Shown: one piece after another, positions 1 through 64,000 of the stretch | How positions within the stretch are numbered: position 1 is the first letter of the stretch | How the letters are laid out: each line of letters starts with the position of its first letter | Source: a bacterium | GTDB lineage: Bacteria; Fidelibacterota; Marinisomatia; Marinisomatales; TCS55 | DNA length: 64,000 nucleotides | NCBI GenBank assembly: GCA_004321715.1 | Contig: SGYN01000001.1 | Location: 1 to 64,000, forward strand | Direction: 5' to 3' | The notes under the pieces: model-generated | What the model was told of the DNA's origin: nothing | Database searches by the model: none | Seen by the model: only the letters and a program-made list of their open reading frames with translations | Made by a program: the position numbers and the translations under genes

Positions 1-519
1 CCCCTTGATAATAGGAGTATCATCACCAGGAAAATCATATTCATTAAGCAAGTCACGTAATTCCATTTCTACCAATTCAACCAATTCTGGATCATCTACT
101 TGATCTGTCTTATTCATAAAAACAACAATACTTGGAACATTAACCTGACGCGCTAATAAAACATGCTCTCTTGTCTGTGGCATAGGACCATCTGCTGCAC
201 TAACCACTAACACCCCACCATCCATTTGAGCGGCACCAGTTATCATATTCTTTATATAATCTGCGTGCCCAGGACAATCTACATGAGCATAATGTCGATT
301 CTCCGTCTCATATTCTACATGAGCCGTTTGTATGGTGATACCACGCTCACGCTCTTCCGGAGCGTTATCAATACTATCGAATGATCGCACTTCACTTAAA
401 CCGCGAGCGCTTTGCGTTTGAGTAATCGCTGCTGTTAAAGTTGTTTTACCATGATCAACATGGCCTATCGTACCAATGTTTACATGGGGTTTTGTACGTT
501 CAAATTTTGCTTTAGACAT
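1..519 (-). CDS. tuf: Elongation factor Tu, N-terminal part (runs off the left edge)
   Basis: Encodes the first 173 residues of EF-Tu, the GTPase that delivers aminoacyl-tRNA to the ribosome in the cytoplasm. The translation begins [20 protein letters not shown] and shows the P-loop GHVDHGKT, the switch I element RERGITI, the DCPGH motif and the NKTDQVD guanine-specificity motif, so the whole N-terminal G-domain core is intact. The gene is cut by the window edge and domains II and III are missing. The ATG at 517-519 follows an AAGGAG ribosome binding site about 10 bases upstream, so initiation is Shine-Dalgarno driven. It is the last visible gene of a tRNA-tuf transcript. In many bacteria secE, nusG and rplKAJL follow next, which would lie left of this window. 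Confidence 0.97.
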
Positions 520-571
520 ATTTATTTATTCTCCTTAATTAAATTAAATTTTTAAAAATCTATATCAATAG

Positions 572-644
<73 letters not shown>

Positions 645-653
645 AATCACTTG

Positions 654-724
654 AGCGGGTGATGAGAATCGAACTCACGTAACCAGCTTGGAAGGCTGGT
701 GTTCTACCATTGAACTACACCCGC
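654..724 (-). tRNA. tRNA-Gly (anticodon TCC)
   Basis: A 71-nt minus-strand cloverleaf with acceptor stem GCGGGTG paired to CACCCGC. The anticodon arm CCAGC-CTTCCAA-GCTGG gives anticodon TCC, and the T-arm contains GTTCGATTC. CCA is not encoded. It reads GGA and related glycine codons. It lies 9 nt upstream of tRNA-Thr(GGT), so the two are processed from one precursor. Confidence 0.96.
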
Positions 725-731
725 GTAACAG

Positions 732-814
732 TGGGGAGAGAAGGATTCGAACCTCCGTAGGCATACGCCGGCAGATTTACAGTCTGCTGCCATTAACCAC
801 TCGGCCATCTCCCC
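732..814 (-). tRNA. tRNA-Tyr (anticodon GTA)
   Basis: An 83-nt class II tRNA on the minus strand. The acceptor stem pairs GGGGAGA with TCTCCCC and the discriminator is A. The anticodon arm GCAGA-CTGTAAA-TCTGC gives anticodon GTA. A long variable arm (CGGCGTATGCCTACG) is typical of bacterial tRNA-Tyr. CCA is not encoded. It is the second gene of the four-tRNA cluster. Confidence 0.96.
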
Positions 815-852
815 AACAGACTATTTCAAATTGTAAAAGAGCACTCAATCAG

Positions 853-925
853 AGCCGGCGAAGGGACTCGAACCCCCGACCATCTGATTACAAATCAGAA
901 GCTCTACCAGCTGAGCTACACCGGC
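853..925 (-). tRNA. tRNA-Thr (anticodon TGT)
   Basis: A 73-nt minus-strand cloverleaf with acceptor stem GCCGGTG paired to CGCCGGC. The anticodon arm TCTGA-TTTGTAA-TCAGA gives anticodon TGT, and the T-arm contains GGTTCGAGTCC. CCA is not encoded. It is the promoter-proximal gene of the cluster, equivalent to E. coli thrU. Confidence 0.96.
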
Positions 926-966
926 GTAAAAGTAGATTTTTTATTTTTTTTAAAACTCTCACCCGC

Positions 967-996
967 ATAATGCTATACTACGATCGTTATTAATAA
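967..996 (-). promoter_or_regulatory. Candidate promoter of the tRNA-tuf transcript
   Basis: Read on the minus strand, a CATTAT -10-like box (972-967) lies about 17-18 bases after a weak TTATTA -35-like box (996-991). The bases after the -10 are GC-rich (GCGGGTGAG), unlike the AT-rich surroundings. GC-rich discriminators are known at stringently controlled stable-RNA promoters. The predicted start near 960 would lie about 35 bases before tRNA-Thr(TGT). The -35 match is poor, so the exact boxes are inference. Confidence 0.35.
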
Positions 997-1000
997 CGAT
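983..1000. promoter_or_regulatory. 18-bp perfect palindrome upstream of the tRNA-tuf transcript
   Basis: ATCGTTATTAATAACGAT equals its own reverse complement over all 18 bases. It overlaps the candidate -35 region of the tRNA-tuf promoter, so a dimeric protein bound here could block or modulate that promoter. The sequence is seen directly; the operator role is inference. There is no T-run after it and no loop, so it is not a terminator. Confidence 0.4.
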
Positions 1001-1116
1001 GCGAGAACAGCCTCGAAATATAGAAATAAGAAAATTTAAGTGCAAACGAATATCCGTATAAGATTTATTTTTTATTTTATGTATAGATACTTATAAAAGT
1101 AAAAATAGATTTATTG

Positions 1117-2508
1117 CTATTTCTTTGGTTTTATAATGGGTCCATCCGTCCCATCTTCCACGAGAAAGCCAAGATCGAGTATCTTATTTCTTATCCGGTC
1201 AGCCGCTTTCCAATCACCTTTTTTTCGATATCCCGCTCTATCAGTCGCTAATTTATGTATTTCCTCAGGTATAAAATTTTCTTTAATTAAAACACCAAAA
1301 ATACTATCAATTACATTTATAAACTTAATCCCTCCATTAATATCTTTATTATCCATATTTTGATTATTATCAAGTTTTGTATTTATGGATCTTAGCCATT
1401 TAAAAAACACTGCAAACGCTTTAGGTGTATCTAGATCATTATCTAGGGCTAATATAAAATTATCATATTCAGATGGAAATTTAAATATTTCTAAATTACC
1501 ATTAGAGATTTTTAACAAGCGATTATATAAGCCGTAAATTCGTTGCAAAGCAGATCTTGATTCTGAGCATTGTTCCAATGAAAAAGTTAATTTTGTTCTA
1601 TAATGAGCGGCTAACATTACAAAACGTATTTCTTCCGGTAAAAAACCTTTAGAAATTAAATCAGGTATTGTTAGGAAGTTCCCCTTCGCTTTGCTCATCT
1701 TATCGCCTTTTAAATGTAAATGCTCAGAATGCATCCAGTAATTAACAAAAAGGTTATTCGTTGCTGACATAGATTGAGCTAATTCATTTTCATGATGAGG
1801 AAAAATGTTATCAACTCCGCCACAATGTATATCAAAGTGCTCCCCAAGATATTTTATTGACATTGCAGAACATTCAATATGCCACCCAGGCCTTCCTTTT
1901 CCCCACGGAGAATCCCAAAATATATCCCCATCTTCATTAGTCCATGATTTCCACAAAGAAAAATCTTGGGGGTTATCCTTTGAATACTCATCATTGATCA
2001 CCCTTTCTGTCTGCTTTAGCTTGGAATTGCTGAGGTTTATCAATCTTCCATAGCCTTTATCTTTAGACAGGTTAAAATAAACGGAATTATCTTTAGATAA
2101 GTAAGCAACCTCATCTTCTTGAAGTTTAGTAATCATTTCAATCATTTCATTTATATTATCAGTAGCTTTTGGATAAACATCTGCTGGGATGATTTTAAGA
2201 AATTCTATATCATCCATAAATTGAGCTAAATATTTTGTTGTTAACTCTTGAAAGAGCTTTTTATCTCCTTTTGCTTTCTTTATAGTTTTATCATCAATAT
2301 CTGTAATATTCATAACATGATACACATTATATCCCTTATGAATCAAAAATCTTTTTAATAAATCTTCAAAAAGAAAGGTTCTAAAATTCCCGATATGTGC
2401 TGTATTATAGACAGTGGGTCCACAGGTATAAATTTTGACAATTTCATCAGAAATAGGATTAAATTTTTCTTTCTTTTGACTTATGGTATTATAAAACTGA
2501 AGAGACAT
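1117..2508 (-). CDS. cysS: Cysteinyl-tRNA synthetase
   Basis: A class I aminoacyl-tRNA synthetase that charges tRNA-Cys with cysteine in the cytoplasm. The 463 residues match the usual length (about 461). The HIGH-type motif is HIGN (residues 38-41) and the KMSKS-type motif is KMSKA (270-274). The predicted zinc ligands are all present: C29 in TCGPTVYN, C213, H238 and E242. The start overlaps the end of the NusG-paralogue gene by 20 bases, so the two are translationally linked. It is the last gene of the long minus-strand operon. No strong intrinsic terminator follows; only a weak 5-bp hairpin is seen around 1090-1105, so transcription may read on towards the tRNA genes. Confidence 0.96.
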   Translation of the reverse strand: MSLQFYNTISQKKEKFNPISDEIVKIYTCGPTVYNTAHIGNFRTFLFEDLLKRFLIHKGYNVYHVMNITDIDDKTIKKAKGDKKLFQELTTKYLAQFMDDIEFLKIIPADVYPKATDNINEMIEMITKLQEDEVAYLSKDNSVYFNLSKDKGYGRLINLSNSKLKQTERVINDEYSKDNPQDFSLWKSWTNEDGDIFWDSPWGKGRPGWHIECSAMSIKYLGEHFDIHCGGVDNIFPHHENELAQSMSATNNLFVNYWMHSEHLHLKGDKMSKAKGNFLTIPDLISKGFLPEEIRFVMLAAHYRTKLTFSLEQCSESRSALQRIYGLYNRLLKISNGNLEIFKFPSEYDNFILALDNDLDTPKAFAVFFKWLRSINTKLDNNQNMDNKDINGGIKFINVIDSIFGVLIKENFIPEEIHKLATDRAGYRKKGDWKAADRIRNKILDLGFLVEDGTDGPIIKPKK

Positions 2509-3001
2509 TTTTCTTTTTTAATTTTAGCTGACCAGCGCTGATTTCAACTGATAAGGCCTGTTTTATAGCTTCAATTTTCATAATTATTTTACTATCCCCT
2601 TTTAAATTTAAAACTATTCCATCTAAGCCTTTCAAGGGTCCGCTAGTTACGATTACTTCATCGCCTTTAATAAAATAATCTACTTTTTCTATTTTAAATC
2701 CACCTTCAGAAATACTTTTTATATTTTCAATAACTTGATCAGGAATAATTGAGATTTTATTTTGAAATTTCACAATACTATTCACACCTGTTGTTTTTAA
2801 TATATAAATATTGTCTTTCAGATCAATGTTTGCAAATACATAACTACGGAATAGAGGAAAATAAACCCACTTTTTCCTGTCACTCCATTGTCTTCTTTCT
2901 TTAAACATTGGGCAATAAGATTTAACATTAATTTTATTTAACTCATTAATAACAACCTGTTCATGCCTTGATTTTGTATATATAGCTATCCAGTTTTTCA
3001 T
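2489..3001 (-). CDS. Specialised NusG paralogue (UpxY/RfaH/LoaP-like antiterminator)
   Basis: A 170-residue protein with an N-terminal NGN domain (KNWIAIYTKSRHEQVV; QWSDRKKW; PLFRSYVFANI) and a C-terminal KOW segment (FIKGDEVIVTSGPLKGLDGI). The WSDR-K-x-PLF pattern is typical of the UpxY branch of NusG proteins. These bind paused RNA polymerase and let it read through long or surface-polysaccharide operons. The chosen start is the ATG at 3001, which overlaps the ddl stop as ATGA. A TTG at 3010 is also in frame but less likely. The gene sits between ddl and cysS in an envelope operon rather than beside secE-rplK where core nusG normally lies, which supports a specialised role. Its target operon is unknown. 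Confidence 0.82.
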   Translation of the reverse strand: MKNWIAIYTKSRHEQVVINELNKINVKSYCPMFKERRQWSDRKKWVYFPLFRSYVFANIDLKDNIYILKTTGVNSIVKFQNKISIIPDQVIENIKSISEGGFKIEKVDYFIKGDEVIVTSGPLKGLDGIVLNLKGDSKIIMKIEAIKQALSVEISAGQLKLKKKNVSSVL

Positions 3002-3903
3002 TTTTTCCAAGCCAGCATAACTATTGTATCAATTAATTCATTAAAGCTTATCCCTGCAGCTAGAGCTGACATAGGCGCTAAACTAGTATCTGTCATTCCT
3101 GGAAGAGTATTTATTTCTAAAAACCATAATCTCTTTTGATCATCCATCAGGTAATCTACTCTTGAATAATCTTGACATTTTAATAAATGAAATAGATTCT
3201 CTGATACTTCGTGAACATAATTTGTTAGTTCAGAGTCTAACTTGGCTGGACAAGTGTAATTACTCATTCCTGCTGTATATTTACATTCATAATCGTAAAG
3301 TTCATGAGAAGGAATAATTTCACATATAGGGTAAGCTTTACCATTTAAAATCATAACAGTTAATTCTCTACCTTTAATATACTCCTCAACTAAAACGCTA
3401 GAATCAAAGTGAAAAGCATAATCTAATGCAGGCATTAATTCTTCTTTTTTATGAACAATACGTAGGCCCACAGTGCTTCCTTGCCCATTAGGCTTCACTA
3501 TTACCGGATAATTAAATTTATCATTATGAATATTATTATTATTATATATGTTCCATTTTGGTGTTAAAATATTATTTTTTTCAGCAATAATTTTACTGAT
3601 GTTTTTATCCATACATATGGCAGATGACAAGGGACCAGATCCGGTATATTTCACACCCAAGGCATCAAGAAAGCCTTGTATCGTTCCATTTTCACCAATA
3701 CTTCCATGCAACCCTAAGAATACTAAATCAACACTAAACAACTTATCAACCAGACTTATCAATTCAGTATCTAATACTATATCCATGACATTATAACCAT
3801 TTTCTCTTAATGCTTTAGCAATTGCCTTTCCAGACTTAAGAGATACTTTTCTTTCTTCGCCTGACCCACCCATTAACACTGCAATCTTATTTGGTTTCTT
3901 CAT
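2998..3903 (-). CDS. ddl: D-alanine--D-alanine ligase
   Basis: An ATP-grasp enzyme that joins two D-alanines for the peptidoglycan stem peptide. The translation shows the N-terminal KIAVLMGGSGEERKVSLKSG, the substrate-loop GLHGSIGENGTIQGFLDALG, the ATP-binding VKPNGQGSTVG and the C-terminal metal and product site LEINTLPGMT. The ATG at 3903 is preferred because it overlaps the stop of the preceding phosphatase gene as ATGA, giving 301 residues. A TTG four codons upstream is in frame. The family is usually 300-360 residues, so this is a compact but complete form. It is co-transcribed with lolA, ftsK and other envelope genes. Confidence 0.95.
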   Translation of the reverse strand: MKKPNKIAVLMGGSGEERKVSLKSGKAIAKALRENGYNVMDIVLDTELISLVDKLFSVDLVFLGLHGSIGENGTIQGFLDALGVKYTGSGPLSSAICMDKNISKIIAEKNNILTPKWNIYNNNNIHNDKFNYPVIVKPNGQGSTVGLRIVHKKEELMPALDYAFHFDSSVLVEEYIKGRELTVMILNGKAYPICEIIPSHELYDYECKYTAGMSNYTCPAKLDSELTNYVHEVSENLFHLLKCQDYSRVDYLMDDQKRLWFLEINTLPGMTDTSLAPMSALAAGISFNELIDTIVMLAWKK

Positions 3904-4439
3904 TTCAGTATCCAATCAGCGGCTTCTTCTATATTACTTACTATTGCGTCTGGTTCTAAATCAGGATAATCTAAAATCGTTTGACTTCCGCGACCGGTAC
4001 AAACTAATATCGTATCCATTCCCAAATCTTTACCTGCCTGGATATCGTTTTTTGAATCACCAACTATAAGCGAATCCTTTAGATCAATATCATGATCTTT
4101 TGACGCTTCGAGAAACATTCCAACACCTGGCTTCCTCCTGATTGTTGCATTATCAGGGTGATCGATTGCTATATAAATTCCAAGTAAAGGAATTGAATTT
4201 TTCATAAATTGATTTTTGATATAGTCATGAATATTATCAAGCTCTTTTTGTTTAATTAATCCTCTAGATACACCAGATTGATTTGTGACAATACAAAAAC
4301 GATTTCCATCTTTTGTTAAACGCTTTAACGCAGAAAAAGTAAAATCATAAAATTTAAATTGATCTAATGAAGAAATATAACCAGGGTCAGGGTTAATAGT
4401 TCCATCTCTATCAAGAAAGATTGTGCTATATTTTTTCAA
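3900..4439 (-). CDS. HAD-IIIA phosphatase, GmhB/HisB-N-like, lacking the zinc loop
   Basis: A 179-residue HAD-family phosphatase. Its catalytic signature is DRDGT (nucleophile D10, general acid D12), followed by VTNQSG (51-56), RRKP (101-104) and GDSKND (127-132). The closest known role is D-glycero-manno-heptose-1,7-bisphosphate 7-phosphatase of LPS heptose synthesis. GmhB normally carries a Cys/His zinc loop before the CRKP motif. Here residues 91-104 read AIDHPDNATIRRKP, with no cysteines and a shorter loop. A heptosyltransferase-like gene at 35593-36615 supports an LPS role, but a different sugar phosphate is possible. The start is TTG, overlapping the flippase stop as TTGA; no better ATG exists near the catalytic motif. 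Confidence 0.8.
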   Translation of the reverse strand: MKKYSTIFLDRDGTINPDPGYISSLDQFKFYDFTFSALKRLTKDGNRFCIVTNQSGVSRGLIKQKELDNIHDYIKNQFMKNSIPLLGIYIAIDHPDNATIRRKPGVGMFLEASKDHDIDLKDSLIVGDSKNDIQAGKDLGMDTILVCTGRGSQTILDYPDLEPDAIVSNIEEAADWILK

Positions 4440-5422
4440 TTATTAATTAATTCCTTAGCATTGATCTCTCTAATACTTACCGAGCTATTAATAAAATACC
4501 ATGCACCAATTATAATGAAGGGAATTGTACCAACAGCATGAATTATTATTGCAGAGGCCTGAGCATCTAGTTGATTAATTAAGAAAAATGTTGTTAAAAC
4601 ATATACTACTGTTGCGTGATACGTACCAACATATGCTGGGGCAGCAGGTACAGATATAGCAAGTGTAGTTGATATCATTAATACACAAACTTCATACCAT
4701 TTGATGAATATTCCAGTAGATAAAAGAGCATAATAAGTCGAAAAAGCGTACATCAACCAAATTAGTATAGTATAAAAGAAAATTAACATAACATTATTTG
4801 TAGATCTAATTGCTACGGCGCCATTTATTAACCTTTCAAAAATTTCAATTATTTTTAGCAGCACAGGCTTATGGAAAAATCTTATCTTTTTTAAGTCAAA
4901 TAAGAAAAATTCTTTTATTTCTTTAAAACAAAAGACAAACACAAACGCAGCCAAAGATAATACCACAACGGTAATAATAAGCTTTTGACTTATCCAATCT
5001 GCTGGATATACTAGAATTGTTAACAGTATTAATAATGATAGACCAACAAAATCAAGAATTCTTTCAGTTACTATTGTTCCAAATGCTGTAGGAACATTTA
5101 ATGATGATTTTTCTGCTAAAACATATGCACGTAAAAGCTCACCCATCCTGAAAGGAAGAACTGAATTGCCAAAATAACCAATCATAATTGATGAAAATGC
5201 TGATTTTAGAGTAAATCTTTCAATAGGGTATACTAGGATCTGCCATCTCAAAGCTCTTACTATATTACTTGAAACAAGTATTGTTAAGGATAAAGCACCA
5301 TAGAACAGATCCAATTGATTAATAATTTTCCATAATTGAATAAAATCAATACCCTTAAAAGCATAATATAAACCAGCAATACTTATACATATTCCAAAAA
5401 TTAGTTTTATATACCTATTCAC
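4436..5422 (-). CDS. Lysylphosphatidylglycerol-synthase-TM / YbhN-family integral membrane protein
   Basis: A 328-residue polytopic inner membrane protein with about 8 hydrophobic segments and short loops. The motifs ALRWQILV, SIMIGYFGNSVLPFRMGELLRAY and TERILDF are characteristic of the LPG_synthase_TM (UPF0104/AglD) family, often called flippase-like. Members are linked to lipid or lipid-linked sugar transport, but the substrate is mostly unknown. The start is GTG; the coding region overlaps the 3' end of the lolA-like gene by 8 bases and the next gene by 4. The neighbours (lolA, GmhB-like phosphatase, ddl) suggest cell-envelope assembly. Confidence 0.85.
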   Translation of the reverse strand: MNRYIKLIFGICISIAGLYYAFKGIDFIQLWKIINQLDLFYGALSLTILVSSNIVRALRWQILVYPIERFTLKSAFSSIMIGYFGNSVLPFRMGELLRAYVLAEKSSLNVPTAFGTIVTERILDFVGLSLLILLTILVYPADWISQKLIITVVVLSLAAFVFVFCFKEIKEFFLFDLKKIRFFHKPVLLKIIEIFERLINGAVAIRSTNNVMLIFFYTILIWLMYAFSTYYALLSTGIFIKWYEVCVLMISTTLAISVPAAPAYVGTYHATVVYVLTTFFLINQLDAQASAIIIHAVGTIPFIIIGAWYFINSSVSIREINAKELINN

Positions 5423-6014
5423 GAAGATCTATAACTTCCTCAGCCTTGGGATTAAATGAATTAAATAAAGGAATATCAGAAATTGGGGTATAACTAATAA
5501 TATCTACTTCAATATATTGTTCTTTTCTTTCTGGGTTAATACCAATAGTAAATTTTATAGGTTCATATAGTTTCTGTTTGATCCATATTTTTCCCATGAT
5601 ATTTAAAGCATCCATATAATAGTCTAATTGAATTGATTCTCTATTAGCTGTTGAATTAGTTATAATAAATCCTGAAAAATCACCTGATAAAAAATCGAAC
5701 ACATCATAACTACCCTCTATTAATGTATCATAAATAATTTTTCCATCTTCACTTTTGTAATAAGTAACAATCAAATTGCTATCAATCTTGATAGATTGTT
5801 GATCGGTATCTAAAAAAAATCGTTTTTTTCCAATAAGCTCAATAATTCCAATTTGACTCCATACTCTATCTCCATCAATTTGTGACCATTTGATTTCCAT
5901 CCTAACTCCATTATGATTTACTAAGGAGTTTGATAAATAATCCAGGTATTTCTGGTTTGGATCTGCTTGCTTAATAGAAACCAGCAGCAGCACCGCCAAT
6001 AAAACAGAAATCAT
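5415..6014 (-). CDS. lolA: LolA-like outer membrane lipoprotein carrier protein
   Basis: A 199-residue secreted protein with a short hydrophobic signal (about residues 1-15), followed by a beta-rich domain that reads like LolA: QKYLDYLSNSLVNHNGVRMEIKWSQ near the N-terminus and KKRFFLDTDQQSIKIDSNLIVTYY in the middle. LolA shuttles lipoproteins across the periplasm from LolCDE to the outer membrane. The sequence is divergent, so the call leans partly on context: lolA directly follows ftsK in E. coli and many other bacteria, and here the gap to ftsK is 6 bases. Several predicted lipoproteins occur in this window, so a carrier is expected. Confidence 0.72.
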   Translation of the reverse strand: MISVLLAVLLLVSIKQADPNQKYLDYLSNSLVNHNGVRMEIKWSQIDGDRVWSQIGIIELIGKKRFFLDTDQQSIKIDSNLIVTYYKSEDGKIIYDTLIEGSYDVFDFLSGDFSGFIITNSTANRESIQLDYYMDALNIMGKIWIKQKLYEPIKFTIGINPERKEQYIEVDIISYTPISDIPLFNSFNPKAEEVIDLRE

Positions 6015-6020
6015 ACTTAT

Positions 6021-8489
6021 TTAATCATCATTGATCATTTCTAAATAAGTCTCATCAACCATGACTTCTCGTGCTTTACTTCCAGTAAATGAACCCACAA
6101 CACCTAACTGCTCCATTCGATCAATTAATCTTGCAGCTCTTGAGTATCCTACCTTCATACGGCGCTGAATCAATGAAATGGATCCCTGTTGGTGAATAAT
6201 CACTAGCTTTATTGCTTCATTTAATAACTCATCATCACCTTCAGCATTATCTCCTGAATCAGCATCAATCGTTGTTTGCTCTCTGACTGACTCAAGTACT
6301 AATTCTTCAGATTTAGGTTGTGATAATATATGATCCATAATTGCTTCTACTTCATTAATTGAAAGAAAGGCATTATGTAATCGAACAGGCTCAGAAGATC
6401 CTGAACCTAAATACAACATATCTCCTCTACCGATTAATTTCTCTGCACCTGGCATATCTAGAATAGTTCTTGAATCAATTTTGCTAGCAACTTGAAATGC
6501 AATTCTGGATGGAAAATTTGCTTTTATTAGTCCAGTAATTACATCTACAGAGGGTCGTTGCGTAGCAATAACTAAATGAATCCCCACGGCTCTTGCTAAT
6601 TGAGCGAGACGAGCAATAGGCTGTTCAACTTCTTTTGCATTTAACATCATTAAATCTGCTAATTCATCTACAACCACAACAATATATGGCATTATTTCTT
6701 CACTTGATGCGACTTTCTTTGCATTATATTCTTGAATGTTTCTGACTACTGCATCAGCAAGAGTATCGTATCTTCTGCTCATTTCTTTTTCAACCGCTCT
6801 CAGCGCTAGAGTAGCATTATCTGGCTTTGTCACAATAGATTCTTCGAAATCTTCCATTCCTAATAAGTGATACCCTTTTAATGATTTGTATAACGTCATT
6901 TCAACTTTTTTTGGATCAACAATGACAAACTTCAACTCTTCCGGCGTTGAATTATAAAGCAAGCTACATATTATAGTATTTAAGCAGACTGACTTACCAG
7001 ATCCTGTTGTACCAGCTATCAACAAATGAGGCATCTTAGCTAAATTTAATGTTGAAATTTCTCCAGAAGTCGTTTTCCCTATAGCCAAAGTAAGCTCCGC
7101 ATCTGATTCAGCGAATTTTTCTGAGTTTATAATCGATCTAAAAAATACGGTGTCAGGATCCTTATTTGGTATCTCTATACCAACAGAAGACTTACCAGGT
7201 ATTGGAGCAATGACCCTAACGCGACTTGCCTCCATTACTCTAGCTAAATCATCTGAAAGCTGGACAAATTTATTAACTCTGACTCCTTCTGCAGGCTCAA
7301 CTTCAAATAAAGTGATAACTGGCCCAGGGCTTACATTAACCACTTTACCAACTACTCCAAAAGTTTCTAAGCTTTGTGTTAGAAAGTTTGCGCGATCAAC
7401 TAATTCATCTTTTGACATTCCTTCTTGAATTTTTATTGGCATCTCTAATAAATCGCTACTTGGAAGCTGATATTTTCTTTTTGGCGCTTTTCTCTCTTGC
7501 AACTCATCAATATTTACTTCTTCTTCCTTAACAACTTCGCCAACTTCAATATTTTTATCTGAAGATATTTCACTCGTCTGTCCTTGTTCTTCTATCTTAT
7601 CAAATTCAGATTCTAACTTTTGATTAGATGCGTTTTCCGATAAACTATTATCAACATCTTCTACAACTGTACCTCCATCAACATCTTCTACAACTGTACC
7701 TCCATCAACATCTTCTACAACTGTACCTCCATCAACATCTTCTACAACCTTATTTTCATCATTTGATCTGTTTTCATTCTTTAAATCATCAATTTTTTCA
7801 TCATCAGTATTTTTACCTTCATGTTTATTGTTTGATACTGAATGATAATTTTCTTCTTTTTGCTTTTCTTCAATTTTTTTAATTAAATCTTTTGTATGAA
7901 GTCTTTTTTCCTTTTCAGTCTTTTTTTCAATTGAAGTTATTTTTCGATCTTCACTCTTTTTCTTGATAAGATTAATTACAGACTCAAATGGGACATAAAA
8001 ACTCCAAGAGAAATATCCTCTTATTAAAATCAACCAACTCGTTAATAATATAACTATCGTCCCTATAATACCAAAAAAACTTGCTAGAAGATTCGCTATA
8101 TTGCCTCCTATTAGCCCACTATAATTAAAATCAATTTCAGAGTTAGAAAATGTATTAATTTCTAATAATCCTAGGCTGATTGATATTAAAATCATAGCAC
8201 AAAGTAGATATGCACTTATCCTTTTTAGAGAAGATCTATCTTTATTACTAAAAAACCACCATCCCCAAATCATTCCTAAAATAGGTAAAAAGAAAGAACT
8301 ATAACCAAATGAAAACTTTATAAAAAAATAAGCAATAAAGACGCCTAAAATACCCATCGGATTCTCCACTAGTACATTTGGAGAGATCCCTGGATCTTCA
8401 AATGAATTATATCCTAACATGCTCACAACTACTAAAAAAGAAATTGCAATACTCAGAATTCCTAATATTTCAAGTTTTCTTTCTTTCAT
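6021..8489 (-). CDS. ftsK: DNA translocase FtsK/SpoIIIE
   Basis: An 822-residue hexameric ATP-driven motor that pumps chromosomal DNA at the division septum and aids dimer resolution. Residues about 1-175 hold four transmembrane segments. Residues about 180-350 form a charged, low-complexity linker that includes a 27-nt tandem repeat encoding VVEDVDGGT. The motor domain has Walker A GTTGSGKS (near residue 493) and Walker B VVVVDELADLMM (near 606). The C-terminal gamma winged-helix domain reads LVIIHQQGSISLIQRRMKVGYSRAARLIDRMEQLGVVG and would read KOPS-like polarity signals. It starts at an ATG 10 bases after gcvT and is followed by the lolA-like gene. Confidence 0.97.
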   Translation of the reverse strand: MKERKLEILGILSIAISFLVVVSMLGYNSFEDPGISPNVLVENPMGILGVFIAYFFIKFSFGYSSFFLPILGMIWGWWFFSNKDRSSLKRISAYLLCAMILISISLGLLEINTFSNSEIDFNYSGLIGGNIANLLASFFGIIGTIVILLTSWLILIRGYFSWSFYVPFESVINLIKKKSEDRKITSIEKKTEKEKRLHTKDLIKKIEEKQKEENYHSVSNNKHEGKNTDDEKIDDLKNENRSNDENKVVEDVDGGTVVEDVDGGTVVEDVDGGTVVEDVDNSLSENASNQKLESEFDKIEEQGQTSEISSDKNIEVGEVVKEEEVNIDELQERKAPKRKYQLPSSDLLEMPIKIQEGMSKDELVDRANFLTQSLETFGVVGKVVNVSPGPVITLFEVEPAEGVRVNKFVQLSDDLARVMEASRVRVIAPIPGKSSVGIEIPNKDPDTVFFRSIINSEKFAESDAELTLAIGKTTSGEISTLNLAKMPHLLIAGTTGSGKSVCLNTIICSLLYNSTPEELKFVIVDPKKVEMTLYKSLKGYHLLGMEDFEESIVTKPDNATLALRAVEKEMSRRYDTLADAVVRNIQEYNAKKVASSEEIMPYIVVVVDELADLMMLNAKEVEQPIARLAQLARAVGIHLVIATQRPSVDVITGLIKANFPSRIAFQVASKIDSRTILDMPGAEKLIGRGDMLYLGSGSSEPVRLHNAFLSINEVEAIMDHILSQPKSEELVLESVREQTTIDADSGDNAEGDDELLNEAIKLVIIHQQGSISLIQRRMKVGYSRAARLIDRMEQLGVVGSFTGSKAREVMVDETYLEMINDD
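7650..7748. repeat. 27-bp tandem repeat inside ftsK (3.7 copies)
   Basis: Three identical 27-bp units (7650-7676, 7677-7703, 7704-7730) and an 18-bp partial fourth unit (7731-7748) lie within the linker region of ftsK. On the coding strand each unit encodes VVEDVDGGT and the frame is kept. The units are identical at every base, including silent positions, which points to recent slippage or unequal crossing over. Confidence 0.95.
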
Positions 8490-8499
8490 TCAATATATC

Positions 8500-9591
8500 C
8501 TAAATATTATTATTTACCGTTCCATTTTTGTAGAATGGAGGAGTCACAATAACCGCTAACTTTTCTCTTGACCTAATATCTATAAAAATCTTAGTTCCGG
8601 CAGCAGAATAACGCGCATCTATATATCCAATACCAATTCCTTTATCCAAACTAGGTGATTGCGTCCCACTAGTTACTTTACCAACAATATTTCCATCGAT
8701 AATTATATCATAATTATGACGAGGAACAGCTCTCTCTAACATTTCAAATGATATACGTTTTTTATGGTTCTCATTCTTCTCAAGTAATAAAGCATCTCTT
8801 CCAATAAAATGACCCTTGTTAAAACTTGTAATCCAGCCTAAACCAGCCTCTATTGGATTTATAGATCTACTTATATCCATACCATATAATGCGTAGTTCA
8901 TTTCTAGGCGCAACGTATCTCTTGCCCCCAAGCCAACAGGTGTAACTTTTAATTTTTCGTATTTAAAAATTTCTTCCCATAAAATAACAATTGACTCACT
9001 ATTACCATATATTTCAAAACCAAGTTCACCTGTATAACCAGTTCTAGAAACAATCAAAAAATCATTATTATATTTTAGTTGTGTGAAATTGTAATACTTT
9101 AATTGATTAATATTAAAATCTAATATATCATTTAACATGATAGCTGAATTTGGTCCCTGAACTGCAATTAAATGTAATTTATCACTAATGTCCTCTAAAT
9201 CGACATCTTCTTTTAAATTCTCTAACAGCCAATTATAATCATCTTTTATATTTGCAGCATTAACTACCATCATAAAATATTCTTCAAAACGATATAAAAT
9301 TATATCATCAATAATACCACCATCTTTCTGACATAGAGCAGAGTATTGTGCTTGCCCTACAGAAATCTTTTTTACATCATTTATAGTTATAAATTGAAGA
9401 AAATTTTCTGCTCCAGGACCAGAAACCTTAAACTCTCCCATATGGCTAACATCAAAAACACCTATCATATTTCTAACAGCATTATGTTCATCAATTATAC
9501 TACTATAGGATATAGGCATCGAGTATCCTGCAAAAGAAACCATTTTAGCATTTAATAAAAGATGTTTATCGTATAAAGCAGTGTACTTCAA
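8500..9591 (-). CDS. gcvT: Aminomethyltransferase (glycine cleavage T protein)
   Basis: A 363-residue folate-dependent enzyme that transfers the methylene group from the H-protein-bound aminomethyl intermediate to tetrahydrofolate, releasing ammonia. It shows LYDKHLLLNAKMVSFAGYSMPI at the N-terminus, GVFDVSHMGEF, SRTGYTGELGFEIY, GLGARDTLRLEMNYALYG and the C-terminal SPSLDKGIGIGYI. The length is normal. The start codon is TTG; no ATG lies upstream of the conserved N-terminus. The gcvH and gcvP partners are not in this window and no glycine riboswitch was seen upstream. It is embedded between ruvA and ftsK, so it is probably constitutively expressed with them. Confidence 0.95.
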   Translation of the reverse strand: MKYTALYDKHLLLNAKMVSFAGYSMPISYSSIIDEHNAVRNMIGVFDVSHMGEFKVSGPGAENFLQFITINDVKKISVGQAQYSALCQKDGGIIDDIILYRFEEYFMMVVNAANIKDDYNWLLENLKEDVDLEDISDKLHLIAVQGPNSAIMLNDILDFNINQLKYYNFTQLKYNNDFLIVSRTGYTGELGFEIYGNSESIVILWEEIFKYEKLKVTPVGLGARDTLRLEMNYALYGMDISRSINPIEAGLGWITSFNKGHFIGRDALLLEKNENHKKRISFEMLERAVPRHNYDIIIDGNIVGKVTSGTQSPSLDKGIGIGYIDARYSAAGTKIFIDIRSREKLAVIVTPPFYKNGTVNNNI

Positions 9592-9609
9592 TTTAAAACT
9601 CCATACATG

Positions 9610-10206
9610 TTATAATTGATTTAATGTCATCTTGATTATTTTTTCAAGATCATCTTTAAAAATATCTTTTGTTGCAATCTTTGAAACAGCTTTATCTATT
9701 AAAGCCCTATTATATCCTAGAGATAATAGAACTTTAACCACATCATCAATTACACTTTGCTCTTCAGAATCTAATTGGAAACCTAGATCAATAGAATCAG
9801 CAGTATCAATAAATTTATCTTTTAATTCTACTATAATCCTTTTTGCTGTTTTCGATCCTATACCAGGGATTGAAGTCAACGAACCAATATCACCGTTAAT
9901 TATATTTTTCTTAAAAATATTTGGGCTCGTACCAGATAAAATATTTAAAGCAGATTTAGGTCCTATTCCATTAACAGATGTCAATTGCTTAAATAACAAC
10001 CTCTCGCTTTCATCAAAAAAACCAAATAATTCCATAATATCTTCACGAACATTAAAATAGGTTAACAACTCAATTGTAGAATTAATATCTCCTAATTTTT
10101 CATAGGTAGATAGCGTTATATGAACAGCTATTCTAATTCCCCCAACATCTATTATAACTGTAGTTGGTTTTTTTTTATTAAGTTTACCTTTAATGGATTC
10201 AATCAT
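9610..10206 (-). CDS. ruvA: Holliday junction branch migration protein RuvA
   Basis: A 198-residue protein that binds Holliday junctions as a tetramer and recruits the RuvB motor. It has the N-terminal OB fold (MIESIKGKLNKKKPTTVIID; VGGIRIAVHI), two helix-hairpin-helix motifs (VNGIGPKSALNIL and IPGIGSKTAKRIIVELKDK) and the C-terminal RuvB-binding helix bundle. The length matches the family. It starts at an ATG 6 bases after ruvC, in the common order yebC-ruvC-ruvA. No ruvB is seen in the window. Confidence 0.97.
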   Translation of the reverse strand: MIESIKGKLNKKKPTTVIIDVGGIRIAVHITLSTYEKLGDINSTIELLTYFNVREDIMELFGFFDESERLLFKQLTSVNGIGPKSALNILSGTSPNIFKKNIINGDIGSLTSIPGIGSKTAKRIIVELKDKFIDTADSIDLGFQLDSEEQSVIDDVVKVLLSLGYNRALIDKAVSKIATKDIFKDDLEKIIKMTLNQL

Positions 10207-10212
10207 AATTAA

Positions 10213-10686
10213 TTATATAGAGTTTTGATTTAAATAACACAATCCTATTGCAAGCGCATCTGAAGCATCAAGCGGGGTTGGTAATTTATCTAAGTGCAAT
10301 ATGTTTTTTACCATATATTGCACTTGTTCTTTACTTGCATTACCATTTCCAACAACTGACTTTTTAATTTTTTTAGGAGAAAATTCAATACATGAAACAT
10401 TTGCACAATACCCTGCAAGAATAATTGATCCTCTTGCCTGCCCTAATAGCATAGCGGACTTAAAATTCTTAGAATAAAATGTATCTTCAACCGCAAGCAT
10501 ATTAGGTTTATATTTATCTAATAATGAAGATATTTCGTCATACAGGTATCCTAATCTATCAGAAAGACTCATGGTCTTTGGGGGTTTTACCGTACCATAG
10601 CTATGGGCAATAATATTATTATTCTTTTTATCAATAATACCAAAACCCGTTACAACGATTCCTGGATCAACACCTATGACGCGCAT
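10213..10686 (-). CDS. ruvC: Crossover junction endodeoxyribonuclease RuvC
   Basis: A 157-residue resolvase that cleaves Holliday junctions as a dimer. The four catalytic acids are present: D7 (VIGVDPG), E67 (AVEDTF), D140 and D143 (LDASDALAI). Conserved elements NFKSAMLLGQARG and SPKKIKKSVVGNGNASKEQV are intact. It starts at an ATG 2 bases after the yebC stop and is followed by ruvA, so junction processing genes are co-expressed. Confidence 0.97.
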   Translation of the reverse strand: MRVIGVDPGIVVTGFGIIDKKNNNIIAHSYGTVKPPKTMSLSDRLGYLYDEISSLLDKYKPNMLAVEDTFYSKNFKSAMLLGQARGSIILAGYCANVSCIEFSPKKIKKSVVGNGNASKEQVQYMVKNILHLDKLPTPLDASDALAIGLCYLNQNSI

Positions 10687-10688
10687 TA

Positions 10689-11414
10689 TTAATCTTCAAA
10701 ATCAAGGTTAGTATAGACAGACTTAATATCTTCATGATCTTCAATGGATTCTAAAAGCATAATAGCTTTCTCTGATTTATCTTTATCAATTTTATGTAAA
10801 TTCTTAGGTATCATTTCCACTTTGGCTGAATCTACTTTACAACCATTATCTTCAAGGTTCTTTCTAACATTCATCATTTCTAATGGATCTGTCTTAACTA
10901 TAAAATTATCTTCATCTCCATCAAAATCCTCTGCTCCAGCATTAATTGAATCTTCAAATAGATTATCTTCATCTTGTTCAGATTTAGAAATTATTATTTG
11001 ACCTTTCTTATCAAACATCCAAGATACACTACCATTCTCTCCAAGATTACCCCCATATTTTGTTATAAGATGTCTGATTTCTGCAACTGTTCTATTTTTA
11101 TTATCTGTTACCACTTCCATAAATATAGCCACACCCCCTGGACCGAACCCTTCATAAGTACATTCCTCATACGTCACACCAGGAAGCTCTCCAGTTCCCT
11201 TCATTATAGCTCTTTTAATGTTATCCTGGGGCATATTCGCATCTCGGGCACTACTCACTGCTTGGCGCAATCTAGGATTAGAATTAATATCACTTCCTGC
11301 CTCTCTTGCAGCAATGGTTATTTCTTTAATTAAAGTTGTAAACACCTTACCACGCTTTGCATCAACAACAGCTTTTTTACGTTTTATTGTAGACCATTTA
11401 CTATGACCAGACAT
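10689..11414 (-). CDS. yebC: YebC/PmpR-family regulatory or translation-associated protein
   Basis: A 241-residue member of the YebC (TACO1) family, with the signature N-terminus MSGHSKWSTIKRKKAVVDAKRGKVF, the central NMPQDNIKRAIMKGTGE and YEGFGPGGVAIFMEVVTDNKNRT, and the C-terminal KVEMIPKN. Family members have been described as transcription regulators and, more recently, as ribosome-associated factors that ease translation of difficult sequences; the sequence alone does not decide between these. It lies directly before ruvC, a conserved arrangement, and 15 bases after smc. Confidence 0.95.
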   Translation of the reverse strand: MSGHSKWSTIKRKKAVVDAKRGKVFTTLIKEITIAAREAGSDINSNPRLRQAVSSARDANMPQDNIKRAIMKGTGELPGVTYEECTYEGFGPGGVAIFMEVVTDNKNRTVAEIRHLITKYGGNLGENGSVSWMFDKKGQIIISKSEQDEDNLFEDSINAGAEDFDGDEDNFIVKTDPLEMMNVRKNLEDNGCKVDSAKVEMIPKNLHKIDKDKSEKAIMLLESIEDHEDIKSVYTNLDFED

Positions 11415-11429
11415 ATAAAATATTGATCC

Positions 11430-14400
11430 TCAGTCTAGTTTTGCTGAAACAAGTTGAGATACACCTTTTTTCTCCATTGTAACTCCATAAAGATAATTAG
11501 CAGATTCCATGGTTAATTTATTGTGAGTAACAACAATAAATTGTGTATCATTTGAGAAACTATTCAAAACTCTAGTGAATTTTCTAATATTTACATCGTC
11601 TAATGGAGCATCGACTTCATCGAGTATGCAATAAGGACTGGGCTTGACTTGATATATAGAAAACAATAATGCAATAGCTGTAAGAGCTTTTTCACCGGCT
11701 GATAACTGACGAAGAGATTGATTACGTTTTCCAGGAGGTTGAGCATGAATTCCAATATTTGCCTCTAAGGGATCTGGATCTCCTTCTAATCTTAAAGAAC
11801 CACGTCCTCCCTCAAAAAACATAGTAAATAATTTTTCAAAATTTTTGCCAATATCATCAAATGTATTTTGAAATTTCTCTCTTGCCACCTTATCAATTTC
11901 CTGTATTGTATCTAATAAGTTTTTCTCGGCTTTTATTAAATCATCTCTTTGTTCTGTTAACATTAATAATCGCTCATTTTCTTCTTCATGTTCAACTTTA
12001 ACAACCATATTAATTGGCCCAATATTTTCAATGCTTTTTTCAATCCTCTCAATTCCAATATTTAATTCATTTTCAGTTTGATCTACAATCATTTCATTAG
12101 GAATTTTTACGCTATAGCTATCAAAAATACGTTCTGAAACAAAATTTACACGCTGATCTAAATCTGCGACTTTTAATTCACAATTTTTTAATTCTTCCAT
12201 TAAAGATTCTCTATTTTTTTGCTCAGATCTAATTTGAGCCTGCATCTCTTCAATTATTACATATGAATCATTTGTCGCCTCTTGCTTTAAACTGAGAACA
12301 GATTCTTGCTTGCTAACAACGCTATTAATATCAGTTAATTTTTTCTCAGCAACAGAAATCAATCTTTTTAAATTCTTTTCACTTTCCTTAATATCTTTTA
12401 TCTCTCTTATAATTTCAGATTTTCTACTTATAAATTCCTGAATACTATCTTTTGCAGTAGATTCTTGAAAGATTATATTTTCTCGTTGGCCTTCAAGATT
12501 CAAATGGTTTATTCTAGCATCCTGTAGATGCTGATGTAAATTATCTCTAGTAGACTGAATTTTTGATAATTCTGAATTTGTTTTCATTATCTTTTTCAAA
12601 TATTTTTCTAGACCTCTATCATCTTTCAGAATTTCTATTTTTAAGGATTTTTTCAAAATTGTTTGACTTTTAACATCTTTTTGATTTTGAGAAATAATTG
12701 CATCTGATCCTGCAATAGACTCTGATAGCGTTGATTTTTGCATTTCTAATCCATCTAATAAATCATTAACACCCATAAGATCTTTTGATAGACCCATCAA
12801 ATCAACTTGATATTTTTTAACATATTTTTCTTTATTTGTTATTGCTTCACAAACTTTAATTAACTGTTTATCGAGCTTATGAAATAATAAATTTTCAGTT
12901 TTAATCTTTTCCTTAATTGAGGACAACTTCTTTTTTCTACCAATCAATCCCAAACTCTTCTTACTGGAACTACGATCAATAATCATTCCTTTTATTAATA
13001 AAGCACCATCTTGATCAATGACGTCATATCCTTTAAGGTTTTTATCTGACATCGCAACCTTCATATCCTTCACTATAATAATATTTCCCAAAAGAAAATC
13101 TAATAATGATTTATACTTGGGTGATACCTTGACTAAATCAACAGCGCGACCAATAATATTTTTATTGGATTTAATTGATTTATTAACATATTTAACTGAA
13201 GGAAGACTGTCAAGAGGGATAATCATAATTCTCCCTGAATTACGATTGCGAGCTATTTCCAGAATATTAATAGCATCCTTTTTGTTTTTTACAACAATAC
13301 ATTTTGCATAATCTCCAAGGGCTATCTCTATTGAAGAAGAAATAGATTGATCAACATTTAGAACATCACCTACAGTTCCCAAAATATCCTTGAAAATATT
13401 TTTATTACTTAAAACATCTCTTACGCCTTTTGGGTAACCCTCAGCTGCATTAACTAATTCCTCATAAAAAGCATTTTTTGAATCAAGGGCATCTAAGGAT
13501 GATAATGTTTTATTTTTATTTACATCTATGTTATATTTTTCTTTTTCTAATTTATTTAACTCGTCACTATTTATATTTAAGTTAATTTTATTTTTATCAA
13601 TTTTTTTAAGAGTAGCTTTCTTTTTTAATTGATATTTGCGCAAATCTTTTAAAATACTATCTAATTCTATCCGTTTCTCACTTACCTTATTGTTTAATTC
13701 TAATGTATTATTTCTCTTTTCATTAATTATTACTCCAGCTGTGTCATACATCGATTTCTTATCAGATAATTTCTTCTGTAATTCCCAACGCTTATCTTGC
13801 ATAATATCTAAATCCGATATTATATTTTTTAATTGATCATCTTTACTATTAAACTCAATCTGCTTTTGTTTGAATTGATTTAAACAAGAATCAATTTTTG
13901 GCTTCAAGCTATTAATTGATTTACGATAATCTACCAGATGATTATTAAGCTGTTTTGATTTCTGGTTATTTTTTTTCTCTTCCAATAGCAGTCGATCTAA
14001 AGAGGCCTGCGCAGATCGAGATTGTTCTTTCCAGATAATAATATCACTTTGCAATGATTCTCTGCTATTATTATAATCATTTAATTGCTTTCTATATCTT
14101 TCAAGCTCGTCCTGCTGACTTTTAAATACAGACTGAAATGATATTAGTTTTTTTTCTACTTCAGATTCTTCTGTCTGATTTGAATCTCTTAAATGATTCA
14201 ACTCTGCAATTCGAGTGTTTAACGGATGTAAATCTGATTTATAAGCATGCGTCTGTATGAAAGCTAACTCGATCTCTTTTGTTTTTAAATCATCTAGTAA
14301 TTTTGAGTGACGTTCAAAACGTTTTAATTGCAAAGAAAGAGATTTTACTTTTGCCTCTACTTCTAATATAAGATCATTTACCCTATGCAAATCTGAGCGG

Positions 14401-14951
14401 GTAGATTCGAATTTTTTTAAGGTAGACCTTTTTTGCATCTTGTATTTATTTATACCTGATGCTTCCTCAAACATTCTTCTTCTATCATCGCCAGTTTCAG
14501 ACAAAATCTGTTCAATCATTTTTAATTCAATCACTGAATAGGCATCTGAACCCATTCCCGTATCTATAAATAATTCATGTATATCTTTTAACCTACATGG
14601 AGTGCGGTTCATAAAATATTCGCTTTCACCGCTTCTATACAACCGTCTTCCTATTTCTATATCATTATACTCCAATGGGAGTTTCCCTTTATTATTATGT
14701 ACAGTTAACGATACCTCACAAACACTTAAGGGTTTTACATTTTTTGCACCATTGAAAATAATATCCTCCATCTTTCCGCTTCTGAGAATACTATACTTTT
14801 GCTCTCCAAGTACCCAGCGAATAGCATCTACAATATTTGTTTTACCGCAACCATTGGGCCCTACAATTGCCGTGATTCCTTCACCAAAATGGACAACGTC
14901 CTTTTTTGCAAAGGACTTGAAACCATGCATTGTTAATTCTGATATATACAT
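11430..14951 (-). CDS. smc: Chromosome partition protein SMC
   Basis: A 1173-residue condensin ATPase that organises and segregates the chromosome with ScpA and ScpB. Walker A is GPNGCGKTN (31-39). Long coiled coils flank a hinge near residues 505-640. The C-terminal head carries the ABC signature LSAGEK (near 1084; most relatives have LSGGEK) and Walker B/D-loop LDEVDAPLDD. The length is typical. A 66-base spacer precedes it, the longest junction in this part of the operon except where the small 18524-18700 gene was placed, and a weak AT-rich promoter there is possible. scpA and scpB are not in the window. Confidence 0.97.
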   Translation of the reverse strand: MYISELTMHGFKSFAKKDVVHFGEGITAIVGPNGCGKTNIVDAIRWVLGEQKYSILRSGKMEDIIFNGAKNVKPLSVCEVSLTVHNNKGKLPLEYNDIEIGRRLYRSGESEYFMNRTPCRLKDIHELFIDTGMGSDAYSVIELKMIEQILSETGDDRRRMFEEASGINKYKMQKRSTLKKFESTRSDLHRVNDLILEVEAKVKSLSLQLKRFERHSKLLDDLKTKEIELAFIQTHAYKSDLHPLNTRIAELNHLRDSNQTEESEVEKKLISFQSVFKSQQDELERYRKQLNDYNNSRESLQSDIIIWKEQSRSAQASLDRLLLEEKKNNQKSKQLNNHLVDYRKSINSLKPKIDSCLNQFKQKQIEFNSKDDQLKNIISDLDIMQDKRWELQKKLSDKKSMYDTAGVIINEKRNNTLELNNKVSEKRIELDSILKDLRKYQLKKKATLKKIDKNKINLNINSDELNKLEKEKYNIDVNKNKTLSSLDALDSKNAFYEELVNAAEGYPKGVRDVLSNKNIFKDILGTVGDVLNVDQSISSSIEIALGDYAKCIVVKNKKDAINILEIARNRNSGRIMIIPLDSLPSVKYVNKSIKSNKNIIGRAVDLVKVSPKYKSLLDFLLGNIIIVKDMKVAMSDKNLKGYDVIDQDGALLIKGMIIDRSSSKKSLGLIGRKKKLSSIKEKIKTENLLFHKLDKQLIKVCEAITNKEKYVKKYQVDLMGLSKDLMGVNDLLDGLEMQKSTLSESIAGSDAIISQNQKDVKSQTILKKSLKIEILKDDRGLEKYLKKIMKTNSELSKIQSTRDNLHQHLQDARINHLNLEGQRENIIFQESTAKDSIQEFISRKSEIIREIKDIKESEKNLKRLISVAEKKLTDINSVVSKQESVLSLKQEATNDSYVIIEEMQAQIRSEQKNRESLMEELKNCELKVADLDQRVNFVSERIFDSYSVKIPNEMIVDQTENELNIGIERIEKSIENIGPINMVVKVEHEEENERLLMLTEQRDDLIKAEKNLLDTIQEIDKVAREKFQNTFDDIGKNFEKLFTMFFEGGRGSLRLEGDPDPLEANIGIHAQPPGKRNQSLRQLSAGEKALTAIALLFSIYQVKPSPYCILDEVDAPLDDVNIRKFTRVLNSFSNDTQFIVVTHNKLTMESANYLYGVTMEKKGVSQLVSAKLD

Positions 14952-15017
14952 TCCGAGGTATTGTGGGATATAATTTTAATCAAAATCCCTCGTGAAAACT
15001 ATTATTTTAAATAAAAT

Positions 15018-15362
15018 TTATCCTGGGGGCCAACTTAATTTCCTTCCCCCTAATAAATGAAGATGAATGTGAAAAACAGTTTGTCCTCCATCTTTATTGC
15101 AATTAAATACCATCCTAAATCCACTATTATTTATATTTTCAATCTTAGCTAATTGCTTAGCAATTAAAAACATTTCCCCTATTAAAGTAGAATCATCAGG
15201 TTTTAAATCATTAATCGTAGTTATATGCTTTTTAGGAATAATAAGAATATGTGTTGGCGCCTGAGGATTAATATCTCTAAATGCTATAATTGAATCATTT
15301 TCAATTAATTTTTCACAAGGAATATCATTATTAACTATATTGCAAAAAATACAATCATTCAT
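15018..15362 (-). CDS. HIT-family (histidine triad) nucleotide-binding protein
   Basis: A 114-residue HIT protein close to the HinT branch, which hydrolyses purine nucleoside phosphoramidates. The triad is HIHLHLL (H98, H100, H102). The N-terminal CIFC (C4, C7) is a zinc-site element common in bacterial members. ILIIPKKH and NCNKDGGQTVFH are conserved. It begins with ATG, 3 bases after the rsmE stop. The physiological substrate is not predictable. Confidence 0.93.
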   Translation of the reverse strand: MNDCIFCNIVNNDIPCEKLIENDSIIAFRDINPQAPTHILIIPKKHITTINDLKPDDSTLIGEMFLIAKQLAKIENINNSGFRMVFNCNKDGGQTVFHIHLHLLGGRKLSWPPG

Positions 15363-15365
15363 CTT

Positions 15366-16091
15366 TTATTCTCCAGTTATTAGCTGATTAATAATTGATA
15401 TAGAAGATACGACTGCACTTTCTGTCCTTAAGCGACGATTACCTAGTGATATAAAGATTGAATTATAATTATTAAGTAAAGAAACCTCCCCTTCACTAAA
15501 ACCACCTTCAGGGCCAATAACTAAACTCAGTTTATCACAACCAAATGGAAGAAAATCTTTCAAACTTATAATATTTATATCAGAATTTTGTGAAAATGCA
15601 ATAATAGGCATATCAATTTTTCTTTCAAGCCATTCGGAAAAAGATTGAGGTTCATAGATCTTTGGAATTATTGAGCGAGCACATTGTTTGGCTGATGACT
15701 TTGTAATTGATTTAAATCTTTCGATATTAAATGAACGTTTAACAGACCTATCCATCTGAAGTGGAAAAATATTAGAAACACCAAACTCAGTTGACTTTTC
15801 AACTGCCCATTGCATTCTTGATGGTTTAATAATTCCAAAAGCAAGATTAATTTTACATACGGGCTCACCAAATCCTGGCAATACATCAGTTATTTTACCA
15901 GAAACCTTATCTTTTGTTATTTGCTCAATAGTAGCATGATACGCAGTACCATTCCCATCAATTAAATAGATATTTTCATTAATTTTTAATCTTAGCACAC
16001 TTGAGATATGATGAGATTCAGTTTTGTCTAAATAAAAATACTTATTATCAATATTATTTGGGTTTACAAAAAAAGAACGAAAATTAGACAA
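15366..16091 (-). CDS. rsmE: 16S rRNA (uracil-1498-N3)-methyltransferase
   Basis: A 241-residue SPOUT-fold methyltransferase that methylates N3 of U1498 in 16S rRNA. It has the N-terminal PUA-like part (RSFFVNPNNI; ESHHISSVLRLK) and the C-terminal knot with VIGPEGGFSEGEVSLL and LGNRRLRTESAVVSSI. The length matches the family. The start is TTG with no nearby ATG. It is packed 3 bases from the preceding outer membrane protein gene and 3 bases from the HIT gene. Confidence 0.95.
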   Translation of the reverse strand: MSNFRSFFVNPNNIDNKYFYLDKTESHHISSVLRLKINENIYLIDGNGTAYHATIEQITKDKVSGKITDVLPGFGEPVCKINLAFGIIKPSRMQWAVEKSTEFGVSNIFPLQMDRSVKRSFNIERFKSITKSSAKQCARSIIPKIYEPQSFSEWLERKIDMPIIAFSQNSDINIISLKDFLPFGCDKLSLVIGPEGGFSEGEVSLLNNYNSIFISLGNRRLRTESAVVSSISIINQLITGE

Positions 16092-16094
16092 AGA

Positions 16095-16682
16095 CTATTT
16101 CTTCCAATTAAAACCGAAACGTACTAATGCTCCGCTATATTTTGTTCTACCATCTATTTCTTGAGGCATCGGTAGTTCATCATAGCCAACTCTTACTGTC
16201 AAAATAGTATTATTAGAAGTAATAACATCAGCTCCTAGGCCAAAAAAACCACCCCATGAACGATAATACTGAATGTTCTCATACCACTTTTGTTTAAAAG
16301 AGCCACTCTCTGCTCCGTCAAAGATTAAAATCGGACCAAATTTTAAACTAAGAAATGGTGAAAAATTATTTGCAATCTTACCAACAAACGGATAGTATTT
16401 AACGCCAGAAAACAAAGGCAGTAGTAGTAAATTTATGTTGTTAAACTTATATGCTCTACCAGTATAATAGTCTTGCATAATTATTTCATCAGGATGTTTA
16501 GCATCAAAAATTCTTATCTCACCAATAAAATATAATTTCTTATTCTTAAACCACGTTTGGTTATAGGATAATCCCGATCCACTTTCACCAACATCTAATC
16601 CAAAACCACTATATTTTAATGATGAGTATTCTTGTGCAAGTAGACAACTGATGAAAGATATTATAGTAATTATATATTTCAA
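16095..16682 (-). CDS. Predicted small outer membrane beta-barrel protein, function unknown
   Basis: A 195-residue protein with an N-terminal signal peptide (MKYIITIISFISCLLAQ, cut near residue 16). The rest alternates polar and hydrophobic residues in short strands, with aromatic girdles and glycines, as in 8-stranded outer membrane barrels (GLDVGESGSGLSYNQTWF; FGPILIFDG; SGALVRFGFNW). No known family is recognised with confidence. The start is TTG and overlaps the ferredoxin stop as TTGA, so translation is coupled. It sits between the ferredoxin-like gene and rsmE, which gives no functional hint. Confidence 0.7.
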   Translation of the reverse strand: MKYIITIISFISCLLAQEYSSLKYSGFGLDVGESGSGLSYNQTWFKNKKLYFIGEIRIFDAKHPDEIIMQDYYTGRAYKFNNINLLLLPLFSGVKYYPFVGKIANNFSPFLSLKFGPILIFDGAESGSFKQKWYENIQYYRSWGGFFGLGADVITSNNTILTVRVGYDELPMPQEIDGRTKYSGALVRFGFNWKK

Positions 16683-17035
16683 TTTTTTAATTCCTTTAAT
16701 AATTGAAGTTTATTCCAAGTAATATCATTAGCTACTAGTCTTTTTACAGGTTTATGGTTAATTATATTTGATTGAAAAATTTCATCTACATCATCTAATT
16801 GCACATTTGTATACCAGATCTCATCGGGATAAATCACTATAGCTGGACCTAATTCACATACATCTAAACAACCACTTTTATTTGCACGTACAGTCCCTTT
16901 TAACCCATGTTTATTTATTAGTTTTACAAACTTCATTCTTATATCCATTCCTCCACATTTAGCGCAACTTTGACGTTGGTTATCCGAACCCCTATCATTT
17001 ACACAGATAAAAATATGTTTATTATACTTTTTCAC
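16679..17035 (-). CDS. Thioredoxin-fold [2Fe-2S] ferredoxin-like protein
   Basis: A 118-residue protein of the thioredoxin-like ferredoxin family (related to the Shethna protein and the NuoE C-terminal domain). Cysteines C11, C24, C56 and C60 follow the usual spacing, with the second pair in SGCLDVCELGP; C27 is an extra cysteine near the cluster. It probably carries electrons in the cytoplasm. The start is GTG and overlaps the stop of the upstream MDR oxidoreductase as GTGA. This tight coupling suggests the two proteins may work together, although no partner reductase is proven. Confidence 0.85.
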   Translation of the reverse strand: MKKYNKHIFICVNDRGSDNQRQSCAKCGGMDIRMKFVKLINKHGLKGTVRANKSGCLDVCELGPAIVIYPDEIWYTNVQLDDVDEIFQSNIINHKPVKRLVANDITWNKLQLLKELKN

Positions 17036-18054
17036 GGAACAAGTACTACTTTGCCAAATTGATTACTATTTTCAACATATTTATGTGCTTCAGCTATATT
17101 TCTCATTGGAAAGATCTTATCTACAACTGGGATAACTTTTCCATGTTCAATAAAATTTATTATTCCATTCAAAGCGGACAGTGTTCCCATTGTCGATCCT
17201 AAAATCGACTGTTGTTTAAAAAAGATGTAACGTAAATCAATAGAAACTTTTGGACCCGTAGTTGATCCACAAGTAACTAATCTGCCATATCTGCTTAATA
17301 TCTTCATAGAAGTTTTCCATGTCTCTAATCCTGGATGTTCAAAAACAACATTAACTCCCTTGCCTTTTGTATAGTCTTTTACTAAAGAAGTTATATCATC
17401 TTTATAGTGATTTAAAGATAAGTCTGCGCCAAGCTCCGAAGCATATTTACATTTTTTCTTAGATCCCGCTGTAGCAATGACTTTACAACCATATGCTTTA
17501 GCAATTTGCAAACCAAAAGAACCAACGCCTGAACTTGCACCCCAAATAAATACAATATCATCTTTTTTTAACTTTGCACGATTTATAAGCATTTGATAAG
17601 AAGTTTGGCCAGCAAGAGAAAAAGAAGCCGCAGATTCAAAACTGATATTCGAAGGTTTTTTAATTAAGTTCCTCTGGCTTAAGGATATGAACTCACAATT
17701 AGTTCCATTTGTTGTTTCACCAAGTATTCCAATCGAATAGCATTGATTTTCTTGTTGATTTAAACAGGATGAACAAGTACCACAAAATAATAAGGGGTTT
17801 ATAATTACTTCATCTCCAACGTCGAATTTATCAACTCCCTTTCCAATTTTAGAGACCATACCCGCACCATCGCTTCCAATAATCATAGGTAAATTTATGC
17901 CAGGGATGCCTTTACGAACCCAAATATCAAGATGATTAATTGCTGCTGCTTTTATTTCAACTAATACTTGGCCATCTTTCACAACTGGTAATGGAACTTC
18001 TTCCCAAACTAAAACGTCTTTATTCCCATGTTTATGAATTCTAACTGCCTTCAT
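17032..18054 (-). CDS. MDR-superfamily NAD(P)H-dependent oxidoreductase
   Basis: A 340-residue medium-chain dehydrogenase/reductase. The N-terminal GroES-like domain keeps the structural-zinc lobe (C91, C94, C97, C105 in FCGTCSSC and NQC). The catalytic zinc ligands of alcohol dehydrogenases are replaced: N40 in INHLDIW and S61 in GSDGAG instead of Cys and His. The Rossmann motif is WGASSGVGSFGLQIAKAYG (about 170-188). This combination resembles zinc-independent quinone oxidoreductases or enoyl reductases with a leftover structural lobe. The substrate is unknown. It starts with ATG 33 bases after the DoxX gene and is coupled to a ferredoxin gene. Confidence 0.88.
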   Translation of the reverse strand: MKAVRIHKHGNKDVLVWEEVPLPVVKDGQVLVEIKAAAINHLDIWVRKGIPGINLPMIIGSDGAGMVSKIGKGVDKFDVGDEVIINPLLFCGTCSSCLNQQENQCYSIGILGETTNGTNCEFISLSQRNLIKKPSNISFESAASFSLAGQTSYQMLINRAKLKKDDIVFIWGASSGVGSFGLQIAKAYGCKVIATAGSKKKCKYASELGADLSLNHYKDDITSLVKDYTKGKGVNVVFEHPGLETWKTSMKILSRYGRLVTCGSTTGPKVSIDLRYIFFKQQSILGSTMGTLSALNGIINFIEHGKVIPVVDKIFPMRNIAEAHKYVENSNQFGKVVLVP

Positions 18055-18087
18055 TAAATATTATCCTAATTCTAATTAAATAAAGAA

Positions 18088-18534
18088 TTAATCCTTTTTT
18101 GAAAAATAATAATAATCCAAACTTAGTTTTCCTGGACCACAAATAAATAATACAAGCATAACAATAAAATACATAATAGCTAATTCGGGAAATGTTCCAT
18201 CTACTAAATGATTAATAGAAGCAACGAACATAGTAAATAATAACAAAAAAGCTGCAGGTCGCATAAATAGACCAAGCAACACAAAGATCATCCCTATCGA
18301 TTCAGATAATGCTGCCATAAAACCAAAAAATACATTCATAAATTCTAATCCAATAAAGTCAGTTAAAGCCGAACCAAGACGGGCCCATTTTTCGTGCCCA
18401 GCTGCAATTTTATTCCATCCATGCTTATACACCATCATTACACTAGGAACAATTCGTAAAATTAATAGACAATAGGGTATATATTGTTTTTTTGGGTATA
18501 AATACCTTGTCATAGCTTGCAATCTATTCATCAT
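18088..18534 (-). CDS. DoxX-family membrane protein
   Basis: A DoxX-type protein with four transmembrane helices. LLILRIVPSVMMVYKHGWNKI starts the domain, and FMAALSESIGMIFVLLGLFMRPAAFLLLFTMFVA is the conserved second half. Family members occur in redox and stress contexts; the exact role is unknown. An ATG at 18561 would add nine residues. I prefer the ATG pair at 18534/18531 because it overlaps only the last codons of the small gene at 18524-18700, as is usual in this operon. The product is then about 148 residues. The downstream neighbour is an oxidoreductase. Confidence 0.8.
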   Translation of the reverse strand: MMNRLQAMTRYLYPKKQYIPYCLLILRIVPSVMMVYKHGWNKIAAGHEKWARLGSALTDFIGLEFMNVFFGFMAALSESIGMIFVLLGLFMRPAAFLLLFTMFVASINHLVDGTFPELAIMYFIVMLVLFICGPGKLSLDYYYFSKKD

Positions 18535-18700
18535 TTTTATTGATGTCTTCATAATCCGCATCTTGAATATCTAAATTTTTGTAAGAATTTTTTATATTTT
18601 GATGGGATTGAGTGCTTGATCTTTTAATGCTTATTTTGGATATAAATCTTACACATTGAATTACTAAATAAATAAATAGAGCGCTTAAAATTATTTGCAT
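18524..18700 (-). CDS. Small single-pass membrane protein with acidic DADYEDI tail
   Basis: A 58-residue reading frame in what would otherwise be a 144-base gap. It begins MQIILSALFIYLVIQCVRFI, one hydrophobic helix followed by a basic patch (KISIKRS), and ends in an acidic tail with LDIQDADYEDINKNDE. It starts with ATG 5 bases after the deoxynucleoside kinase stop and runs 11 bases into the DoxX gene, the same packing as its neighbours. Short proteins with one helix and a DA[DF][YF]E[DE]I-like tail occur in other FCB bacteria (from memory; DUF4834 is similar in layout), but I cannot assign a family. The function is unknown; a scaffold or adaptor at the membrane is possible. Confidence 0.68.
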   Translation of the reverse strand: MQIILSALFIYLVIQCVRFISKISIKRSSTQSHQNIKNSYKNLDIQDADYEDINKNDE

Positions 18701-18705
18701 TATAT

Positions 18706-19347
18706 CTATAAACTTGCACTAGGATTAAAAAACTTTGTACCAGAAACTGGCTGCCCAATATATTCAATAACTTGATTAAGATCATCAGCGTTATTAACAA
18801 AATCTATATTATTTGTATTTATTATTACTAATGGAGTATCATTATACCGAAAAAAGTATTCTGTATAAATTTCATTAAGGGCATTGATGTAATCATAAGA
18901 AATATTATTCTCAAAATCTCGAGCTCTTTTATCAATATTTTTCATTAAAATAGAAGTATCTGCTTGAAGATAAATAATTAGATCAGGGTTTATAACATTC
19001 CTTTCCATCATATTAGCTATACTATCATATAAATTCATTTCTTTATCATCTAGGTTTAACGATGCAAACAAACGATCCTTAATAAACATATAATCAGATA
19101 TAAGAAGATTATGAAACATATCTACTTGCCGAATATCCTGTTGTTGCTGATATCTTTGTAAAAGAAAAAATAATTGAGTTTGAAAGGCAAATCTCGCTGG
19201 ATCATCATAAAATTCAGATAAAAATGGATTGTCCTCAAACTTCTCGAGAACGAGCTTTGCACTTAATCGTTTAGACAATAGCTTGGCTAAACTAGTTTTT
19301 CCAACACCTATCGGACCTTCAATAGCAATATAGTTGAGATTCCTCAT
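18706..19347 (-). CDS. Deoxynucleoside kinase family protein
   Basis: A 213-residue deoxynucleoside/deoxyadenosine-guanosine kinase type enzyme, which phosphorylates salvaged deoxynucleosides at the 5' position. The P-loop GPIGVGKT (11-18) is followed by LEKFEDNPFLSEFYDDPARFAFQTQLFFLLQRYQQ, the substrate-site pattern of the dNK family, and SDYMFIKDRLFA. ATG start; its first codon overlaps the folK stop as ATGA. The folK-dNK pairing is common in FCB bacteria. Whether it prefers dA, dG or dC cannot be read from sequence. Confidence 0.9.
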   Translation of the reverse strand: MRNLNYIAIEGPIGVGKTSLAKLLSKRLSAKLVLEKFEDNPFLSEFYDDPARFAFQTQLFFLLQRYQQQQDIRQVDMFHNLLISDYMFIKDRLFASLNLDDKEMNLYDSIANMMERNVINPDLIIYLQADTSILMKNIDKRARDFENNISYDYINALNEIYTEYFFRYNDTPLVIINTNNIDFVNNADDLNQVIEYIGQPVSGTKFFNPSASL

Positions 19348-19850
19348 GCTTTTTTTTCCATAATGTGTTTAATTACATTTGTTTTATCTTGACAAACGCT
19401 CAAAAGTTCAGATATTGTTGAACCAATTTTTTCTATTTTGTATTTAGGCATTAATTCATAAAAAGGTAATAAAACAAATTTTCTAAACATCAATTGTGGA
19501 TGTGGAATAATTAATTCATCCGTTTCAAGGTATGAATTTCCATAACAAATTATATCAATATCAATTATTCTTGGCTCATTTTTATTTCTTTTTTTTGGTC
19601 GGCCCATAGATGATTCAATTTTTTTAACTATATCAAGAAACTCGAATGGGTTTAAAGATGAATTACAAGATATAATTGTATTTAAAAATTTTGGCTGATC
19701 TGTATTGTATAGAGGTTCGGATTCATAAAATGATGCCGCTTTAATATCGGTTATTTGATGAAATGTTCCTAACGATGTAATTGCCGATGCTAAATTTTCC
19801 TCACGATCACCTAAGTTAGATCCCAAGCTCAATATTACTAGTTCATACAT
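19344..19850 (-). CDS. folK: 2-amino-4-hydroxy-6-hydroxymethyldihydropteridine pyrophosphokinase
   Basis: A 168-residue HPPK, which transfers pyrophosphate from ATP to 6-hydroxymethyl-dihydropterin in folate synthesis. LSLGSNLGDREENL at the N-terminus, SFYESEPLYNTDQPKFLN in the middle and EPRIIDIDIICYGN plus IPHPQLMFRKFVLLPF at the C-terminus are all diagnostic. The ATG start overlaps folB by 8 bases. Two consecutive folate enzymes lead this operon; folP is not present here. Confidence 0.96.
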   Translation of the reverse strand: MYELVILSLGSNLGDREENLASAITSLGTFHQITDIKAASFYESEPLYNTDQPKFLNTIISCNSSLNPFEFLDIVKKIESSMGRPKKRNKNEPRIIDIDIICYGNSYLETDELIIPHPQLMFRKFVLLPFYELMPKYKIEKIGSTISELLSVCQDKTNVIKHIMEKKA

Positions 19851-20211
19851 AGTCTGATTTCTTCCTTGATAACTGTATTTCTACACTATCTAATTTACCA
19901 TCAATAGGGGCATCTATCTTTCTTACACGGATGATTAATTTTTCAATTTTATACTCTTTAAATATTGATCTACATATTGAATTGGCTAATTTTTCTAAAA
20001 GAAAATAACTTTTTGAACCAAATACTTTCTTTACTAACTCGTATACATCTTCGTAGTTAATAGTATCTTCAATATTATCAGATGCTGAAGACTTGGTAAG
20101 ATCTGTGAATAATTCAAGATCAATCTCAAAGTTAGTTCCTTGCTCTTTTTCAAATTCATAAACTCCATGATATCCATAAAAGTTCATATTATTTAACCGA
20201 ATTATTCCCAT
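19843..20211 (-). CDS. folB: Dihydroneopterin aldolase
   Basis: A 122-residue FolB that converts dihydroneopterin to 6-hydroxymethyl-dihydropterin, the substrate of FolK. It shows MNFYGYHGVYEFEKEQGTNFEIDLEL, the NYEDVYELVKKV helix, LLEKLANSICRSIF and the C-terminal VRKIDAPIDGKLDSVEI. It is the first gene after the groEL terminator and thus probably leads the 19-kb operon. No Shine-Dalgarno sequence precedes the ATG, and the best promoter match ends 9 bases before it. Confidence 0.95.
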   Translation of the reverse strand: MGIIRLNNMNFYGYHGVYEFEKEQGTNFEIDLELFTDLTKSSASDNIEDTINYEDVYELVKKVFGSKSYFLLEKLANSICRSIFKEYKIEKLIIRVRKIDAPIDGKLDSVEIQLSRKKSDYV

Positions 20212-20220
20212 GAGCTTTTG

Positions 20221-20250
20221 AATTTACTTAAATGATTTCTGGCTAGTCAA
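20221..20250 (-). promoter_or_regulatory. Candidate promoter for folB and the long operon
   Basis: On the minus strand TTGACT (20250-20245) and TAAATT (20226-20221) are separated by 18 bases. They lie between the groEL terminator and the folB start. Transcription would begin near 20214, leaving only a few bases of leader before the ATG at 20211. The match is 5/6 and 4/6 to the sigma-70 consensus; AT-rich DNA gives such matches by chance, so confidence is modest. Confidence 0.4.
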
Positions 20251-20260
20251 TTGATGAAAA

Positions 20261-20288
20261 AAAAAGCCTCCTAAATAGGAGGCTTTTT
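20261..20288. terminator. Intrinsic terminator of the groES-groEL operon
   Basis: Inverted repeat with arms AAAAAGCCTCC and GGAGGCTTTTT around a 6-base loop (TAAATA), followed on the minus strand by an unbroken T-run. It lies 20 bases downstream of the groEL stop. Because the A/T arms are symmetric it could also work for plus-strand transcripts, although no plus-strand gene ends here. Confidence 0.93.
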
Positions 20289-20308
20289 ATAATAAGCATA
20301 AGCCCTGT

Positions 20309-22245
<1,937 letters not shown>

Positions 22246-22353
22246 TTTCTTATCTCTCCTATTTTTATTAATTAATTATATTAATATTTTATGTTATCTG
22301 CATTAATAGCAGCGCCGAATTTATATTTCTAAATAGCTTATATACAAATATTT

Positions 22354-22380
22354 TTAGCACTCTTTTTAATAGAGTGCTAA
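22354..22380. promoter_or_regulatory. CIRCE operator (HrcA binding site) of groESL
   Basis: A perfect match to the CIRCE consensus: TTAGCACTC, nine spacer bases, GAGTGCTAA. HrcA is known to bind this inverted repeat and repress groESL and dnaK operons until heat stress. It lies between the dut stop and groES. A possible promoter (TTGTAT at 22347-22342, TATAAA at 22325-22320, 16-base spacer) is just downstream of it on the minus strand; that promoter is only a guess. Confidence 0.97.
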
Positions 22381-22387
22381 AAGATCA

Positions 22388-22825
22388 TTATTTTCCGGTA
22401 CTTCCAAATCCGCCTTGTCCTCGAGCAGTTTCAGATAATTCGGGTACTATCTCAAAACTTATTGGACCACCATCCATGGATACTAATTGAAAAAATCTTT
22501 GTCCTGGATTAATGGTAAAAGAGGTTTTCTTAATATTATCTACTGCAGCCATAATTTCTCCCCTATATCCAGCATCTATTAAACCAACCGAATTACATTG
22601 TCTTAATGGTGTTTTAGATATACTAGATCGAGGCATCAATAAATATGGCTTTCCATCAGTATTCTCACAAGCAATATTAGATTTAATTAAGACGGTTTCA
22701 CCGGGTTGTATAGTTAACTGATTAATTATAAATAAATCGAGGCCAGCATCGCCTTCGTGAAAATGCCCATGATTTTCATATAGTTCCTGAGCACTTGCAG
22801 ATAAAGTTTTTATCTTTAAATGCAT
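22388..22825 (-). CDS. dut: dUTP diphosphatase (dUTPase)
   Basis: A 145-residue trimeric dUTPase that hydrolyses dUTP to dUMP, keeping uracil out of DNA and feeding thymidylate synthesis. All five motifs are present: DAGLDL, PRSS, GLIDAGYRGE, GQRFFQLV and the C-terminal P-loop-like GQGGFGSTGK. The length matches the family. It starts at ATG 4 bases after the DUF423 gene. Its stop lies 7 bases from the CIRCE element, so read-through from dut into groESL is possible. Confidence 0.97.
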   Translation of the reverse strand: MHLKIKTLSASAQELYENHGHFHEGDAGLDLFIINQLTIQPGETVLIKSNIACENTDGKPYLLMPRSSISKTPLRQCNSVGLIDAGYRGEIMAAVDNIKKTSFTINPGQRFFQLVSMDGGPISFEIVPELSETARGQGGFGSTGK

Positions 22826-22829
22826 GATA

Positions 22830-23195
22830 TTAGTTGTGAAAAATAATCCAACTTAAAAATATCCAACCAAGAACAAACGATATACCTCCTAATGGAGTCA
22901 CTATACCAAACCATTTAATATTGCTCAACACCAAAATATAAAGGGAACCAGAAAAAAGAATTATACCAAAAATAAAAAGCAAGCCTGGTAATAATAAAAG
23001 ATGATGAGGGAAATTAAAACCTAATAATCCAATAATTACTAATCCCAATGAATGATATGCTTGATATTGAACTCCTTTTTCAAAAACTTTTATACTCTCC
23101 ATAGATAAACTATTTTTTAAACTATGAGCTCCAAAAGCTCCAACTAAAACTGTAAGAGCCATTAATAAAGAACCAGTAACTATAAATATTTTCAT
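22830..23195 (-). CDS. DUF423 (YgdD-like) inner membrane protein
   Basis: A 121-residue protein with four transmembrane helices. The N-terminal ALTVLVGAFGAHSLKNSL and the internal VQYQAYHSLGLVIIGLL are hallmarks of the DUF423 family, and LFSGSLYILVL plus ITPLGG-type VTPLGGISFVLGW are conserved later. The function is unknown in all bacteria. The start ATG overlaps the mscS stop as ATGA. Confidence 0.92.
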   Translation of the reverse strand: MKIFIVTGSLLMALTVLVGAFGAHSLKNSLSMESIKVFEKGVQYQAYHSLGLVIIGLLGFNFPHHLLLLPGLLFIFGIILFSGSLYILVLSNIKWFGIVTPLGGISFVLGWIFLSWIIFHN

Positions 23196-24244
23196 TTTGC
23201 TGCGTTTTTATGAATTAGAGTACGTATCGGATATGGTATATCAATACCTTCTTCATCATAACGCTTATGTAATCTTCTTATAAAAACATCAATAATGCTA
23301 TGCTGGTCACCGTATTTCTCAGCTTTAAAGTACACTTTAAGATTAACACTTGAATCTCCAAATTCAAAGAAACGGACTACTGGATCTTGATTTTTACTAC
23401 ATATATCTAAATTCTTAGCTACATTATCTGCTACCTCTTGCGTTACCTGAGCAACTTTTTCAAGATCAGAATCATATGAAACACCAACTGGTATTCGTAC
23501 AGAAAAAGAAGATTCCCTTGTATCATAATTTTTGATTATAGCACTTGATAATCTTGAATTGGGTATATTTATAACATTATTAGTACGTTCTAACATTGTA
23601 GTATTTCGCCAAGTAATATTTGTAATATAACCTCTCTCACCTGAATCAAGTTCAGCAAAATCACCCGGCTGCACTTTTCCACTTAATAATATGTGCAACC
23701 CACTAAAAATATCACTTAGTGTTTCTTTCAATGCTAACGAAATAGCTAAACCACCAATACCAAGAGCTGTTAAAATTGGAGTAATGGCAATTTTTAAAGA
23801 ATCAAGTATAATCATTACTCCAATACCCCATACAATTATATAAACAAAATTTGTAAACATAGTTGTTGATGGAAAACCTTGACCTTGTTTCTCCGCCCAA
23901 AGATTAAAAAGACCAACTAACATTTTACTTATAGATAGAGTTATAGATAGTATTAGGATAACAAGAATAATAGTTGATAAATATTGTTTGTACGAATCAA
24001 AGAATTCAGGCAAAATAATATTATCAATTGCGATAGAAAAAAAAGCAAGAAAAAACCACAACACAATATGTGGTTCAAGAGAATTTAAAATTATATCATC
24101 GCCTCGCCATTTTGTTTTTCCTGCTAATGAAGAAAGTCGTTTATGGATATATCTTTTGGTTATCCAGCCTGAAAAGATTCCAATAAAAATGACTAAAATC
24201 GGATTACCCCACACAATAATTTGATCAAGTATTGTATCTAACAT
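23192..24244 (-). CDS. MscS-family small-conductance mechanosensitive channel
   Basis: About 350 residues with several N-terminal transmembrane helices followed by the pore helix and MscS beta domain: ILTALGIGGLAISLALKETLSDIFSGLHILLSGKVQPGDFAELD, then ITWRNTTMLERTNNVINIPNSRL. Such channels open when membrane tension rises and release solutes during osmotic downshock. The ATG at 24244 (giving MLDTILDQ) is preferred over an in-frame TTG two codons upstream. It follows the repeat-rich lipoprotein gene by about 20 bases and overlaps DUF423. Confidence 0.92.
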   Translation of the reverse strand: MLDTILDQIIVWGNPILVIFIGIFSGWITKRYIHKRLSSLAGKTKWRGDDIILNSLEPHIVLWFFLAFFSIAIDNIILPEFFDSYKQYLSTIILVILILSITLSISKMLVGLFNLWAEKQGQGFPSTTMFTNFVYIIVWGIGVMIILDSLKIAITPILTALGIGGLAISLALKETLSDIFSGLHILLSGKVQPGDFAELDSGERGYITNITWRNTTMLERTNNVINIPNSRLSSAIIKNYDTRESSFSVRIPVGVSYDSDLEKVAQVTQEVADNVAKNLDICSKNQDPVVRFFEFGDSSVNLKVYFKAEKYGDQHSIIDVFIRRLHKRYDEEGIDIPYPIRTLIHKNAAK

Positions 24245-24265
24245 ATACAATTTAAATTACAATCA

Positions 24266-25882
24266 TTAATCCAAATCTGCACTTGAATACGGTCCTATAA
24301 TCACTTCCCTATTTTCTCCGGGAAAAAGCACATCAATATTTGGCTGGCCAATAGATGTCCAAGTCCTAGTTAATACTAACTCACCTTGATCGTATACATT
24401 TAATGATTGTAAATCAAAATATTCACCCCAATACCACTCGACTCCATGCTTATCATTGTTCATAAATGTGCATTCATATTTTGGATTTCCATTTATATGA
24501 ACATTTGATTTTGTCCTTAATCCGAGAGCATTATTTGTAATATTTACACCTGATTCAGCCCACAATTTTTCATTAATTATTTCATTTTCTCTATAAATAT
24601 TAATACGCTTGAATCTTCCATTTTCATAATACTCAAATATTGTGATAGGATTTCCATTGTAATAATATCCTTCTTTCATTATTGAGCCAGTTGGGCTAAA
24701 AATGCGCATTAACCCTTGTAGGTTTCCATCCGCAAACATTGCGATGCTTGACATTTGTTGTTCATCATACCACCGTGAAACTAAACCATGAAGTTTATCG
24801 TTTAGATAGAACCCTTCTTCTTCCTTTATTCCGTTATCATCCCAATATTTATAAGCGCCTGAACGCCTACCGTCCTCAAAAGTAAGAAGAGATTGCATCT
24901 TTCCATTATTATAAAATGTTTTCATTTCTCCATGTAACTTGTCGTTAATATAATCCATTAATTTATATTCTTTTTTCCCATCATAATAAATAGTAGTTAG
25001 TCCATTTAATTGTCCATCGTTGTAAACTTTTGTTGAATCTCTTTTCTTTTCTCGATTAAACCATTTCCATTCTCCAATTCTTTTGCCTAGCGCATAATGA
25101 CCAGACACAAATAATTCACCATTATTATACCAAACTTTATATTCACCATTATAATTATTTTCCATATAGGATATTAATGAATCCAGTCCTTTCTGTTCAC
25201 TATACCATTTCCATATTCCATCCTTTTGATCCTCAAAGTAAGAACCTTTTATTTTTATCTTTCCTTTATTATTAAAAACTTCCATCGTACCATTTTTTAA
25301 CCCATTATTATAATTAAGTTCTCTGGTTTTTAGTTTATTGTTCCACCAGATCCACCTACCGTGTGGAATATTTTTACGATATTGTCCTATAGATACTTTT
25401 TGGCCAATTCTATTGTATTCCTTATAGGAACCATCCTTTTTATTATCAACATAATCAATAATTAATTGAGGCTTACCATTATTAAAATAATTAATATAAA
25501 CACCATTAAGAACGTCTTGATGAAATGATCTAACTGAATCAAGAAGACCATCATTGCCATACCAAGTCCACTTTCCAGCTAGCTGGCCATTGATATAATT
25601 TCCTTTAGCATATTTCCTTCCTGAATCAAACCAAGAACGGTAATTACCATTTGGATCGCCACCTAAAATGTCTTGAAAGTAAAACCTCATACCGTTACGA
25701 TGATATTTAAGTAGTTTAGTAGTAACTGAATCAGGCCTCACTCCATTCTTCGTTACCTTGTATTCGCGAATGAGTTTCTTTTTTCCATTATCATATATAT
25801 CTAAAATTTGAGTTTTTGGGGCACAGCAAAATAAAGATAATGTAAATGATAGTATTATAGTGTTAACAACTTTAGTCAACAT
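24266..25882 (-). CDS. MORN/YwqK-repeat lipoprotein, function unknown
   Basis: A 538-residue predicted lipoprotein: a hydrophobic signal followed by the lipobox region LSLFCCAPK (C19 or C20). The body consists of about 18 short repeats of roughly 20-25 residues with the pattern Y-x-N-G-x-x-x-G-x-W-x-W/Y, as in MORN_2/YwqK proteins. Databases often label such proteins as YwqK-family antitoxins, but no toxin partner lies beside it, and here a secreted envelope role is more likely. ATG start directly after the stop of the 63-residue gene. It forms a cassette with the two preceding unknown genes. Confidence 0.82.
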   Translation of the reverse strand: MLTKVVNTIILSFTLSLFCCAPKTQILDIYDNGKKKLIREYKVTKNGVRPDSVTTKLLKYHRNGMRFYFQDILGGDPNGNYRSWFDSGRKYAKGNYINGQLAGKWTWYGNDGLLDSVRSFHQDVLNGVYINYFNNGKPQLIIDYVDNKKDGSYKEYNRIGQKVSIGQYRKNIPHGRWIWWNNKLKTRELNYNNGLKNGTMEVFNNKGKIKIKGSYFEDQKDGIWKWYSEQKGLDSLISYMENNYNGEYKVWYNNGELFVSGHYALGKRIGEWKWFNREKKRDSTKVYNDGQLNGLTTIYYDGKKEYKLMDYINDKLHGEMKTFYNNGKMQSLLTFEDGRRSGAYKYWDDNGIKEEEGFYLNDKLHGLVSRWYDEQQMSSIAMFADGNLQGLMRIFSPTGSIMKEGYYYNGNPITIFEYYENGRFKRINIYRENEIINEKLWAESGVNITNNALGLRTKSNVHINGNPKYECTFMNNDKHGVEWYWGEYFDLQSLNVYDQGELVLTRTWTSIGQPNIDVLFPGENREVIIGPYSSADLD

Positions 25883-26074
25883 TTAAAAGCAAGTAATTAT
25901 TTCCTTAGCGATCATAAATGGTATCAAAATATATAAGATCGAATCTCGTATAAGATAATAAAGAAATAAGACGACTAAAACTATGGGTCCTTTTTCTTTA
26001 AGAAGATAAATGAATCCATTTTTTTTTCGAATATCATTCCATTCACGAATAATTTTCGGATTCAATAATTTCAT
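25883..26074 (-). CDS. Small membrane protein of unknown function (63 aa)
   Basis: A 63-residue protein. Residues 1-30 are polar and basic (EWNDIRKKNGFIYLLKEKG), followed by a hydrophobic segment (residues about 30-58) that could form one long or two short membrane helices. No family is recognised. It is supported as a gene by an ATGA overlap with the upstream gene and by its stop touching the start of the repeat lipoprotein without any gap. Confidence 0.72.
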   Translation of the reverse strand: MKLLNPKIIREWNDIRKKNGFIYLLKEKGPIVLVVLFLYYLIRDSILYILIPFMIAKEIITCF

Positions 26075-26544
26075 TCATTTTTCAGTTTAATTTTGTCAAA
26101 TTTCAAATTCTCGTATTTTTCCCAAATAGTATCTCCAGAAGCTTGCTGAAAACGAAAAGCAAAAACTAGGGCATCCATAAATGAGTTATTCTGAAATTCT
26201 TTATGACTATAATATTCATCAATCCAACCTATATACTCAACAAGATTTACTTCCTCAAGTTGATCAAAAATACCAAAAACTGTTTCTGCCTTATGTTCAT
26301 AGTACCATTGCGTTATTTCTTCATAACCAATTTCCTTTTTCAAAGCATCATAGGTTTCATACACTTGAGTCATATAAGAAAATAAATATATTTTTTTTTC
26401 TTCCTGATTAAGAGTAGTCCAATATATAGATATGATATTCCTCTCTTCGAAATCCCAATCAGTATCCTGCGCAGTAACTATTGTATTAATCAATAGAAAT
26501 GAGGAAAAAAGATATACATAAAATAAAAAGTTGTATTTTTTCAT
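26071..26544 (-). CDS. Secreted protein of unknown function (157 aa)
   Basis: A signal peptide (residues about 1-25, ending TIVTAQ) followed by a 130-residue acidic, aromatic-rich, mostly helical domain (WTTLNQEEKKIYLFSYMTQVYETYDALKKEIGYEEITQWYYEH). No known domain is recognised. It leads a three-gene cassette with the 63-residue membrane protein and the repeat lipoprotein. The upstream 73-base spacer is AT-rich with a TTGACT element near 26593-26588; a good -10 at standard spacing is not clear. Confidence 0.75.
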   Translation of the reverse strand: MKKYNFLFYVYLFSSFLLINTIVTAQDTDWDFEERNIISIYWTTLNQEEKKIYLFSYMTQVYETYDALKKEIGYEEITQWYYEHKAETVFGIFDQLEEVNLVEYIGWIDEYYSHKEFQNNSFMDALVFAFRFQQASGDTIWEKYENLKFDKIKLKNE

Positions 26545-26617
26545 AGCTGGATGTTACAATTTTACAAATAAAACAAATTAAAAACAGTCAAATCTCGGAT
26601 TAAGATGTATATAATAG

Positions 26618-28540
26618 TTAACTTGATTCAACCCAATCACCATTTACTTTTATTAGATCTATAAGCGCATCAACAGCTATATCTGCAGGAATATTTCTTT
26701 TGACTACTTCATAGCCCTTATACAAAGATATTTGCCCTACACCTGTACCAACATAACCATAATCTGCATCCGCCATTTCTCCTGGACCATTCACTATACA
26801 ACCCATAATTCCAATCTTAACCCCTTTAAGATGATTTGTTCGAGATCTTATTTCACTTGTAACTTTTTGAAGATCAAATAAGGTTCTACCACAAGAGGGA
26901 CACGAAATATATTCTGTTTTTGAAATACGTGTTCGGGTTGCTTGTAAAATACCAAAACTCTGTTTTGTATTTATATTATTTGTAAAATCAGAAGACAACC
27001 AAACTCCATCGCCAAATCCATCTAATAATAACGAACCAAAATCTATTGAACTATATAGTTGAAACTCATTTTTAGTCATTTTATTATATTCTTTCTTAAT
27101 GATTACAGGGACCTTCCAATTAATCTTTTCAAGTTCAAAAAATATTCTTCGTAAATCAGCCACACAATGTTCATTATTTGTACTAATTAATAATATAGCA
27201 GAATCATCATTTTGTAATTTAGATAAATCATTAGAAGAGAATTCGCTTGTTAAAATGTTTATAAAGTTTATTGTTCCTTTTTTCCCTTTATAATTTAAAT
27301 ATTCTTCTAAAGAAAATAATGGGAATGATTGCTTATCATTTTCCCAATATTTAACGTTTTGAATAACAGATAATGTTCCTGGTAAACTAAAATTTAATTT
27401 TTTGTTACCAATATAAATATAATCCACAGCTTGATCGCTAATTACCCATTTATCTAATTTTTTTGAATATATATATCCAGCATCTTGTAAATCTTTAAAT
27501 AATAATTCATTTCCTTTTGACATGTCAACTATCACACGCGGTACATGTTCTTTTCCAATATTATTAATTAATAAAGATTCTCTTTTTGAATAACTATATG
27601 GTTGGAAAGAAGGCTCAATGATAGGAGGTATTTTTTTATGTCTACCACGCTCTTTATAATGATCAATTAATAGTTTTGCAACAGGTAACTCTAATTCAGG
27701 CTCTTCTGTTAATGAAACTCTAATAGTATCACCAATTCCATCTTCTAATAAAGCACCTATTCCAACAGCAGATTTTATACGACCATCTTCCCCATCACCA
27801 GCTTCCGTAACACCTAAGTGCAAGGGATAATTCATACTTTCTTTTTTCATCATTGCCACAGCTAATCGGTATGCCTGAACCATTACCTGGGTATTACTTG
27901 CTTTCATTGATATTATCAGATCATGATAATGTGATTCTTCGCATATTCGAACAAATTCTAGCGCGGATTCTACCATTCCTAATGGAGTGTCTCCATACCT
28001 ACTTAAAATCCTATCAGAAAGAGAGCCATGATTAGTCCCTATGCGCATAGCAGTATTATTTTCTTTACACACATTCACTAATGGAATAAATCTATTTTTA
28101 ATCTTATCTAATTCTCGTGCATAGGAATCATCATTATACTCAATAATATTAAATCTCTTTTTATCCACATAATTTCCAGGATTAATTCTAACTTTTTCAA
28201 CAATTTCAGCTGCAATAATTGCGGCATTTGGAGTAAAATGTATATCTGCTACTAATGGTGCATTATATCCACGATTACGGATTTCTTTTTTTATATTTAT
28301 TAGATTTTCTGCTTCACGCTTGCTTGGTGCTGTAATACGTACTAATTCTGATCCAGCTTTAATCATTCGTATTGACTGATCAACAGTCTTTTTAGTATCC
28401 ATAGTATCTGTTGTTGTCATCGATTGTATTCGAATAGGATTATTACCACCAATACCTATCGTCCCAACAATTACTTCTCTAGTTTTAAAACGTGAATAGC
28501 TGGTTAAACTATTACAATAATCTTGTGAAGAAACTGTCAT
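26618..28540 (-). CDS. ispG: 4-hydroxy-3-methylbut-2-enyl diphosphate synthase, long form
   Basis: A 640-residue [4Fe-4S] enzyme that reductively converts MEcPP to HMBPP in the MEP isoprenoid pathway. The TIM-barrel part starts VGTIGIGGNNPIRIQSMTTTDT; the cluster domain at the C-terminus has SCPSCGRTLFDL and GCIVNGPGEMADADYGYVG, supplying the cysteines. Between them is an insertion domain of more than 200 residues, as in plants, Bacteroidetes and Chlamydiae; the E. coli form is about 370 residues. The ATG at 28540 is preferred over an in-frame TTG two codons upstream. It serves isoprenoid synthesis together with the polyprenyl synthase gene at 36617-37606. Confidence 0.95.
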   Translation of the reverse strand: MTVSSQDYCNSLTSYSRFKTREVIVGTIGIGGNNPIRIQSMTTTDTMDTKKTVDQSIRMIKAGSELVRITAPSKREAENLINIKKEIRNRGYNAPLVADIHFTPNAAIIAAEIVEKVRINPGNYVDKKRFNIIEYNDDSYARELDKIKNRFIPLVNVCKENNTAMRIGTNHGSLSDRILSRYGDTPLGMVESALEFVRICEESHYHDLIISMKASNTQVMVQAYRLAVAMMKKESMNYPLHLGVTEAGDGEDGRIKSAVGIGALLEDGIGDTIRVSLTEEPELELPVAKLLIDHYKERGRHKKIPPIIEPSFQPYSYSKRESLLINNIGKEHVPRVIVDMSKGNELLFKDLQDAGYIYSKKLDKWVISDQAVDYIYIGNKKLNFSLPGTLSVIQNVKYWENDKQSFPLFSLEEYLNYKGKKGTINFINILTSEFSSNDLSKLQNDDSAILLISTNNEHCVADLRRIFFELEKINWKVPVIIKKEYNKMTKNEFQLYSSIDFGSLLLDGFGDGVWLSSDFTNNINTKQSFGILQATRTRISKTEYISCPSCGRTLFDLQKVTSEIRSRTNHLKGVKIGIMGCIVNGPGEMADADYGYVGTGVGQISLYKGYEVVKRNIPADIAVDALIDLIKVNGDWVESS

Positions 28541-28551
28541 GATCAATTATC

Positions 28552-29673
28552 CTATTTCCTGAAAGGTTTGTTAATGTGTTGTTCAGCTTCTTTTATTGCA
28601 TAAGAATAATTATCTAATTGAACACATCTACGGTAATATTCAATTGCAACACTTCTCTCTCCAAGGAGATCATGTATTTTACCTTTTAATAGCATTGCAT
28701 TACCTAATATAATATCCAATTCTGCACCATAATTATTAATGGAAATATCTAAAGAAGATAACGCTAAAGGATAGTCATCATTTAAATAATAATATAAGGC
28801 CCACTCATATTTTCTATAAGCTAAATACCAATCTTTATGAATATCAGTAAGATCTGAGAACATTGAGTCTAACATTTGTAATGATTGATAGGCATCTGTC
28901 ATTAATGAATTATTGAGGAGACTCTCTGTATAAAGCACTCTATAATAATAACGTTTAGGAAAATTTGAAACAAGATCGTGACTAAAAAGTAGAGCAAATT
29001 TTGGTTTGGGATTTATCCAAAGATGCATAAATGCAAGTGTTCCTTTGGCTTCAATCCAAGACCATTGACCTTTCTCAGCAGCTTTTAAAATTTTCTTCTC
29101 ACCAGATACCGTTGATGGATTTAGACCAAACATCCCCGACGCAGCCCAACGGACAAGCGGATTAGACATTCCAGAATAATATTCAACTATTCCTAAGGGT
29201 AATTGTGCATCAATAATCTCTGGATTATTTTTAGCAACATTTAAAATTATTTTAAATCCCCTATATCCCCATAATAAGGTATTTAACCATTCTTTTCTCC
29301 CTAAAGATACTCTAGCCTTTAAGCCAATAGTTGAACCTAGATATAATTTATAATTAGGATCATCAGGAAATCTATCAATTAATTCATTATAGATTGGAAT
29401 AACAAAATCAATATCATTATTTAGCGTATGCCATGTAATATCTAATGGATCATGAGCTTGACTATGAAGCCATCTTGCAGCTACCCAAGTTAAATGCACT
29501 GTAGGGTTTTCAGGATAGTCTATTTTTGCATCATTTAAAATCGATATAGCCTTTCCGGTATCATAGTTATAAAATGATCTAACTGCTTTCCATATAACTT
29601 CATCACCAGAATATTGTGCGTTTAAAAAACAAACGAGATATATAAGAATCAAATAAGAGGATTTAGATTTCAT
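28552..29673 (-). CDS. Secreted TPR-like protein, function unknown
   Basis: A 373-residue protein with a signal peptide (MKSKSSYLILIYLVCFLNAQ) and a helical body with degenerate tetratricopeptide repeats (TGKAISILNDAKIDYPENPTVHLTWVAARW; LLKGKIHDLLGERSVAIEYYRRCVQLDN). TPR domains mediate protein-protein contacts, probably in the periplasm here. The ATG start follows a 55-base spacer holding a promoter-like sequence. The gene precedes ispG by 11 bases. Confidence 0.78.
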   Translation of the reverse strand: MKSKSSYLILIYLVCFLNAQYSGDEVIWKAVRSFYNYDTGKAISILNDAKIDYPENPTVHLTWVAARWLHSQAHDPLDITWHTLNNDIDFVIPIYNELIDRFPDDPNYKLYLGSTIGLKARVSLGRKEWLNTLLWGYRGFKIILNVAKNNPEIIDAQLPLGIVEYYSGMSNPLVRWAASGMFGLNPSTVSGEKKILKAAEKGQWSWIEAKGTLAFMHLWINPKPKFALLFSHDLVSNFPKRYYYRVLYTESLLNNSLMTDAYQSLQMLDSMFSDLTDIHKDWYLAYRKYEWALYYYLNDDYPLALSSLDISINNYGAELDIILGNAMLLKGKIHDLLGERSVAIEYYRRCVQLDNYSYAIKEAEQHINKPFRK

Positions 29674-29698
29674 CTATGTAAAATAATAGAGATCTACA

Positions 29699-29726
29699 AT
29701 AGTATAATAAACTAGATTGATATCAA
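29699..29726 (-). promoter_or_regulatory. Candidate internal promoter for the TPR-ispG genes
   Basis: TTGATA (29726-29721) and TACTAT (29704-29699) on the minus strand with a 16-base spacer, in the spacer between two TPR genes. Predicted start near 29692, about 19 bases before the ATG at 29673. Matches are 5/6 and 4/6, so this is a candidate only. Confidence 0.33.
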
Positions 29727-29728
29727 GA

Positions 29729-31456
29729 CTAAGAGCCAAGACGCTTTGATAAAATAAGCCAACCCTTTGCATCATTATCTTCTGGATTAATTTGCAAACT
29801 TCTATTCCAAGCAGCTTTTGCAAGTTGATATTCATTCATTTTCCAGTAGGTCACACCCATACCTGTATAAGCACTTGAATCATTGGGTCGTAATTCCAAT
29901 ACTTCTTGAAAAGCAGAAAGTGACTCTTTATACATGGTCTTATCTTGATAGAACCTTCCTAATGATCTAAATGCGCCTGGTAACCATGCATATGAATTAG
30001 AGTTTACACTAAGAGCTTTTTCAAAAGAAGTTCTACCTAGTCCTGGCTCACCTAATCGATTGTACTCAACTGCTAATATATAATATGCTTGAGGTAACAG
30101 ATTTCTAACAAGCGGGTGCTGATTTTGATAATGCAATAAATCTTCCCAAACTGATGCTGCCAACCCCCATTCTTGTGCATTAAAATAGCTTAGACCTTGC
30201 ATATACCTTGCATCACGATGCTGCGAATCAAGATATACCACATCTCCAAAGCTTAAGGCTGCATAAATATATTTTCCCATATTATAGTATAAATTCGCTA
30301 AACCTAAATGAGACTGCTTATGCTTAGGGTCCATCTTTATTGATCTCTGGAAAGAAGCTTTTGCTAAATCTATTTCACCTAATTCCGTATATGCTGTTGC
30401 TTGCAAATAAATAAATCCATTTTGATCAGGATAACTTTCAATTGCCTGATTCGCCATAGAAATAGCTTCATCATATTTATTATCATTAATCTTCTCATGT
30501 ATTAATGTTAGTTTTTTGGCTGGTCCATCAGGAGCTTTTGAAGCAGTACGCACTAAAACCTGTCTGCTCATCTTTAAAGCAGGTGAACCTTTCACTTTTA
30601 TAGCCATCGCATCTAATGTCCCCTTATGATTAGGATCTAGGTCTAATGCTTCCTCATAAGACTGTCTTGCTTTTTGATAATCACCCATTTTTTCATATAA
30701 AGATCCAAGGTAAAAATGAGCATCTGGATTGCTATAATGCTTAGCAACTTGTCTTAGGTATACGTCCTTAGCCTTGGACCAGCTACCATTTACTTCATAA
30801 TGCAAAGCAAGTTGCCTTTGAATACGTAAATCATCAGGAGCCCTATCTGCTGCTTGTTCAAAATCAACAGTACTGTAAGTTGGCCTCGATTCTAAGCTTG
30901 TAATTTGTCTCTGTTTACGGGGAGCTATATATTTCATAGCCCTTCCCATTTTTCTTCTGGAATCAATAAGATCATTGTTTAGATCATAAAGCTCACCAGC
31001 TAATTGCATTGCACTTAAAGTTGGCTTCTTTTCCTTGATGCTAGAAATTTTAACTCTAGATCCTTTTTTTAATATTCCATTAATTTTCGATATATAAGAA
31101 CTTGTAGTTTTTGAAGGACTTAATTTATGTGCTTTCTTAAAATCACCCAATGCTGCCTTATATTTTTTTGCTTTATATCTTTTTTTTGCTCTATTTAAAT
31201 ACTTTTTAGCTTGTGGACTTGCCTTTACAGATTTCTTTTTCTTTCCTTTAGACTTTTTCTTTGAACTGCTTTTTTTCCTTGAAGAAGATTTTTTCTTTTT
31301 ACTAGAAGATTTTTTTGAGGTTTTTTTCTTTTTAGCAACTGATTTTGAACTACTTGATCGTTGCGCATATAATTCTGATGATTGAAATGGAAGGATTGTA
31401 ATAAATAATAATACTATTATTAATTTAATAATCCATCTGGTATGTGAATAATGCAT
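29729..31456 (-). CDS. Exported TPR protein with a Ser/Lys-rich basic N-terminal segment
   Basis: A 575-residue protein from the ATG at 31456 (an in-frame TTG ten codons upstream is less likely). Residues 1-31 form a signal peptide ending ELYAQ. Residues 33-80 are almost only Ser, Lys and Arg (for example KKKKTSKKSSSKKKK). The remainder, from about 85 to the end, is a series of tetratricopeptide repeats (FYLGSLYEKMGDYQKARQSY and similar). After export, the very basic segment could bind anionic polymers such as LPS, peptidoglycan-linked polymers or nucleic acid; this is inference. It follows rimO and probably belongs to the same operon. Confidence 0.82.
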   Translation of the reverse strand: MHYSHTRWIIKLIIVLLFITILPFQSSELYAQRSSSSKSVAKKKKTSKKSSSKKKKSSSRKKSSSKKKSKGKKKKSVKASPQAKKYLNRAKKRYKAKKYKAALGDFKKAHKLSPSKTTSSYISKINGILKKGSRVKISSIKEKKPTLSAMQLAGELYDLNNDLIDSRRKMGRAMKYIAPRKQRQITSLESRPTYSTVDFEQAADRAPDDLRIQRQLALHYEVNGSWSKAKDVYLRQVAKHYSNPDAHFYLGSLYEKMGDYQKARQSYEEALDLDPNHKGTLDAMAIKVKGSPALKMSRQVLVRTASKAPDGPAKKLTLIHEKINDNKYDEAISMANQAIESYPDQNGFIYLQATAYTELGEIDLAKASFQRSIKMDPKHKQSHLGLANLYYNMGKYIYAALSFGDVVYLDSQHRDARYMQGLSYFNAQEWGLAASVWEDLLHYQNQHPLVRNLLPQAYYILAVEYNRLGEPGLGRTSFEKALSVNSNSYAWLPGAFRSLGRFYQDKTMYKESLSAFQEVLELRPNDSSAYTGMGVTYWKMNEYQLAKAAWNRSLQINPEDNDAKGWLILSKRLGS

Positions 31457-31517
31457 GTGGACTAAAGACAATTTACATAAATGCAATCAGTGTGTCAGCG
31501 AAATAATTATAAAAATA

Positions 31518-32816
31518 TTATTTTTTTAATGAACCAATTAATTCATATTCATTAAAATCATCAATCTTGACCTCGTAAATATCTCCTTTTTTTACAGAAC
31601 CATTAATTCTAACTATTTTATCAATTTCTGGAGCATCATACTGAGTTCTACCTACTGCAATATTATTACTAACTTCATCAACAATAACTTCATAAGAATG
31701 ACCTACCATACGACTATTTCTTTCAAAATCTATATTATTTTGAAGATCCATAATTATTGATTTTCTTTCATCCTTTATTTCTCTTGAAATATCATCTTGT
31801 AGATTAGCTGCAAGTGTTCCTTCCTCCTCAGAATAAGTAAAAACACCTAAATGATCAAATTTTATTTCTGAAATAAAGTCTGTTAGTTCTAAAAAATCTT
31901 TCTCCTCTTCGCCTGGATAACCAACAATTATTGTTGTTCGTATACTTATATCAGGAATAGCTTTTCGTAAACTATCAATTTTTCTACGAATACCATCCTG
32001 GTTTAAACCTCTTCGCATAGATTTCAATAAATTATCTGAAGCGTGTTGAATGGGCATATCTATATAATTACAAACTCTATCTGATTTTGCCATAGAATCA
32101 ATAATTCTTTGACTTAAGTGAGCAGGATGTGCATAGTGAATTCTTATCCATTCAGGTCCATTATCAATTTTATCCATTTCCGCTATTAAATCACTTAAAT
32201 ATACTTTTTTATCTAGATCCCATCCATATGATGTTGTATCCTGAGCAATAATCATAATTTCTTTTGTACCATTATCAACTAATCTATTTGTTTCGGAGAT
32301 TAACCCTGGTATCATTCTACTTTTTTGTAGACCCCTCATAATAGGAATACTGCAAAACGAGCATCCATTATCACAACCTTCAGCAATTTTTAAATATGCA
32401 AAATGGGAAGGAGTTAGAATTGATCTAAAAAATAAAGGATCGTCTTTTCCATAATCTTTTCCTGTAATAAAAGAAGCTATTTGCCTATGATCATTTGTAC
32501 CAAAAAATCGATCTACTTCGGGAATCTCTTTCTTTAAATCATTATGATATCTTTCTGACAAACAACCCATAACAACTAATTGCTCAATTACTCCTTTCTT
32601 CCGTAGCTCTGCAGCTTGAAGTATCGTATCAACAGACTCCTCTCTAGCAATATCTAAAAACCCGCATGTATTTATAATAATTGTATCTGCATCATCAGGC
32701 CTTTCTGTAACATCATATTGTGTGTTTTTTAAGCCACCAAGTAATATTTCAGAATCAACAAGATTCTTTGCACATCCAAGGCTTATAAGATGTAATGTTT
32801 TTCTATCGTTATGCAT
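31518..32816 (-). CDS. rimO: Ribosomal protein S12 methylthiotransferase RimO
   Basis: A 432-residue radical SAM enzyme that adds a methylthio group to an aspartate of ribosomal protein S12. The N-terminal UPF0004 domain supplies C15, C51 and C85 for the auxiliary cluster. The radical SAM cluster is C148-x3-C152-x2-C155 (CDNGCSFCSIP). A C-terminal TRAM domain (residues about 365-430) is present. MiaB relatives differ in motif context; LISLGCAKNLVDSE is typical of RimO. The start overlaps the ftsY end by 8 bases. Confidence 0.96.
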   Translation of the reverse strand: MHNDRKTLHLISLGCAKNLVDSEILLGGLKNTQYDVTERPDDADTIIINTCGFLDIAREESVDTILQAAELRKKGVIEQLVVMGCLSERYHNDLKKEIPEVDRFFGTNDHRQIASFITGKDYGKDDPLFFRSILTPSHFAYLKIAEGCDNGCSFCSIPIMRGLQKSRMIPGLISETNRLVDNGTKEIMIIAQDTTSYGWDLDKKVYLSDLIAEMDKIDNGPEWIRIHYAHPAHLSQRIIDSMAKSDRVCNYIDMPIQHASDNLLKSMRRGLNQDGIRRKIDSLRKAIPDISIRTTIIVGYPGEEEKDFLELTDFISEIKFDHLGVFTYSEEEGTLAANLQDDISREIKDERKSIIMDLQNNIDFERNSRMVGHSYEVIVDEVSNNIAVGRTQYDAPEIDKIVRINGSVKKGDIYEVKIDDFNEYELIGSLKK

Positions 32817-33690
32817 CTGGGATATTAAATAAAGAATTTATATAATTGTTATAATCAAATTTTTCTAGATCTTCAATATTCTCACCAACACCAAGGAATT
32901 CTATAGGAATATTTAATTCTTTACTTAACCCAAAAACAATTCCACCTTTAGCGGTCCCATCCATTTTAGTAAGCACAGCCGAGTTAATATTTATATAGCT
33001 AAGAAACGCCTTCGCTTGATGTAATGAATTTTGACCTAAAGTAGAATCAATTGTCACTATTGTCCCTAAAGAATAATTTTTAAAATTCTCTAGAATTATG
33101 CGCTTCATTTTTTCTAGCTCAAGCATAAGGTTCTTATTATTATGGAGCCTTCCTGCTGTATCAATGATTACAATTTGCGAACCTTCGCTATTGGACGCAT
33201 TCAAACCATCATAAATGACCGAAGATGGGTCCTTTGCTGATTGGTTGCTGATTAATCTAACATCTATTCTATTCGACCAAACTTCTAATTGATCTAGCGC
33301 AGCGGCACGATAGGTATCCGCAGCAACTAAGACTACATCATTACCCATTAATTTATAATGATGAGCAAGTTTTGCAGCTGTAGTTGTTTTACCTGTTCCA
33401 TTAACTCCAACTATTAATTTAATGAATGGCAACGGTTGCATCTCTATTTTATTCGATTCTAATACTGATAACATATATTCTTTTACATACTGTATATAAT
33501 TATCCCCTGAACTATTTTTGATTAAATTAATTATTTCTGTAGTAGTATCATTACCAATATCTGCAGATAATAGAGTAGTCTCCAAATTATCTAAAGTTTC
33601 AATAGATACTTTATTTTTTTGTAGAATATTAAAGGATTCCGCTATGCTTCTTCGTGTTTTTTCTAACGAATTAAATAACTTACTAATCAT
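32809..33690 (-). CDS. ftsY: Signal recognition particle receptor FtsY
   Basis: A 293-residue SRP GTPase that docks ribosome-SRP complexes at the inner membrane. It has an N-domain helix bundle (1-85) and the G domain with GVNGTGKTTTAAKLA (95-109), DTYRAAALDQLEVW, DTAGRLHNN, TKMDGTAKGG and GVGENIEDLEKFD. The acidic A-domain of E. coli FtsY is absent, as in many other phyla. ATG start, 4 bases after the phosphatidyltransferase gene. Confidence 0.97.
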   Translation of the reverse strand: MISKLFNSLEKTRRSIAESFNILQKNKVSIETLDNLETTLLSADIGNDTTTEIINLIKNSSGDNYIQYVKEYMLSVLESNKIEMQPLPFIKLIVGVNGTGKTTTAAKLAHHYKLMGNDVVLVAADTYRAAALDQLEVWSNRIDVRLISNQSAKDPSSVIYDGLNASNSEGSQIVIIDTAGRLHNNKNLMLELEKMKRIILENFKNYSLGTIVTIDSTLGQNSLHQAKAFLSYININSAVLTKMDGTAKGGIVFGLSKELNIPIEFLGVGENIEDLEKFDYNNYINSLFNIPDA

Positions 33691-33694
33691 AATA

Positions 33695-34270
33695 TTATTG
33701 AAGGCTTTTATATTCTTGAATAAATGTTCTGTAATACTTTATCCAACTAATAATTAATAAATAAGAAGCAACAATTAGACATATGAACGGTAAATAAGGA
33801 ATCGTCTCAATTTTAAATATATGAAAAAATACACCCATAGTGGTAATACCAGCCCCCCACTTGCCCCACCAATTTGAATGAAGGATAAAATTAGTATGAT
33901 TTAATAAATAGATAGCTGGTAACGCTATAGAAACGTACCTAAATATGTAAAAAATAAAAAACCAAGTAGGGAATCTTCCTTCATATACCATAAAAGCAGT
34001 TATAGCAAGTATAACAATAAAATCAGATATAGGATCTAACCACTGGCCAAAATGAGTTACATTATGAGATTTCCTTGCTACCCATCCATCTAGTGCATCG
34101 GATAATATTGCAATTACTATAAGCCAGAAAGTAAAGTTTAGGTACTGTTCATCCCGAAGCGTATAAATTATAGGGATCGCAAGTAATGCACGTAACAAAC
34201 TAATGAAATTAGCTAAAGTCAGTATTCGCGAAGGATCAGTTATTTTATTTTTTAAATTATTTTGATTCAT
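33695..34270 (-). CDS. CDP-alcohol phosphatidyltransferase (PgsA-like)
   Basis: A 191-residue inner membrane enzyme with 5-6 helices. It has the full CDP-alcohol motif D-x2-DG-x2-AR-x8-G-x3-D-x3-D in DALDGWVARKSHNVTHFGQW and the following LDPISD. The start LTLANFISLLRALLAIPIIY resembles PgsA, which makes phosphatidylglycerol phosphate from CDP-diacylglycerol, but phosphatidylserine or other head groups are possible. ATG start. It sits between waaA and ftsY, a membrane-biogenesis context. Confidence 0.88.
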   Translation of the reverse strand: MNQNNLKNKITDPSRILTLANFISLLRALLAIPIIYTLRDEQYLNFTFWLIVIAILSDALDGWVARKSHNVTHFGQWLDPISDFIVILAITAFMVYEGRFPTWFFIFYIFRYVSIALPAIYLLNHTNFILHSNWWGKWGAGITTMGVFFHIFKIETIPYLPFICLIVASYLLIISWIKYYRTFIQEYKSLQ

Positions 34271-34309
34271 TGAATAGTATATTTTTATTTTAGTATCTAA
34301 TGGAGTAAT

Positions 34310-35596
34310 TCAGTCACGAATAATAGCTCTTACAACTCTTGTTGCTGCTCCAATATTATTGTGTATAACATCTGTAGCAGCTTTACTAGCATTTAATAAC
34401 ATTTTTTCATTATTGATTAATTTATTCACAATATTATAAAATTCCTCATTGTTGTTAATAGACCAACCTCCCTCTAAATCGATCAATTCTATTGCTTCCT
34501 GAAAACTATCATATTGTGGACCAAAAATAACTGGTAATCTTGCAATTGCAGGTTCCATTACATTATGGATTCCAGTAGAAAACCCTCCTCCAATATACGC
34601 AATTATACCATCCCAATAAATTTGAGATAATACACCAATAGTATCAATAATAATTATTCTTGCATGATTTATAACAGAATCATTTTGTTCACTAAATAAT
34701 GCAACTGAATGCCCTTTATTTAAAAAATAATCATAAATAGAGTTTATATTTTTAGGTAATGGTTCATGGGGAGCCCAGATAACAGATATATCGCTGTTAT
34801 GATTAATAACTTCCATCAAACCATCTATTATATTATTCTTATCATCATTATGCATGCTCCCCAGAATAATACATTTTTTTCTTTTTAATAGATCTTCTGT
34901 ATGTTTGATTGAATATTGATCTAACACCTTATTTACTTGATCATATCTTGGATTACCTAAAACTCGAGTTATTACATGGTTTGGTTTTCTTAAAATCAAT
35001 TGAAGTTTTTTATCATCATTTTTTGTTATTGTGTAGATTGAATAAAAATTATTATATATATGATGATAAAAACTTTTTACTATAGGTATTAATTTGTTTG
35101 TTCTTCCTTTAAATTTAGCTGCAAATAATACAGTTGGAATGTTTAATTCTTTAGCCTTCCATATCAAATTTGGCCAAATATCATATGATGCAAAAATCAG
35201 TTTCTTTGGATTGATTGCTTTGAGACTTTTATTAACTAACCAAGGTAAGTCAAAAGGTAAATAAATTTTACAATCAATTATCTTGTCATCAGCATTATTA
35301 TATCCAGATGGAGAAAAATAACTAACAATTATCTTTATATGAGGCTCTACTTCTTTCAACCCTTCAAGTACAGATCTTGACTGAAGAAATTCACCATGTG
35401 AAGAAACATGAAACCAATATATTGTACGTTTAGTTCCATTTAATGAACTGATAAAATTATCTAATTTTCTACTTGTATTTAATCGACCAAAAAAACCTTC
35501 TCTTATTTTCTTATTGAAAAAAACACCTATTGTTCCAATAAGTAACATAATTGGTAATAAAAAAAAATTGTAGATCAAATGCCAAAAGTGTTTCAT
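34310..35596 (-). CDS. waaA: 3-deoxy-D-manno-octulosonic acid (Kdo) transferase
   Basis: A 428-residue membrane-anchored GT-B glycosyltransferase that adds Kdo to lipid IVA, the first step of LPS core synthesis. The N-terminal anchor is followed by IYWFHVSSHGEFLQSRSVLEGL and FASYDIWPNLIWKAKELNIPTVLFAAKF; the C-terminal half contains VIWAPHEPLPKNI and IAYIGGGFSTGIHNVMEPAI, all typical of WaaA/KdtA. Its ATG overlaps the stop of the family 9 glycosyltransferase gene as ATGA. It implies a Kdo-lipid A outer membrane. Confidence 0.94.
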   Translation of the reverse strand: MKHFWHLIYNFFLLPIMLLIGTIGVFFNKKIREGFFGRLNTSRKLDNFISSLNGTKRTIYWFHVSSHGEFLQSRSVLEGLKEVEPHIKIIVSYFSPSGYNNADDKIIDCKIYLPFDLPWLVNKSLKAINPKKLIFASYDIWPNLIWKAKELNIPTVLFAAKFKGRTNKLIPIVKSFYHHIYNNFYSIYTITKNDDKKLQLILRKPNHVITRVLGNPRYDQVNKVLDQYSIKHTEDLLKRKKCIILGSMHNDDKNNIIDGLMEVINHNSDISVIWAPHEPLPKNINSIYDYFLNKGHSVALFSEQNDSVINHARIIIIDTIGVLSQIYWDGIIAYIGGGFSTGIHNVMEPAIARLPVIFGPQYDSFQEAIELIDLEGGWSINNNEEFYNIVNKLINNEKMLLNASKAATDVIHNNIGAATRVVRAIIRD

Positions 35597-36615
35597 CTAT
35601 CTAATACCACTTTAACAGCATTGATTACATTTGAACTAGAAATTTGATTCATACAGTATTGCTGTGATCTATAACAAGGTCTTTGCCCATTTTGACTGCA
35701 TGGCCTACACCAAATATTTTCTTCTACGGTAAATGAATTTTCAAGCATTACGCCACCACCCATTTGGGTACTGGTAGGTCCCATAATCATTACTACAGGT
35801 ACACCAACTGCCTCAGATGCGTGCATCAATCCTGTATCACTTCCAATGGTCAGATTTGAACAAGAAATTAGTGCAATAGATTCTCTTAAATCTAATTTTC
35901 CATGAAGATCAATTACATTTCTATTAATTTTACTGATTGAATTGCAAATATTATCATTGTCTCCACCCAACATAACAACTTTATATTTCAGTTTATTAAT
36001 GATATAATCAATAACTTCACTATACCTTTCTGATAACCAAGTTTTTTGCTTCCATGTGGCTCCAGGTATTATTGTTACAAAAGATTCATTCACTTCATAC
36101 TGATTAAGCAATATTTTAATCGCACGTTCTTCACTATCTCTAACTACTAATTTATTATTAGGTATTGCATATGGAAGCTTAAATATCGAACCTAAGCATT
36201 GATGATAGAGCCATCTCTGCGAAAAATTATCTTCAAAATTATCTTTTTTAAATTCTATTATTTTAAATCTTTTCCACCTCGGCTTTTTATAAACAATTTT
36301 CTTACTTCCTTTAATATGATTTAAAATAATTTTAGATCGGATAACATTGTGAAGATCAATTACCAAATCGTAATTAAGTGAAGAAATCTTCTTTCCTATA
36401 CTTTTTAACTGATTATAACTATAATTTCTAGAAATTTTTATTATACGATTTACGAAAGGGTGACCAATCAATATTTCAGCATATTCATCTAAAGTTATAA
36501 TATCTAATCTAGCATTTGGGAATTGATCTTTTAAAGTTTGTAGCGGTGAAGTTAATTGTACAATATCACCAATAGAACTAAACCGGAACACCAAAATGGT
36601 CCGTAATTCTTTCAT
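35593..36615 (-). CDS. Glycosyltransferase family 9 (heptosyltransferase-like)
   Basis: A 340-residue protein from the ATG at 36615, which lies 1 base after the polyprenyl synthase stop; upstream in-frame codons would overlap that gene by 38 bases. MKELRTILVFRFSSIGDIVQLTSPLQTL and IDLHNVIRSKIIL begin the fold. IPGATWKQKTWLSERYSEVI, SDTGLMHASEAVGVPVVMIMGPTS and the C-terminal cysteine cluster CRPCSQNGQRPC are typical of GT9 enzymes such as WaaF/WaaC that add heptose to the LPS core. The direct partner waaA supports an LPS role; the sugar donor is inferred. Confidence 0.9.
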   Translation of the reverse strand: MKELRTILVFRFSSIGDIVQLTSPLQTLKDQFPNARLDIITLDEYAEILIGHPFVNRIIKISRNYSYNQLKSIGKKISSLNYDLVIDLHNVIRSKIILNHIKGSKKIVYKKPRWKRFKIIEFKKDNFEDNFSQRWLYHQCLGSIFKLPYAIPNNKLVVRDSEERAIKILLNQYEVNESFVTIIPGATWKQKTWLSERYSEVIDYIINKLKYKVVMLGGDNDNICNSISKINRNVIDLHGKLDLRESIALISCSNLTIGSDTGLMHASEAVGVPVVMIMGPTSTQMGGGVMLENSFTVEENIWCRPCSQNGQRPCYRSQQYCMNQISSSNVINAVKVVLDR

Positions 36616-36616
36616 G

Positions 36617-37606
36617 CTAAAAATTTCTTTTGGAATTAAACGCGACCAAGTCAATTAATGATTGTTTGTAAACCGATTGAGGATATTCACTTATAGCTTC
36701 AATAGCATGATTACTAAATTCATCTATTTTGTTCCTGGCATATTCAAATCCTCCAGAAGAATCAACTAATTGAGTTAATTTACGAATATCATCTTTTGAT
36801 TTATTCTTAATATTTAAAATCTTTTTTACCAATCTTGATTCTGGTTTTTTTAGAACAGAATAAGAATATATTAAAGGTAAAGTTATCATATTCTTCTTTA
36901 CATCAGCGCCAATATTCTTTCCAGTTTTAGATTCTACACCTAGCATATCAAATAAATCGTCTTTGATTTGAAATGCCATTCCTAATTTTTCACCAAAAAG
37001 ACGCATATTATTTCGATCATTACTTTTTTTAGAAGATGTGATGGCACCTAATTCACACGAAGTTGAAATAAGACTAGCTGTTTTTTTATTAATCATATCA
37101 TAATAAATTTTTTCTGTCATAGATCTAGTTAGACTCTTTTCTATCTGTAATATTTCTCCCGAACTTAACTTCTCTGCTGTTTGGGAAATCAAATCGAGTG
37201 CTTCAAAATCTTTTATACCTACTAAGTTTATTAGTGCTTTACTTAAGATAAAATCACCCATTAACACAGCTACCTTATTCTTCCAAATTCTATTAATGGA
37301 TGGAAACCCTCTTCTCGTAGTAGCATCATCAACAACATCATCATGTATCAATGTCGCAATATGCAATAATTCTATCATGGCTGCAGATCTATAACTATTT
37401 AAACAAGGCTCTCCACAAACTCTTGCTGATAGAATAGTTAAAATAGGCCTTATATGTTTACCTTTATGTCTTAAAATATATTTACCTACAGTATTTACTA
37501 GTCTTACTTCAGATTTAAGGGCGTTACGGAGCTCAGATTCGAATAATTTAATATCTTCAGAAATTGGGTGCGTAATCTGTTTTAATGTTTTTAAATCGCT
37601 ATTCAT
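36617..37606 (-). CDS. Long-chain trans-polyprenyl diphosphate synthase
   Basis: A 329-residue all-helical prenyltransferase that adds isopentenyl units to make long polyprenyl diphosphates, used for quinone side chains. GKHIRPILTILSARVCG precedes the first Asp-rich motif DDVVDD (89-94), followed by TTRRG; the second Asp-rich motif is KDDLFDM. The pattern fits the IspB/HepT-type, but chain length cannot be read reliably. ATG start. It draws on the MEP pathway that includes ispG in this window. Confidence 0.92.
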   Translation of the reverse strand: MNSDLKTLKQITHPISEDIKLFESELRNALKSEVRLVNTVGKYILRHKGKHIRPILTILSARVCGEPCLNSYRSAAMIELLHIATLIHDDVVDDATTRRGFPSINRIWKNKVAVLMGDFILSKALINLVGIKDFEALDLISQTAEKLSSGEILQIEKSLTRSMTEKIYYDMINKKTASLISTSCELGAITSSKKSNDRNNMRLFGEKLGMAFQIKDDLFDMLGVESKTGKNIGADVKKNMITLPLIYSYSVLKKPESRLVKKILNIKNKSKDDIRKLTQLVDSSGGFEYARNKIDEFSNHAIEAISEYPQSVYKQSLIDLVAFNSKRNF

Positions 37607-37622
37607 ATTTTTATTAGTTTTA

Positions 37623-38354
37623 CTAGTCTAATTTATCTTTTTTAACCATCCACGATACACCAATACTAATCTCATATAATATTGCAAGTGGAATTGACAT
37701 AAAAATTAAACTAATTGGGTCGGGAGGTGTTATAAATGCAGAAAGTATTAAAATAGAAATTACCGCATGTCTACGATAATGACGCATAAATGCAGGTGTT
37801 AAAATCCCCATACTACTTAATATAAATACAATTATTGGTAACTCAAAAATTACTCCGCTACCCAATAATAACATTGTAATAAAATTAAAATAATAATTTA
37901 TTGAAAAATTATTATTTACTTCTACCATTCCCATTGAAGTAAAAAAATTCAATGAATATGGGATTAACACTACAAAAGCAAATACAACCCCAATTAGAAA
38001 AGCAAAATAACTAAAGAAAACCAATGGAAACATAATTCTTTTTTCATTATTATGAAGTCCAGGACCTATAAATTTTGTTAGCTGATAAGTTAAAACTGGT
38101 ATTGCTATTATAACTCCCCCCAGTAATGCAACACCCCACTTAATCATAAACATTCCTTGAACTTTTAATACTTGTAAGTCTGGTGGGTTTCGCAAATCTT
38201 TTATGGGTGAGATTAGAAACTGTAAGATCTCATCAATAAATAAAAACGATACTATTCCGCCCGCGAGTATTGCAATAATACTCTTTATTAATCTCCAACG
38301 AAGTTCTTCTAGGTGTTCGAGAAATGACATTTGAGTAGATTCGTATGAATTCAT
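37623..38354 (-). CDS. tatC: Sec-independent (Tat) translocase subunit TatC
   Basis: A 243-residue inner membrane protein with six transmembrane helices that recognises twin-arginine signal peptides. It has the conserved cytoplasmic N-terminus SFLEHLEELRWRLIKSI, then FIGPGLHNNEKRIMFPLVFFSYFAFLIGVVFAF with the family's F/P/E pattern, and RRHAVISILILSAFITPPDPISLIFM. The ATG overlaps the meaB stop as ATGA. tatA/tatB are not seen in the window. Confidence 0.96.
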   Translation of the reverse strand: MNSYESTQMSFLEHLEELRWRLIKSIIAILAGGIVSFLFIDEILQFLISPIKDLRNPPDLQVLKVQGMFMIKWGVALLGGVIIAIPVLTYQLTKFIGPGLHNNEKRIMFPLVFFSYFAFLIGVVFAFVVLIPYSLNFFTSMGMVEVNNNFSINYYFNFITMLLLGSGVIFELPIIVFILSSMGILTPAFMRHYRRHAVISILILSAFITPPDPISLIFMSIPLAILYEISIGVSWMVKKDKLD

Positions 38355-39283
38355 AAATCAATAGCCTGCATAATTTCTTTGGCTGCAATATTGGGAGATT
38401 TTTTTAAATCTTTTAATGACTTGGTTGCTTGAAATAATTTTTCTTTTTTATTACTTGTCCAGAACTCGCTTAATAGATTGTTTTGTATGATATTTTTAAC
38501 ACGCACCTTATATCGATCTATTTTTCTTTGTAAAAGATTTCCATCATCTTCTAATTCTGTAAACTTTTTTATTATTCCATTAAATAATTCTTCAATCCCC
38601 TTACCTTCTTTTGCTATTGTATTAAAAATAGATCTATTTGTTTCTCTATTTATATTAACTAAAGATTTTAGTCGCTCAGTTAATTGCTCTGAGCCTTTTC
38701 TATCAGACTTATTAACTACAAAAATATCACCTATTTCTATTAATCCTGCTTTCATTAATTGAACTTCATCTCCTGCTTCTGGTACCAATACTATAACTGA
38801 TAAATCAGCTACATTAGCTATCTCATATTCTCCTTGCCCAACACCGACAGTTTCAAAAATAATCACATCTTTTCCTGCAATCGCTAATAAATCTCCAATA
38901 TCTTGGGCCTTTCTTGATAGGCCGCCTAGATGCCCATGCGTACTCATACTACGAATAAAAACACTCTCATCATTATGATATTGATTCATTCTAACCCTAT
39001 CTCCAAGCAAAGAACCACCGGAAAAGGGACTCGTTGGGTCTATAGCTATTACACCTACCTTTTGATCACTATTTATATAATATTTAATGAGCTCATTTGT
39101 TATTGAACTTTTTCCTGCACCAGGAGGACCAGTGATACCAATACGTATAGCTTGGTTAGTTTTTTTGAATAACTTATCTAACGTCTTATTATTTGTAACA
39201 TTATCGTTTTCTACTTGTGTTATTAGACGAGATAGATCACGCTGATTATTAGCTTCTAAATTTTGGACTACAACTTTATCCAT
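38351..39283 (-). CDS. meaB: Methylmalonyl-CoA mutase-associated GTPase MeaB
   Basis: A 310-residue G3E-family GTPase (MeaB/ArgK) that protects and reloads B12-dependent methylmalonyl-CoA mutase. Walker A GITGPPGAGKSSITNELI, IDPTSPFSGGSLLGDRVRM, FIRSMSTHGHLGGLS, the ETVGVGQGEYEIANVADLSVIVLVPEAGDE stretch and the NKSD guanine motif are all present. The mutase subunits are not in this window. ATG start. It is followed by tatC and preceded by a Crp/Fnr regulator. Confidence 0.95.
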   Translation of the reverse strand: MDKVVVQNLEANNQRDLSRLITQVENDNVTNNKTLDKLFKKTNQAIRIGITGPPGAGKSSITNELIKYYINSDQKVGVIAIDPTSPFSGGSLLGDRVRMNQYHNDESVFIRSMSTHGHLGGLSRKAQDIGDLLAIAGKDVIIFETVGVGQGEYEIANVADLSVIVLVPEAGDEVQLMKAGLIEIGDIFVVNKSDRKGSEQLTERLKSLVNINRETNRSIFNTIAKEGKGIEELFNGIIKKFTELEDDGNLLQRKIDRYKVRVKNIIQNNLLSEFWTSNKKEKLFQATKSLKDLKKSPNIAAKEIMQAIDL

Positions 39284-39316
39284 TACATATTAAAAGCTTT
39301 AAATATTTTAATTATT

Positions 39317-39997
39317 TTATGAAAAAGTTTTTAAAAACTGACTGAAATTAAAAATAACTAACTGACGTCCTTGGCGAGATAGAAGACCTTTCTCTTCGAG
39401 AAGCTTAAAAGTTCGAGATACAGTCTCTCTAGAAGTTCCAGCCATATTAGCTATATCTTGCTGGAAGGGTAAATTATTTATTTTAACACTACCTTGCTTT
39501 ATTGTACCCAATTCTTCAGCCAAGCGAATTAGTGTAATTCCAATACGTTGCTCAACGTCACTTAGTGATAAACTCTCTATTTGCTGATCACTTTTACGCA
39601 ATCGATGAGTCAGTTCTTCTAATAAGCATATTGATATCTTTGGGTACTGCTCAAGAATATCTAGGAATTCATTTCTAGCTAGTGTTAAAACTTCAGAAGC
39701 TTCTAATGCAACTACATTTGCAGATCTTCCATCTCCATCTAATAAAGACATTTCACCAAAAAAATCAGCTTCACCCAGCATAGCAAGAATCACTTCACGA
39801 CCATCATCACTAAGTCGAGTAATCTTAACGCTGCCCTTTCCAATTACAAAGAATGTTTGGCCCAAATCATCTTCTAACAAAATCATCTGATTTTTAGTGA
39901 ATTTCCTATGGGTCATCCTGTCAGATATTTTATTCAAATCTGACTTAGATAAATCTGAGAAAATTGGTACCGACTCTAACAAAGATAATTTATCCAT
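39317..39997 (-). CDS. Crp/Fnr-family transcriptional regulator
   Basis: A 226-residue regulator. Residues 1-120 form a cyclic-nucleotide-binding beta roll with FGEMSLLDGDGRSANV, which keeps the Glu and Arg that contact cyclic nucleotide phosphate in Crp. The C-terminal winged helix-turn-helix reads MAGTSRETVSRTFKLLEEKGLL; its recognition helix resembles that of E. coli CRP (SRETVGR). It has no Fnr-type cysteine cluster. It likely responds to cAMP or a similar ligand. It lies divergent to rpsT with a 146-base shared spacer and may lead the meaB-tatC operon. Confidence 0.93.
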   Translation of the reverse strand: MDKLSLLESVPIFSDLSKSDLNKISDRMTHRKFTKNQMILLEDDLGQTFFVIGKGSVKITRLSDDGREVILAMLGEADFFGEMSLLDGDGRSANVVALEASEVLTLARNEFLDILEQYPKISICLLEELTHRLRKSDQQIESLSLSDVEQRIGITLIRLAEELGTIKQGSVKINNLPFQQDIANMAGTSRETVSRTFKLLEEKGLLSRQGRQLVIFNFSQFLKTFS

Positions 39998-40129
39998 GAT
40001 GAAAGATACGTTTTCTTAAGGATAATTCAAAATTTTGGATTGAAAAACTTATTTAAAAGAAATTGATTCCTATCTTGTTTCAAAATAAGTTCCCGATCAA
40101 CTTTTAATAATTAAATAAAAGCTATAGGT

Positions 40130-40135
40130 TATAAT
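40130..40135 (+). promoter_or_regulatory. Candidate -10 box of rpsT
   Basis: A perfect TATAAT on the plus strand ends 8 bases before the rpsT ATG. Transcription would start near 40142, giving a leader of only about 2 bases. No good -35 box is seen 17 bases upstream. No Shine-Dalgarno sequence lies at a usable distance from the ATG. In AT-rich DNA the hexamer may be fortuitous. Confidence 0.45.
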
Positions 40136-40143
40136 AAAAAATT

Positions 40144-40401
40144 ATGGATAGACATCCTCAACAGATAAAACGTGAGCGTCAGGATAAAAAACGTCGTTTG
40201 ATGAATGTTGCTCGTATTTCAAAGTTAAAGAATTCCATTAAAAAAGTACTTTCTATGAGTGATCATAAAGAAGCTGAAACTTTATATAGAAGCACTGTTA
40301 AACAGATTGATAAAGCTGCTAGTAAGGGTCTTATTAAGAAAAATACCGCATCTAGAAGAAAATCACGTATTACTCGTCATTTAAATTCGATATTAAAGTA
40401 A
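40144..40401 (+). CDS. rpsT: Small ribosomal subunit protein S20
   Basis: An 85-residue, very basic protein that binds 16S rRNA near the bottom of the 30S subunit. It reads HPQQIKRERQDKKRRLMNVA, KLKNSIKKVL and KAASKGLIKKNTASRRKSRITRHLN, the classic S20 pattern. It is a single-gene plus-strand transcript between a divergent Crp/Fnr gene and the convergent guaB. The ATG lacks a Shine-Dalgarno sequence, and a TATAAT lies just upstream, suggesting a leaderless or very short-leader mRNA. In other bacteria rpsT translation is weakly initiated and autoregulated. Confidence 0.96.
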   Translation: MDRHPQQIKRERQDKKRRLMNVARISKLKNSIKKVLSMSDHKEAETLYRSTVKQIDKAASKGLIKKNTASRRKSRITRHLNSILK

Positions 40402-40442
40402 ACTATTCTTAAATAGAATTACACTCTAATGAATATTATTTC

Positions 40443-41912
40443 TTATTCATCAGAAACTTGGTAATTAGGCGCTTCTTTAAGAATTTTTACTTCATGTGGA
40501 TGCCCTTCTTTTACTCCTGCACTTGATATTTGAACAAAATTACTATTCTTGCTAAAATTTTCAATTGTATCTGCCCCACAATAACCCATTGAAGCTCTCA
40601 AGCCACCAGTTAATTGATGAATAGTATTTCGAACAGGACCCCTATATGGAACCATACCTTCTATTCCTTCAGGAACTAATTTTTTTGATTCAGCGCCTTC
40701 TTGAAAATATCGATCACCGCTTCCCTCTTTCATGGCTCCAAGAGAACCCATTCCGCGATAAGACTTATATTGCCTACCTTCAAATAAAATAGTTTCCCCA
40801 GGGCTTTCATCCATACCAGCAAGTAAGCTCCCTAACATTACGGAACTGGCTCCAGCTGCTATTGATTTTGCTACATCACCGCTATATCGTATCCCGCCAT
40901 CTGCAATAACAGGTTTATGGTTCTTTTCAGCTTCTTCTGCGCAGTCCATAATAGCGGATAGTTGCGGTACGCCAACGCCAGCAACTACTCTGGTTGTACA
41001 ACTTGCACCAGCACCTATGCCTATTTTAGGACAATCAACACCTACATCTATTAAAGATTTTACACCTTCTATTGTTGCAACATTCCCAGCTATAATGGTC
41101 ATAGAACCTGTATTTATCTTTAATTTTTCAATTAGCTTTAATACTCCAGAAGAATGACCATGCGCAGTATCAACAACTAAAGCATCTAAGCCTGTATCCT
41201 TTAATGCTTGTGCACGTTCAATAGCTTCTTCATTAACCCCTATAGCTGCAGCAACTCTTAAGCGACCATTTTCATCTTTACATGCATTTGGAAATTGCTC
41301 TTTCTTTTGAATGTCTTTTACGGTTATTAGACCCGCAAGAGAACCATCATTATCAACTACTAATAGTTTTTCTATACGGTGTTCTTGTAGTATTTCTTTT
41401 GCTTTATCTAAAGTTGTTCCTACAGGTACTGTTACTAAATTATCTGTAGTCATACGATCCCTCACCATAAGATCTAAATTTGTCTCAAAACGAATATCTC
41501 GATTAGTAATAATACCAATTAGTTTCCCATCTTTAACAACAGGTAATCCACTGATATGATAATAATCCATCATTTCTTTCGCTTTTCGAATAGTCTTATT
41601 TGGATCCATGATTAAAGGATTCAGTATCATACCACTTTCAGATCTTTTTACTTTATCTACCATGTTAACTTGATCAGAAATAGATAGATTCTTATGAATA
41701 ACTCCCATACCACCTTCCCTTGCTAATGCAACAGCCATTTTACTTTCTGTAACAGTATCCATTGCCGCACTTAATAAAGGAATATTTATTTTTAGATTAT
41801 TAGATATTTTAGAAGTGAGATCCACATCTCTAGGCAACACCCGAGAAGATTGAGGAACCAAGAGAACATCATCGAAAGTGTATTTGTATATAAACGGAGG
41901 TTTATTTGGCAT
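40443..41912 (-). CDS. guaB: Inosine-5'-monophosphate dehydrogenase
   Basis: A 489-residue enzyme that oxidises IMP to XMP, the committed step of GMP synthesis, using NAD. It has the N-terminal barrel half (FDDVLLVPQSSRVLP), two CBS domains (about residues 95-205) that sense nucleotides, the catalytic loop GAGASCTTRVVAGVGVPQ with the nucleophilic Cys, and the flap and K-site regions YRGMGSLGAM and VPEGIEGMVPYRG. The loop reads GAGASC where many enzymes have GPGSIC. It is convergent with rpsT (41-base gap) and lies 2 bases after hutH. Confidence 0.97.
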   Translation of the reverse strand: MPNKPPFIYKYTFDDVLLVPQSSRVLPRDVDLTSKISNNLKINIPLLSAAMDTVTESKMAVALAREGGMGVIHKNLSISDQVNMVDKVKRSESGMILNPLIMDPNKTIRKAKEMMDYYHISGLPVVKDGKLIGIITNRDIRFETNLDLMVRDRMTTDNLVTVPVGTTLDKAKEILQEHRIEKLLVVDNDGSLAGLITVKDIQKKEQFPNACKDENGRLRVAAAIGVNEEAIERAQALKDTGLDALVVDTAHGHSSGVLKLIEKLKINTGSMTIIAGNVATIEGVKSLIDVGVDCPKIGIGAGASCTTRVVAGVGVPQLSAIMDCAEEAEKNHKPVIADGGIRYSGDVAKSIAAGASSVMLGSLLAGMDESPGETILFEGRQYKSYRGMGSLGAMKEGSGDRYFQEGAESKKLVPEGIEGMVPYRGPVRNTIHQLTGGLRASMGYCGADTIENFSKNSNFVQISSAGVKEGHPHEVKILKEAPNYQVSDE

Positions 41913-41914
41913 AA

Positions 41915-43438
41915 CTAATCAATATTATATTTTTTAACACATTTTATGATCTGATTAGATTTAATAAGATCATTTACCAATTTAATATCAGAGTGCAGTG
42001 GTCTATCTGTTCTTGAATAGTGTACATGTTTCTTTAATAATTTTAATACAGGTAAAAAAGCATTGGCCATTTTTAAAGGGGCATGAAATAACTCATTAAT
42101 TGTTGTAGAAGCAAGTAATTCTATGGACAAAATATTGCGCACATTGTCAATAACACGAAGACATTTTCTTCCAGCCCAAGGAGCCATACTTACAAAATCT
42201 TCTTGACCACCTGAAGTAGGTATGGTATCAACACTTGCTGGATGTGTCAATACTTTATTTTCAGATACAAGACTTGCCGCAGTCACATGAGCTATCATAA
42301 AACCAGACTCTAAGCCTGGGTTTGAGGCAATAAATGGAGGAACCCTATCTCCAACTCCTTTCATAAAATAATGAACCCTTCTTTCCGAAATTGAACCAAT
42401 CTCTGATATAGCAATCGCTAAATTATCCATTGCCTGAGCAATAGATTCTGCATGAAAGTGTCCTGAGTTTAATATTTTTTGATTAGGCATAATTAATGGA
42501 TTATCACTAACACTATTAGCTTCGTTTTCCACTATTTTTTTTGCACATTTATAATTTTCTCTACTTATACCATGCACCTGAGGAATGCAACGGAAGCTAT
42601 AAGGGTCCTGCATCCTATCGCAGTTTTTATGCGATAAGACGATTTCACTCTTATCAAGTAATTTCCAAATATTTGCAGCAACAATTCTTTGGCCAGAATG
42701 ATTCTTTAATTTATGGATCTCTGATTTGAATACACTCCTAGAAGATAATGATGACTCAACAGATATAGCCCCTGATAAATCAGCGACTTTCAAAATATTT
42801 TCAGCATCTAAACATGCTTTTATAGCAATTGCAGTTGAAACTTGTGTGCCGTTGATTAAACTTAGCCCCTCTTTAGGCTCTAGAATAATTGGCTCAAGGC
42901 CAACTTCTTTCATAGCTAACATAGCAGGCATAATACGATCTTGAAAACTAACTAATCCTTCACCAATTAAAGGTAGCGCCATATGAGCAAGCGGGGCAAG
43001 ATCTCCACTAGCGCCTACTGACCCTTGTCTGGGAATAACAGGTAGAATATCATGATTTAATAAATCTTGAAGCAGCAAAACTAATTCTATCCTCACTCCA
43101 CTAACACCTTTAGACCAGTTTAATAATTTTAATAACATTATTACTCTTGTTACACCAGAATCAAATGATTTACCTACTCCAGTTGCATGCGACCTTATAA
43201 GATTTAACTGTAGTTTCTTCTGATCATTAGTATCAATAGTGATTGAGCTTAAATCCCCAAAACCAGTAGTTACACCATATATTTTTTTACCATTATTTAA
43301 TAACTCCAAAAATATTTTATGAGATTTTTGTATCGATTTTCTAGAATCAGAATCTAGTCGTACTTTTATCGGTCCATTAAGACAGGGTGCAAAATAATCT
43401 AATGAACAGTTTTTACTAGTAATAGATAGGGTTGACAT
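41915..43438 (-). CDS. hutH: Histidine ammonia-lyase
   Basis: A 507-residue lyase that deaminates histidine to urocanate. The MIO cofactor forms from A143-S144-G145 in GSVGASGDLAPL. The YGVTTGFG motif (from Y54) is present. The selectivity pair is Ser-His (83-84 in IRSHATGVG), as in histidine lyases; Tyr and Phe lyases have His-Leu or Phe-Leu there. No hutU, hutI or hutG is in the window, so the urocanate route is not visible. The ATG is preceded by a promoter-like sequence with very little leader. guaB follows 2 bases later. Confidence 0.92.
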   Translation of the reverse strand: MSTLSITSKNCSLDYFAPCLNGPIKVRLDSDSRKSIQKSHKIFLELLNNGKKIYGVTTGFGDLSSITIDTNDQKKLQLNLIRSHATGVGKSFDSGVTRVIMLLKLLNWSKGVSGVRIELVLLLQDLLNHDILPVIPRQGSVGASGDLAPLAHMALPLIGEGLVSFQDRIMPAMLAMKEVGLEPIILEPKEGLSLINGTQVSTAIAIKACLDAENILKVADLSGAISVESSLSSRSVFKSEIHKLKNHSGQRIVAANIWKLLDKSEIVLSHKNCDRMQDPYSFRCIPQVHGISRENYKCAKKIVENEANSVSDNPLIMPNQKILNSGHFHAESIAQAMDNLAIAISEIGSISERRVHYFMKGVGDRVPPFIASNPGLESGFMIAHVTAASLVSENKVLTHPASVDTIPTSGGQEDFVSMAPWAGRKCLRVIDNVRNILSIELLASTTINELFHAPLKMANAFLPVLKLLKKHVHYSRTDRPLHSDIKLVNDLIKSNQIIKCVKKYNID

Positions 43439-43444
43439 AAATTA

Positions 43445-43473
43445 ATTTAAGTTTACAAACCTATTCCAATCAA
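43445..43473 (-). promoter_or_regulatory. Candidate promoter of hutH-guaB
   Basis: TTGATT (43473-43468) and TTAAAT (43450-43445) on the minus strand, 17 bases apart, in the 48-base gap between the helicase gene and hutH. The predicted start (about 43440-43437) coincides with the hutH ATG at 43438, so the message would be leaderless. Matches are 4/6 and 4/6 only. Confidence 0.33.
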
Positions 43474-43486
43474 TACTAAGGCATGA

Positions 43487-46285
43487 TTATATAAGAATCT
43501 CATTGATATTTGAAAATGGCAACATTTCCGATGGTATTGCATCGCTAAACGATTCTCCATATCGTTTTTTTGCTACTCTTTCATCCATGACAATAAACAC
43601 CCCATTATCTTGAGTAGTCCTAATTAGTCTTCCAAAACCTTGACGAAACTTGATAACACTTTCTGGAACATTAAATTCAAGAAATGGGTTCCTGTTTTGA
43701 TTTTCTAGGAAACTACTAAACGCTTTCGTGGTTGGTTCAGTGGGAACACCAAATGGAAGCTTAGCTAGAATTAGAATTTCTAATAATTCACCAGGTAGAT
43801 CAATTCCTTCCCAAAAACTATTAGTACCAAGGACAATTGCATTTTTCGTAGCATGCATTCCTTTTATGATAGAATGCCTTGAACTTCCTCTAATTTGCGC
43901 AAAAATCGGTATATTTTTACTATCTGGTTTCTTTCGAAGTTCTTGATATGCATTAGTCAACGCAAACTTTGATGTAAATAAGACTAGAGTTCTTTTATTA
44001 TATCTCTTATGTAAATCGTAAATAAGATTCGCATGTAAAACAGGGTCTTGACCGTTTCTACCTACATATTGAAAGTAAGAAACTTGATCTTCATAGTAAA
44101 ATGGACTTTGAAATACTCCTGATGTAACATTTTCAACACCCAAATAATTTAGTCCCGTCCTTGTAAAATAATAATCAAATGAATCATCTACTCGCAATGT
44201 AGCAGATGTTAAAATGCAATAGTAAATTTTATTAAAGAACTCTTTAACCAAATTTTTAGATATATCTATTGGAGATCCATAGAGGATTAATTCCAAATCT
44301 TTTCCATTGCGATAAGTACCTTCTTGCCAATATACCCAATCTGGGTTCTGATCTTGAGTCAAATCATCAATTAATTCTAAAATAATATTTAAGTTATCTA
44401 CATGACTTTCAATTTGAGTCAATATTTCAGAAAACTCATTATTTGTTTCATCTATGCTCTTAATTTGGACATTTAAACTTTTTAAAATATCTAATATAGA
44501 ATAAATATCAGATTTTAATAAACGGAACTCATTATTAAATATTCCGTATTCTTCTTTTAAATCATAAATAATATATTTTTCTGCATATTTTGATGAAGGA
44601 TTAAACCTACTATTAACATTGAAAACAATTTCATCAAATAATGTATTTGTTTTTAGTTTGCAACGTTTAATTGATTCGTGTAAATCAATGACTAAATCTG
44701 ATAATGATTTTTTCTTACTTGAAACATAATCCAATTGCTTTTTCCAATAAGTAACAGATTTATTTTCTGGATCTATTCTCTCAATAGCTGATATTATTGG
44801 TTTTGCATTAATAGATTTCTGTAATTGATTGTAAGCTGTGTCAACTAAGTTATGAGCTTCATCAATTATTATTGTATCATGTTCAGGTAAAATCCCTTCT
44901 GATTTAATTTCAGCAAATAATAACGCATGGTTTATTACAAGCAATTCTGTGTCTTGAGCTACCCGTCTTATCTTTCCAAAATAACAGCCATCATTCTGTC
45001 CACATATGGCTGTAGTGCAATACCCTTTTTCTGATTTAATTAAGGAAGGAGTTTTATTAGGCCTTGAGTTCCAAAATCCAGAACATTCGGATAAATCGCC
45101 AGTTTTTGTATGTGATAACCAAATAATTAATGGAAGAATACTTTCAATATCGTTTGTAGATAGGATTTTATTCTTCTCATTAATTAACCATTTTAATCGA
45201 GTTTTACATAGATAATTACTTCTACCTTTTAATAAAGCAGCATTTATATTTATTCCCAACGAATTAGATAAAATAGGTAAATCCTTATAGAATAACTGAT
45301 CTTGTAAATTTTTAGTATGACAAGAAATTAAAACACATTTCCTTCTTTCTTTCGACTGTTTAATCGCAGGAAACAAATAACCAATAGACTTACCCAAACC
45401 TGTTCCAGCTTCTAGAACGCCAATATTCTTTTCACCATGTATTATCTTTTGTATTTCAGAACTGTACTTTTCTTGACTAGCTCTGTATTCATAATTGTTA
45501 ATTGAATCTGATAATAAACCTTTATCCTTAAAAACATCGCTTATACTTACTTTGCTAATATCATTGATCCCTTTATTATTATAAATATTATTATAATTAG
45601 TTTTTTCTATATTTGATTTAGTTATACATGAATTAATATTTCCCATAACTTTTAATTCTTCAGCAAGATGCAAAAACAAATTATTATTTGGTGCATTGAT
45701 TGATGATGTTATATCTAAAATTTTTGATATTATTTCTAATGGGTAACTACATACTTCATGTACTAATTCCTGAAATATCATTCCACAATTCTCAGTGTCT
45801 TTTTCTGCACGATGAGAACCATCCGATGACAATCCAAAATATTCTGATATACTACCTAGGTTATGAACTGGGTGAAAAAATAGAAATGTTCTTGATAGTT
45901 GCAGGGTGTCAAATAATAAATTATTTTTTTTTGTTTTATTGTATCTATCACATAACGCATCTAAAAATTTCTTATCAAAAGAGATATTATGTGCAACCAA
46001 TGGTAGGTCAGATAAAAAATCAAGAAAATCATCTAAGATATCTAATTCAATCGGTTTATCTTTTACCATTTTATCCGATATACCCGTTATATCTGTAATA
46101 AATGGATCAATTGGTTTTTGAGGATTCACTAGAGAAACAAATCGATCAATAGGATTCCCATCAATAAATTTAATAGCTGCTATTTCTATAATTCTATCAT
46201 CATCTGAACTAAGTCCAGTAGTCTCAAAATCAAATGCGATATATTTAGATAGATCTAATTGATTAAGTAGTTTTTTTATTTCCAT
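43487..46285 (-). CDS. DnaQ-like exonuclease fused to DinG-type DNA helicase
   Basis: A 932-residue fusion. Residues 1-170 are a DEDDh 3'-5' exonuclease domain (FDFETTGL with D19 and E21; HNISFDKKF; HRAEKDTE). Residues about 270-930 form an XPD/DinG-type superfamily 2 helicase: Walker A LEAGTGLGKSIGYLFPAI, four cysteines of a likely FeS cluster (YLC, GYCTTAIC, DGC), TIIIDEAHNLVD, and the C-terminal VLGTNSFWEGIDLPG and RQGFGRLIRTTQDNGVFIVMD. The same fusion occurs in Firmicutes DinG, where helicase activity may be lost. It probably acts in DNA repair or R-loop removal. Confidence 0.93.
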   Translation of the reverse strand: MEIKKLLNQLDLSKYIAFDFETTGLSSDDDRIIEIAAIKFIDGNPIDRFVSLVNPQKPIDPFITDITGISDKMVKDKPIELDILDDFLDFLSDLPLVAHNISFDKKFLDALCDRYNKTKKNNLLFDTLQLSRTFLFFHPVHNLGSISEYFGLSSDGSHRAEKDTENCGMIFQELVHEVCSYPLEIISKILDITSSINAPNNNLFLHLAEELKVMGNINSCITKSNIEKTNYNNIYNNKGINDISKVSISDVFKDKGLLSDSINNYEYRASQEKYSSEIQKIIHGEKNIGVLEAGTGLGKSIGYLFPAIKQSKERRKCVLISCHTKNLQDQLFYKDLPILSNSLGININAALLKGRSNYLCKTRLKWLINEKNKILSTNDIESILPLIIWLSHTKTGDLSECSGFWNSRPNKTPSLIKSEKGYCTTAICGQNDGCYFGKIRRVAQDTELLVINHALLFAEIKSEGILPEHDTIIIDEAHNLVDTAYNQLQKSINAKPIISAIERIDPENKSVTYWKKQLDYVSSKKKSLSDLVIDLHESIKRCKLKTNTLFDEIVFNVNSRFNPSSKYAEKYIIYDLKEEYGIFNNEFRLLKSDIYSILDILKSLNVQIKSIDETNNEFSEILTQIESHVDNLNIILELIDDLTQDQNPDWVYWQEGTYRNGKDLELILYGSPIDISKNLVKEFFNKIYYCILTSATLRVDDSFDYYFTRTGLNYLGVENVTSGVFQSPFYYEDQVSYFQYVGRNGQDPVLHANLIYDLHKRYNKRTLVLFTSKFALTNAYQELRKKPDSKNIPIFAQIRGSSRHSIIKGMHATKNAIVLGTNSFWEGIDLPGELLEILILAKLPFGVPTEPTTKAFSSFLENQNRNPFLEFNVPESVIKFRQGFGRLIRTTQDNGVFIVMDERVAKKRYGESFSDAIPSEMLPFSNINEILI

Positions 46286-46291
46286 TAATAT

Positions 46292-47521
46292 TTAAGAAAA
46301 TAGAATCTTATAATAAAATAAAGGATTAGTTAAGTCACCCCTTGCTACTTCATTTGCAAGCATACCACCAATAACATCCTTTAATTTTTCATTTCTTGAA
46401 GCTCTATTTATAACAAAGTTCAATAGGAATTTTGATCTAGCAAGTTTTTGAAGATTTGTACTTATTTTTAATTCTGGTCCAATTTCTTCCCATAACATTT
46501 TATCATATGCTGACAAGCTACTCGCACTTATATCATTTGCATCAATCGCATTTTTTAAAACTTTTATTGCATATTTAGCTGATAACATCGCATTTCCTAT
46601 ACCTTCACCAGTAAATGGGTCAATTAAACCAGCAGCATCACCTAAAAGCATAAAACCATTCCCATGGTTTTTTCTATGAATACTCCCCATCGGTAGATTC
46701 CATCCTCTTGGTTTCTCTAATGGCATTGCATTTCTAAATCTTTCTTTAAAATAATCTAATTGAGTTACTACATTAAGTATTTCAACTAAATCTTTTTTAT
46801 TATTTTTAATATATTTTTTTGATAAACCTAAACCAATATTTGCTATACCATCTCCCGCTGGAAATATCCAAAAATATCCAGGATTAATTTCCTTTATAAA
46901 ATGCAATTCAATCTGATCCGTTAAACCTTGTACATCTTTAAAATAACAGCGTATTCCTAAAGCAGTATGTTTCATATTCATTTTATATAAATTTAATTTT
47001 TTTGCTACAGTTGAATTAAATCCGTCACAACCAAATACAACTGATGATAAAATTTCTTGTGTCTCTCCTTTTTGATTTAACCCTTTTACACCTACTACAG
47101 TATGATTATCAATAAGAATATCTTGAACGTTAAACCCCTCTATAACATCTACAACTTCCTTAGCTTTATCAAATAGAAAATAATCAAAAATTTTTCTTGG
47201 GATAACATACCCCTCTCTTATATGTCTATCATTTAAAGATTTTGACAAATCTATTTCACAAATTTTATTTTTTGGGCTACCAAACATTATTCGATTTATT
47301 GTTGATCCATCTAACTGTTTAATATCATTTAAGATATCTAGATCCTTCAAAATATCAACAACTTTTCCAGATAAAGCATCACCACAAATTTTATCTCTTG
47401 GCCAAATTGATTTATCTATAAGAATTGCCTTTAAACCAACTCGGTTTGCATAAAGAGCCGCAGATGTGCCTGCAGGACCTCCACCAATAATTGCAACATC
47501 ATATTTTTTATCAAAAGGCAT
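46292..47521 (-). CDS. Geranylgeranyl reductase family FAD-dependent oxidoreductase
   Basis: A 409-residue flavoprotein with the N-terminal FAD Rossmann motif VAIIGGGPAGTSAALYANRVG, the family signature DKICGDALSGKVVDIL, FGCDGFNSTVAKKL and the second FAD motif GFMLLGDAAGLIDPFTGEGIGNAMLSA. Relatives reduce double bonds of isoprenoid chains in chlorophyll, archaeal lipids or menaquinone. In a likely heterotrophic marine bacterium, menaquinone side-chain or another isoprenoid saturation is plausible. The 50-base upstream gap contains only AT-rich sequence. It precedes the helicase gene by 6 bases. Confidence 0.9.
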   Translation of the reverse strand: MPFDKKYDVAIIGGGPAGTSAALYANRVGLKAILIDKSIWPRDKICGDALSGKVVDILKDLDILNDIKQLDGSTINRIMFGSPKNKICEIDLSKSLNDRHIREGYVIPRKIFDYFLFDKAKEVVDVIEGFNVQDILIDNHTVVGVKGLNQKGETQEILSSVVFGCDGFNSTVAKKLNLYKMNMKHTALGIRCYFKDVQGLTDQIELHFIKEINPGYFWIFPAGDGIANIGLGLSKKYIKNNKKDLVEILNVVTQLDYFKERFRNAMPLEKPRGWNLPMGSIHRKNHGNGFMLLGDAAGLIDPFTGEGIGNAMLSAKYAIKVLKNAIDANDISASSLSAYDKMLWEEIGPELKISTNLQKLARSKFLLNFVINRASRNEKLKDVIGGMLANEVARGDLTNPLFYYKILFS

Positions 47522-47571
47522 ATAAATAAATATGAGAATATTGATTTAAAAAATAAAAAAGAAATCGGTGT

Positions 47572-48360
47572 TTATTCGATATCAACGGCGAATGTTGGAA
47601 AAACAGTGTTATAACGGAAATAATGATAAGTTCTTAAAATAAAAAATAGAGAACATAATGGAATCAAAAACCACGGATATCGAATGGAAAGAAAAATTGC
47701 TGGGATAAACAAGCCATACATTCTAGCGCGTTGCAAATGTCTAATATGTATAGGCATTATAATTGAAACTATTAAGAATGGAAGATATACAGTTGAAATC
47801 GTACTTATGATAGGGTCATCAAGTTTATATCCTAACACAGAACTCATTATTATTAAAACACTAGCAATAAATAAATATAATAGTCTTTTATTTTTATTTA
47901 AAATAGATAATGAATGATCAATATCAGATTTGAACTGAATAGAAAAAACAAATAATATTCCAAAATAATACATTAGGTAAGGAAAATAATTAAATACATA
48001 AATGTGGATACTTTCAGTCATGGAACCAAAAATTAAACAACTGAGACCCAGGATAAAGAAATATAAGATCGATTTTGGACCATTGATTATTTTTGGAATT
48101 TTAGAGTTATTTGAAGTAACCACAATCCAAATTGTAACAATGATTAATGCTAGATAAATAAAAATAGTCCCAGAACTCCAATCCCAAAAAATATATCTGT
48201 CTTCACTTCCTTTTATAATATTAAAACCACTCAAAACCATACACCATAGTCCAAACCAGTGTAAAGGATTCCAATTCATGAAATAATCAAATTCCTTAGA
48301 TTTATTTGATAGTTGTTTATAAAAATTACTATCTGGTTTTATTATTCTATTAATTAGCAT
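47572..48360 (-). CDS. Polytopic membrane protein of unknown function (262 aa)
   Basis: About seven to eight hydrophobic segments, each 18-23 residues, separated by short loops (LHWFGLWCMVLSGFNII; IFIYLALIIVTIWIVV; YFFILGLSCLIFGS). A HIRHLQRARMYG loop near residue 210 is the only strongly basic stretch. No family is recognised. It starts with ATG 8 bases after the sodium symporter gene, so it is probably co-transcribed. The final residues PTFAVDIE are acidic. Confidence 0.75.
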   Translation of the reverse strand: MLINRIIKPDSNFYKQLSNKSKEFDYFMNWNPLHWFGLWCMVLSGFNIIKGSEDRYIFWDWSSGTIFIYLALIIVTIWIVVTSNNSKIPKIINGPKSILYFFILGLSCLIFGSMTESIHIYVFNYFPYLMYYFGILFVFSIQFKSDIDHSLSILNKNKRLLYLFIASVLIIMSSVLGYKLDDPIISTISTVYLPFLIVSIIMPIHIRHLQRARMYGLFIPAIFLSIRYPWFLIPLCSLFFILRTYHYFRYNTVFPTFAVDIE

Positions 48361-48368
48361 TAATAATT

Positions 48369-49745
48369 TTAACCTATAATTGGTGAACCAAAAAGTTTTT
48401 CAACTATTTCATTTAAAATAATAAACGCTATCACTAATGCACCAATACTCAAAAGGATAGTAACCAATTGAGAAGATATTTTTTTAGAATCCATACCTAC
48501 ATAAACTTCACGTAAAAATTCTTCAACACTCCAAGTTTTTAAAATAAATATTGCCATCAACATACCTCCAATTGGTAACATATACTTTGAAGATAAATAA
48601 TCCATAAAATCAAAAAATGACATTCCAAGAAACCAGGTAATATTCAAATTATCGCCTAATGATAAAGAACAAAAAACTCCAACTATAGTAATCGTTCCGC
48701 CAAAAACTATGGTCGCTCGGGAACGACTCCATCCTTTCTGATCAATAAAATATGCGGTAACAACTTCCAAAATTGAAATTGCAGATGTTAATGCAGCCAT
48801 AAATAAAATTAAGAAAAATAATGTACCCCAAATTTGTCCTCCTGGTATTTCAGGAAAGACGGAAGGTAAAACTACAAAAATAAGACCTGCTCCTTCAGCT
48901 GGATCCGCTCCTAAGGCAAAAACTGTTGAAAATATTGCAACACCAGCGATTAGGGCTATTAAAGTATCTAAACCAATTACCCATAATGCAGAGCTTAAAA
49001 GGTTTTCGTTCTTTTTCAAATAGCTACCATATGTTATCATAGTACCCATACCAAGACTAAGAGTAAAAAAAGAATGCCCTAGTGCTAGAACAATTGCAGA
49101 TGCAGAAAGATCTGCAAATTTAGGTTTAAATAAAAAAGTTAAAGCAGATAATCCATTTGGAAGAGATAGTCCTCTAACTGCTAAGACTATAAGAATAATA
49201 ATAATAGTTGGCATCATAATCTTGGACCATTTTTCAATACCCCCTTTAACACCATTAACTATTACATATATACAAATAAACATAAATAATAGTTGCCAAA
49301 AAAGAGGCGACCAGGTACTAGTAATAAAAGCATTAAATAACTGACTCGAAGCTTCTGGGTTACCAGAAAGCAATTCAAAATCGCCTTTCATAGAAAGAAA
49401 GGCATAATTCATTATCCAACCACCCACAACACCATAAAAAGACAATATTACATATGCTGATGCAACGCCTAGAAACCCAACCCACTTCCATAAAGATTTG
49501 GGTGCTATAGTCAAATAAGCACCGACTGGACTTAACTGTGTTTTCCTACCTAAAGCAAATTCCCCAATAACAATGGAGAGACCAACAACAAAAATGCATA
49601 TAAGATATATTAGAGTAAATGCTGCACCTCCATTTTGACCTGCCATATGTGGATATTTCCAGATATTTCCTATACCAACAGCTGAACCTGAAGCAGCCAA
49701 TATAAAGCCTAATTTTGTTCCCCACTTTTCTCTAGGTATGCTCAT
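48369..49745 (-). CDS. Neurotransmitter:sodium symporter (NSS/SNF) family transporter
   Basis: A 458-residue sodium-coupled importer, likely for an amino acid. The first helix contains GTKLGFILAASGSAVGIGNIW and the unwound-helix residues of the family; FLILFMAALTSAISILEVVTAYFID is the conserved sixth to eighth region. About 11 helices are predicted, as in bacterial MhsT-like members. The substrate cannot be read from sequence. ATG start, immediately after the DUF5683 gene stop. Confidence 0.93.
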   Translation of the reverse strand: MSIPREKWGTKLGFILAASGSAVGIGNIWKYPHMAGQNGGAAFTLIYLICIFVVGLSIVIGEFALGRKTQLSPVGAYLTIAPKSLWKWVGFLGVASAYVILSFYGVVGGWIMNYAFLSMKGDFELLSGNPEASSQLFNAFITSTWSPLFWQLLFMFICIYVIVNGVKGGIEKWSKIMMPTIIIILIVLAVRGLSLPNGLSALTFLFKPKFADLSASAIVLALGHSFFTLSLGMGTMITYGSYLKKNENLLSSALWVIGLDTLIALIAGVAIFSTVFALGADPAEGAGLIFVVLPSVFPEIPGGQIWGTLFFLILFMAALTSAISILEVVTAYFIDQKGWSRSRATIVFGGTITIVGVFCSLSLGDNLNITWFLGMSFFDFMDYLSSKYMLPIGGMLMAIFILKTWSVEEFLREVYVGMDSKKISSQLVTILLSIGALVIAFIILNEIVEKLFGSPIIG

Positions 49746-50192
49746 TTATTTTCTTTCCTTTTTATTAATACTTGATCTATATATATCATCATTCATAATA
49801 TCATCAAATGGATGCAAATGCGCATCAACTACTGCATCTATCAACCCATATATATATATAATAGCTATCCACCAAACATACTTGTTTCGTTTTTCCAAAT
49901 AACGATATTTTGGAAGAGGATATTTTGAATTATCACCCTCATCATAATTCTTATAAAGGTCTGCACTAGAATACCAATTAATTATTGAATATAACTCCAT
50001 AGAAATAATTAGACCTGCCTTTATTTTTTTTCCGTTATATAACTGTCCTCCCCCTGGAAATATTAAAGCAGAAAGTGCTGCTTTTTTTGGCGATTTATTT
50101 AAAGACAGACTATCATTTTCTTGATTCTGACAGTATAATAAAGATAAAAACCAACTAATAATAAATAAAGATCTAAAAAATAAAACTATCAA
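49746..50192 (-). CDS. DUF5683 domain protein
   Basis: About 148 residues. A signal or anchor segment (residues about 1-20) is followed by KAALSALIFPGGGQLYNGKKIKAGLIISMELYSI and a later hydrophobic helix with IIYIYGLIDAVVDAHL, the DUF5683 pattern common in FCB bacteria. It is a predicted envelope protein of unknown function. I choose the TTG at 50192 because it overlaps the RidA stop as TTGA, the junction type used elsewhere in this region; a TTG at 50207 would add five residues. Confidence 0.78.
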   Translation of the reverse strand: MIVLFFRSLFIISWFLSLLYCQNQENDSLSLNKSPKKAALSALIFPGGGQLYNGKKIKAGLIISMELYSIINWYSSADLYKNYDEGDNSKYPLPKYRYLEKRNKYVWWIAIIYIYGLIDAVVDAHLHPFDDIMNDDIYRSSINKKERK

Positions 50193-50572
50193 ACTGCTGC
50201 TATACAATCAATCTCTATATCTGCACCTGCAGGTAATGAAGAAACTTCAATTAATACACGAGCAGGCGCATCACTATCTTTAATAAATTCATTAAAGACT
50301 TCATTTACTTCAGTATAATTTGATATATCCGTAAGAAAAACAGAGAATTTTGTTACGTTTGAAAAATTTGCTTCAGACTCTTCTAATATAGATTTTAAGT
50401 TTTTCATAACCCTTCTAACTCGTTCTTTAAAACTACCATCTATTAAGTTACCAGTACTTGGATCAATAGGGACTTGTCCTGAAGTAAATATAAAACCATT
50501 TCTTATAACGGCTTGATTATAAGCTCCAATTGGCTTTGGCGCATTAGAAGTATTAATTATTTGATTTTTCAT
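50189..50572 (-). CDS. RidA family protein (reactive imine/enamine deaminase)
   Basis: A 127-residue YjgF/YER057c/UK114 protein. GAYNQAV (16-22), FTSGQVPIDP, the R105 in PARVLIEV that binds the substrate carboxylate, and E120 near IEIDCIAAV match active RidA, which hydrolyses reactive 2-aminoacrylate-type imines made by PLP enzymes. ATG start, 8 bases after the PPC-domain gene. Confidence 0.94.
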   Translation of the reverse strand: MKNQIINTSNAPKPIGAYNQAVIRNGFIFTSGQVPIDPSTGNLIDGSFKERVRRVMKNLKSILEESEANFSNVTKFSVFLTDISNYTEVNEVFNEFIKDSDAPARVLIEVSSLPAGADIEIDCIAAV

Positions 50573-50580
50573 ATATTTCC

Positions 50581-51006
50581 CTATCTACTTAATACCATAC
50601 AGGCCAAACCAATATCTGGATTTAAAACCCTTTTTCCTTTTGTATTAATTTTATTTAAAACGAACTCACCAACTGCTGCTACAGTTGCTTCAAACAAGTG
50701 ACCGCCTTTAACTTTTAAATCATGATTGCTGATATTTATATGCGCATGAATAAAGGGGTTACCCTCTTTTAACTGAATATTCCCTTGAAATGAAGTCAAC
50801 TCCCATACTTCTTCGAAACTCTGAGTAATATATTCTTTATTACTTAAATCGTATGCACCTAATTCAATTTCTTTAATCGCTCCAATACCTGAAATTTTTC
50901 CATTATCAATATTTTGATCTTTACAAAATTTGGTTAGACTTTCCATAATACAATCATCTTTCTCTAAATAAATAATAAATGTATCACCATCCTGTTCAAA
51001 CTGCAT
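50581..51006 (-). CDS. PPC (DUF296) domain protein
   Basis: A 141-residue protein made entirely of a PPC/PCC (DUF296) domain. It reads FIIYLEKDDCIMESLTKFC, SGIGAIKEIELGAYD and the histidine-rich PFIHAHINISNHDLKVKGGHLFEATV, which forms a possible metal site. In plants the domain is joined to AT-hooks; bacterial single-domain versions have unclear function. The ATG at 51006, one base after the alaS stop, is preferred to the TTG at 51018. Confidence 0.88.
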   Translation of the reverse strand: MQFEQDGDTFIIYLEKDDCIMESLTKFCKDQNIDNGKISGIGAIKEIELGAYDLSNKEYITQSFEEVWELTSFQGNIQLKEGNPFIHAHINISNHDLKVKGGHLFEATVAAVGEFVLNKINTKGKRVLNPDIGLACMVLSR

Positions 51007-51007
51007 A

Positions 51008-53602
51008 TTAACCCTCAACTTTCTTTAATTCAGATTTAATTAAATCAATACTCTTTTTCATTGCTATCGTATAGGTTTTAGTGTCTTTTCCTCCAGCCGT
51101 AGCCAAGTTAGGTTTTCCTCCGCCTCCACCACCCATTTCATTTCCAATAATTTTGGCAAAATTTGCAGCATTAACGCCTTGATTAATAATATCATCAGTC
51201 ACAACAATAACAACAGATGGCTTGTTACCTTTATCACTTCCAATAACAGCTACCCCACTTTCTAAAGCATTTAATATTTTATCTCCATACTCTTTCAATT
51301 CATCCATCGATTCCGATGCAACATTAGAAACTAAGATATTGTAACCATTAAATTTTATACATCCTTCCATTAATGTTTTTGTACTAAAAGTAGAACTGGT
51401 CCTACTATGCTTTAATTTCTTCTCTAGTTCTTTTCTCTCATCAATTAGATGATTGACTCTATTACTAATTTCATCTGCTTTTGTACCTAAGACTCCCTGT
51501 AATTCATGTACAATACTTACATTTTTTTGAATATAGTTTATCGCTTCAGGACCCGTAACAGCTACAAGTCTCCTTACACCTGCAGCAAGACTAGACTCTT
51601 CTGTTACTTTAAGTAAACCAATGTCACCGGTTCTACTCACGTGCGTTCCCCCACATAATTCCATTGAAAAATCGCCAATGGATATCACACGTACTACATC
51701 TCCATATTTCTCTCCAAATAATGCTTCTGCTCCCTCTGACTTAGCAACATCAAAGTCTTTAATATCTATATCAAGTAGTACATTTTTTTGGATTTCATCA
51801 TTTACTAAATTTTCAATTTCTAAAATTTCTTGATTAGATATTTTTTCAGAATGAGTTAGATCAAAACGAAGATATTGGGGATGCACTAATGAACCAGCTT
51901 GATGCACATGCTCACCTAATGTTTTTTTCAATGCTGCATGTAGGAGATGAGTTGCTGTGTGATTTTTTCGAATCCTTTGTCTACGATCAAAATCTATTTT
52001 ACAAAGAACTGGATCTGATAAAATATCATTATTAAAGTCACCTGAGCATATATGATGTATTTCATTCCCACTTTTTTGGCAGTCTAAAACAGTTAAGCTG
52101 TCATCCCCAATTGTAATCAAACCTGTATCACTTATTTGCCCACCTGATTCTGCATAAAATGGGGTTTGGTCTAGGACTAAGATCGTGTAATCATCTGTTT
52201 TAGAATATTTACGTATATAAGCATGTGATTCAAATTGTTCATAACCAAGAAACGTTGAATCTTCTTTATCCGAAACAATTACCCATGACAAATTCTGAGA
52301 AATTTGTTTAAATTTCCCAGCAGCTTTAGCCCGTTCTCTCTGTTTTTTCATACTTTTATGAAAGCCCACTTCATCTACTTCTAATCCTTTTTCTCGAGCC
52401 ATGAGTTGTGTTAAGTCTAATGGGAATCCATATGTATCATATAATTTAAATGCTTCTTTTCCAGGAATAATATCTCCATTATGTTTACTTATATATTTTT
52501 CAAAATGGATCAAACCCCGCTCCAAAGTAGTGTTAAATGATTTTTCTTCTGATTCAATAACATTTTTAACATGTATTTTTTTATCCATTAATTCTGGAAA
52601 ACTCTCACCCATAACATCTATAACAATATCAACAAGTTCAAATAAAAATGGATCTTTTTTACCTATCATCCTACCAAATCTAGCAGCACGACGAAGTATA
52701 CGTCTTAGCACGTATCCTCTTCCCTCATTTGATGGCATAGCTCCATCAGCAATTGCAAAACTTAACATACGAATATGATCAGCAATAACGTGGTGAGGAA
52801 CTTTTTGCTTAAGATAGTTTGATCCAGCAACAGCTTCGATACCTTTAATAATTGGTTGAAATAAATCTGTTTCATAATTCGATTTTTTATCTTGCAATAC
52901 TGTAACAATTCGTTCAAGACCAGCACCAGTATCAATATGCTTTTCAGGTAAATCAATTAATGTTCCATCAGCTTGACGATCATGTTGAATAAATACAAGG
53001 TTCCATAATTCCCAATATTCATCTGTATTATTGACCCCATTTCGATCTTGATCTTCTACTTCTTCTCCAACATAGTAATGAATCTCTGAACAAGGACCAC
53101 AAGGACCGGTGTCTCCCATTTCCCAAAAATTTTCTTTATTTCCAAAACGTAACACTCTATCTTTTTGAATATCTGTCTGTTCCAACCAAAGATCGTATGC
53201 CTCATCATCATCCTTGTACACTGTTACCCACAGTCTCGATTTATCTAGTCTCCATAGATCTGTAAATAATTCCCATGACCATTTAATAGCATCTTTTTTA
53301 TAGTAATCACCAAAAGACCAATTCCCGAGCATTTCAAAAAAAGTATGATGAAATACATCAACGCCAACCTCTTCAAGATCATTATGCTTTCCACTAACTC
53401 GAATACATTTTTGAGTATTGACCGCTCTTTGATAATCTGCTTTATTTGACCCAAGAAAAATAGGTTTAAATTGATTCATGCCTGCGTTTGTAAATAGAAG
53501 AGTCTGATCATCAAATGGAACGACAGAAGAACTTCTTACAAAACGATGATCTCTATCCTGAAAGAATTTTATAAAATCATTTCTTATTTTTTTTGCATCC
53601 AT
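51008..53602 (-). CDS. alaS: Alanyl-tRNA synthetase
   Basis: An 864-residue class II synthetase that charges tRNA-Ala. It has the catalytic core beginning IRNDFIKFFQDRDHRFVRSSSVVPFDDQTLLFTNAGM, the editing domain with HTATHLLHAAL and ELCGGTHVSRTGDIG (zinc-type site), and the C-terminal DHHA1-like GGGGGGKPNLATAGGKD. The length matches the family. ATG start, only 5 bases after the preceding outer membrane protein gene. Confidence 0.97.
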   Translation of the reverse strand: MDAKKIRNDFIKFFQDRDHRFVRSSSVVPFDDQTLLFTNAGMNQFKPIFLGSNKADYQRAVNTQKCIRVSGKHNDLEEVGVDVFHHTFFEMLGNWSFGDYYKKDAIKWSWELFTDLWRLDKSRLWVTVYKDDDEAYDLWLEQTDIQKDRVLRFGNKENFWEMGDTGPCGPCSEIHYYVGEEVEDQDRNGVNNTDEYWELWNLVFIQHDRQADGTLIDLPEKHIDTGAGLERIVTVLQDKKSNYETDLFQPIIKGIEAVAGSNYLKQKVPHHVIADHIRMLSFAIADGAMPSNEGRGYVLRRILRRAARFGRMIGKKDPFLFELVDIVIDVMGESFPELMDKKIHVKNVIESEEKSFNTTLERGLIHFEKYISKHNGDIIPGKEAFKLYDTYGFPLDLTQLMAREKGLEVDEVGFHKSMKKQRERAKAAGKFKQISQNLSWVIVSDKEDSTFLGYEQFESHAYIRKYSKTDDYTILVLDQTPFYAESGGQISDTGLITIGDDSLTVLDCQKSGNEIHHICSGDFNNDILSDPVLCKIDFDRRQRIRKNHTATHLLHAALKKTLGEHVHQAGSLVHPQYLRFDLTHSEKISNQEILEIENLVNDEIQKNVLLDIDIKDFDVAKSEGAEALFGEKYGDVVRVISIGDFSMELCGGTHVSRTGDIGLLKVTEESSLAAGVRRLVAVTGPEAINYIQKNVSIVHELQGVLGTKADEISNRVNHLIDERKELEKKLKHSRTSSTFSTKTLMEGCIKFNGYNILVSNVASESMDELKEYGDKILNALESGVAVIGSDKGNKPSVVIVVTDDIINQGVNAANFAKIIGNEMGGGGGGKPNLATAGGKDTKTYTIAMKKSIDLIKSELKKVEG

Positions 53603-53607
53603 AATCT

Positions 53608-55209
53608 TTAAAAATTAAAACTAGTTTCTATTGAAGTAATATTAATCATTTCATCTGGTCCATTAAGTTTTCCATCTCCATTTAAATCGCGATATGTTCT
53701 TTGAAAAGAATAATTTAAAATCATTCCCGATCCAAGATCTACTCCGATACGATAGCCCATAACTGTGCTTTCCGATGGTTCAAATTTAAAAGGGTTTGGA
53801 ACATTTTGCTGTTGATAAAACCAGCGGGCATATTTTATTTTGCTTATTGATTTTGTCAAACTAATAGAAGCAACAAAATTTTTATTCTTATTTTCTTCAA
53901 AATCATCAATTGAATTATTCCATATCTGTCCAGTAAGATCTTGGTATGCTGCACCTGTTCGAAGTAAACTTCCTAATCTAAGATTTAGACTAGCATAAAA
54001 TCCATTTTGTCTTCCATATCGCCCTAAACGACTTTCCTTTGTAATAACTTGCATACCAATATTATCAACTGATGAAAAAGATGCTCTTTCGATTTGATAC
54101 GATCTATTCCAATAACCAAACTCGAATCGTCCTTTGGGTATCATTCTATACTCAATATTCAGTTTAGCAGGACCAAAAACAGTTGATACTCCAATTGGTA
54201 CTAAACCTGTACCTAGTGATAATTCTTCCTGTCTTAATTTAGTTTTACCAAACATCTTTGCAGCTTGAGAATAAATGTTAACAGATAATTTTTCTTGGGT
54301 TATTAAGGGATATCCAAAGTCTACCGCAATTGCACCAACAGGGTCTGAATTTTTATTAATATTCAAAGGATCTGAATCCAATACAATATTTCCATCTGGT
54401 AACGAATCATAGTACGTTTCATTACTGAAGTCTACACCAACTGTATTTCCCAAATTATCCCACCAATCATGAATGTCATCTAAATTGCCTGCATCTAAGT
54501 ACCCATCGCCATCTCTGTCTAATTCATTTGGATCTAAATCTGCTAGACCATCATTGTCAGAGTCCATTGAGAAAGCAGAATTACTCGGAAATGCATCAAC
54601 AATATCTGGCACACCATCACTATCTCCATCACGTAATCCTAAATACTGATTCCGATCAATCACAATTGAAACCGCAAAAGGTAGGGAACTAATAAATGGA
54701 GATTTTACTCTTAATCCAGTTAGTCCAATATTTTCTTTAAAATCATTAACAAATCCCTCTATTGTTCCTAGTTTTGTTTTTATCTTATAATCTAATCCAA
54801 CTTTTCGAACCTGAGGATATTGGATAGCATTTGAGTATGAATTAACTAAAATTCCGTATCCAAGATCAACACGATCTAAAGAACCAATTTTAAAATATAA
54901 AGGATCGCTTTTGAAGCCATAACGTACATAGTATATTTTATCAATGATCGTATTTTTTATATTTTCTGTACTTGAGAAGTCCCATTCATCTTGATGAACA
55001 TTACCATCCTGATCAAAATAAAATACTAGATCTAATGCAACAGCAAATTTACCAAAAGGTACAATGGGTCTAAGGGCTATTTGATTCCAAACTTTACCAT
55101 CAATTGTTACAGCACCAAATGCACCTTGCATTGAGCGCCCATCTTGAGCAAAGCATAAGCATAGTGTCAATATGCTAGTTAAAACGGTAGTGGAACGGAA
55201 AATCATCAT
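53608..55209 (-). CDS. Outer membrane beta-barrel-like protein with calcium-binding insert
   Basis: A 533-residue protein. The signal peptide is residues 1-21 (ends CFAQ). The body is rich in short amphipathic strands, and the last residue is Phe, as in outer membrane barrels. Residues about 193-240 are Asp-rich, thrombospondin type 3-like (DGDSDGVPD; DSDNDGLADLDPNELDRDGD), predicted to bind several calcium ions. A second EF-hand-like loop, DLNGDGKLNGPDE, lies near the C-terminus. Its role (porin, adhesin or complex subunit) is unknown. The ATG follows an AAAGGA ribosome binding site, and a TAATTTTG element (55221-55228 region) resembles the Bacteroidetes -7 box. Confidence 0.78.
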   Translation of the reverse strand: MMIFRSTTVLTSILTLCLCFAQDGRSMQGAFGAVTIDGKVWNQIALRPIVPFGKFAVALDLVFYFDQDGNVHQDEWDFSSTENIKNTIIDKIYYVRYGFKSDPLYFKIGSLDRVDLGYGILVNSYSNAIQYPQVRKVGLDYKIKTKLGTIEGFVNDFKENIGLTGLRVKSPFISSLPFAVSIVIDRNQYLGLRDGDSDGVPDIVDAFPSNSAFSMDSDNDGLADLDPNELDRDGDGYLDAGNLDDIHDWWDNLGNTVGVDFSNETYYDSLPDGNIVLDSDPLNINKNSDPVGAIAVDFGYPLITQEKLSVNIYSQAAKMFGKTKLRQEELSLGTGLVPIGVSTVFGPAKLNIEYRMIPKGRFEFGYWNRSYQIERASFSSVDNIGMQVITKESRLGRYGRQNGFYASLNLRLGSLLRTGAAYQDLTGQIWNNSIDDFEENKNKNFVASISLTKSISKIKYARWFYQQQNVPNPFKFEPSESTVMGYRIGVDLGSGMILNYSFQRTYRDLNGDGKLNGPDEMINITSIETSFNF

Positions 55210-55277
55210 TAATAATCCTTTAACAAAATTACCGTTTGCCTATTCCCTATTCAATGATTAATTAAGTAAGTTTCAAT

Positions 55278-55583
55278 ATGATTAATATTAAAAAATATGA
55301 ATTGGATGATATCCTAACTTTATCTCGTAGTGAGATTAAGGACTATATTCTTTCTCTACAGGATTATTTACATCAAAAATTGGATTCAGGTATAACAATA
55401 GATGATATATTAGATGAGGAAGATCCTTTTGAAGTGATTGAACCTTTATTGCAGCGTGAAGAGTTTCCTATTTTTGTTCTAACTATCATCAACAAAATTC
55501 AGAGTGATACTGTTATGAACACCTTACTTGATTCTATTGAAAAAGGAATTAAAAAAACAAATAGTGAAAAATTATCTAATTAA
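55278..55583 (+). CDS. Small acidic protein of unknown function (101 aa)
   Basis: A 101-residue, strongly acidic, predicted helical cytoplasmic protein with no signal peptide (LTLSRSEIKDYILSLQDYLHQKL; IDDILDEEDPFEVIEPLLQRE). No family is recognised. It is divergent from the outer membrane protein gene, sharing a 68-base spacer, and its last 12 bases overlap the 3' end of the convergent gene at 55572-58025. It is one of few plus-strand genes in the window. Confidence 0.7.
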   Translation: MINIKKYELDDILTLSRSEIKDYILSLQDYLHQKLDSGITIDDILDEEDPFEVIEPLLQREEFPIFVLTIINKIQSDTVMNTLLDSIEKGIKKTNSEKLSN

Positions 55584-58025
55584 AGATAGCTTTTGACTTA
55601 GGATAACTCCATCAACATTTAGGATAATAAAGTATATCCCTGAACTCATATTAACTCCCTTATCATTGGAGCCATCCCAACTAATAGTGTGACTTCCAGA
55701 TCCTAATGTTTTATTAAATAGATTTCTTATTTTTCGTCCATTAATATCAAGAACTTGCATATGCACATTAGATAATTTAGAAAGACTAAATGAAATTTTT
55801 GTATTTGGGTTAAATGGGTTAGGATAGCTTGGGTATAGCGTTATCTGGTTTGGGATATTATTTATGAATGAATCTGTACTTACATTTGGTGGCATATCTT
55901 GGTTTAAAACCAAATTAATATCATCCACATACCAGCCCTGACTTTCATCTTCAGAATCCGAAACCATTAATAACCTTAAGTATAACTCATCTTCATTCAT
56001 AAAGGAGCTCAAGTTGATATATCTTTCAAATAATTCTTGATTATTCCATGCGCTAACAGTCAATATATTTGTCCAATTAGGATTGTTTCCTCTTTTCACT
56101 TGAACATATCCATAATCACCCGGTCTTAATAATTCTCCTGATTTAAATTTTATGTAAGCTTTACTAAAATAGGTCAAATTAATTGGTTCTACTAAGTAAC
56201 ATGCGTTATATGCATTCGGAGCATACAAACCATTTGGGCTATCATTTATCGCCCATTTTATTGTATGATTAACATATTGCCTACCCCATTCTCCTAAATC
56301 CCAGAGATTCATTGAAGACTCATCTTCAAAATTCCCCAAAGGATAATGGTCAGAAATATAAAAATATTTTTCATCTGGCTCAGATTCATTCGATTGCGAA
56401 GACGCATCAGTAGCAACTACCCAATAACGAATTTCTGTACCTGGACTAATACTATCATAGGATATTGAACCTATATATGTGGTGCCAAATTCTTGGTTAG
56501 AAGTTTCATCACAAATAATTGATTGTATCTGATTATCTCCTGCTTGCCAAAAAAGTTCCACACTATATATACCAATATTATCTGATGCCATCGAAATAAT
56601 TTCATACGATCCAGATGGGTAAAACTGATCTTCTACTTGAGTGATCAATTCAACTTCAGGAGCAATATTATCTACTCCTATATTAAATTTATAAGATGAA
56701 AATGGAGCATCATAAGGTTTGGTAACTCGTTCACCATTTTGAGTATTATAGGCTACATAGTAGTGCATTATTCCATTTTCTGCAGCAGGAACAATACTGC
56801 CAACAAAATTTGTGCCAGATGAATTTAATAAGGTTGAATCAATTGATGCTCCATCTAGCCACCAAAACAGCTTTAAGCTTGAATAATCAATACTATAATT
56901 CGGACTTTCATCAATAGTTATGTTAAAACTTATGGGATCAATATTATTCTCTGTATCATTTAATTCTTCAAAATTTATTTCGCCCATAAAAGGATAACTC
57001 ATAATAAAAAATCCATTTCCAGAATAGTCAGTGGAATAAATCAAACCATTTTCTGTTAAAGGATATGTCCCCCAATTTCCACTATAAAGACCACTTTGAC
57101 CCGGATACCAATCATAGTAACCTACTTCAATGGGATTATACGGATCAGAAATATTCAGAATTCTAGTTCCATATACATAATATGAAATATATAATAAATC
57201 GCCTTTTATCAATACATTATGTACAGATTTATTTTCTGCATCAGTTTCATCTGGATACCATAATGAAACTAAATTAATATTGTTAAAGTCTTGTATATCA
57301 AATATATAAACATAGCCCCCAGCTTCTTCATCAGCAGTTACAACATATTTTGAATCATCAGTCACCCAAACTGCATGACAACCATAATTGCTATAATTAT
57401 GCTCAACAAGATTTATAGGATTTGATTTGATTGACACATCAATAATATATAATGTACCATCATAGATTCCACATCCGTATAATGTGTCGTTCTTAACAAA
57501 CCCATCATGAAAATATGCATTTTCCCAAGATCCAACCTCAATGGGATCAATTGGATTATCAAGGTTAAGAATTCTACATCCTCCTTCATCATTATTAGAG
57601 CCAAAAATATAGGCGTAGCCATCGGAAATAAACAAATTATGAGCAGTGCTAAATGTATCAGTATACTCTCCAACTTTGAATGGGTTAAATGGATCCTCAA
57701 GACTAATGATATCCATTCCGCCTCCAGTTTCATTGGTAACATAACAATAATAGCTATGCGTTTTAATATCTCTCCAGGTAGATGTCGCTCCTGGAATAAA
57801 GCCTACTTCGATAGGGTTATGAGGATTGGATGACACATCATATATATAAGTTCCAGAACGATGACCTACCAATGCGAACTCATGCCCATTTGGATCTGTA
57901 TACCCCCACACATCATTACATGTCCCTAGATCGACATTTACGATTGGCCTAATATTTTCAATATCCACTTGTTGTGCTGATACGGAAACAAATATGATTA
58001 AATTCAGTAAATATTTATTGTACAT
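55572..58025 (-). CDS. Choice-of-anchor-B / LVIVD-repeat secreted protein with type IX sorting tail
   Basis: An 817-residue exported protein. Residues 1-18 are a signal peptide. Residues about 25-340 form a beta-propeller of LVIVD-like repeats (CNDVWGYTDPNGHEFALVG; SGTYIYDVSSNPHNPIEVG; GMDIISLEDPFNPFKVGEY), the choice-of-anchor-B pattern. Ig-like domains follow, then a region near 570-700 that looks carbohydrate- or ligand-binding. The C-terminal 85 residues are a sorting domain (YPSYPNPFNPNTKISF ... SSGIYFIIL). It is probably attached to the cell surface or released. The catalytic function, if any, is unknown. ATG start; divergent from the gene at 58075. Confidence 0.86.
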   Translation of the reverse strand: MYNKYLLNLIIFVSVSAQQVDIENIRPIVNVDLGTCNDVWGYTDPNGHEFALVGHRSGTYIYDVSSNPHNPIEVGFIPGATSTWRDIKTHSYYCYVTNETGGGMDIISLEDPFNPFKVGEYTDTFSTAHNLFISDGYAYIFGSNNDEGGCRILNLDNPIDPIEVGSWENAYFHDGFVKNDTLYGCGIYDGTLYIIDVSIKSNPINLVEHNYSNYGCHAVWVTDDSKYVVTADEEAGGYVYIFDIQDFNNINLVSLWYPDETDAENKSVHNVLIKGDLLYISYYVYGTRILNISDPYNPIEVGYYDWYPGQSGLYSGNWGTYPLTENGLIYSTDYSGNGFFIMSYPFMGEINFEELNDTENNIDPISFNITIDESPNYSIDYSSLKLFWWLDGASIDSTLLNSSGTNFVGSIVPAAENGIMHYYVAYNTQNGERVTKPYDAPFSSYKFNIGVDNIAPEVELITQVEDQFYPSGSYEIISMASDNIGIYSVELFWQAGDNQIQSIICDETSNQEFGTTYIGSISYDSISPGTEIRYWVVATDASSQSNESEPDEKYFYISDHYPLGNFEDESSMNLWDLGEWGRQYVNHTIKWAINDSPNGLYAPNAYNACYLVEPINLTYFSKAYIKFKSGELLRPGDYGYVQVKRGNNPNWTNILTVSAWNNQELFERYINLSSFMNEDELYLRLLMVSDSEDESQGWYVDDINLVLNQDMPPNVSTDSFINNIPNQITLYPSYPNPFNPNTKISFSLSKLSNVHMQVLDINGRKIRNLFNKTLGSGSHTISWDGSNDKGVNMSSGIYFIILNVDGVILSQKLSLIR

Positions 58026-58074
58026 TAAGATCTCAAGTTGAGGGCCAGAAAATTACATACATTTTATATAGCAA

Positions 58075-58695
58075 ATGAATCCATTTAAATATTACTTTTT
58101 TTCAGCATTATTTATATCACAAACTTTTGCTGTAAATATCAAGATTACTGATATAAAAATAAATAGTAAGAAAAACGGAATTTTCTTAACAATTCGTTCT
58201 AATCAACCTCTTCCTAGGGAAACGGCAACCGGATGGTATTCTGAGAATGGTTGGTTTTATACCACTATAATGGATGCTCAAATTGATACCAATCTTGTAG
58301 AATCAATAAATACTCCTACTATAGTAAAAAAAGTTTCCTTACATAACACTAGCGAATCAGTTCAAATATCCTTAAAAGTTCCTCCTATAGAAATACATGA
58401 TTTTTTTGAATCAGATAACCCTAATGAACTTATGATTGCCCTACGATTTCCCCTTTCATCAATAGATCCTATTTTAGCAGAGGCACAATCAGCATATAAA
58501 TCAAATATAGATATGCAAACTGCATTGAATTATAATCAAATTCGCAATTCATTACTTTTAGTGGGCACATCATTATCCGTGGCAGGCATTATTAGTAGGG
58601 ATGGGCAGGATATAAAAAGATGGGAGTTATTTACTGGATTGGGATTACTAATTGCTACTTATCTGTACGACCGCTACATTCAATTAAATAAGTAA
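58075..58695 (+). CDS. Exported membrane-anchored protein with AMIN-like domain
   Basis: A 206-residue protein. Signal peptide residues 1-19 (ISQTFA). Residues about 20-125 look like an AMIN-type beta domain (VNIKITDIKINSKKNGIFLTIRSNQPLP), a fold used to bind peptidoglycan in amidases and secretins; this match is by eye and uncertain. Residues about 155-200 contain two hydrophobic segments (SLLLVGTSLSVAGII; LFTGLGLLIATYLY). It starts the plus-strand operon ending in a metalloprotease. The TAA stop overlaps the next ATG as TAATG. Confidence 0.65.
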   Translation: MNPFKYYFFSALFISQTFAVNIKITDIKINSKKNGIFLTIRSNQPLPRETATGWYSENGWFYTTIMDAQIDTNLVESINTPTIVKKVSLHNTSESVQISLKVPPIEIHDFFESDNPNELMIALRFPLSSIDPILAEAQSAYKSNIDMQTALNYNQIRNSLLLVGTSLSVAGIISRDGQDIKRWELFTGLGLLIATYLYDRYIQLNK

Positions 58696-58823
58696 TGGGT
58701 GAACTTTTACCTTACTATGCACTTTTTTATGTTCTTGGTCTTTTGTTAATGGCTTTATTTATAAGATTATTTTGGGGTAAGAAAAAACAGAATGAAATTA
58801 ATAGACTTTATAAGAATAAATAA
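58695..58823 (+). CDS. Small single-pass membrane protein (42 aa)
   Basis: A 42-residue reading frame: a hydrophobic helix (YYALFYVLGLLLMALFIRLFWG) and a short charged tail (KKKQNEINRLYKNK). Its ATG shares a base with the stop of the preceding gene (TAATG), and its 3' end overlaps the next gene by 32 bases. The layout is as tight as at the confirmed genes nearby, and without it a 97-base gap would be left. No family is recognised. Confidence 0.6.
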   Translation: MGELLPYYALFYVLGLLLMALFIRLFWGKKKQNEINRLYKNK

Positions 58824-59175
58824 TATAACTATTTGTTTCATTATTGCAGGAATGATTGTAGTTCAATCTTGCTCTTTAAAGCCTAAGATAGATTCATCAA
58901 ATCCTCAAAATGCAATAAATACTATTGAATTACTTCGTAATGATCATCGTAATAAAGATATATCTAATGATGATTATTATTTATTTTTAACTTATGCAAT
59001 ATTTTCCCCACAATCTTTACCTCTAAATTATCAAGGGACTGTTGGACCTAAAGATGGAACACCAGTAATCATAGAAGTCAAACGTGCGTTTCACACATTA
59101 ACACCAGATAGTCAAAAAATTATTCGTCAGTGGATTCGTCCACTTCCTAAAAAACCACAAAAGAGGAAACCATGA
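58792..59175 (+). CDS. Small lipoprotein of unknown function (127 aa)
   Basis: A predicted lipoprotein. The signal peptide is long (residues 1-26) and ends at the lipobox VQSC (C27). The mature part of about 100 residues is polar and ends in a basic tail (PLPKKPQKRKP). No domain is recognised. Its stop overlaps the metalloprotease start as ATGA, so the two proteins are made together; a chaperone or maturation partner is conceivable but unproven. Confidence 0.72.
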   Translation: MKLIDFIRINNITICFIIAGMIVVQSCSLKPKIDSSNPQNAINTIELLRNDHRNKDISNDDYYLFLTYAIFSPQSLPLNYQGTVGPKDGTPVIIEVKRAFHTLTPDSQKIIRQWIRPLPKKPQKRKP

Positions 59176-60938
59176 AAAAATCTGTATTTTTACTAATTAT
59201 TCTTTTGGAAATATCTTTTGCAAAACTTCCGAGCAATATTGATCAATCTGTTGAAATAATAATACAATCATTTTCTGGAAATAATCATGAAAGATGTATA
59301 TCACCTCATCTTAGAAATGTTGCGTTATATGGAAATCAATTAAATGAAGATCAGCAGTCAAGCTTAGAACAAATAGGATTTCAATTTGACCGTCCTGTTA
59401 TTAGCCGTTCATCCCAAAATCGAGCAGAAGCTGCGGGTTTGGATCAATCTCTTGATAATGGATATTTCCGTTTTCATTATGCTACCACAGGAACCCATGC
59501 TGTTGCAAGTTCAGATACAAATAATAATAGCATTCCAGATTATATCGATAATATAGTTGATATTTTTGCACACGTTGCTTCAACTCAATTAGACAGTTTT
59601 TCATATTCAGAACCACCTTCTGATAGCTGGTATCCTACTAATGAGGATAACGGTGGGTCTAATCATTATGACATTTATATTCGCAGTCTAGAATCCAATG
59701 TTTATGGATATGTTGCTCCTGAAAATTTTGCTCAAGCTGGAAATTTTGGAGACAATGAAAATAGTTCAGTAACTGAATTAAATGCATTAACTAGTTATAT
59801 GGCTCTTCGGAATAACTATAATGGCTTCCCTGGTACGCAAGAAGAGAGTATTAAAGTTACTGCAGCGCATGAATTTCATCATGCAATTCAATCAGGCTAT
59901 GATGGCTTTGAAGCCCAATGGCTTATGGAAGCAACTGCTGTAGCTATGGAAGAACAAGTTTATGACGAAATTAATGATTGTTATCAATATTTACCATCTT
60001 GGTTTAATGAGCCTCATAAAGCTTTAGATCATCAAAGTGATCATTGGTATGGATCATTTATTTATGCCCAATATATTTTTGAACATTTAGGCGGATATCT
60101 AACTTTAAGAAAGATATGGCAAAAAAGTATTTTAAACGATAGTTATTATGGAGATTATAGTCATAGAGCAATTTCTTTAGCATTATCTAATGAAGGATCT
60201 TCTTTCTCGGATGTGTTAAATAAAATGGTAGTTGCAAATCGTATCATGTCTTCAAATAATAATGCTGGAGTATTTGCATATGAAGAGGCTGAAGCATACC
60301 CTGTTAATGGCCCTGCAACATTTACAGAAATTACATATATTGCTGGTAACCCACAGACAATTACCAGTACAAATCTAAATCGCTTTGCAAGCCAGTATAC
60401 TCGTTTAATTAGTAGTGACCCAGTCGTTGCATCTTTAACAAATACTTCTGGACCAAATTCAGATCTAAATATGCACGCTATTATTTCTTATGGAGATAAT
60501 TCATGGACAGTGTATTCTGGTAATCAAATAAATATTGATCCGACGGATGCTAGTTCTGTTTATCTGGCAATAGTAAGTCAGGATACAAGCGGAAATAATT
60601 GGGATTATCAAATAGATATTTCAGATGGCGAATTATCATTAGAAGGTGAGTATGTACCTACTGCTGTTTCTGTTTCTCAAAACTATCCAAACCCTTTTAA
60701 CCCTTCTACTTCTTTCAATGTAAATATTCCCCATCGGCAACGCTTAAGTATCGATATAATATCTATTAATGGAAAACATATTAAAAAAATAACAAATAAT
60801 ATACATGAACAAGGTATTATAACATTCCATTGGGATGGGAAAACTAAATATGGGGAACTAGCTTCTTCAGGACAGTATTTTATAGTGGTTAAAGGAATTG
60901 GTTTTCAGCGCTGGATAAACGCAACATTATTAAAATAA
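59172..60938 (+). CDS. Secreted zinc metalloprotease (MXAN_6640-like) with type IX sorting tail
   Basis: A 588-residue exported protein. Signal peptide residues 1-17. An N-terminal region follows (possible propeptide, about 18-95). The catalytic zinc site is H233-E-F-H-H237 with a likely third ligand E253 in WLMEATAVAMEE, a gluzincin-like arrangement. The upstream NHYDIYIRSLESNVYGYVAPE is typical of the MXAN_6640 putative metalloprotease family. The last ~85 residues are a sorting domain (SQNYPNPFNPSTSFNVNIP ... WINATLLK). It probably acts at the surface or is released to digest protein. ATG start. Confidence 0.85.
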   Translation: MKKSVFLLIILLEISFAKLPSNIDQSVEIIIQSFSGNNHERCISPHLRNVALYGNQLNEDQQSSLEQIGFQFDRPVISRSSQNRAEAAGLDQSLDNGYFRFHYATTGTHAVASSDTNNNSIPDYIDNIVDIFAHVASTQLDSFSYSEPPSDSWYPTNEDNGGSNHYDIYIRSLESNVYGYVAPENFAQAGNFGDNENSSVTELNALTSYMALRNNYNGFPGTQEESIKVTAAHEFHHAIQSGYDGFEAQWLMEATAVAMEEQVYDEINDCYQYLPSWFNEPHKALDHQSDHWYGSFIYAQYIFEHLGGYLTLRKIWQKSILNDSYYGDYSHRAISLALSNEGSSFSDVLNKMVVANRIMSSNNNAGVFAYEEAEAYPVNGPATFTEITYIAGNPQTITSTNLNRFASQYTRLISSDPVVASLTNTSGPNSDLNMHAIISYGDNSWTVYSGNQINIDPTDASSVYLAIVSQDTSGNNWDYQIDISDGELSLEGEYVPTAVSVSQNYPNPFNPSTSFNVNIPHRQRLSIDIISINGKHIKKITNNIHEQGIITFHWDGKTKYGELASSGQYFIVVKGIGFQRWINATLLK

Positions 60939-60939
60939 T

Positions 60940-61872
60940 TTAGTTAATAAAAAGTTGACTAAGATCCTCTAGATATTCTTCATAAGCATTAACAGATTTT
61001 TCAAAACGAATTTCATATTTTTCTTTGAACTCAGGACTTTTTTTTAAGTATACACGTCCGCCTTTTTCCTTTTCGGCAACTTTATCAATATTCAAAAATA
61101 GTTTATCTAATTTATCGAGATTTTTATTGATGATTTCAACCTTATTCAATTGATTACTTAATTTTTTAACATGATTAGCATCATCACTAATAGCGTCAAC
61201 TAGTGATGATGTTAATCTATCAATTGATGGCTGAAAATTTTTTCTTTTATCAGATAAATTTTCCGTTATGAAAAACCATTCATTTTTTTGCTTTTGAATG
61301 AAAACCAAATCCATATCTCTTTTTGTTAAAGCCTTCCTAATTTTAATAATTGATTCTTGATAACCAGTTTTTCTTAGATCAATGGCATTATCTAAAATAA
61401 TAAATTGTTCTAGATATGAATTTTCTTTTCCAGATATTTTTGTATCTATATTGATTTTTCTACTCTTCTGCACTCTCATGATAAGTTTTTTTTCCTTTTT
61501 TGCATTAGAAAGGATATTTTCATGAGCTGCCACCATTACAGATATATTTGCATCTAAAAATTCGTATAGTTGGAAATCATTTTGCCTTGAAGAGTTCATT
61601 AAGGGGCGTAATGCATTTTTTGTTGACTTTATTTCTTTTGATTTTTCTTGAACCCATGCGCGATGATTTCTTACTTGAGATTCCATTGCATAAATATCTA
61701 TGAATTCTTTAGAGCCTGATGGTAAAAGTTTTCCTATTTTTTTTGCTACACTAGACGAGCCCGTTTTTGAAGAAATAATATTCATAAAATTTATTAGAGG
61801 ATTGGTTCCAGAACAGCTTATATGAAAAAACAAAAGTCCCATTAATAGGGACTTTCTTAATTTGCGATTCAT
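60940..61872 (-). CDS. Predicted lipoprotein, coiled-coil rich, function unknown
   Basis: A 310-residue protein from the ATG at 61872 (an in-frame TTG five codons upstream would lack a benefit and precede a normal signal). The signal NRKLRKSLLMGLLFFHISC ends in a lipobox with C20. The rest is Lys/Glu-rich and helical, with coiled-coil-like stretches (VKKLSNQLNKVEIINKNLDKLDKLFLN). No domain is recognised. A hairpin plus T-run lies inside the signal-peptide codons. The gene converges on the metalloprotease gene with a 1-base gap between stops. Confidence 0.75.
   Translation of the reverse strand: MNRKLRKSLLMGLLFFHISCSGTNPLINFMNIISSKTGSSSVAKKIGKLLPSGSKEFIDIYAMESQVRNHRAWVQEKSKEIKSTKNALRPLMNSSRQNDFQLYEFLDANISVMVAAHENILSNAKKEKKLIMRVQKSRKINIDTKISGKENSYLEQFIILDNAIDLRKTGYQESIIKIRKALTKRDMDLVFIQKQKNEWFFITENLSDKRKNFQPSIDRLTSSLVDAISDDANHVKKLSNQLNKVEIINKNLDKLDKLFLNIDKVAEKEKGGRVYLKKSPEFKEKYEIRFEKSVNAYEEYLEDLSQLFIN
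61833..61855 (-). terminator. Terminator-like hairpin within lipoprotein signal-peptide codons
   Basis: On the minus strand AAAGTCCC, a 7-base loop (TATTAAT) and GGGACTTT form an 8-bp perfect stem, followed at once by TGTTTTTT. This is the layout of an intrinsic terminator. It lies 17 bases into the coding region of the 60940-61872 gene, after the glutaredoxin gene. It may end part of the upstream transcription, acting as an attenuator. The stem is only half GC, so strength is moderate. Confidence 0.5.
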
Positions 61873-61888
61873 TTTATTTATAATCAAC

Positions 61889-62143
61889 TCAACTAATCTC
61901 TAATAATTGATCTAATTCGCCAGATTGATTTAAGTAAAATAATTCACGATACCCTCCCACAACTATATTGTTGATAAGAATTTGCGGGACTGTTCGACCC
62001 CCGGTAATATCATAAAGATCTTCTCTCGAGATTTCATTTTGCTCAATATCAATTTCTTTATAGGTGACCTTCTTATCATCAAGAAGTTTTTTTGCATTTT
62101 TGCATGGGACACACCATCCCGTTGAGTAAATAATTATATTCAT
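61889..62143 (-). CDS. Glutaredoxin-like thiol-disulfide protein
   Basis: An 84-residue thioredoxin-fold protein with active site WCVPC (C11, C14), the cis-proline motif GGRTVPQILIN and the glutathione-site GGYRELFYL. CVPC replaces the usual CPYC of classical glutaredoxins, so its redox potential or partner may differ. It has no signal peptide and is cytoplasmic. The ATG overlaps the stop of the preceding sorting-tail protein as ATGA, an unusual pairing of a cytoplasmic redox protein with an exported one. Confidence 0.9.
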   Translation of the reverse strand: MNIIIYSTGWCVPCKNAKKLLDDKKVTYKEIDIEQNEISREDLYDITGGRTVPQILINNIVVGGYRELFYLNQSGELDQLLEIS

Positions 62144-64000
62144 TTAATAAATAATATCTTTTGAACTTTTCTAGTATTTAATGCTTCTAGAACTACAAAA
62201 TATGTTCCAGATGATACTGATTTTCCAAATCTATCTATTCCCAACCATTGAATATTATATTTTCCAGAACGTTTTTTCTCGTTTGATAACACAACTACTT
62301 CATTACCAAGTAGATCAAAAATAGAAATTTTTACATCAGAAATATTGGGTAATTGGTAACTAATAGTTGTTGATGGATTAAATGGGTTCGGATATGCTGG
62401 AAATATTTGAAATCCAATAGGAAGATTACCTTCTTCATTTATTGATAAAGAGGAAACATAATTTGTTGGTGGTTCAGTAGTAAAACGAATTGAACGTTGA
62501 TTCTGTAGTTGAGCAGCTCCTGGTGCATATATATTATTAAATGCATATTGAATCCCTTCATTTTTCGTATGATCCTCTATCCCAATAGTTGAATAGTTTT
62601 TATCTGCATCTATATCTGCAATATCTAGATAATGAAATTCTATTACTCCATCTCCACTTTCAGTAGGTTTAGCATCTTGATTATATAAATAAATAGCGAA
62701 AGTCTCTTCCGTAACTTCATCAAAACCATTTAATGCTCTCGACCATTCAATAATATATCTTCCATTATTTTGTTCATATTTTGTAAATACTCTAATTGAA
62801 TCATCATTTATTACTTCTAAATCATCCCAAAATGGAGCCAAAACTGCTTTAGGACCCAAGGCCATAGGTATAGTATAGTTATAAAAATAATCAATATCGC
62901 AAGGTACAAATGAAGCCCATCCATTGGAATTAATTGTTAGCTCATCATATGTCTGATTAAAATATTTAAATTGAAATGGTAATTGCACTGTTACATGATC
63001 ATCATCATCCAACCTAAATTCAGAAGCACCACTTCCACCGTACATTGGGTCTAATTCAACCCAATCAAATAATGGTGATTGTAAATAGCTTGTGTCTGTA
63101 TTATCGTATGCCCAATAACCATACCAAGTTGGCATAATTGGCTGATTATCATTAAATGTGGGTCTAAAATCTTTTTGTTCTGAGTAAACTATTATTGTAT
63201 CCTTTTTCAAAGATAATTGATAGGAAAGAGAACTTCCATGAGAAATATTTCCTATTATAAATTCATGATTTATATTATTTATTTGAATATTAGAATAAGG
63301 ATTAATAGAAAAATATTCTCTATTATTGATTAAGATAGATAGCGAATCATCTAGTGAAGTTATTTCAACAAATACGCTGTCTAAACCTGTACCTGAAAAA
63401 TTATTCACTAATAAGGACAAATCACTAATTGTATTATTGATTATTTCATTACTGTTCAATTCTGTTGTCAGCACTAATGATCGAATGGGGATTGTAAAAT
63501 CATAATTCCAATCTTGATCATCAATTTCTATATTCAAAAAAATATTATCTTTATTATTTGAATTAGGTCGTACCACTATTGGTGTAAGGCTAGAACTAGT
63601 TTCTTCAGGATTAAGATCAGGGATCACAAAATTCGATGAAATGATTTGACAATTTTGCACTAATGAAATATTAACATTTCCATTATTTGATATAATTGTG
63701 GAAGTTCCTTGATTCTTAAATATTGGGTAAATATGAGTTATTTCTCCAATATCTAGCATATTTTCATTTACAGTTTGTAATTCATACCCAATTAACACTA
63801 AATCCGATTGATCATCCGTCACTTCTAATTCTATTTTACCCTGCACAAAACCATTTTTATTAGCATATACATCTATCATTATAATTTCATGCAAGTTAAC
63901 TGAAGCATAAAACTTTCCTTCTACATCAGAATTACCCTTAAATACAATACTATCATCAACCATCAAGGATATGATTGCATCTTGTACAGGATCTCCTTCT
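62140..64000 (-). CDS. Large secreted protein with type IX sorting tail, 5' part cut by window edge
   Basis: The reading frame is open to the right edge (it begins EGDPVQDAIISLMVDDS, an Ig-like or CarboxypepD_reg-like segment), so the true start is outside. At least 620 residues are visible. Beta-rich Ig-like domains come first, then NSNGWASFVPCDIDYFYNYTIPMALGPKAVLAPFWDDLEV, a nidogen-like segment also found in large surface proteases. The last ~85 residues are a sorting domain (YPNPFNPSTTISY ... SSGTYFVVLEAL). It may be the C-terminal part of a gingipain-type or subtilisin-type peptidase, but no catalytic domain is visible here. Confidence 0.82.
   Translation of the reverse strand, partial: EGDPVQDAIISLMVDDSIVFKGNSDVEGKFYASVNLHEIIMIDVYANKNGFVQGKIELEVTDDQSDLVLIGYELQTVNENMLDIGEITHIYPIFKNQGTSTIISNNGNVNISLVQNCQIISSNFVIPDLNPEETSSSLTPIVVRPNSNNKDNIFLNIEIDDQDWNYDFTIPIRSLVLTTELNSNEIINNTISDLSLLVNNFSGTGLDSVFVEITSLDDSLSILINNREYFSINPYSNIQINNINHEFIIGNISHGSSLSYQLSLKKDTIIVYSEQKDFRPTFNDNQPIMPTWYGYWAYDNTDTSYLQSPLFDWVELDPMYGGSGASEFRLDDDDHVTVQLPFQFKYFNQTYDELTINSNGWASFVPCDIDYFYNYTIPMALGPKAVLAPFWDDLEVINDDSIRVFTKYEQNNGRYIIEWSRALNGFDEVTEETFAIYLYNQDAKPTESGDGVIEFHYLDIADIDADKNYSTIGIEDHTKNEGIQYAFNNIYAPGAAQLQNQRSIRFTTEPPTNYVSSLSINEEGNLPIGFQIFPAYPNPFNPSTTISYQLPNISDVKISIFDLLGNEVVVLSNEKKRSGKYNIQWLGIDRFGKSVSSGTYFVVLEALNTRKVQKILFIK

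Follow-up and report, generated by a model that had tools for sequence, protein, structure and literature searches.

Proteases exported as T9SS cargo must stay silent until they are outside. In Tannerella, small lipoprotein genes are described directly ahead of T9SS protease genes (PMC4404884), and a second paper, drawing on data that were then unpublished, describes each of those lipoproteins as specifically inhibiting the protease encoded after it (PMC7296668). The potempins, as these lipoproteins are termed in Tannerella forsythia, are encoded directly upstream of the KLIKK proteases, one per protease (PMC4404884, PMC7296668). Stand-alone propeptide-like proteins can also be potent inhibitors, as described for SUB1-ProM from Plasmodium, a protease-propeptide homologue with a gene of its own at a syntenic locus beside protease genes (PMC6993865), and the I29-type inhibitors, such as CTLA-2 alpha and crammer, are likewise propeptide homologues encoded separately. 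Finally, promirolysin, a pappalysin with cysteine-switch latency, has, ahead of its zinc protease domain, a short pro-segment at the N-terminus in which a Cys-Gly motif is conserved, and blocking of the zinc by the Cys of such a motif and, in other families, by Asp is described (PMC6949598).

The locus considered here lies in a window (the whole stretch of DNA analysed) of 64,000 nucleotides from a genome of Candidatus Neomarinimicrobiota, and comprises four genes, A to D. Like a potempin, lipoprotein C is encoded directly upstream of a T9SS-type protease, D, by a gene of comparable size (384 bp versus 360–550 bp as described for potempins). It differs from them, judging by the descriptions of potempins rather than by their sequences, in being homologous to the pro-segment of the protease family itself, and here two more genes for membrane proteins lie ahead of it. 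With SUB1-ProM and the I29-type inhibitors, which act on eukaryotic serine or cysteine proteases, C shares the separate gene for a propeptide homologue, but here the pair is a bacterial lipoprotein and a zinc metalloprotease, and inhibition is proposed. The family of D shares with promirolysin a short pro-segment bearing a Cys-Gly motif, although promirolysin belongs to the metzincin clan and zinc blocking is shown there, whereas here it is suggested (PMC6949598).

The first-pass annotation had held that no described system has this composition. This was too strong, because the family of D has a name and the potempins parallel the order of a lipoprotein before a T9SS protease; in the open-licence literature that was searched, we found no description of a module with this make-up.

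The four-gene locus and the order-wide block

The four open reading frames lie on the plus strand in the order A-B-C-D, and their coordinates bear out the junctions first noted from the sequence: the last base of the A stop is the first of the B start in TAATG (58693-58697), the final 32 bases of B (58792-58823) are also the first of C, and the start of D is interleaved with the stop of C in ATGA (59172-59175). The arrangement is not due to chance, since order and overlaps recur in relatives and dN/dS is 0.06-0.38 for A, C, and D in the five pairs tested; purifying selection on these three genes is shown, as read from substitutions.

Gene A (58075..58695, plus strand) encodes an exported protein of 206 aa with one or more C-terminal hydrophobic stretches. 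The earlier label "AMIN-like" is weak in Pfam, where AMIN is matched by 3 of 32 family members (best E 0.0066), but it is a fair one, as the profile of A also matches, in most genomes among the matches listed, a separate ~500-aa protein in its N-terminal domain; in the window's genome this protein is an amidase (Amidase_3). Gene B (58695..58823, plus strand) encodes 42 aa with a single strongly hydrophobic stretch (17 residues starting at residue 10, mean Kyte-Doolittle 2.42), in agreement with its first description as a membrane protein; this single-span protein has a motif conserved across the order, YYAxFYVxGLxLMxLFxRFYLxKKR.

Across the order, A, B, and D recur together as a block. Among the matches listed, D lies just downstream of A for 82 of 89 A matches, and B stands between the two in 72 of those 82 loci; the 89 exclude the amidase-type proteins of ~500 aa and 21 matches from the streamlined family f15, and the 86 D matches counted exclude paralogues, weaker matches, and proteases outside the order (except G173). 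B is as a rule present in one copy per genome, and 76 of all 84 B matches are directly behind A. The full order A-B-C-D is found in the 12 genomes that have C, but most A-B-D loci, and many relatives with D, are without C. In addition, among the 12 larger loci compared, many have the same neighbourhood from alaS to a glutaredoxin gene and, because so much of it is shared, synteny by itself links C to D weakly.

The first-pass annotation had proposed that the three envelope genes are dedicated helpers of the protease, an idea that relatives carrying the protease alone, with the others elsewhere, would undermine. Such separations do occur: D is found without C, family proteases in other orders are found without A, and A persists without any protease, even though A-B-D holds across the order. 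The proposal fares best for C and partly for B, which is absent together with D from f15, yet missing from f13 genomes that have both A and D. It fails for A: in f15, A is kept in 21 of 24 genomes (counted from the matches listed) and B or D in none, and A is therefore no dedicated helper. We would regard A as a more general envelope factor on a transcript probably shared by all four genes, and B, which travels with the protease, may tether or present it.

Protease D and its pro-segment

Gene D (59172..60938, plus strand) encodes 588 aa and matches NF045524, the MXAN_6640 family putative metalloprotease, with 217.4 bits (cut-off 140) over positions 2-289 of the 290 in the profile. Its HExxH zinc motif at residues 233-237 (59868..59882, plus strand) is as first reported, and H233, E234, and H237 are invariant across 24 aligned relatives. 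The sorting tail, also noticed at first reading, spans residues 505-575 (60684..60896, plus strand) and is of T9SS type A, scoring 24.7 bits against TIGR04183 (cut-off 23) and 14.9 against Pfam Por_Secre_tail, under the cut-off of 27. Of 61 relatives, 60 have a match to the translocon protein SprA, the window's genome (G000) among them (E 1.3e-185), and this, together with the tail, marks D as a probable T9SS-secreted cargo.

In the predicted model, the catalytic domain has an M30-like fold. Its catalytic part aligns with lugdulysin, an M30 zinc metallopeptidase, over 290 residues at 3.6 A and 14% identity (Z 20.5; VIA-align), the two best rows being PDB 7bb8 and 7bb9 (Z 20.5 and 19.5) and the next row, at Z 12.0, covering the tail only. 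No M30 chain was found among the sequence matches of D, which in addition has the T9SS tail that lugdulysin is without. A Foldseek search with the whole of D returned matches filled by the tail domain, the lugdulysin match coming from a second structure search.

The NF045524 family is widespread: at E 1e-15 it has members in 191 of the 245 genomes examined from the phylum. In the window's order it is tied to A and B, whereas in the 30 loci read from other orders, except G173, the protease has no adjoining A; one locus (L178) begins inside the protease at a contig end, so that its upstream region falls outside the reading.

D retains a shortened pro-segment of its own (59238..59372, plus strand), modelled with confidence as helices at residues 23-35, 44-56, and 59-67 and including Cys42 (59295..59297, plus strand); in sister genera D is of the same short type and stands without C. 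The column of Cys42 was compared in 88 sequences (60 A-linked and 28 unlinked; 92 less four without the anchoring motif), with gaps left out of the counts and with the G108 sequence cut at a chance motif. It holds Cys, His, or Asp in 54 of the 58 ungapped A-linked proteases and another residue in four, His replacing Cys in 37 of the 58. Among the unlinked proteases, 11 of 28 have a gap at this position and 16 of the 17 ungapped ones have Cys. We know of no described switch in which His is the acting residue; from its composition, this column of the MXAN_6640 pro-segments is a candidate zinc-blocking position in an M30-like family.

Lipoprotein C is a free-standing homologue of the pro-segment

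Gene C (58792..59175, plus strand) encodes 127 aa, and its signal-like stretch and a Cys at the lipobox position, Cys27 (58870..58872, plus strand), present in 12 of 12 relatives, uphold its initial assignment as a small lipoprotein. Residues 43-114 (58918..59133, plus strand) align with the pro-segments of MXAN_6640-family proteases in hhalign (probability 98.8%, E 5e-17, 72 columns). Conversely, an HMM built from 11 protease N-termini recovers all 12 C lipoproteins at E 4e-17 to 2e-10, while of 2400 shuffled lipoproteins a single one came under E 1, at 0.27. Across the 245 genomes of the phylum this HMM gave 55 rows, made up of the 12 lipoproteins, 4 frames running off contig ends, and 39 rows in frames of at least 373 aa, and C is a separate gene, unfused to a protease, in all 12 cases. 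The comparison of sequences thus shows that C, as a protein on its own, is homologous to the N-terminal pro-segment of these proteases, and rules C out as a helper unrelated to them.

A search with the C profile places C in 12 of 245 genomes, always in the interval between B and D. The C-bearing proteases form one clade (97/98), as do the C lipoproteins (100/99), and C was gained once. Most of the weak matches to the C profile outside the clade are no proteases and fall in signal regions of lipoproteins or in other proteins (G239, G109, G010, G220), and among those read, protease N-termini were seen in G213 and G226 only. In the pro-segment tree, which is short (77 columns) and carries a long-branch warning, C lies nearest to L176 and to pro-segments from the phylum's other families. 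The pro-segments of a same-family paralogue of ~1000 aa, considered as the source from which C might have been copied, fall in a separate clade.

C has a conserved QWI motif, its dN/dS is 0.18-0.38 in five pairs, and its model is a compact helical domain with block-mean pLDDT of 90-98 over residues 41-120; no solved fold was found for this model at E 0.001, and a second structure search gave a best Z of 4.9. Where the pro-segments have their Cys (KCGTP), C has Asp88 (KDGTP; 59053..59055, plus strand), and Asp is found there in 12 of 12. With this exchange, C may do the work of a pro-segment while departing from the canonical form. In G013 the frame of C stops early, ahead of the Pro/Lys-rich tail.

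A proposed guard for the protease and its alternatives

We propose that the four genes form an envelope module centred on a zinc protease that is secreted by the T9SS. As made, D would start with a signal peptide and a short pro-segment, followed by the M30-like catalytic domain and then the T9SS tail, and C would be a membrane-anchored copy of the fuller pro-segment of other family proteases. In the reading that we favour, to which we give a probability of roughly 60%, C acts in trans as a potempin-like, membrane-anchored pro-segment, most likely binding the catalytic face of D and holding D latent during its stay in the periplasm or on the cell surface; C perhaps also aids the folding of D. 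Asp88 could then play the role of the Cys of the fused pro-segments, beside the active-site zinc. A tentative extension, possible although we would not rely on it, pictures C as an "aspartate switch" anchored in the membrane: a pro-segment separated from its protease, acquired a single time within one Neomarinimicrobiota clade, and blocking the zinc of D in trans via Asp88, while D keeps a second lock in cis (Cys/His) and A-B-C-D make up an order-specific surface protease complex.

C might instead be a foldase or export escort, a chaperone-type pro-segment in trans that helps D to fold or to be handed over to the T9SS and is no inhibitor in service. Pro-segments guide the folding of many proteases, and the lipoprotein is co-encoded with D, but D has its own confidently modelled pro-segment, and the same short-pro-segment type does without C in the sister genera, so that we find this role unlikely. 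It also counts against the favoured reading that C is dispensable for folding or latency in general, because D has its own pro-segment with Cys42 and most A-B-D loci are without C. That C is aimed at something else, whether a different protease in the cell or same-family proteases of foreign origin met at the surface, and merely inherited its place beside D, appears less probable again. The conserved neighbourhood makes position alone weak evidence, and the paralogue of ~1000 aa is at hand in g1 genomes and in some g3 and g5 genomes; however, the C lipoproteins do not cluster with the pro-segments of that paralogue, C shares 32 bases with B and 4 with D, and five of the 12 genomes with C (G006, G007, G013, G020, G031; completeness 77-96%) have D as their sole NF045524 match, and therefore as the only known partner of that family.

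The remaining explanation, in which four envelope genes simply share a transcript and C is a functionless, decaying remnant of a protease gene, seems to us very improbable. The persistence of A without the rest in f15, the loss of the pro-segment Cys from C, and the early end of its frame in G013 would suit this explanation, but the lipobox-position Cys, the invariant Asp, the QWI motif, the low dN/dS, and the confident model all speak against it.

If C does work as the trans-acting guard of D, the pro-segment of a protease family can, once detached, become a guard lipoprotein, and a likely function is gained for a lipoprotein that had no annotation in an uncultured phylum; were the role of Asp88 as a switch also true, the origin of an inhibitor lipoprotein in the very family that it guards would be readable from its sequence. 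The A-B-D block across the order is a further unannotated envelope module, and C, with a single gain, 12 genomes that have it, and many close relatives that are without it, would then offer a clean test case.

The locus and its protease

Four adjacent plus-strand genes are considered here: A (58075-58695), encoding an AMIN-like exported protein; B (58695-58823), a 42-residue membrane protein; C (58792-59175), a lipoprotein; and D (59172-60938), a zinc metalloprotease. In the DNA of the window, A and B are joined by TAATG, B and C overlap by 32 bases, and C and D are joined by ATGA, which confirms the four-gene arrangement described in the first-pass annotation, coordinates and junctions included. 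The genes on both sides are in opposite orientation, and the surrounding genome amounts to 1.63 Mb in 46 contigs, with a completeness of 67%. The divergent neighbor (55572-58025, minus strand) belongs to the choice-of-anchor B family (TIGR04312, 178 bits) and has a tail for the type IX secretion system (T9SS). Two further minus-strand neighbors are conserved and have no Pfam match at E 0.01, namely a 533-residue exported protein adjoining alaS (53608-55209) and a 315-residue lipoprotein-like gene (60940-61887).

Protease D is classified as an MXAN_6640 family putative metalloprotease (NCBIfam, 217 bits versus a cut-off of 140) and carries a T9SS type A tail (24.7 versus a cut-off of 23). The translocon of this system, SprA, has a match in 60 of 61 relatives, the window's genome among them. 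Its predicted model (mean pLDDT 85) resembles lugdulysin, an M30 zinc peptidase, with a Z score of 20.5 for 290 aligned residues lying between positions 21 and 438 of the model, whereas sequence searches with D returned no lugdulysin or M30 match. Because 191 of the 245 genomes of the phylum hold an MXAN_6640-type protease (E 1e-15), D by itself is the ordinary part of the finding, and the unexpected part of the module is C. As for the window's genome (G000), most of the 60 matches of D are accounted for by the tail alone, and two further MXAN_6640-type proteases are present, L002 (G000:C34:34030-35667) and L142 (G000:C45); the further protease of about 1025 residues retains a full pro-segment, with a Pro-Cys-Gly motif.

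A free-standing relative of the protease pro-segment

C-like lipoproteins were found in 12 of the 61 relatives, distributed over three genera and in every instance encoded between B and D. The same search gave two weaker matches to the N-termini of large proteases (L021 and L023), and homology to the pro-segment, i.e., the N-terminal segment of MXAN_6640 family proteases, was therefore tested; a third weak match, in genome G037, contains six stops and was rejected as spurious. An alignment of eleven protease N-termini, including no lipoproteins, aligned with that of the lipoproteins at 98.8% and E 5e-17 over 72 columns (hhalign), and a profile built from the N-termini only detected 12 of 12 lipoproteins (E 4e-17 to 2e-10), with one of 2400 shuffled lipoproteins falling under E 1, at 0.27. 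Across the 245 genomes this profile returned 55 rows, and since those other than the 12 lipoproteins are either frames running off contig ends (four, verified on the DNA) or frames of at least 373 residues (39), the pro-segment occurs in free-standing form only in these lipoproteins within the genomes searched. The reverse search, with the lipoprotein alignment, recovered the 12 lipoproteins at E below 1e-46 before dropping to 1.6e-6 (G213); the rows from G213 and G226 are protease N-termini, and others among the weaker rows are chance matches to lipoprotein signal regions or other proteins. The named genome collection has the lipoprotein in 11 of 12 loci, the remaining one (L176) being a protease N-terminus.

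The C-bearing proteases form one clade in a tree of 51 rows (97/98), all 12 genomes of which have C, and in a tree of 30 rows the lipoproteins also group into one clade (100/99), separate from the pro-segments of the roughly 1000-residue paralogues; a single gain of C is thus the simplest reading of these trees. Five pairs were compared, with dN/dS of 0.18-0.38 in C, 0.18-0.24 in A, and 0.06-0.14 in D. In G013 the C frame stops ahead of the Pro/Lys-rich tail. The model of C, confident over the core (mean pLDDT 86.5 overall), contains helices at 44-53, 59-71, 89-102, and 105-112, and structure searches found no solved fold matching it.

Full-length pro-segments have a nearly invariant Lys-Cys-Gly-Thr motif. 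Its Cys column holds His in 37, Cys in 14, Asp in three, and other residues in four of the 60 A-linked proteases (two gaps), and Cys in 16 and another residue in one of the 28 proteases without A nearby (11 gaps). The D of the window has Cys42 in this column, and all 12 lipoproteins have Asp at the corresponding position. The metal-binding type of residue is mostly kept while its identity changes, as expected of a zinc-blocking residue, for which the column is a candidate by analogy: one account describes zinc being blocked by the Cys of a Cys-Gly motif in promirolysin and by Asp in astacins and karilysin (PMC6949598).

Linkage of A and B to the protease

In the first set, D is linked behind A in 52 of 56 A-bearing loci, with B between them in 49 of the 52. 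Among the phylum matches listed, D lies at most 1.2 kb from A in 82 of 89 A rows, and B intervenes in 72 of the 82 (amidase-type rows of about 500 residues, 21 rows of the streamlined family f15, D paralogues, weaker D rows, and proteases outside the order except that of G173 set aside). A is directly upstream in 76 of the 84 B rows listed for the phylum; the remaining eight comprise two with B and A on separate contigs (G040 and G052), two on contigs without an A row (G143 and G123), and four weak matches. The two separate-contig cases belong to family f5 (G040:C40:36089-36187 and G052:C19:5811-5909). Among the loci fetched outside the window's order, A stands beside D only in G173; the other 30 have no A beside a protease, one of them (L178) beginning inside a protease.

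The short A gene is retained in 21 of 24 f15 genomes among the matches listed, no B or D match was found in these 24, and in both f15 loci read (L235 and L236, from G050 and G060) A adjoins alaS, as in other genomes. A can thus occur independently of the protease and seems to be a general envelope factor; its N-terminal domain is similar to that of a cell-wall amidase, and Pfam AMIN matches three of 32 family members. The association with the protease is closer for B than for A, and B may tether the protease. In G046 (L126, minus strand, start of the D frame), B and D read as a single uninterrupted frame, with the contig ending inside D, as if B were an N-terminal anchor of the protease.

C as a probable partner of D

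The proposal that A, B, and C are dedicated helpers of a secreted D therefore holds in part: it fails for A, which f15 keeps without B and D, and stands for C, a pro-segment homologue always placed between B and D, which is very likely to serve D as a dedicated partner, of a kind that the first-pass annotation had not named. Since D is the only MXAN_6640 family protease found in five of the 12 C-bearing genomes, we infer that it is the natural partner of C, which would bind and inhibit it. Judging from its signal peptide and tail, D would be exported together with its own pro-segment, using the T9SS to leave the cell, and the lipid-anchored C would act as a second pro-segment, capping D in trans either in the periplasm or on the surface of the cell.

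There are described precedents for such partners. In Tannerella, every KLIKK protease is preceded by an ORF of 360-550 bp for a predicted lipoprotein (PMC4404884), the same arrangement as in C-D, with a lipoprotein gene ahead of that of a T9SS protease; these lipoproteins were later termed specific inhibitors of the respective downstream proteases, on the basis of then-unpublished data (PMC7296668). SUB1-ProM, a stand-alone propeptide homologue encoded beside proteases, is described as a potent inhibitor (PMC6993865). A lipoprotein partner of a T9SS protease is thus known, and what would be new is a partner related to the protease family's own pro-segment.
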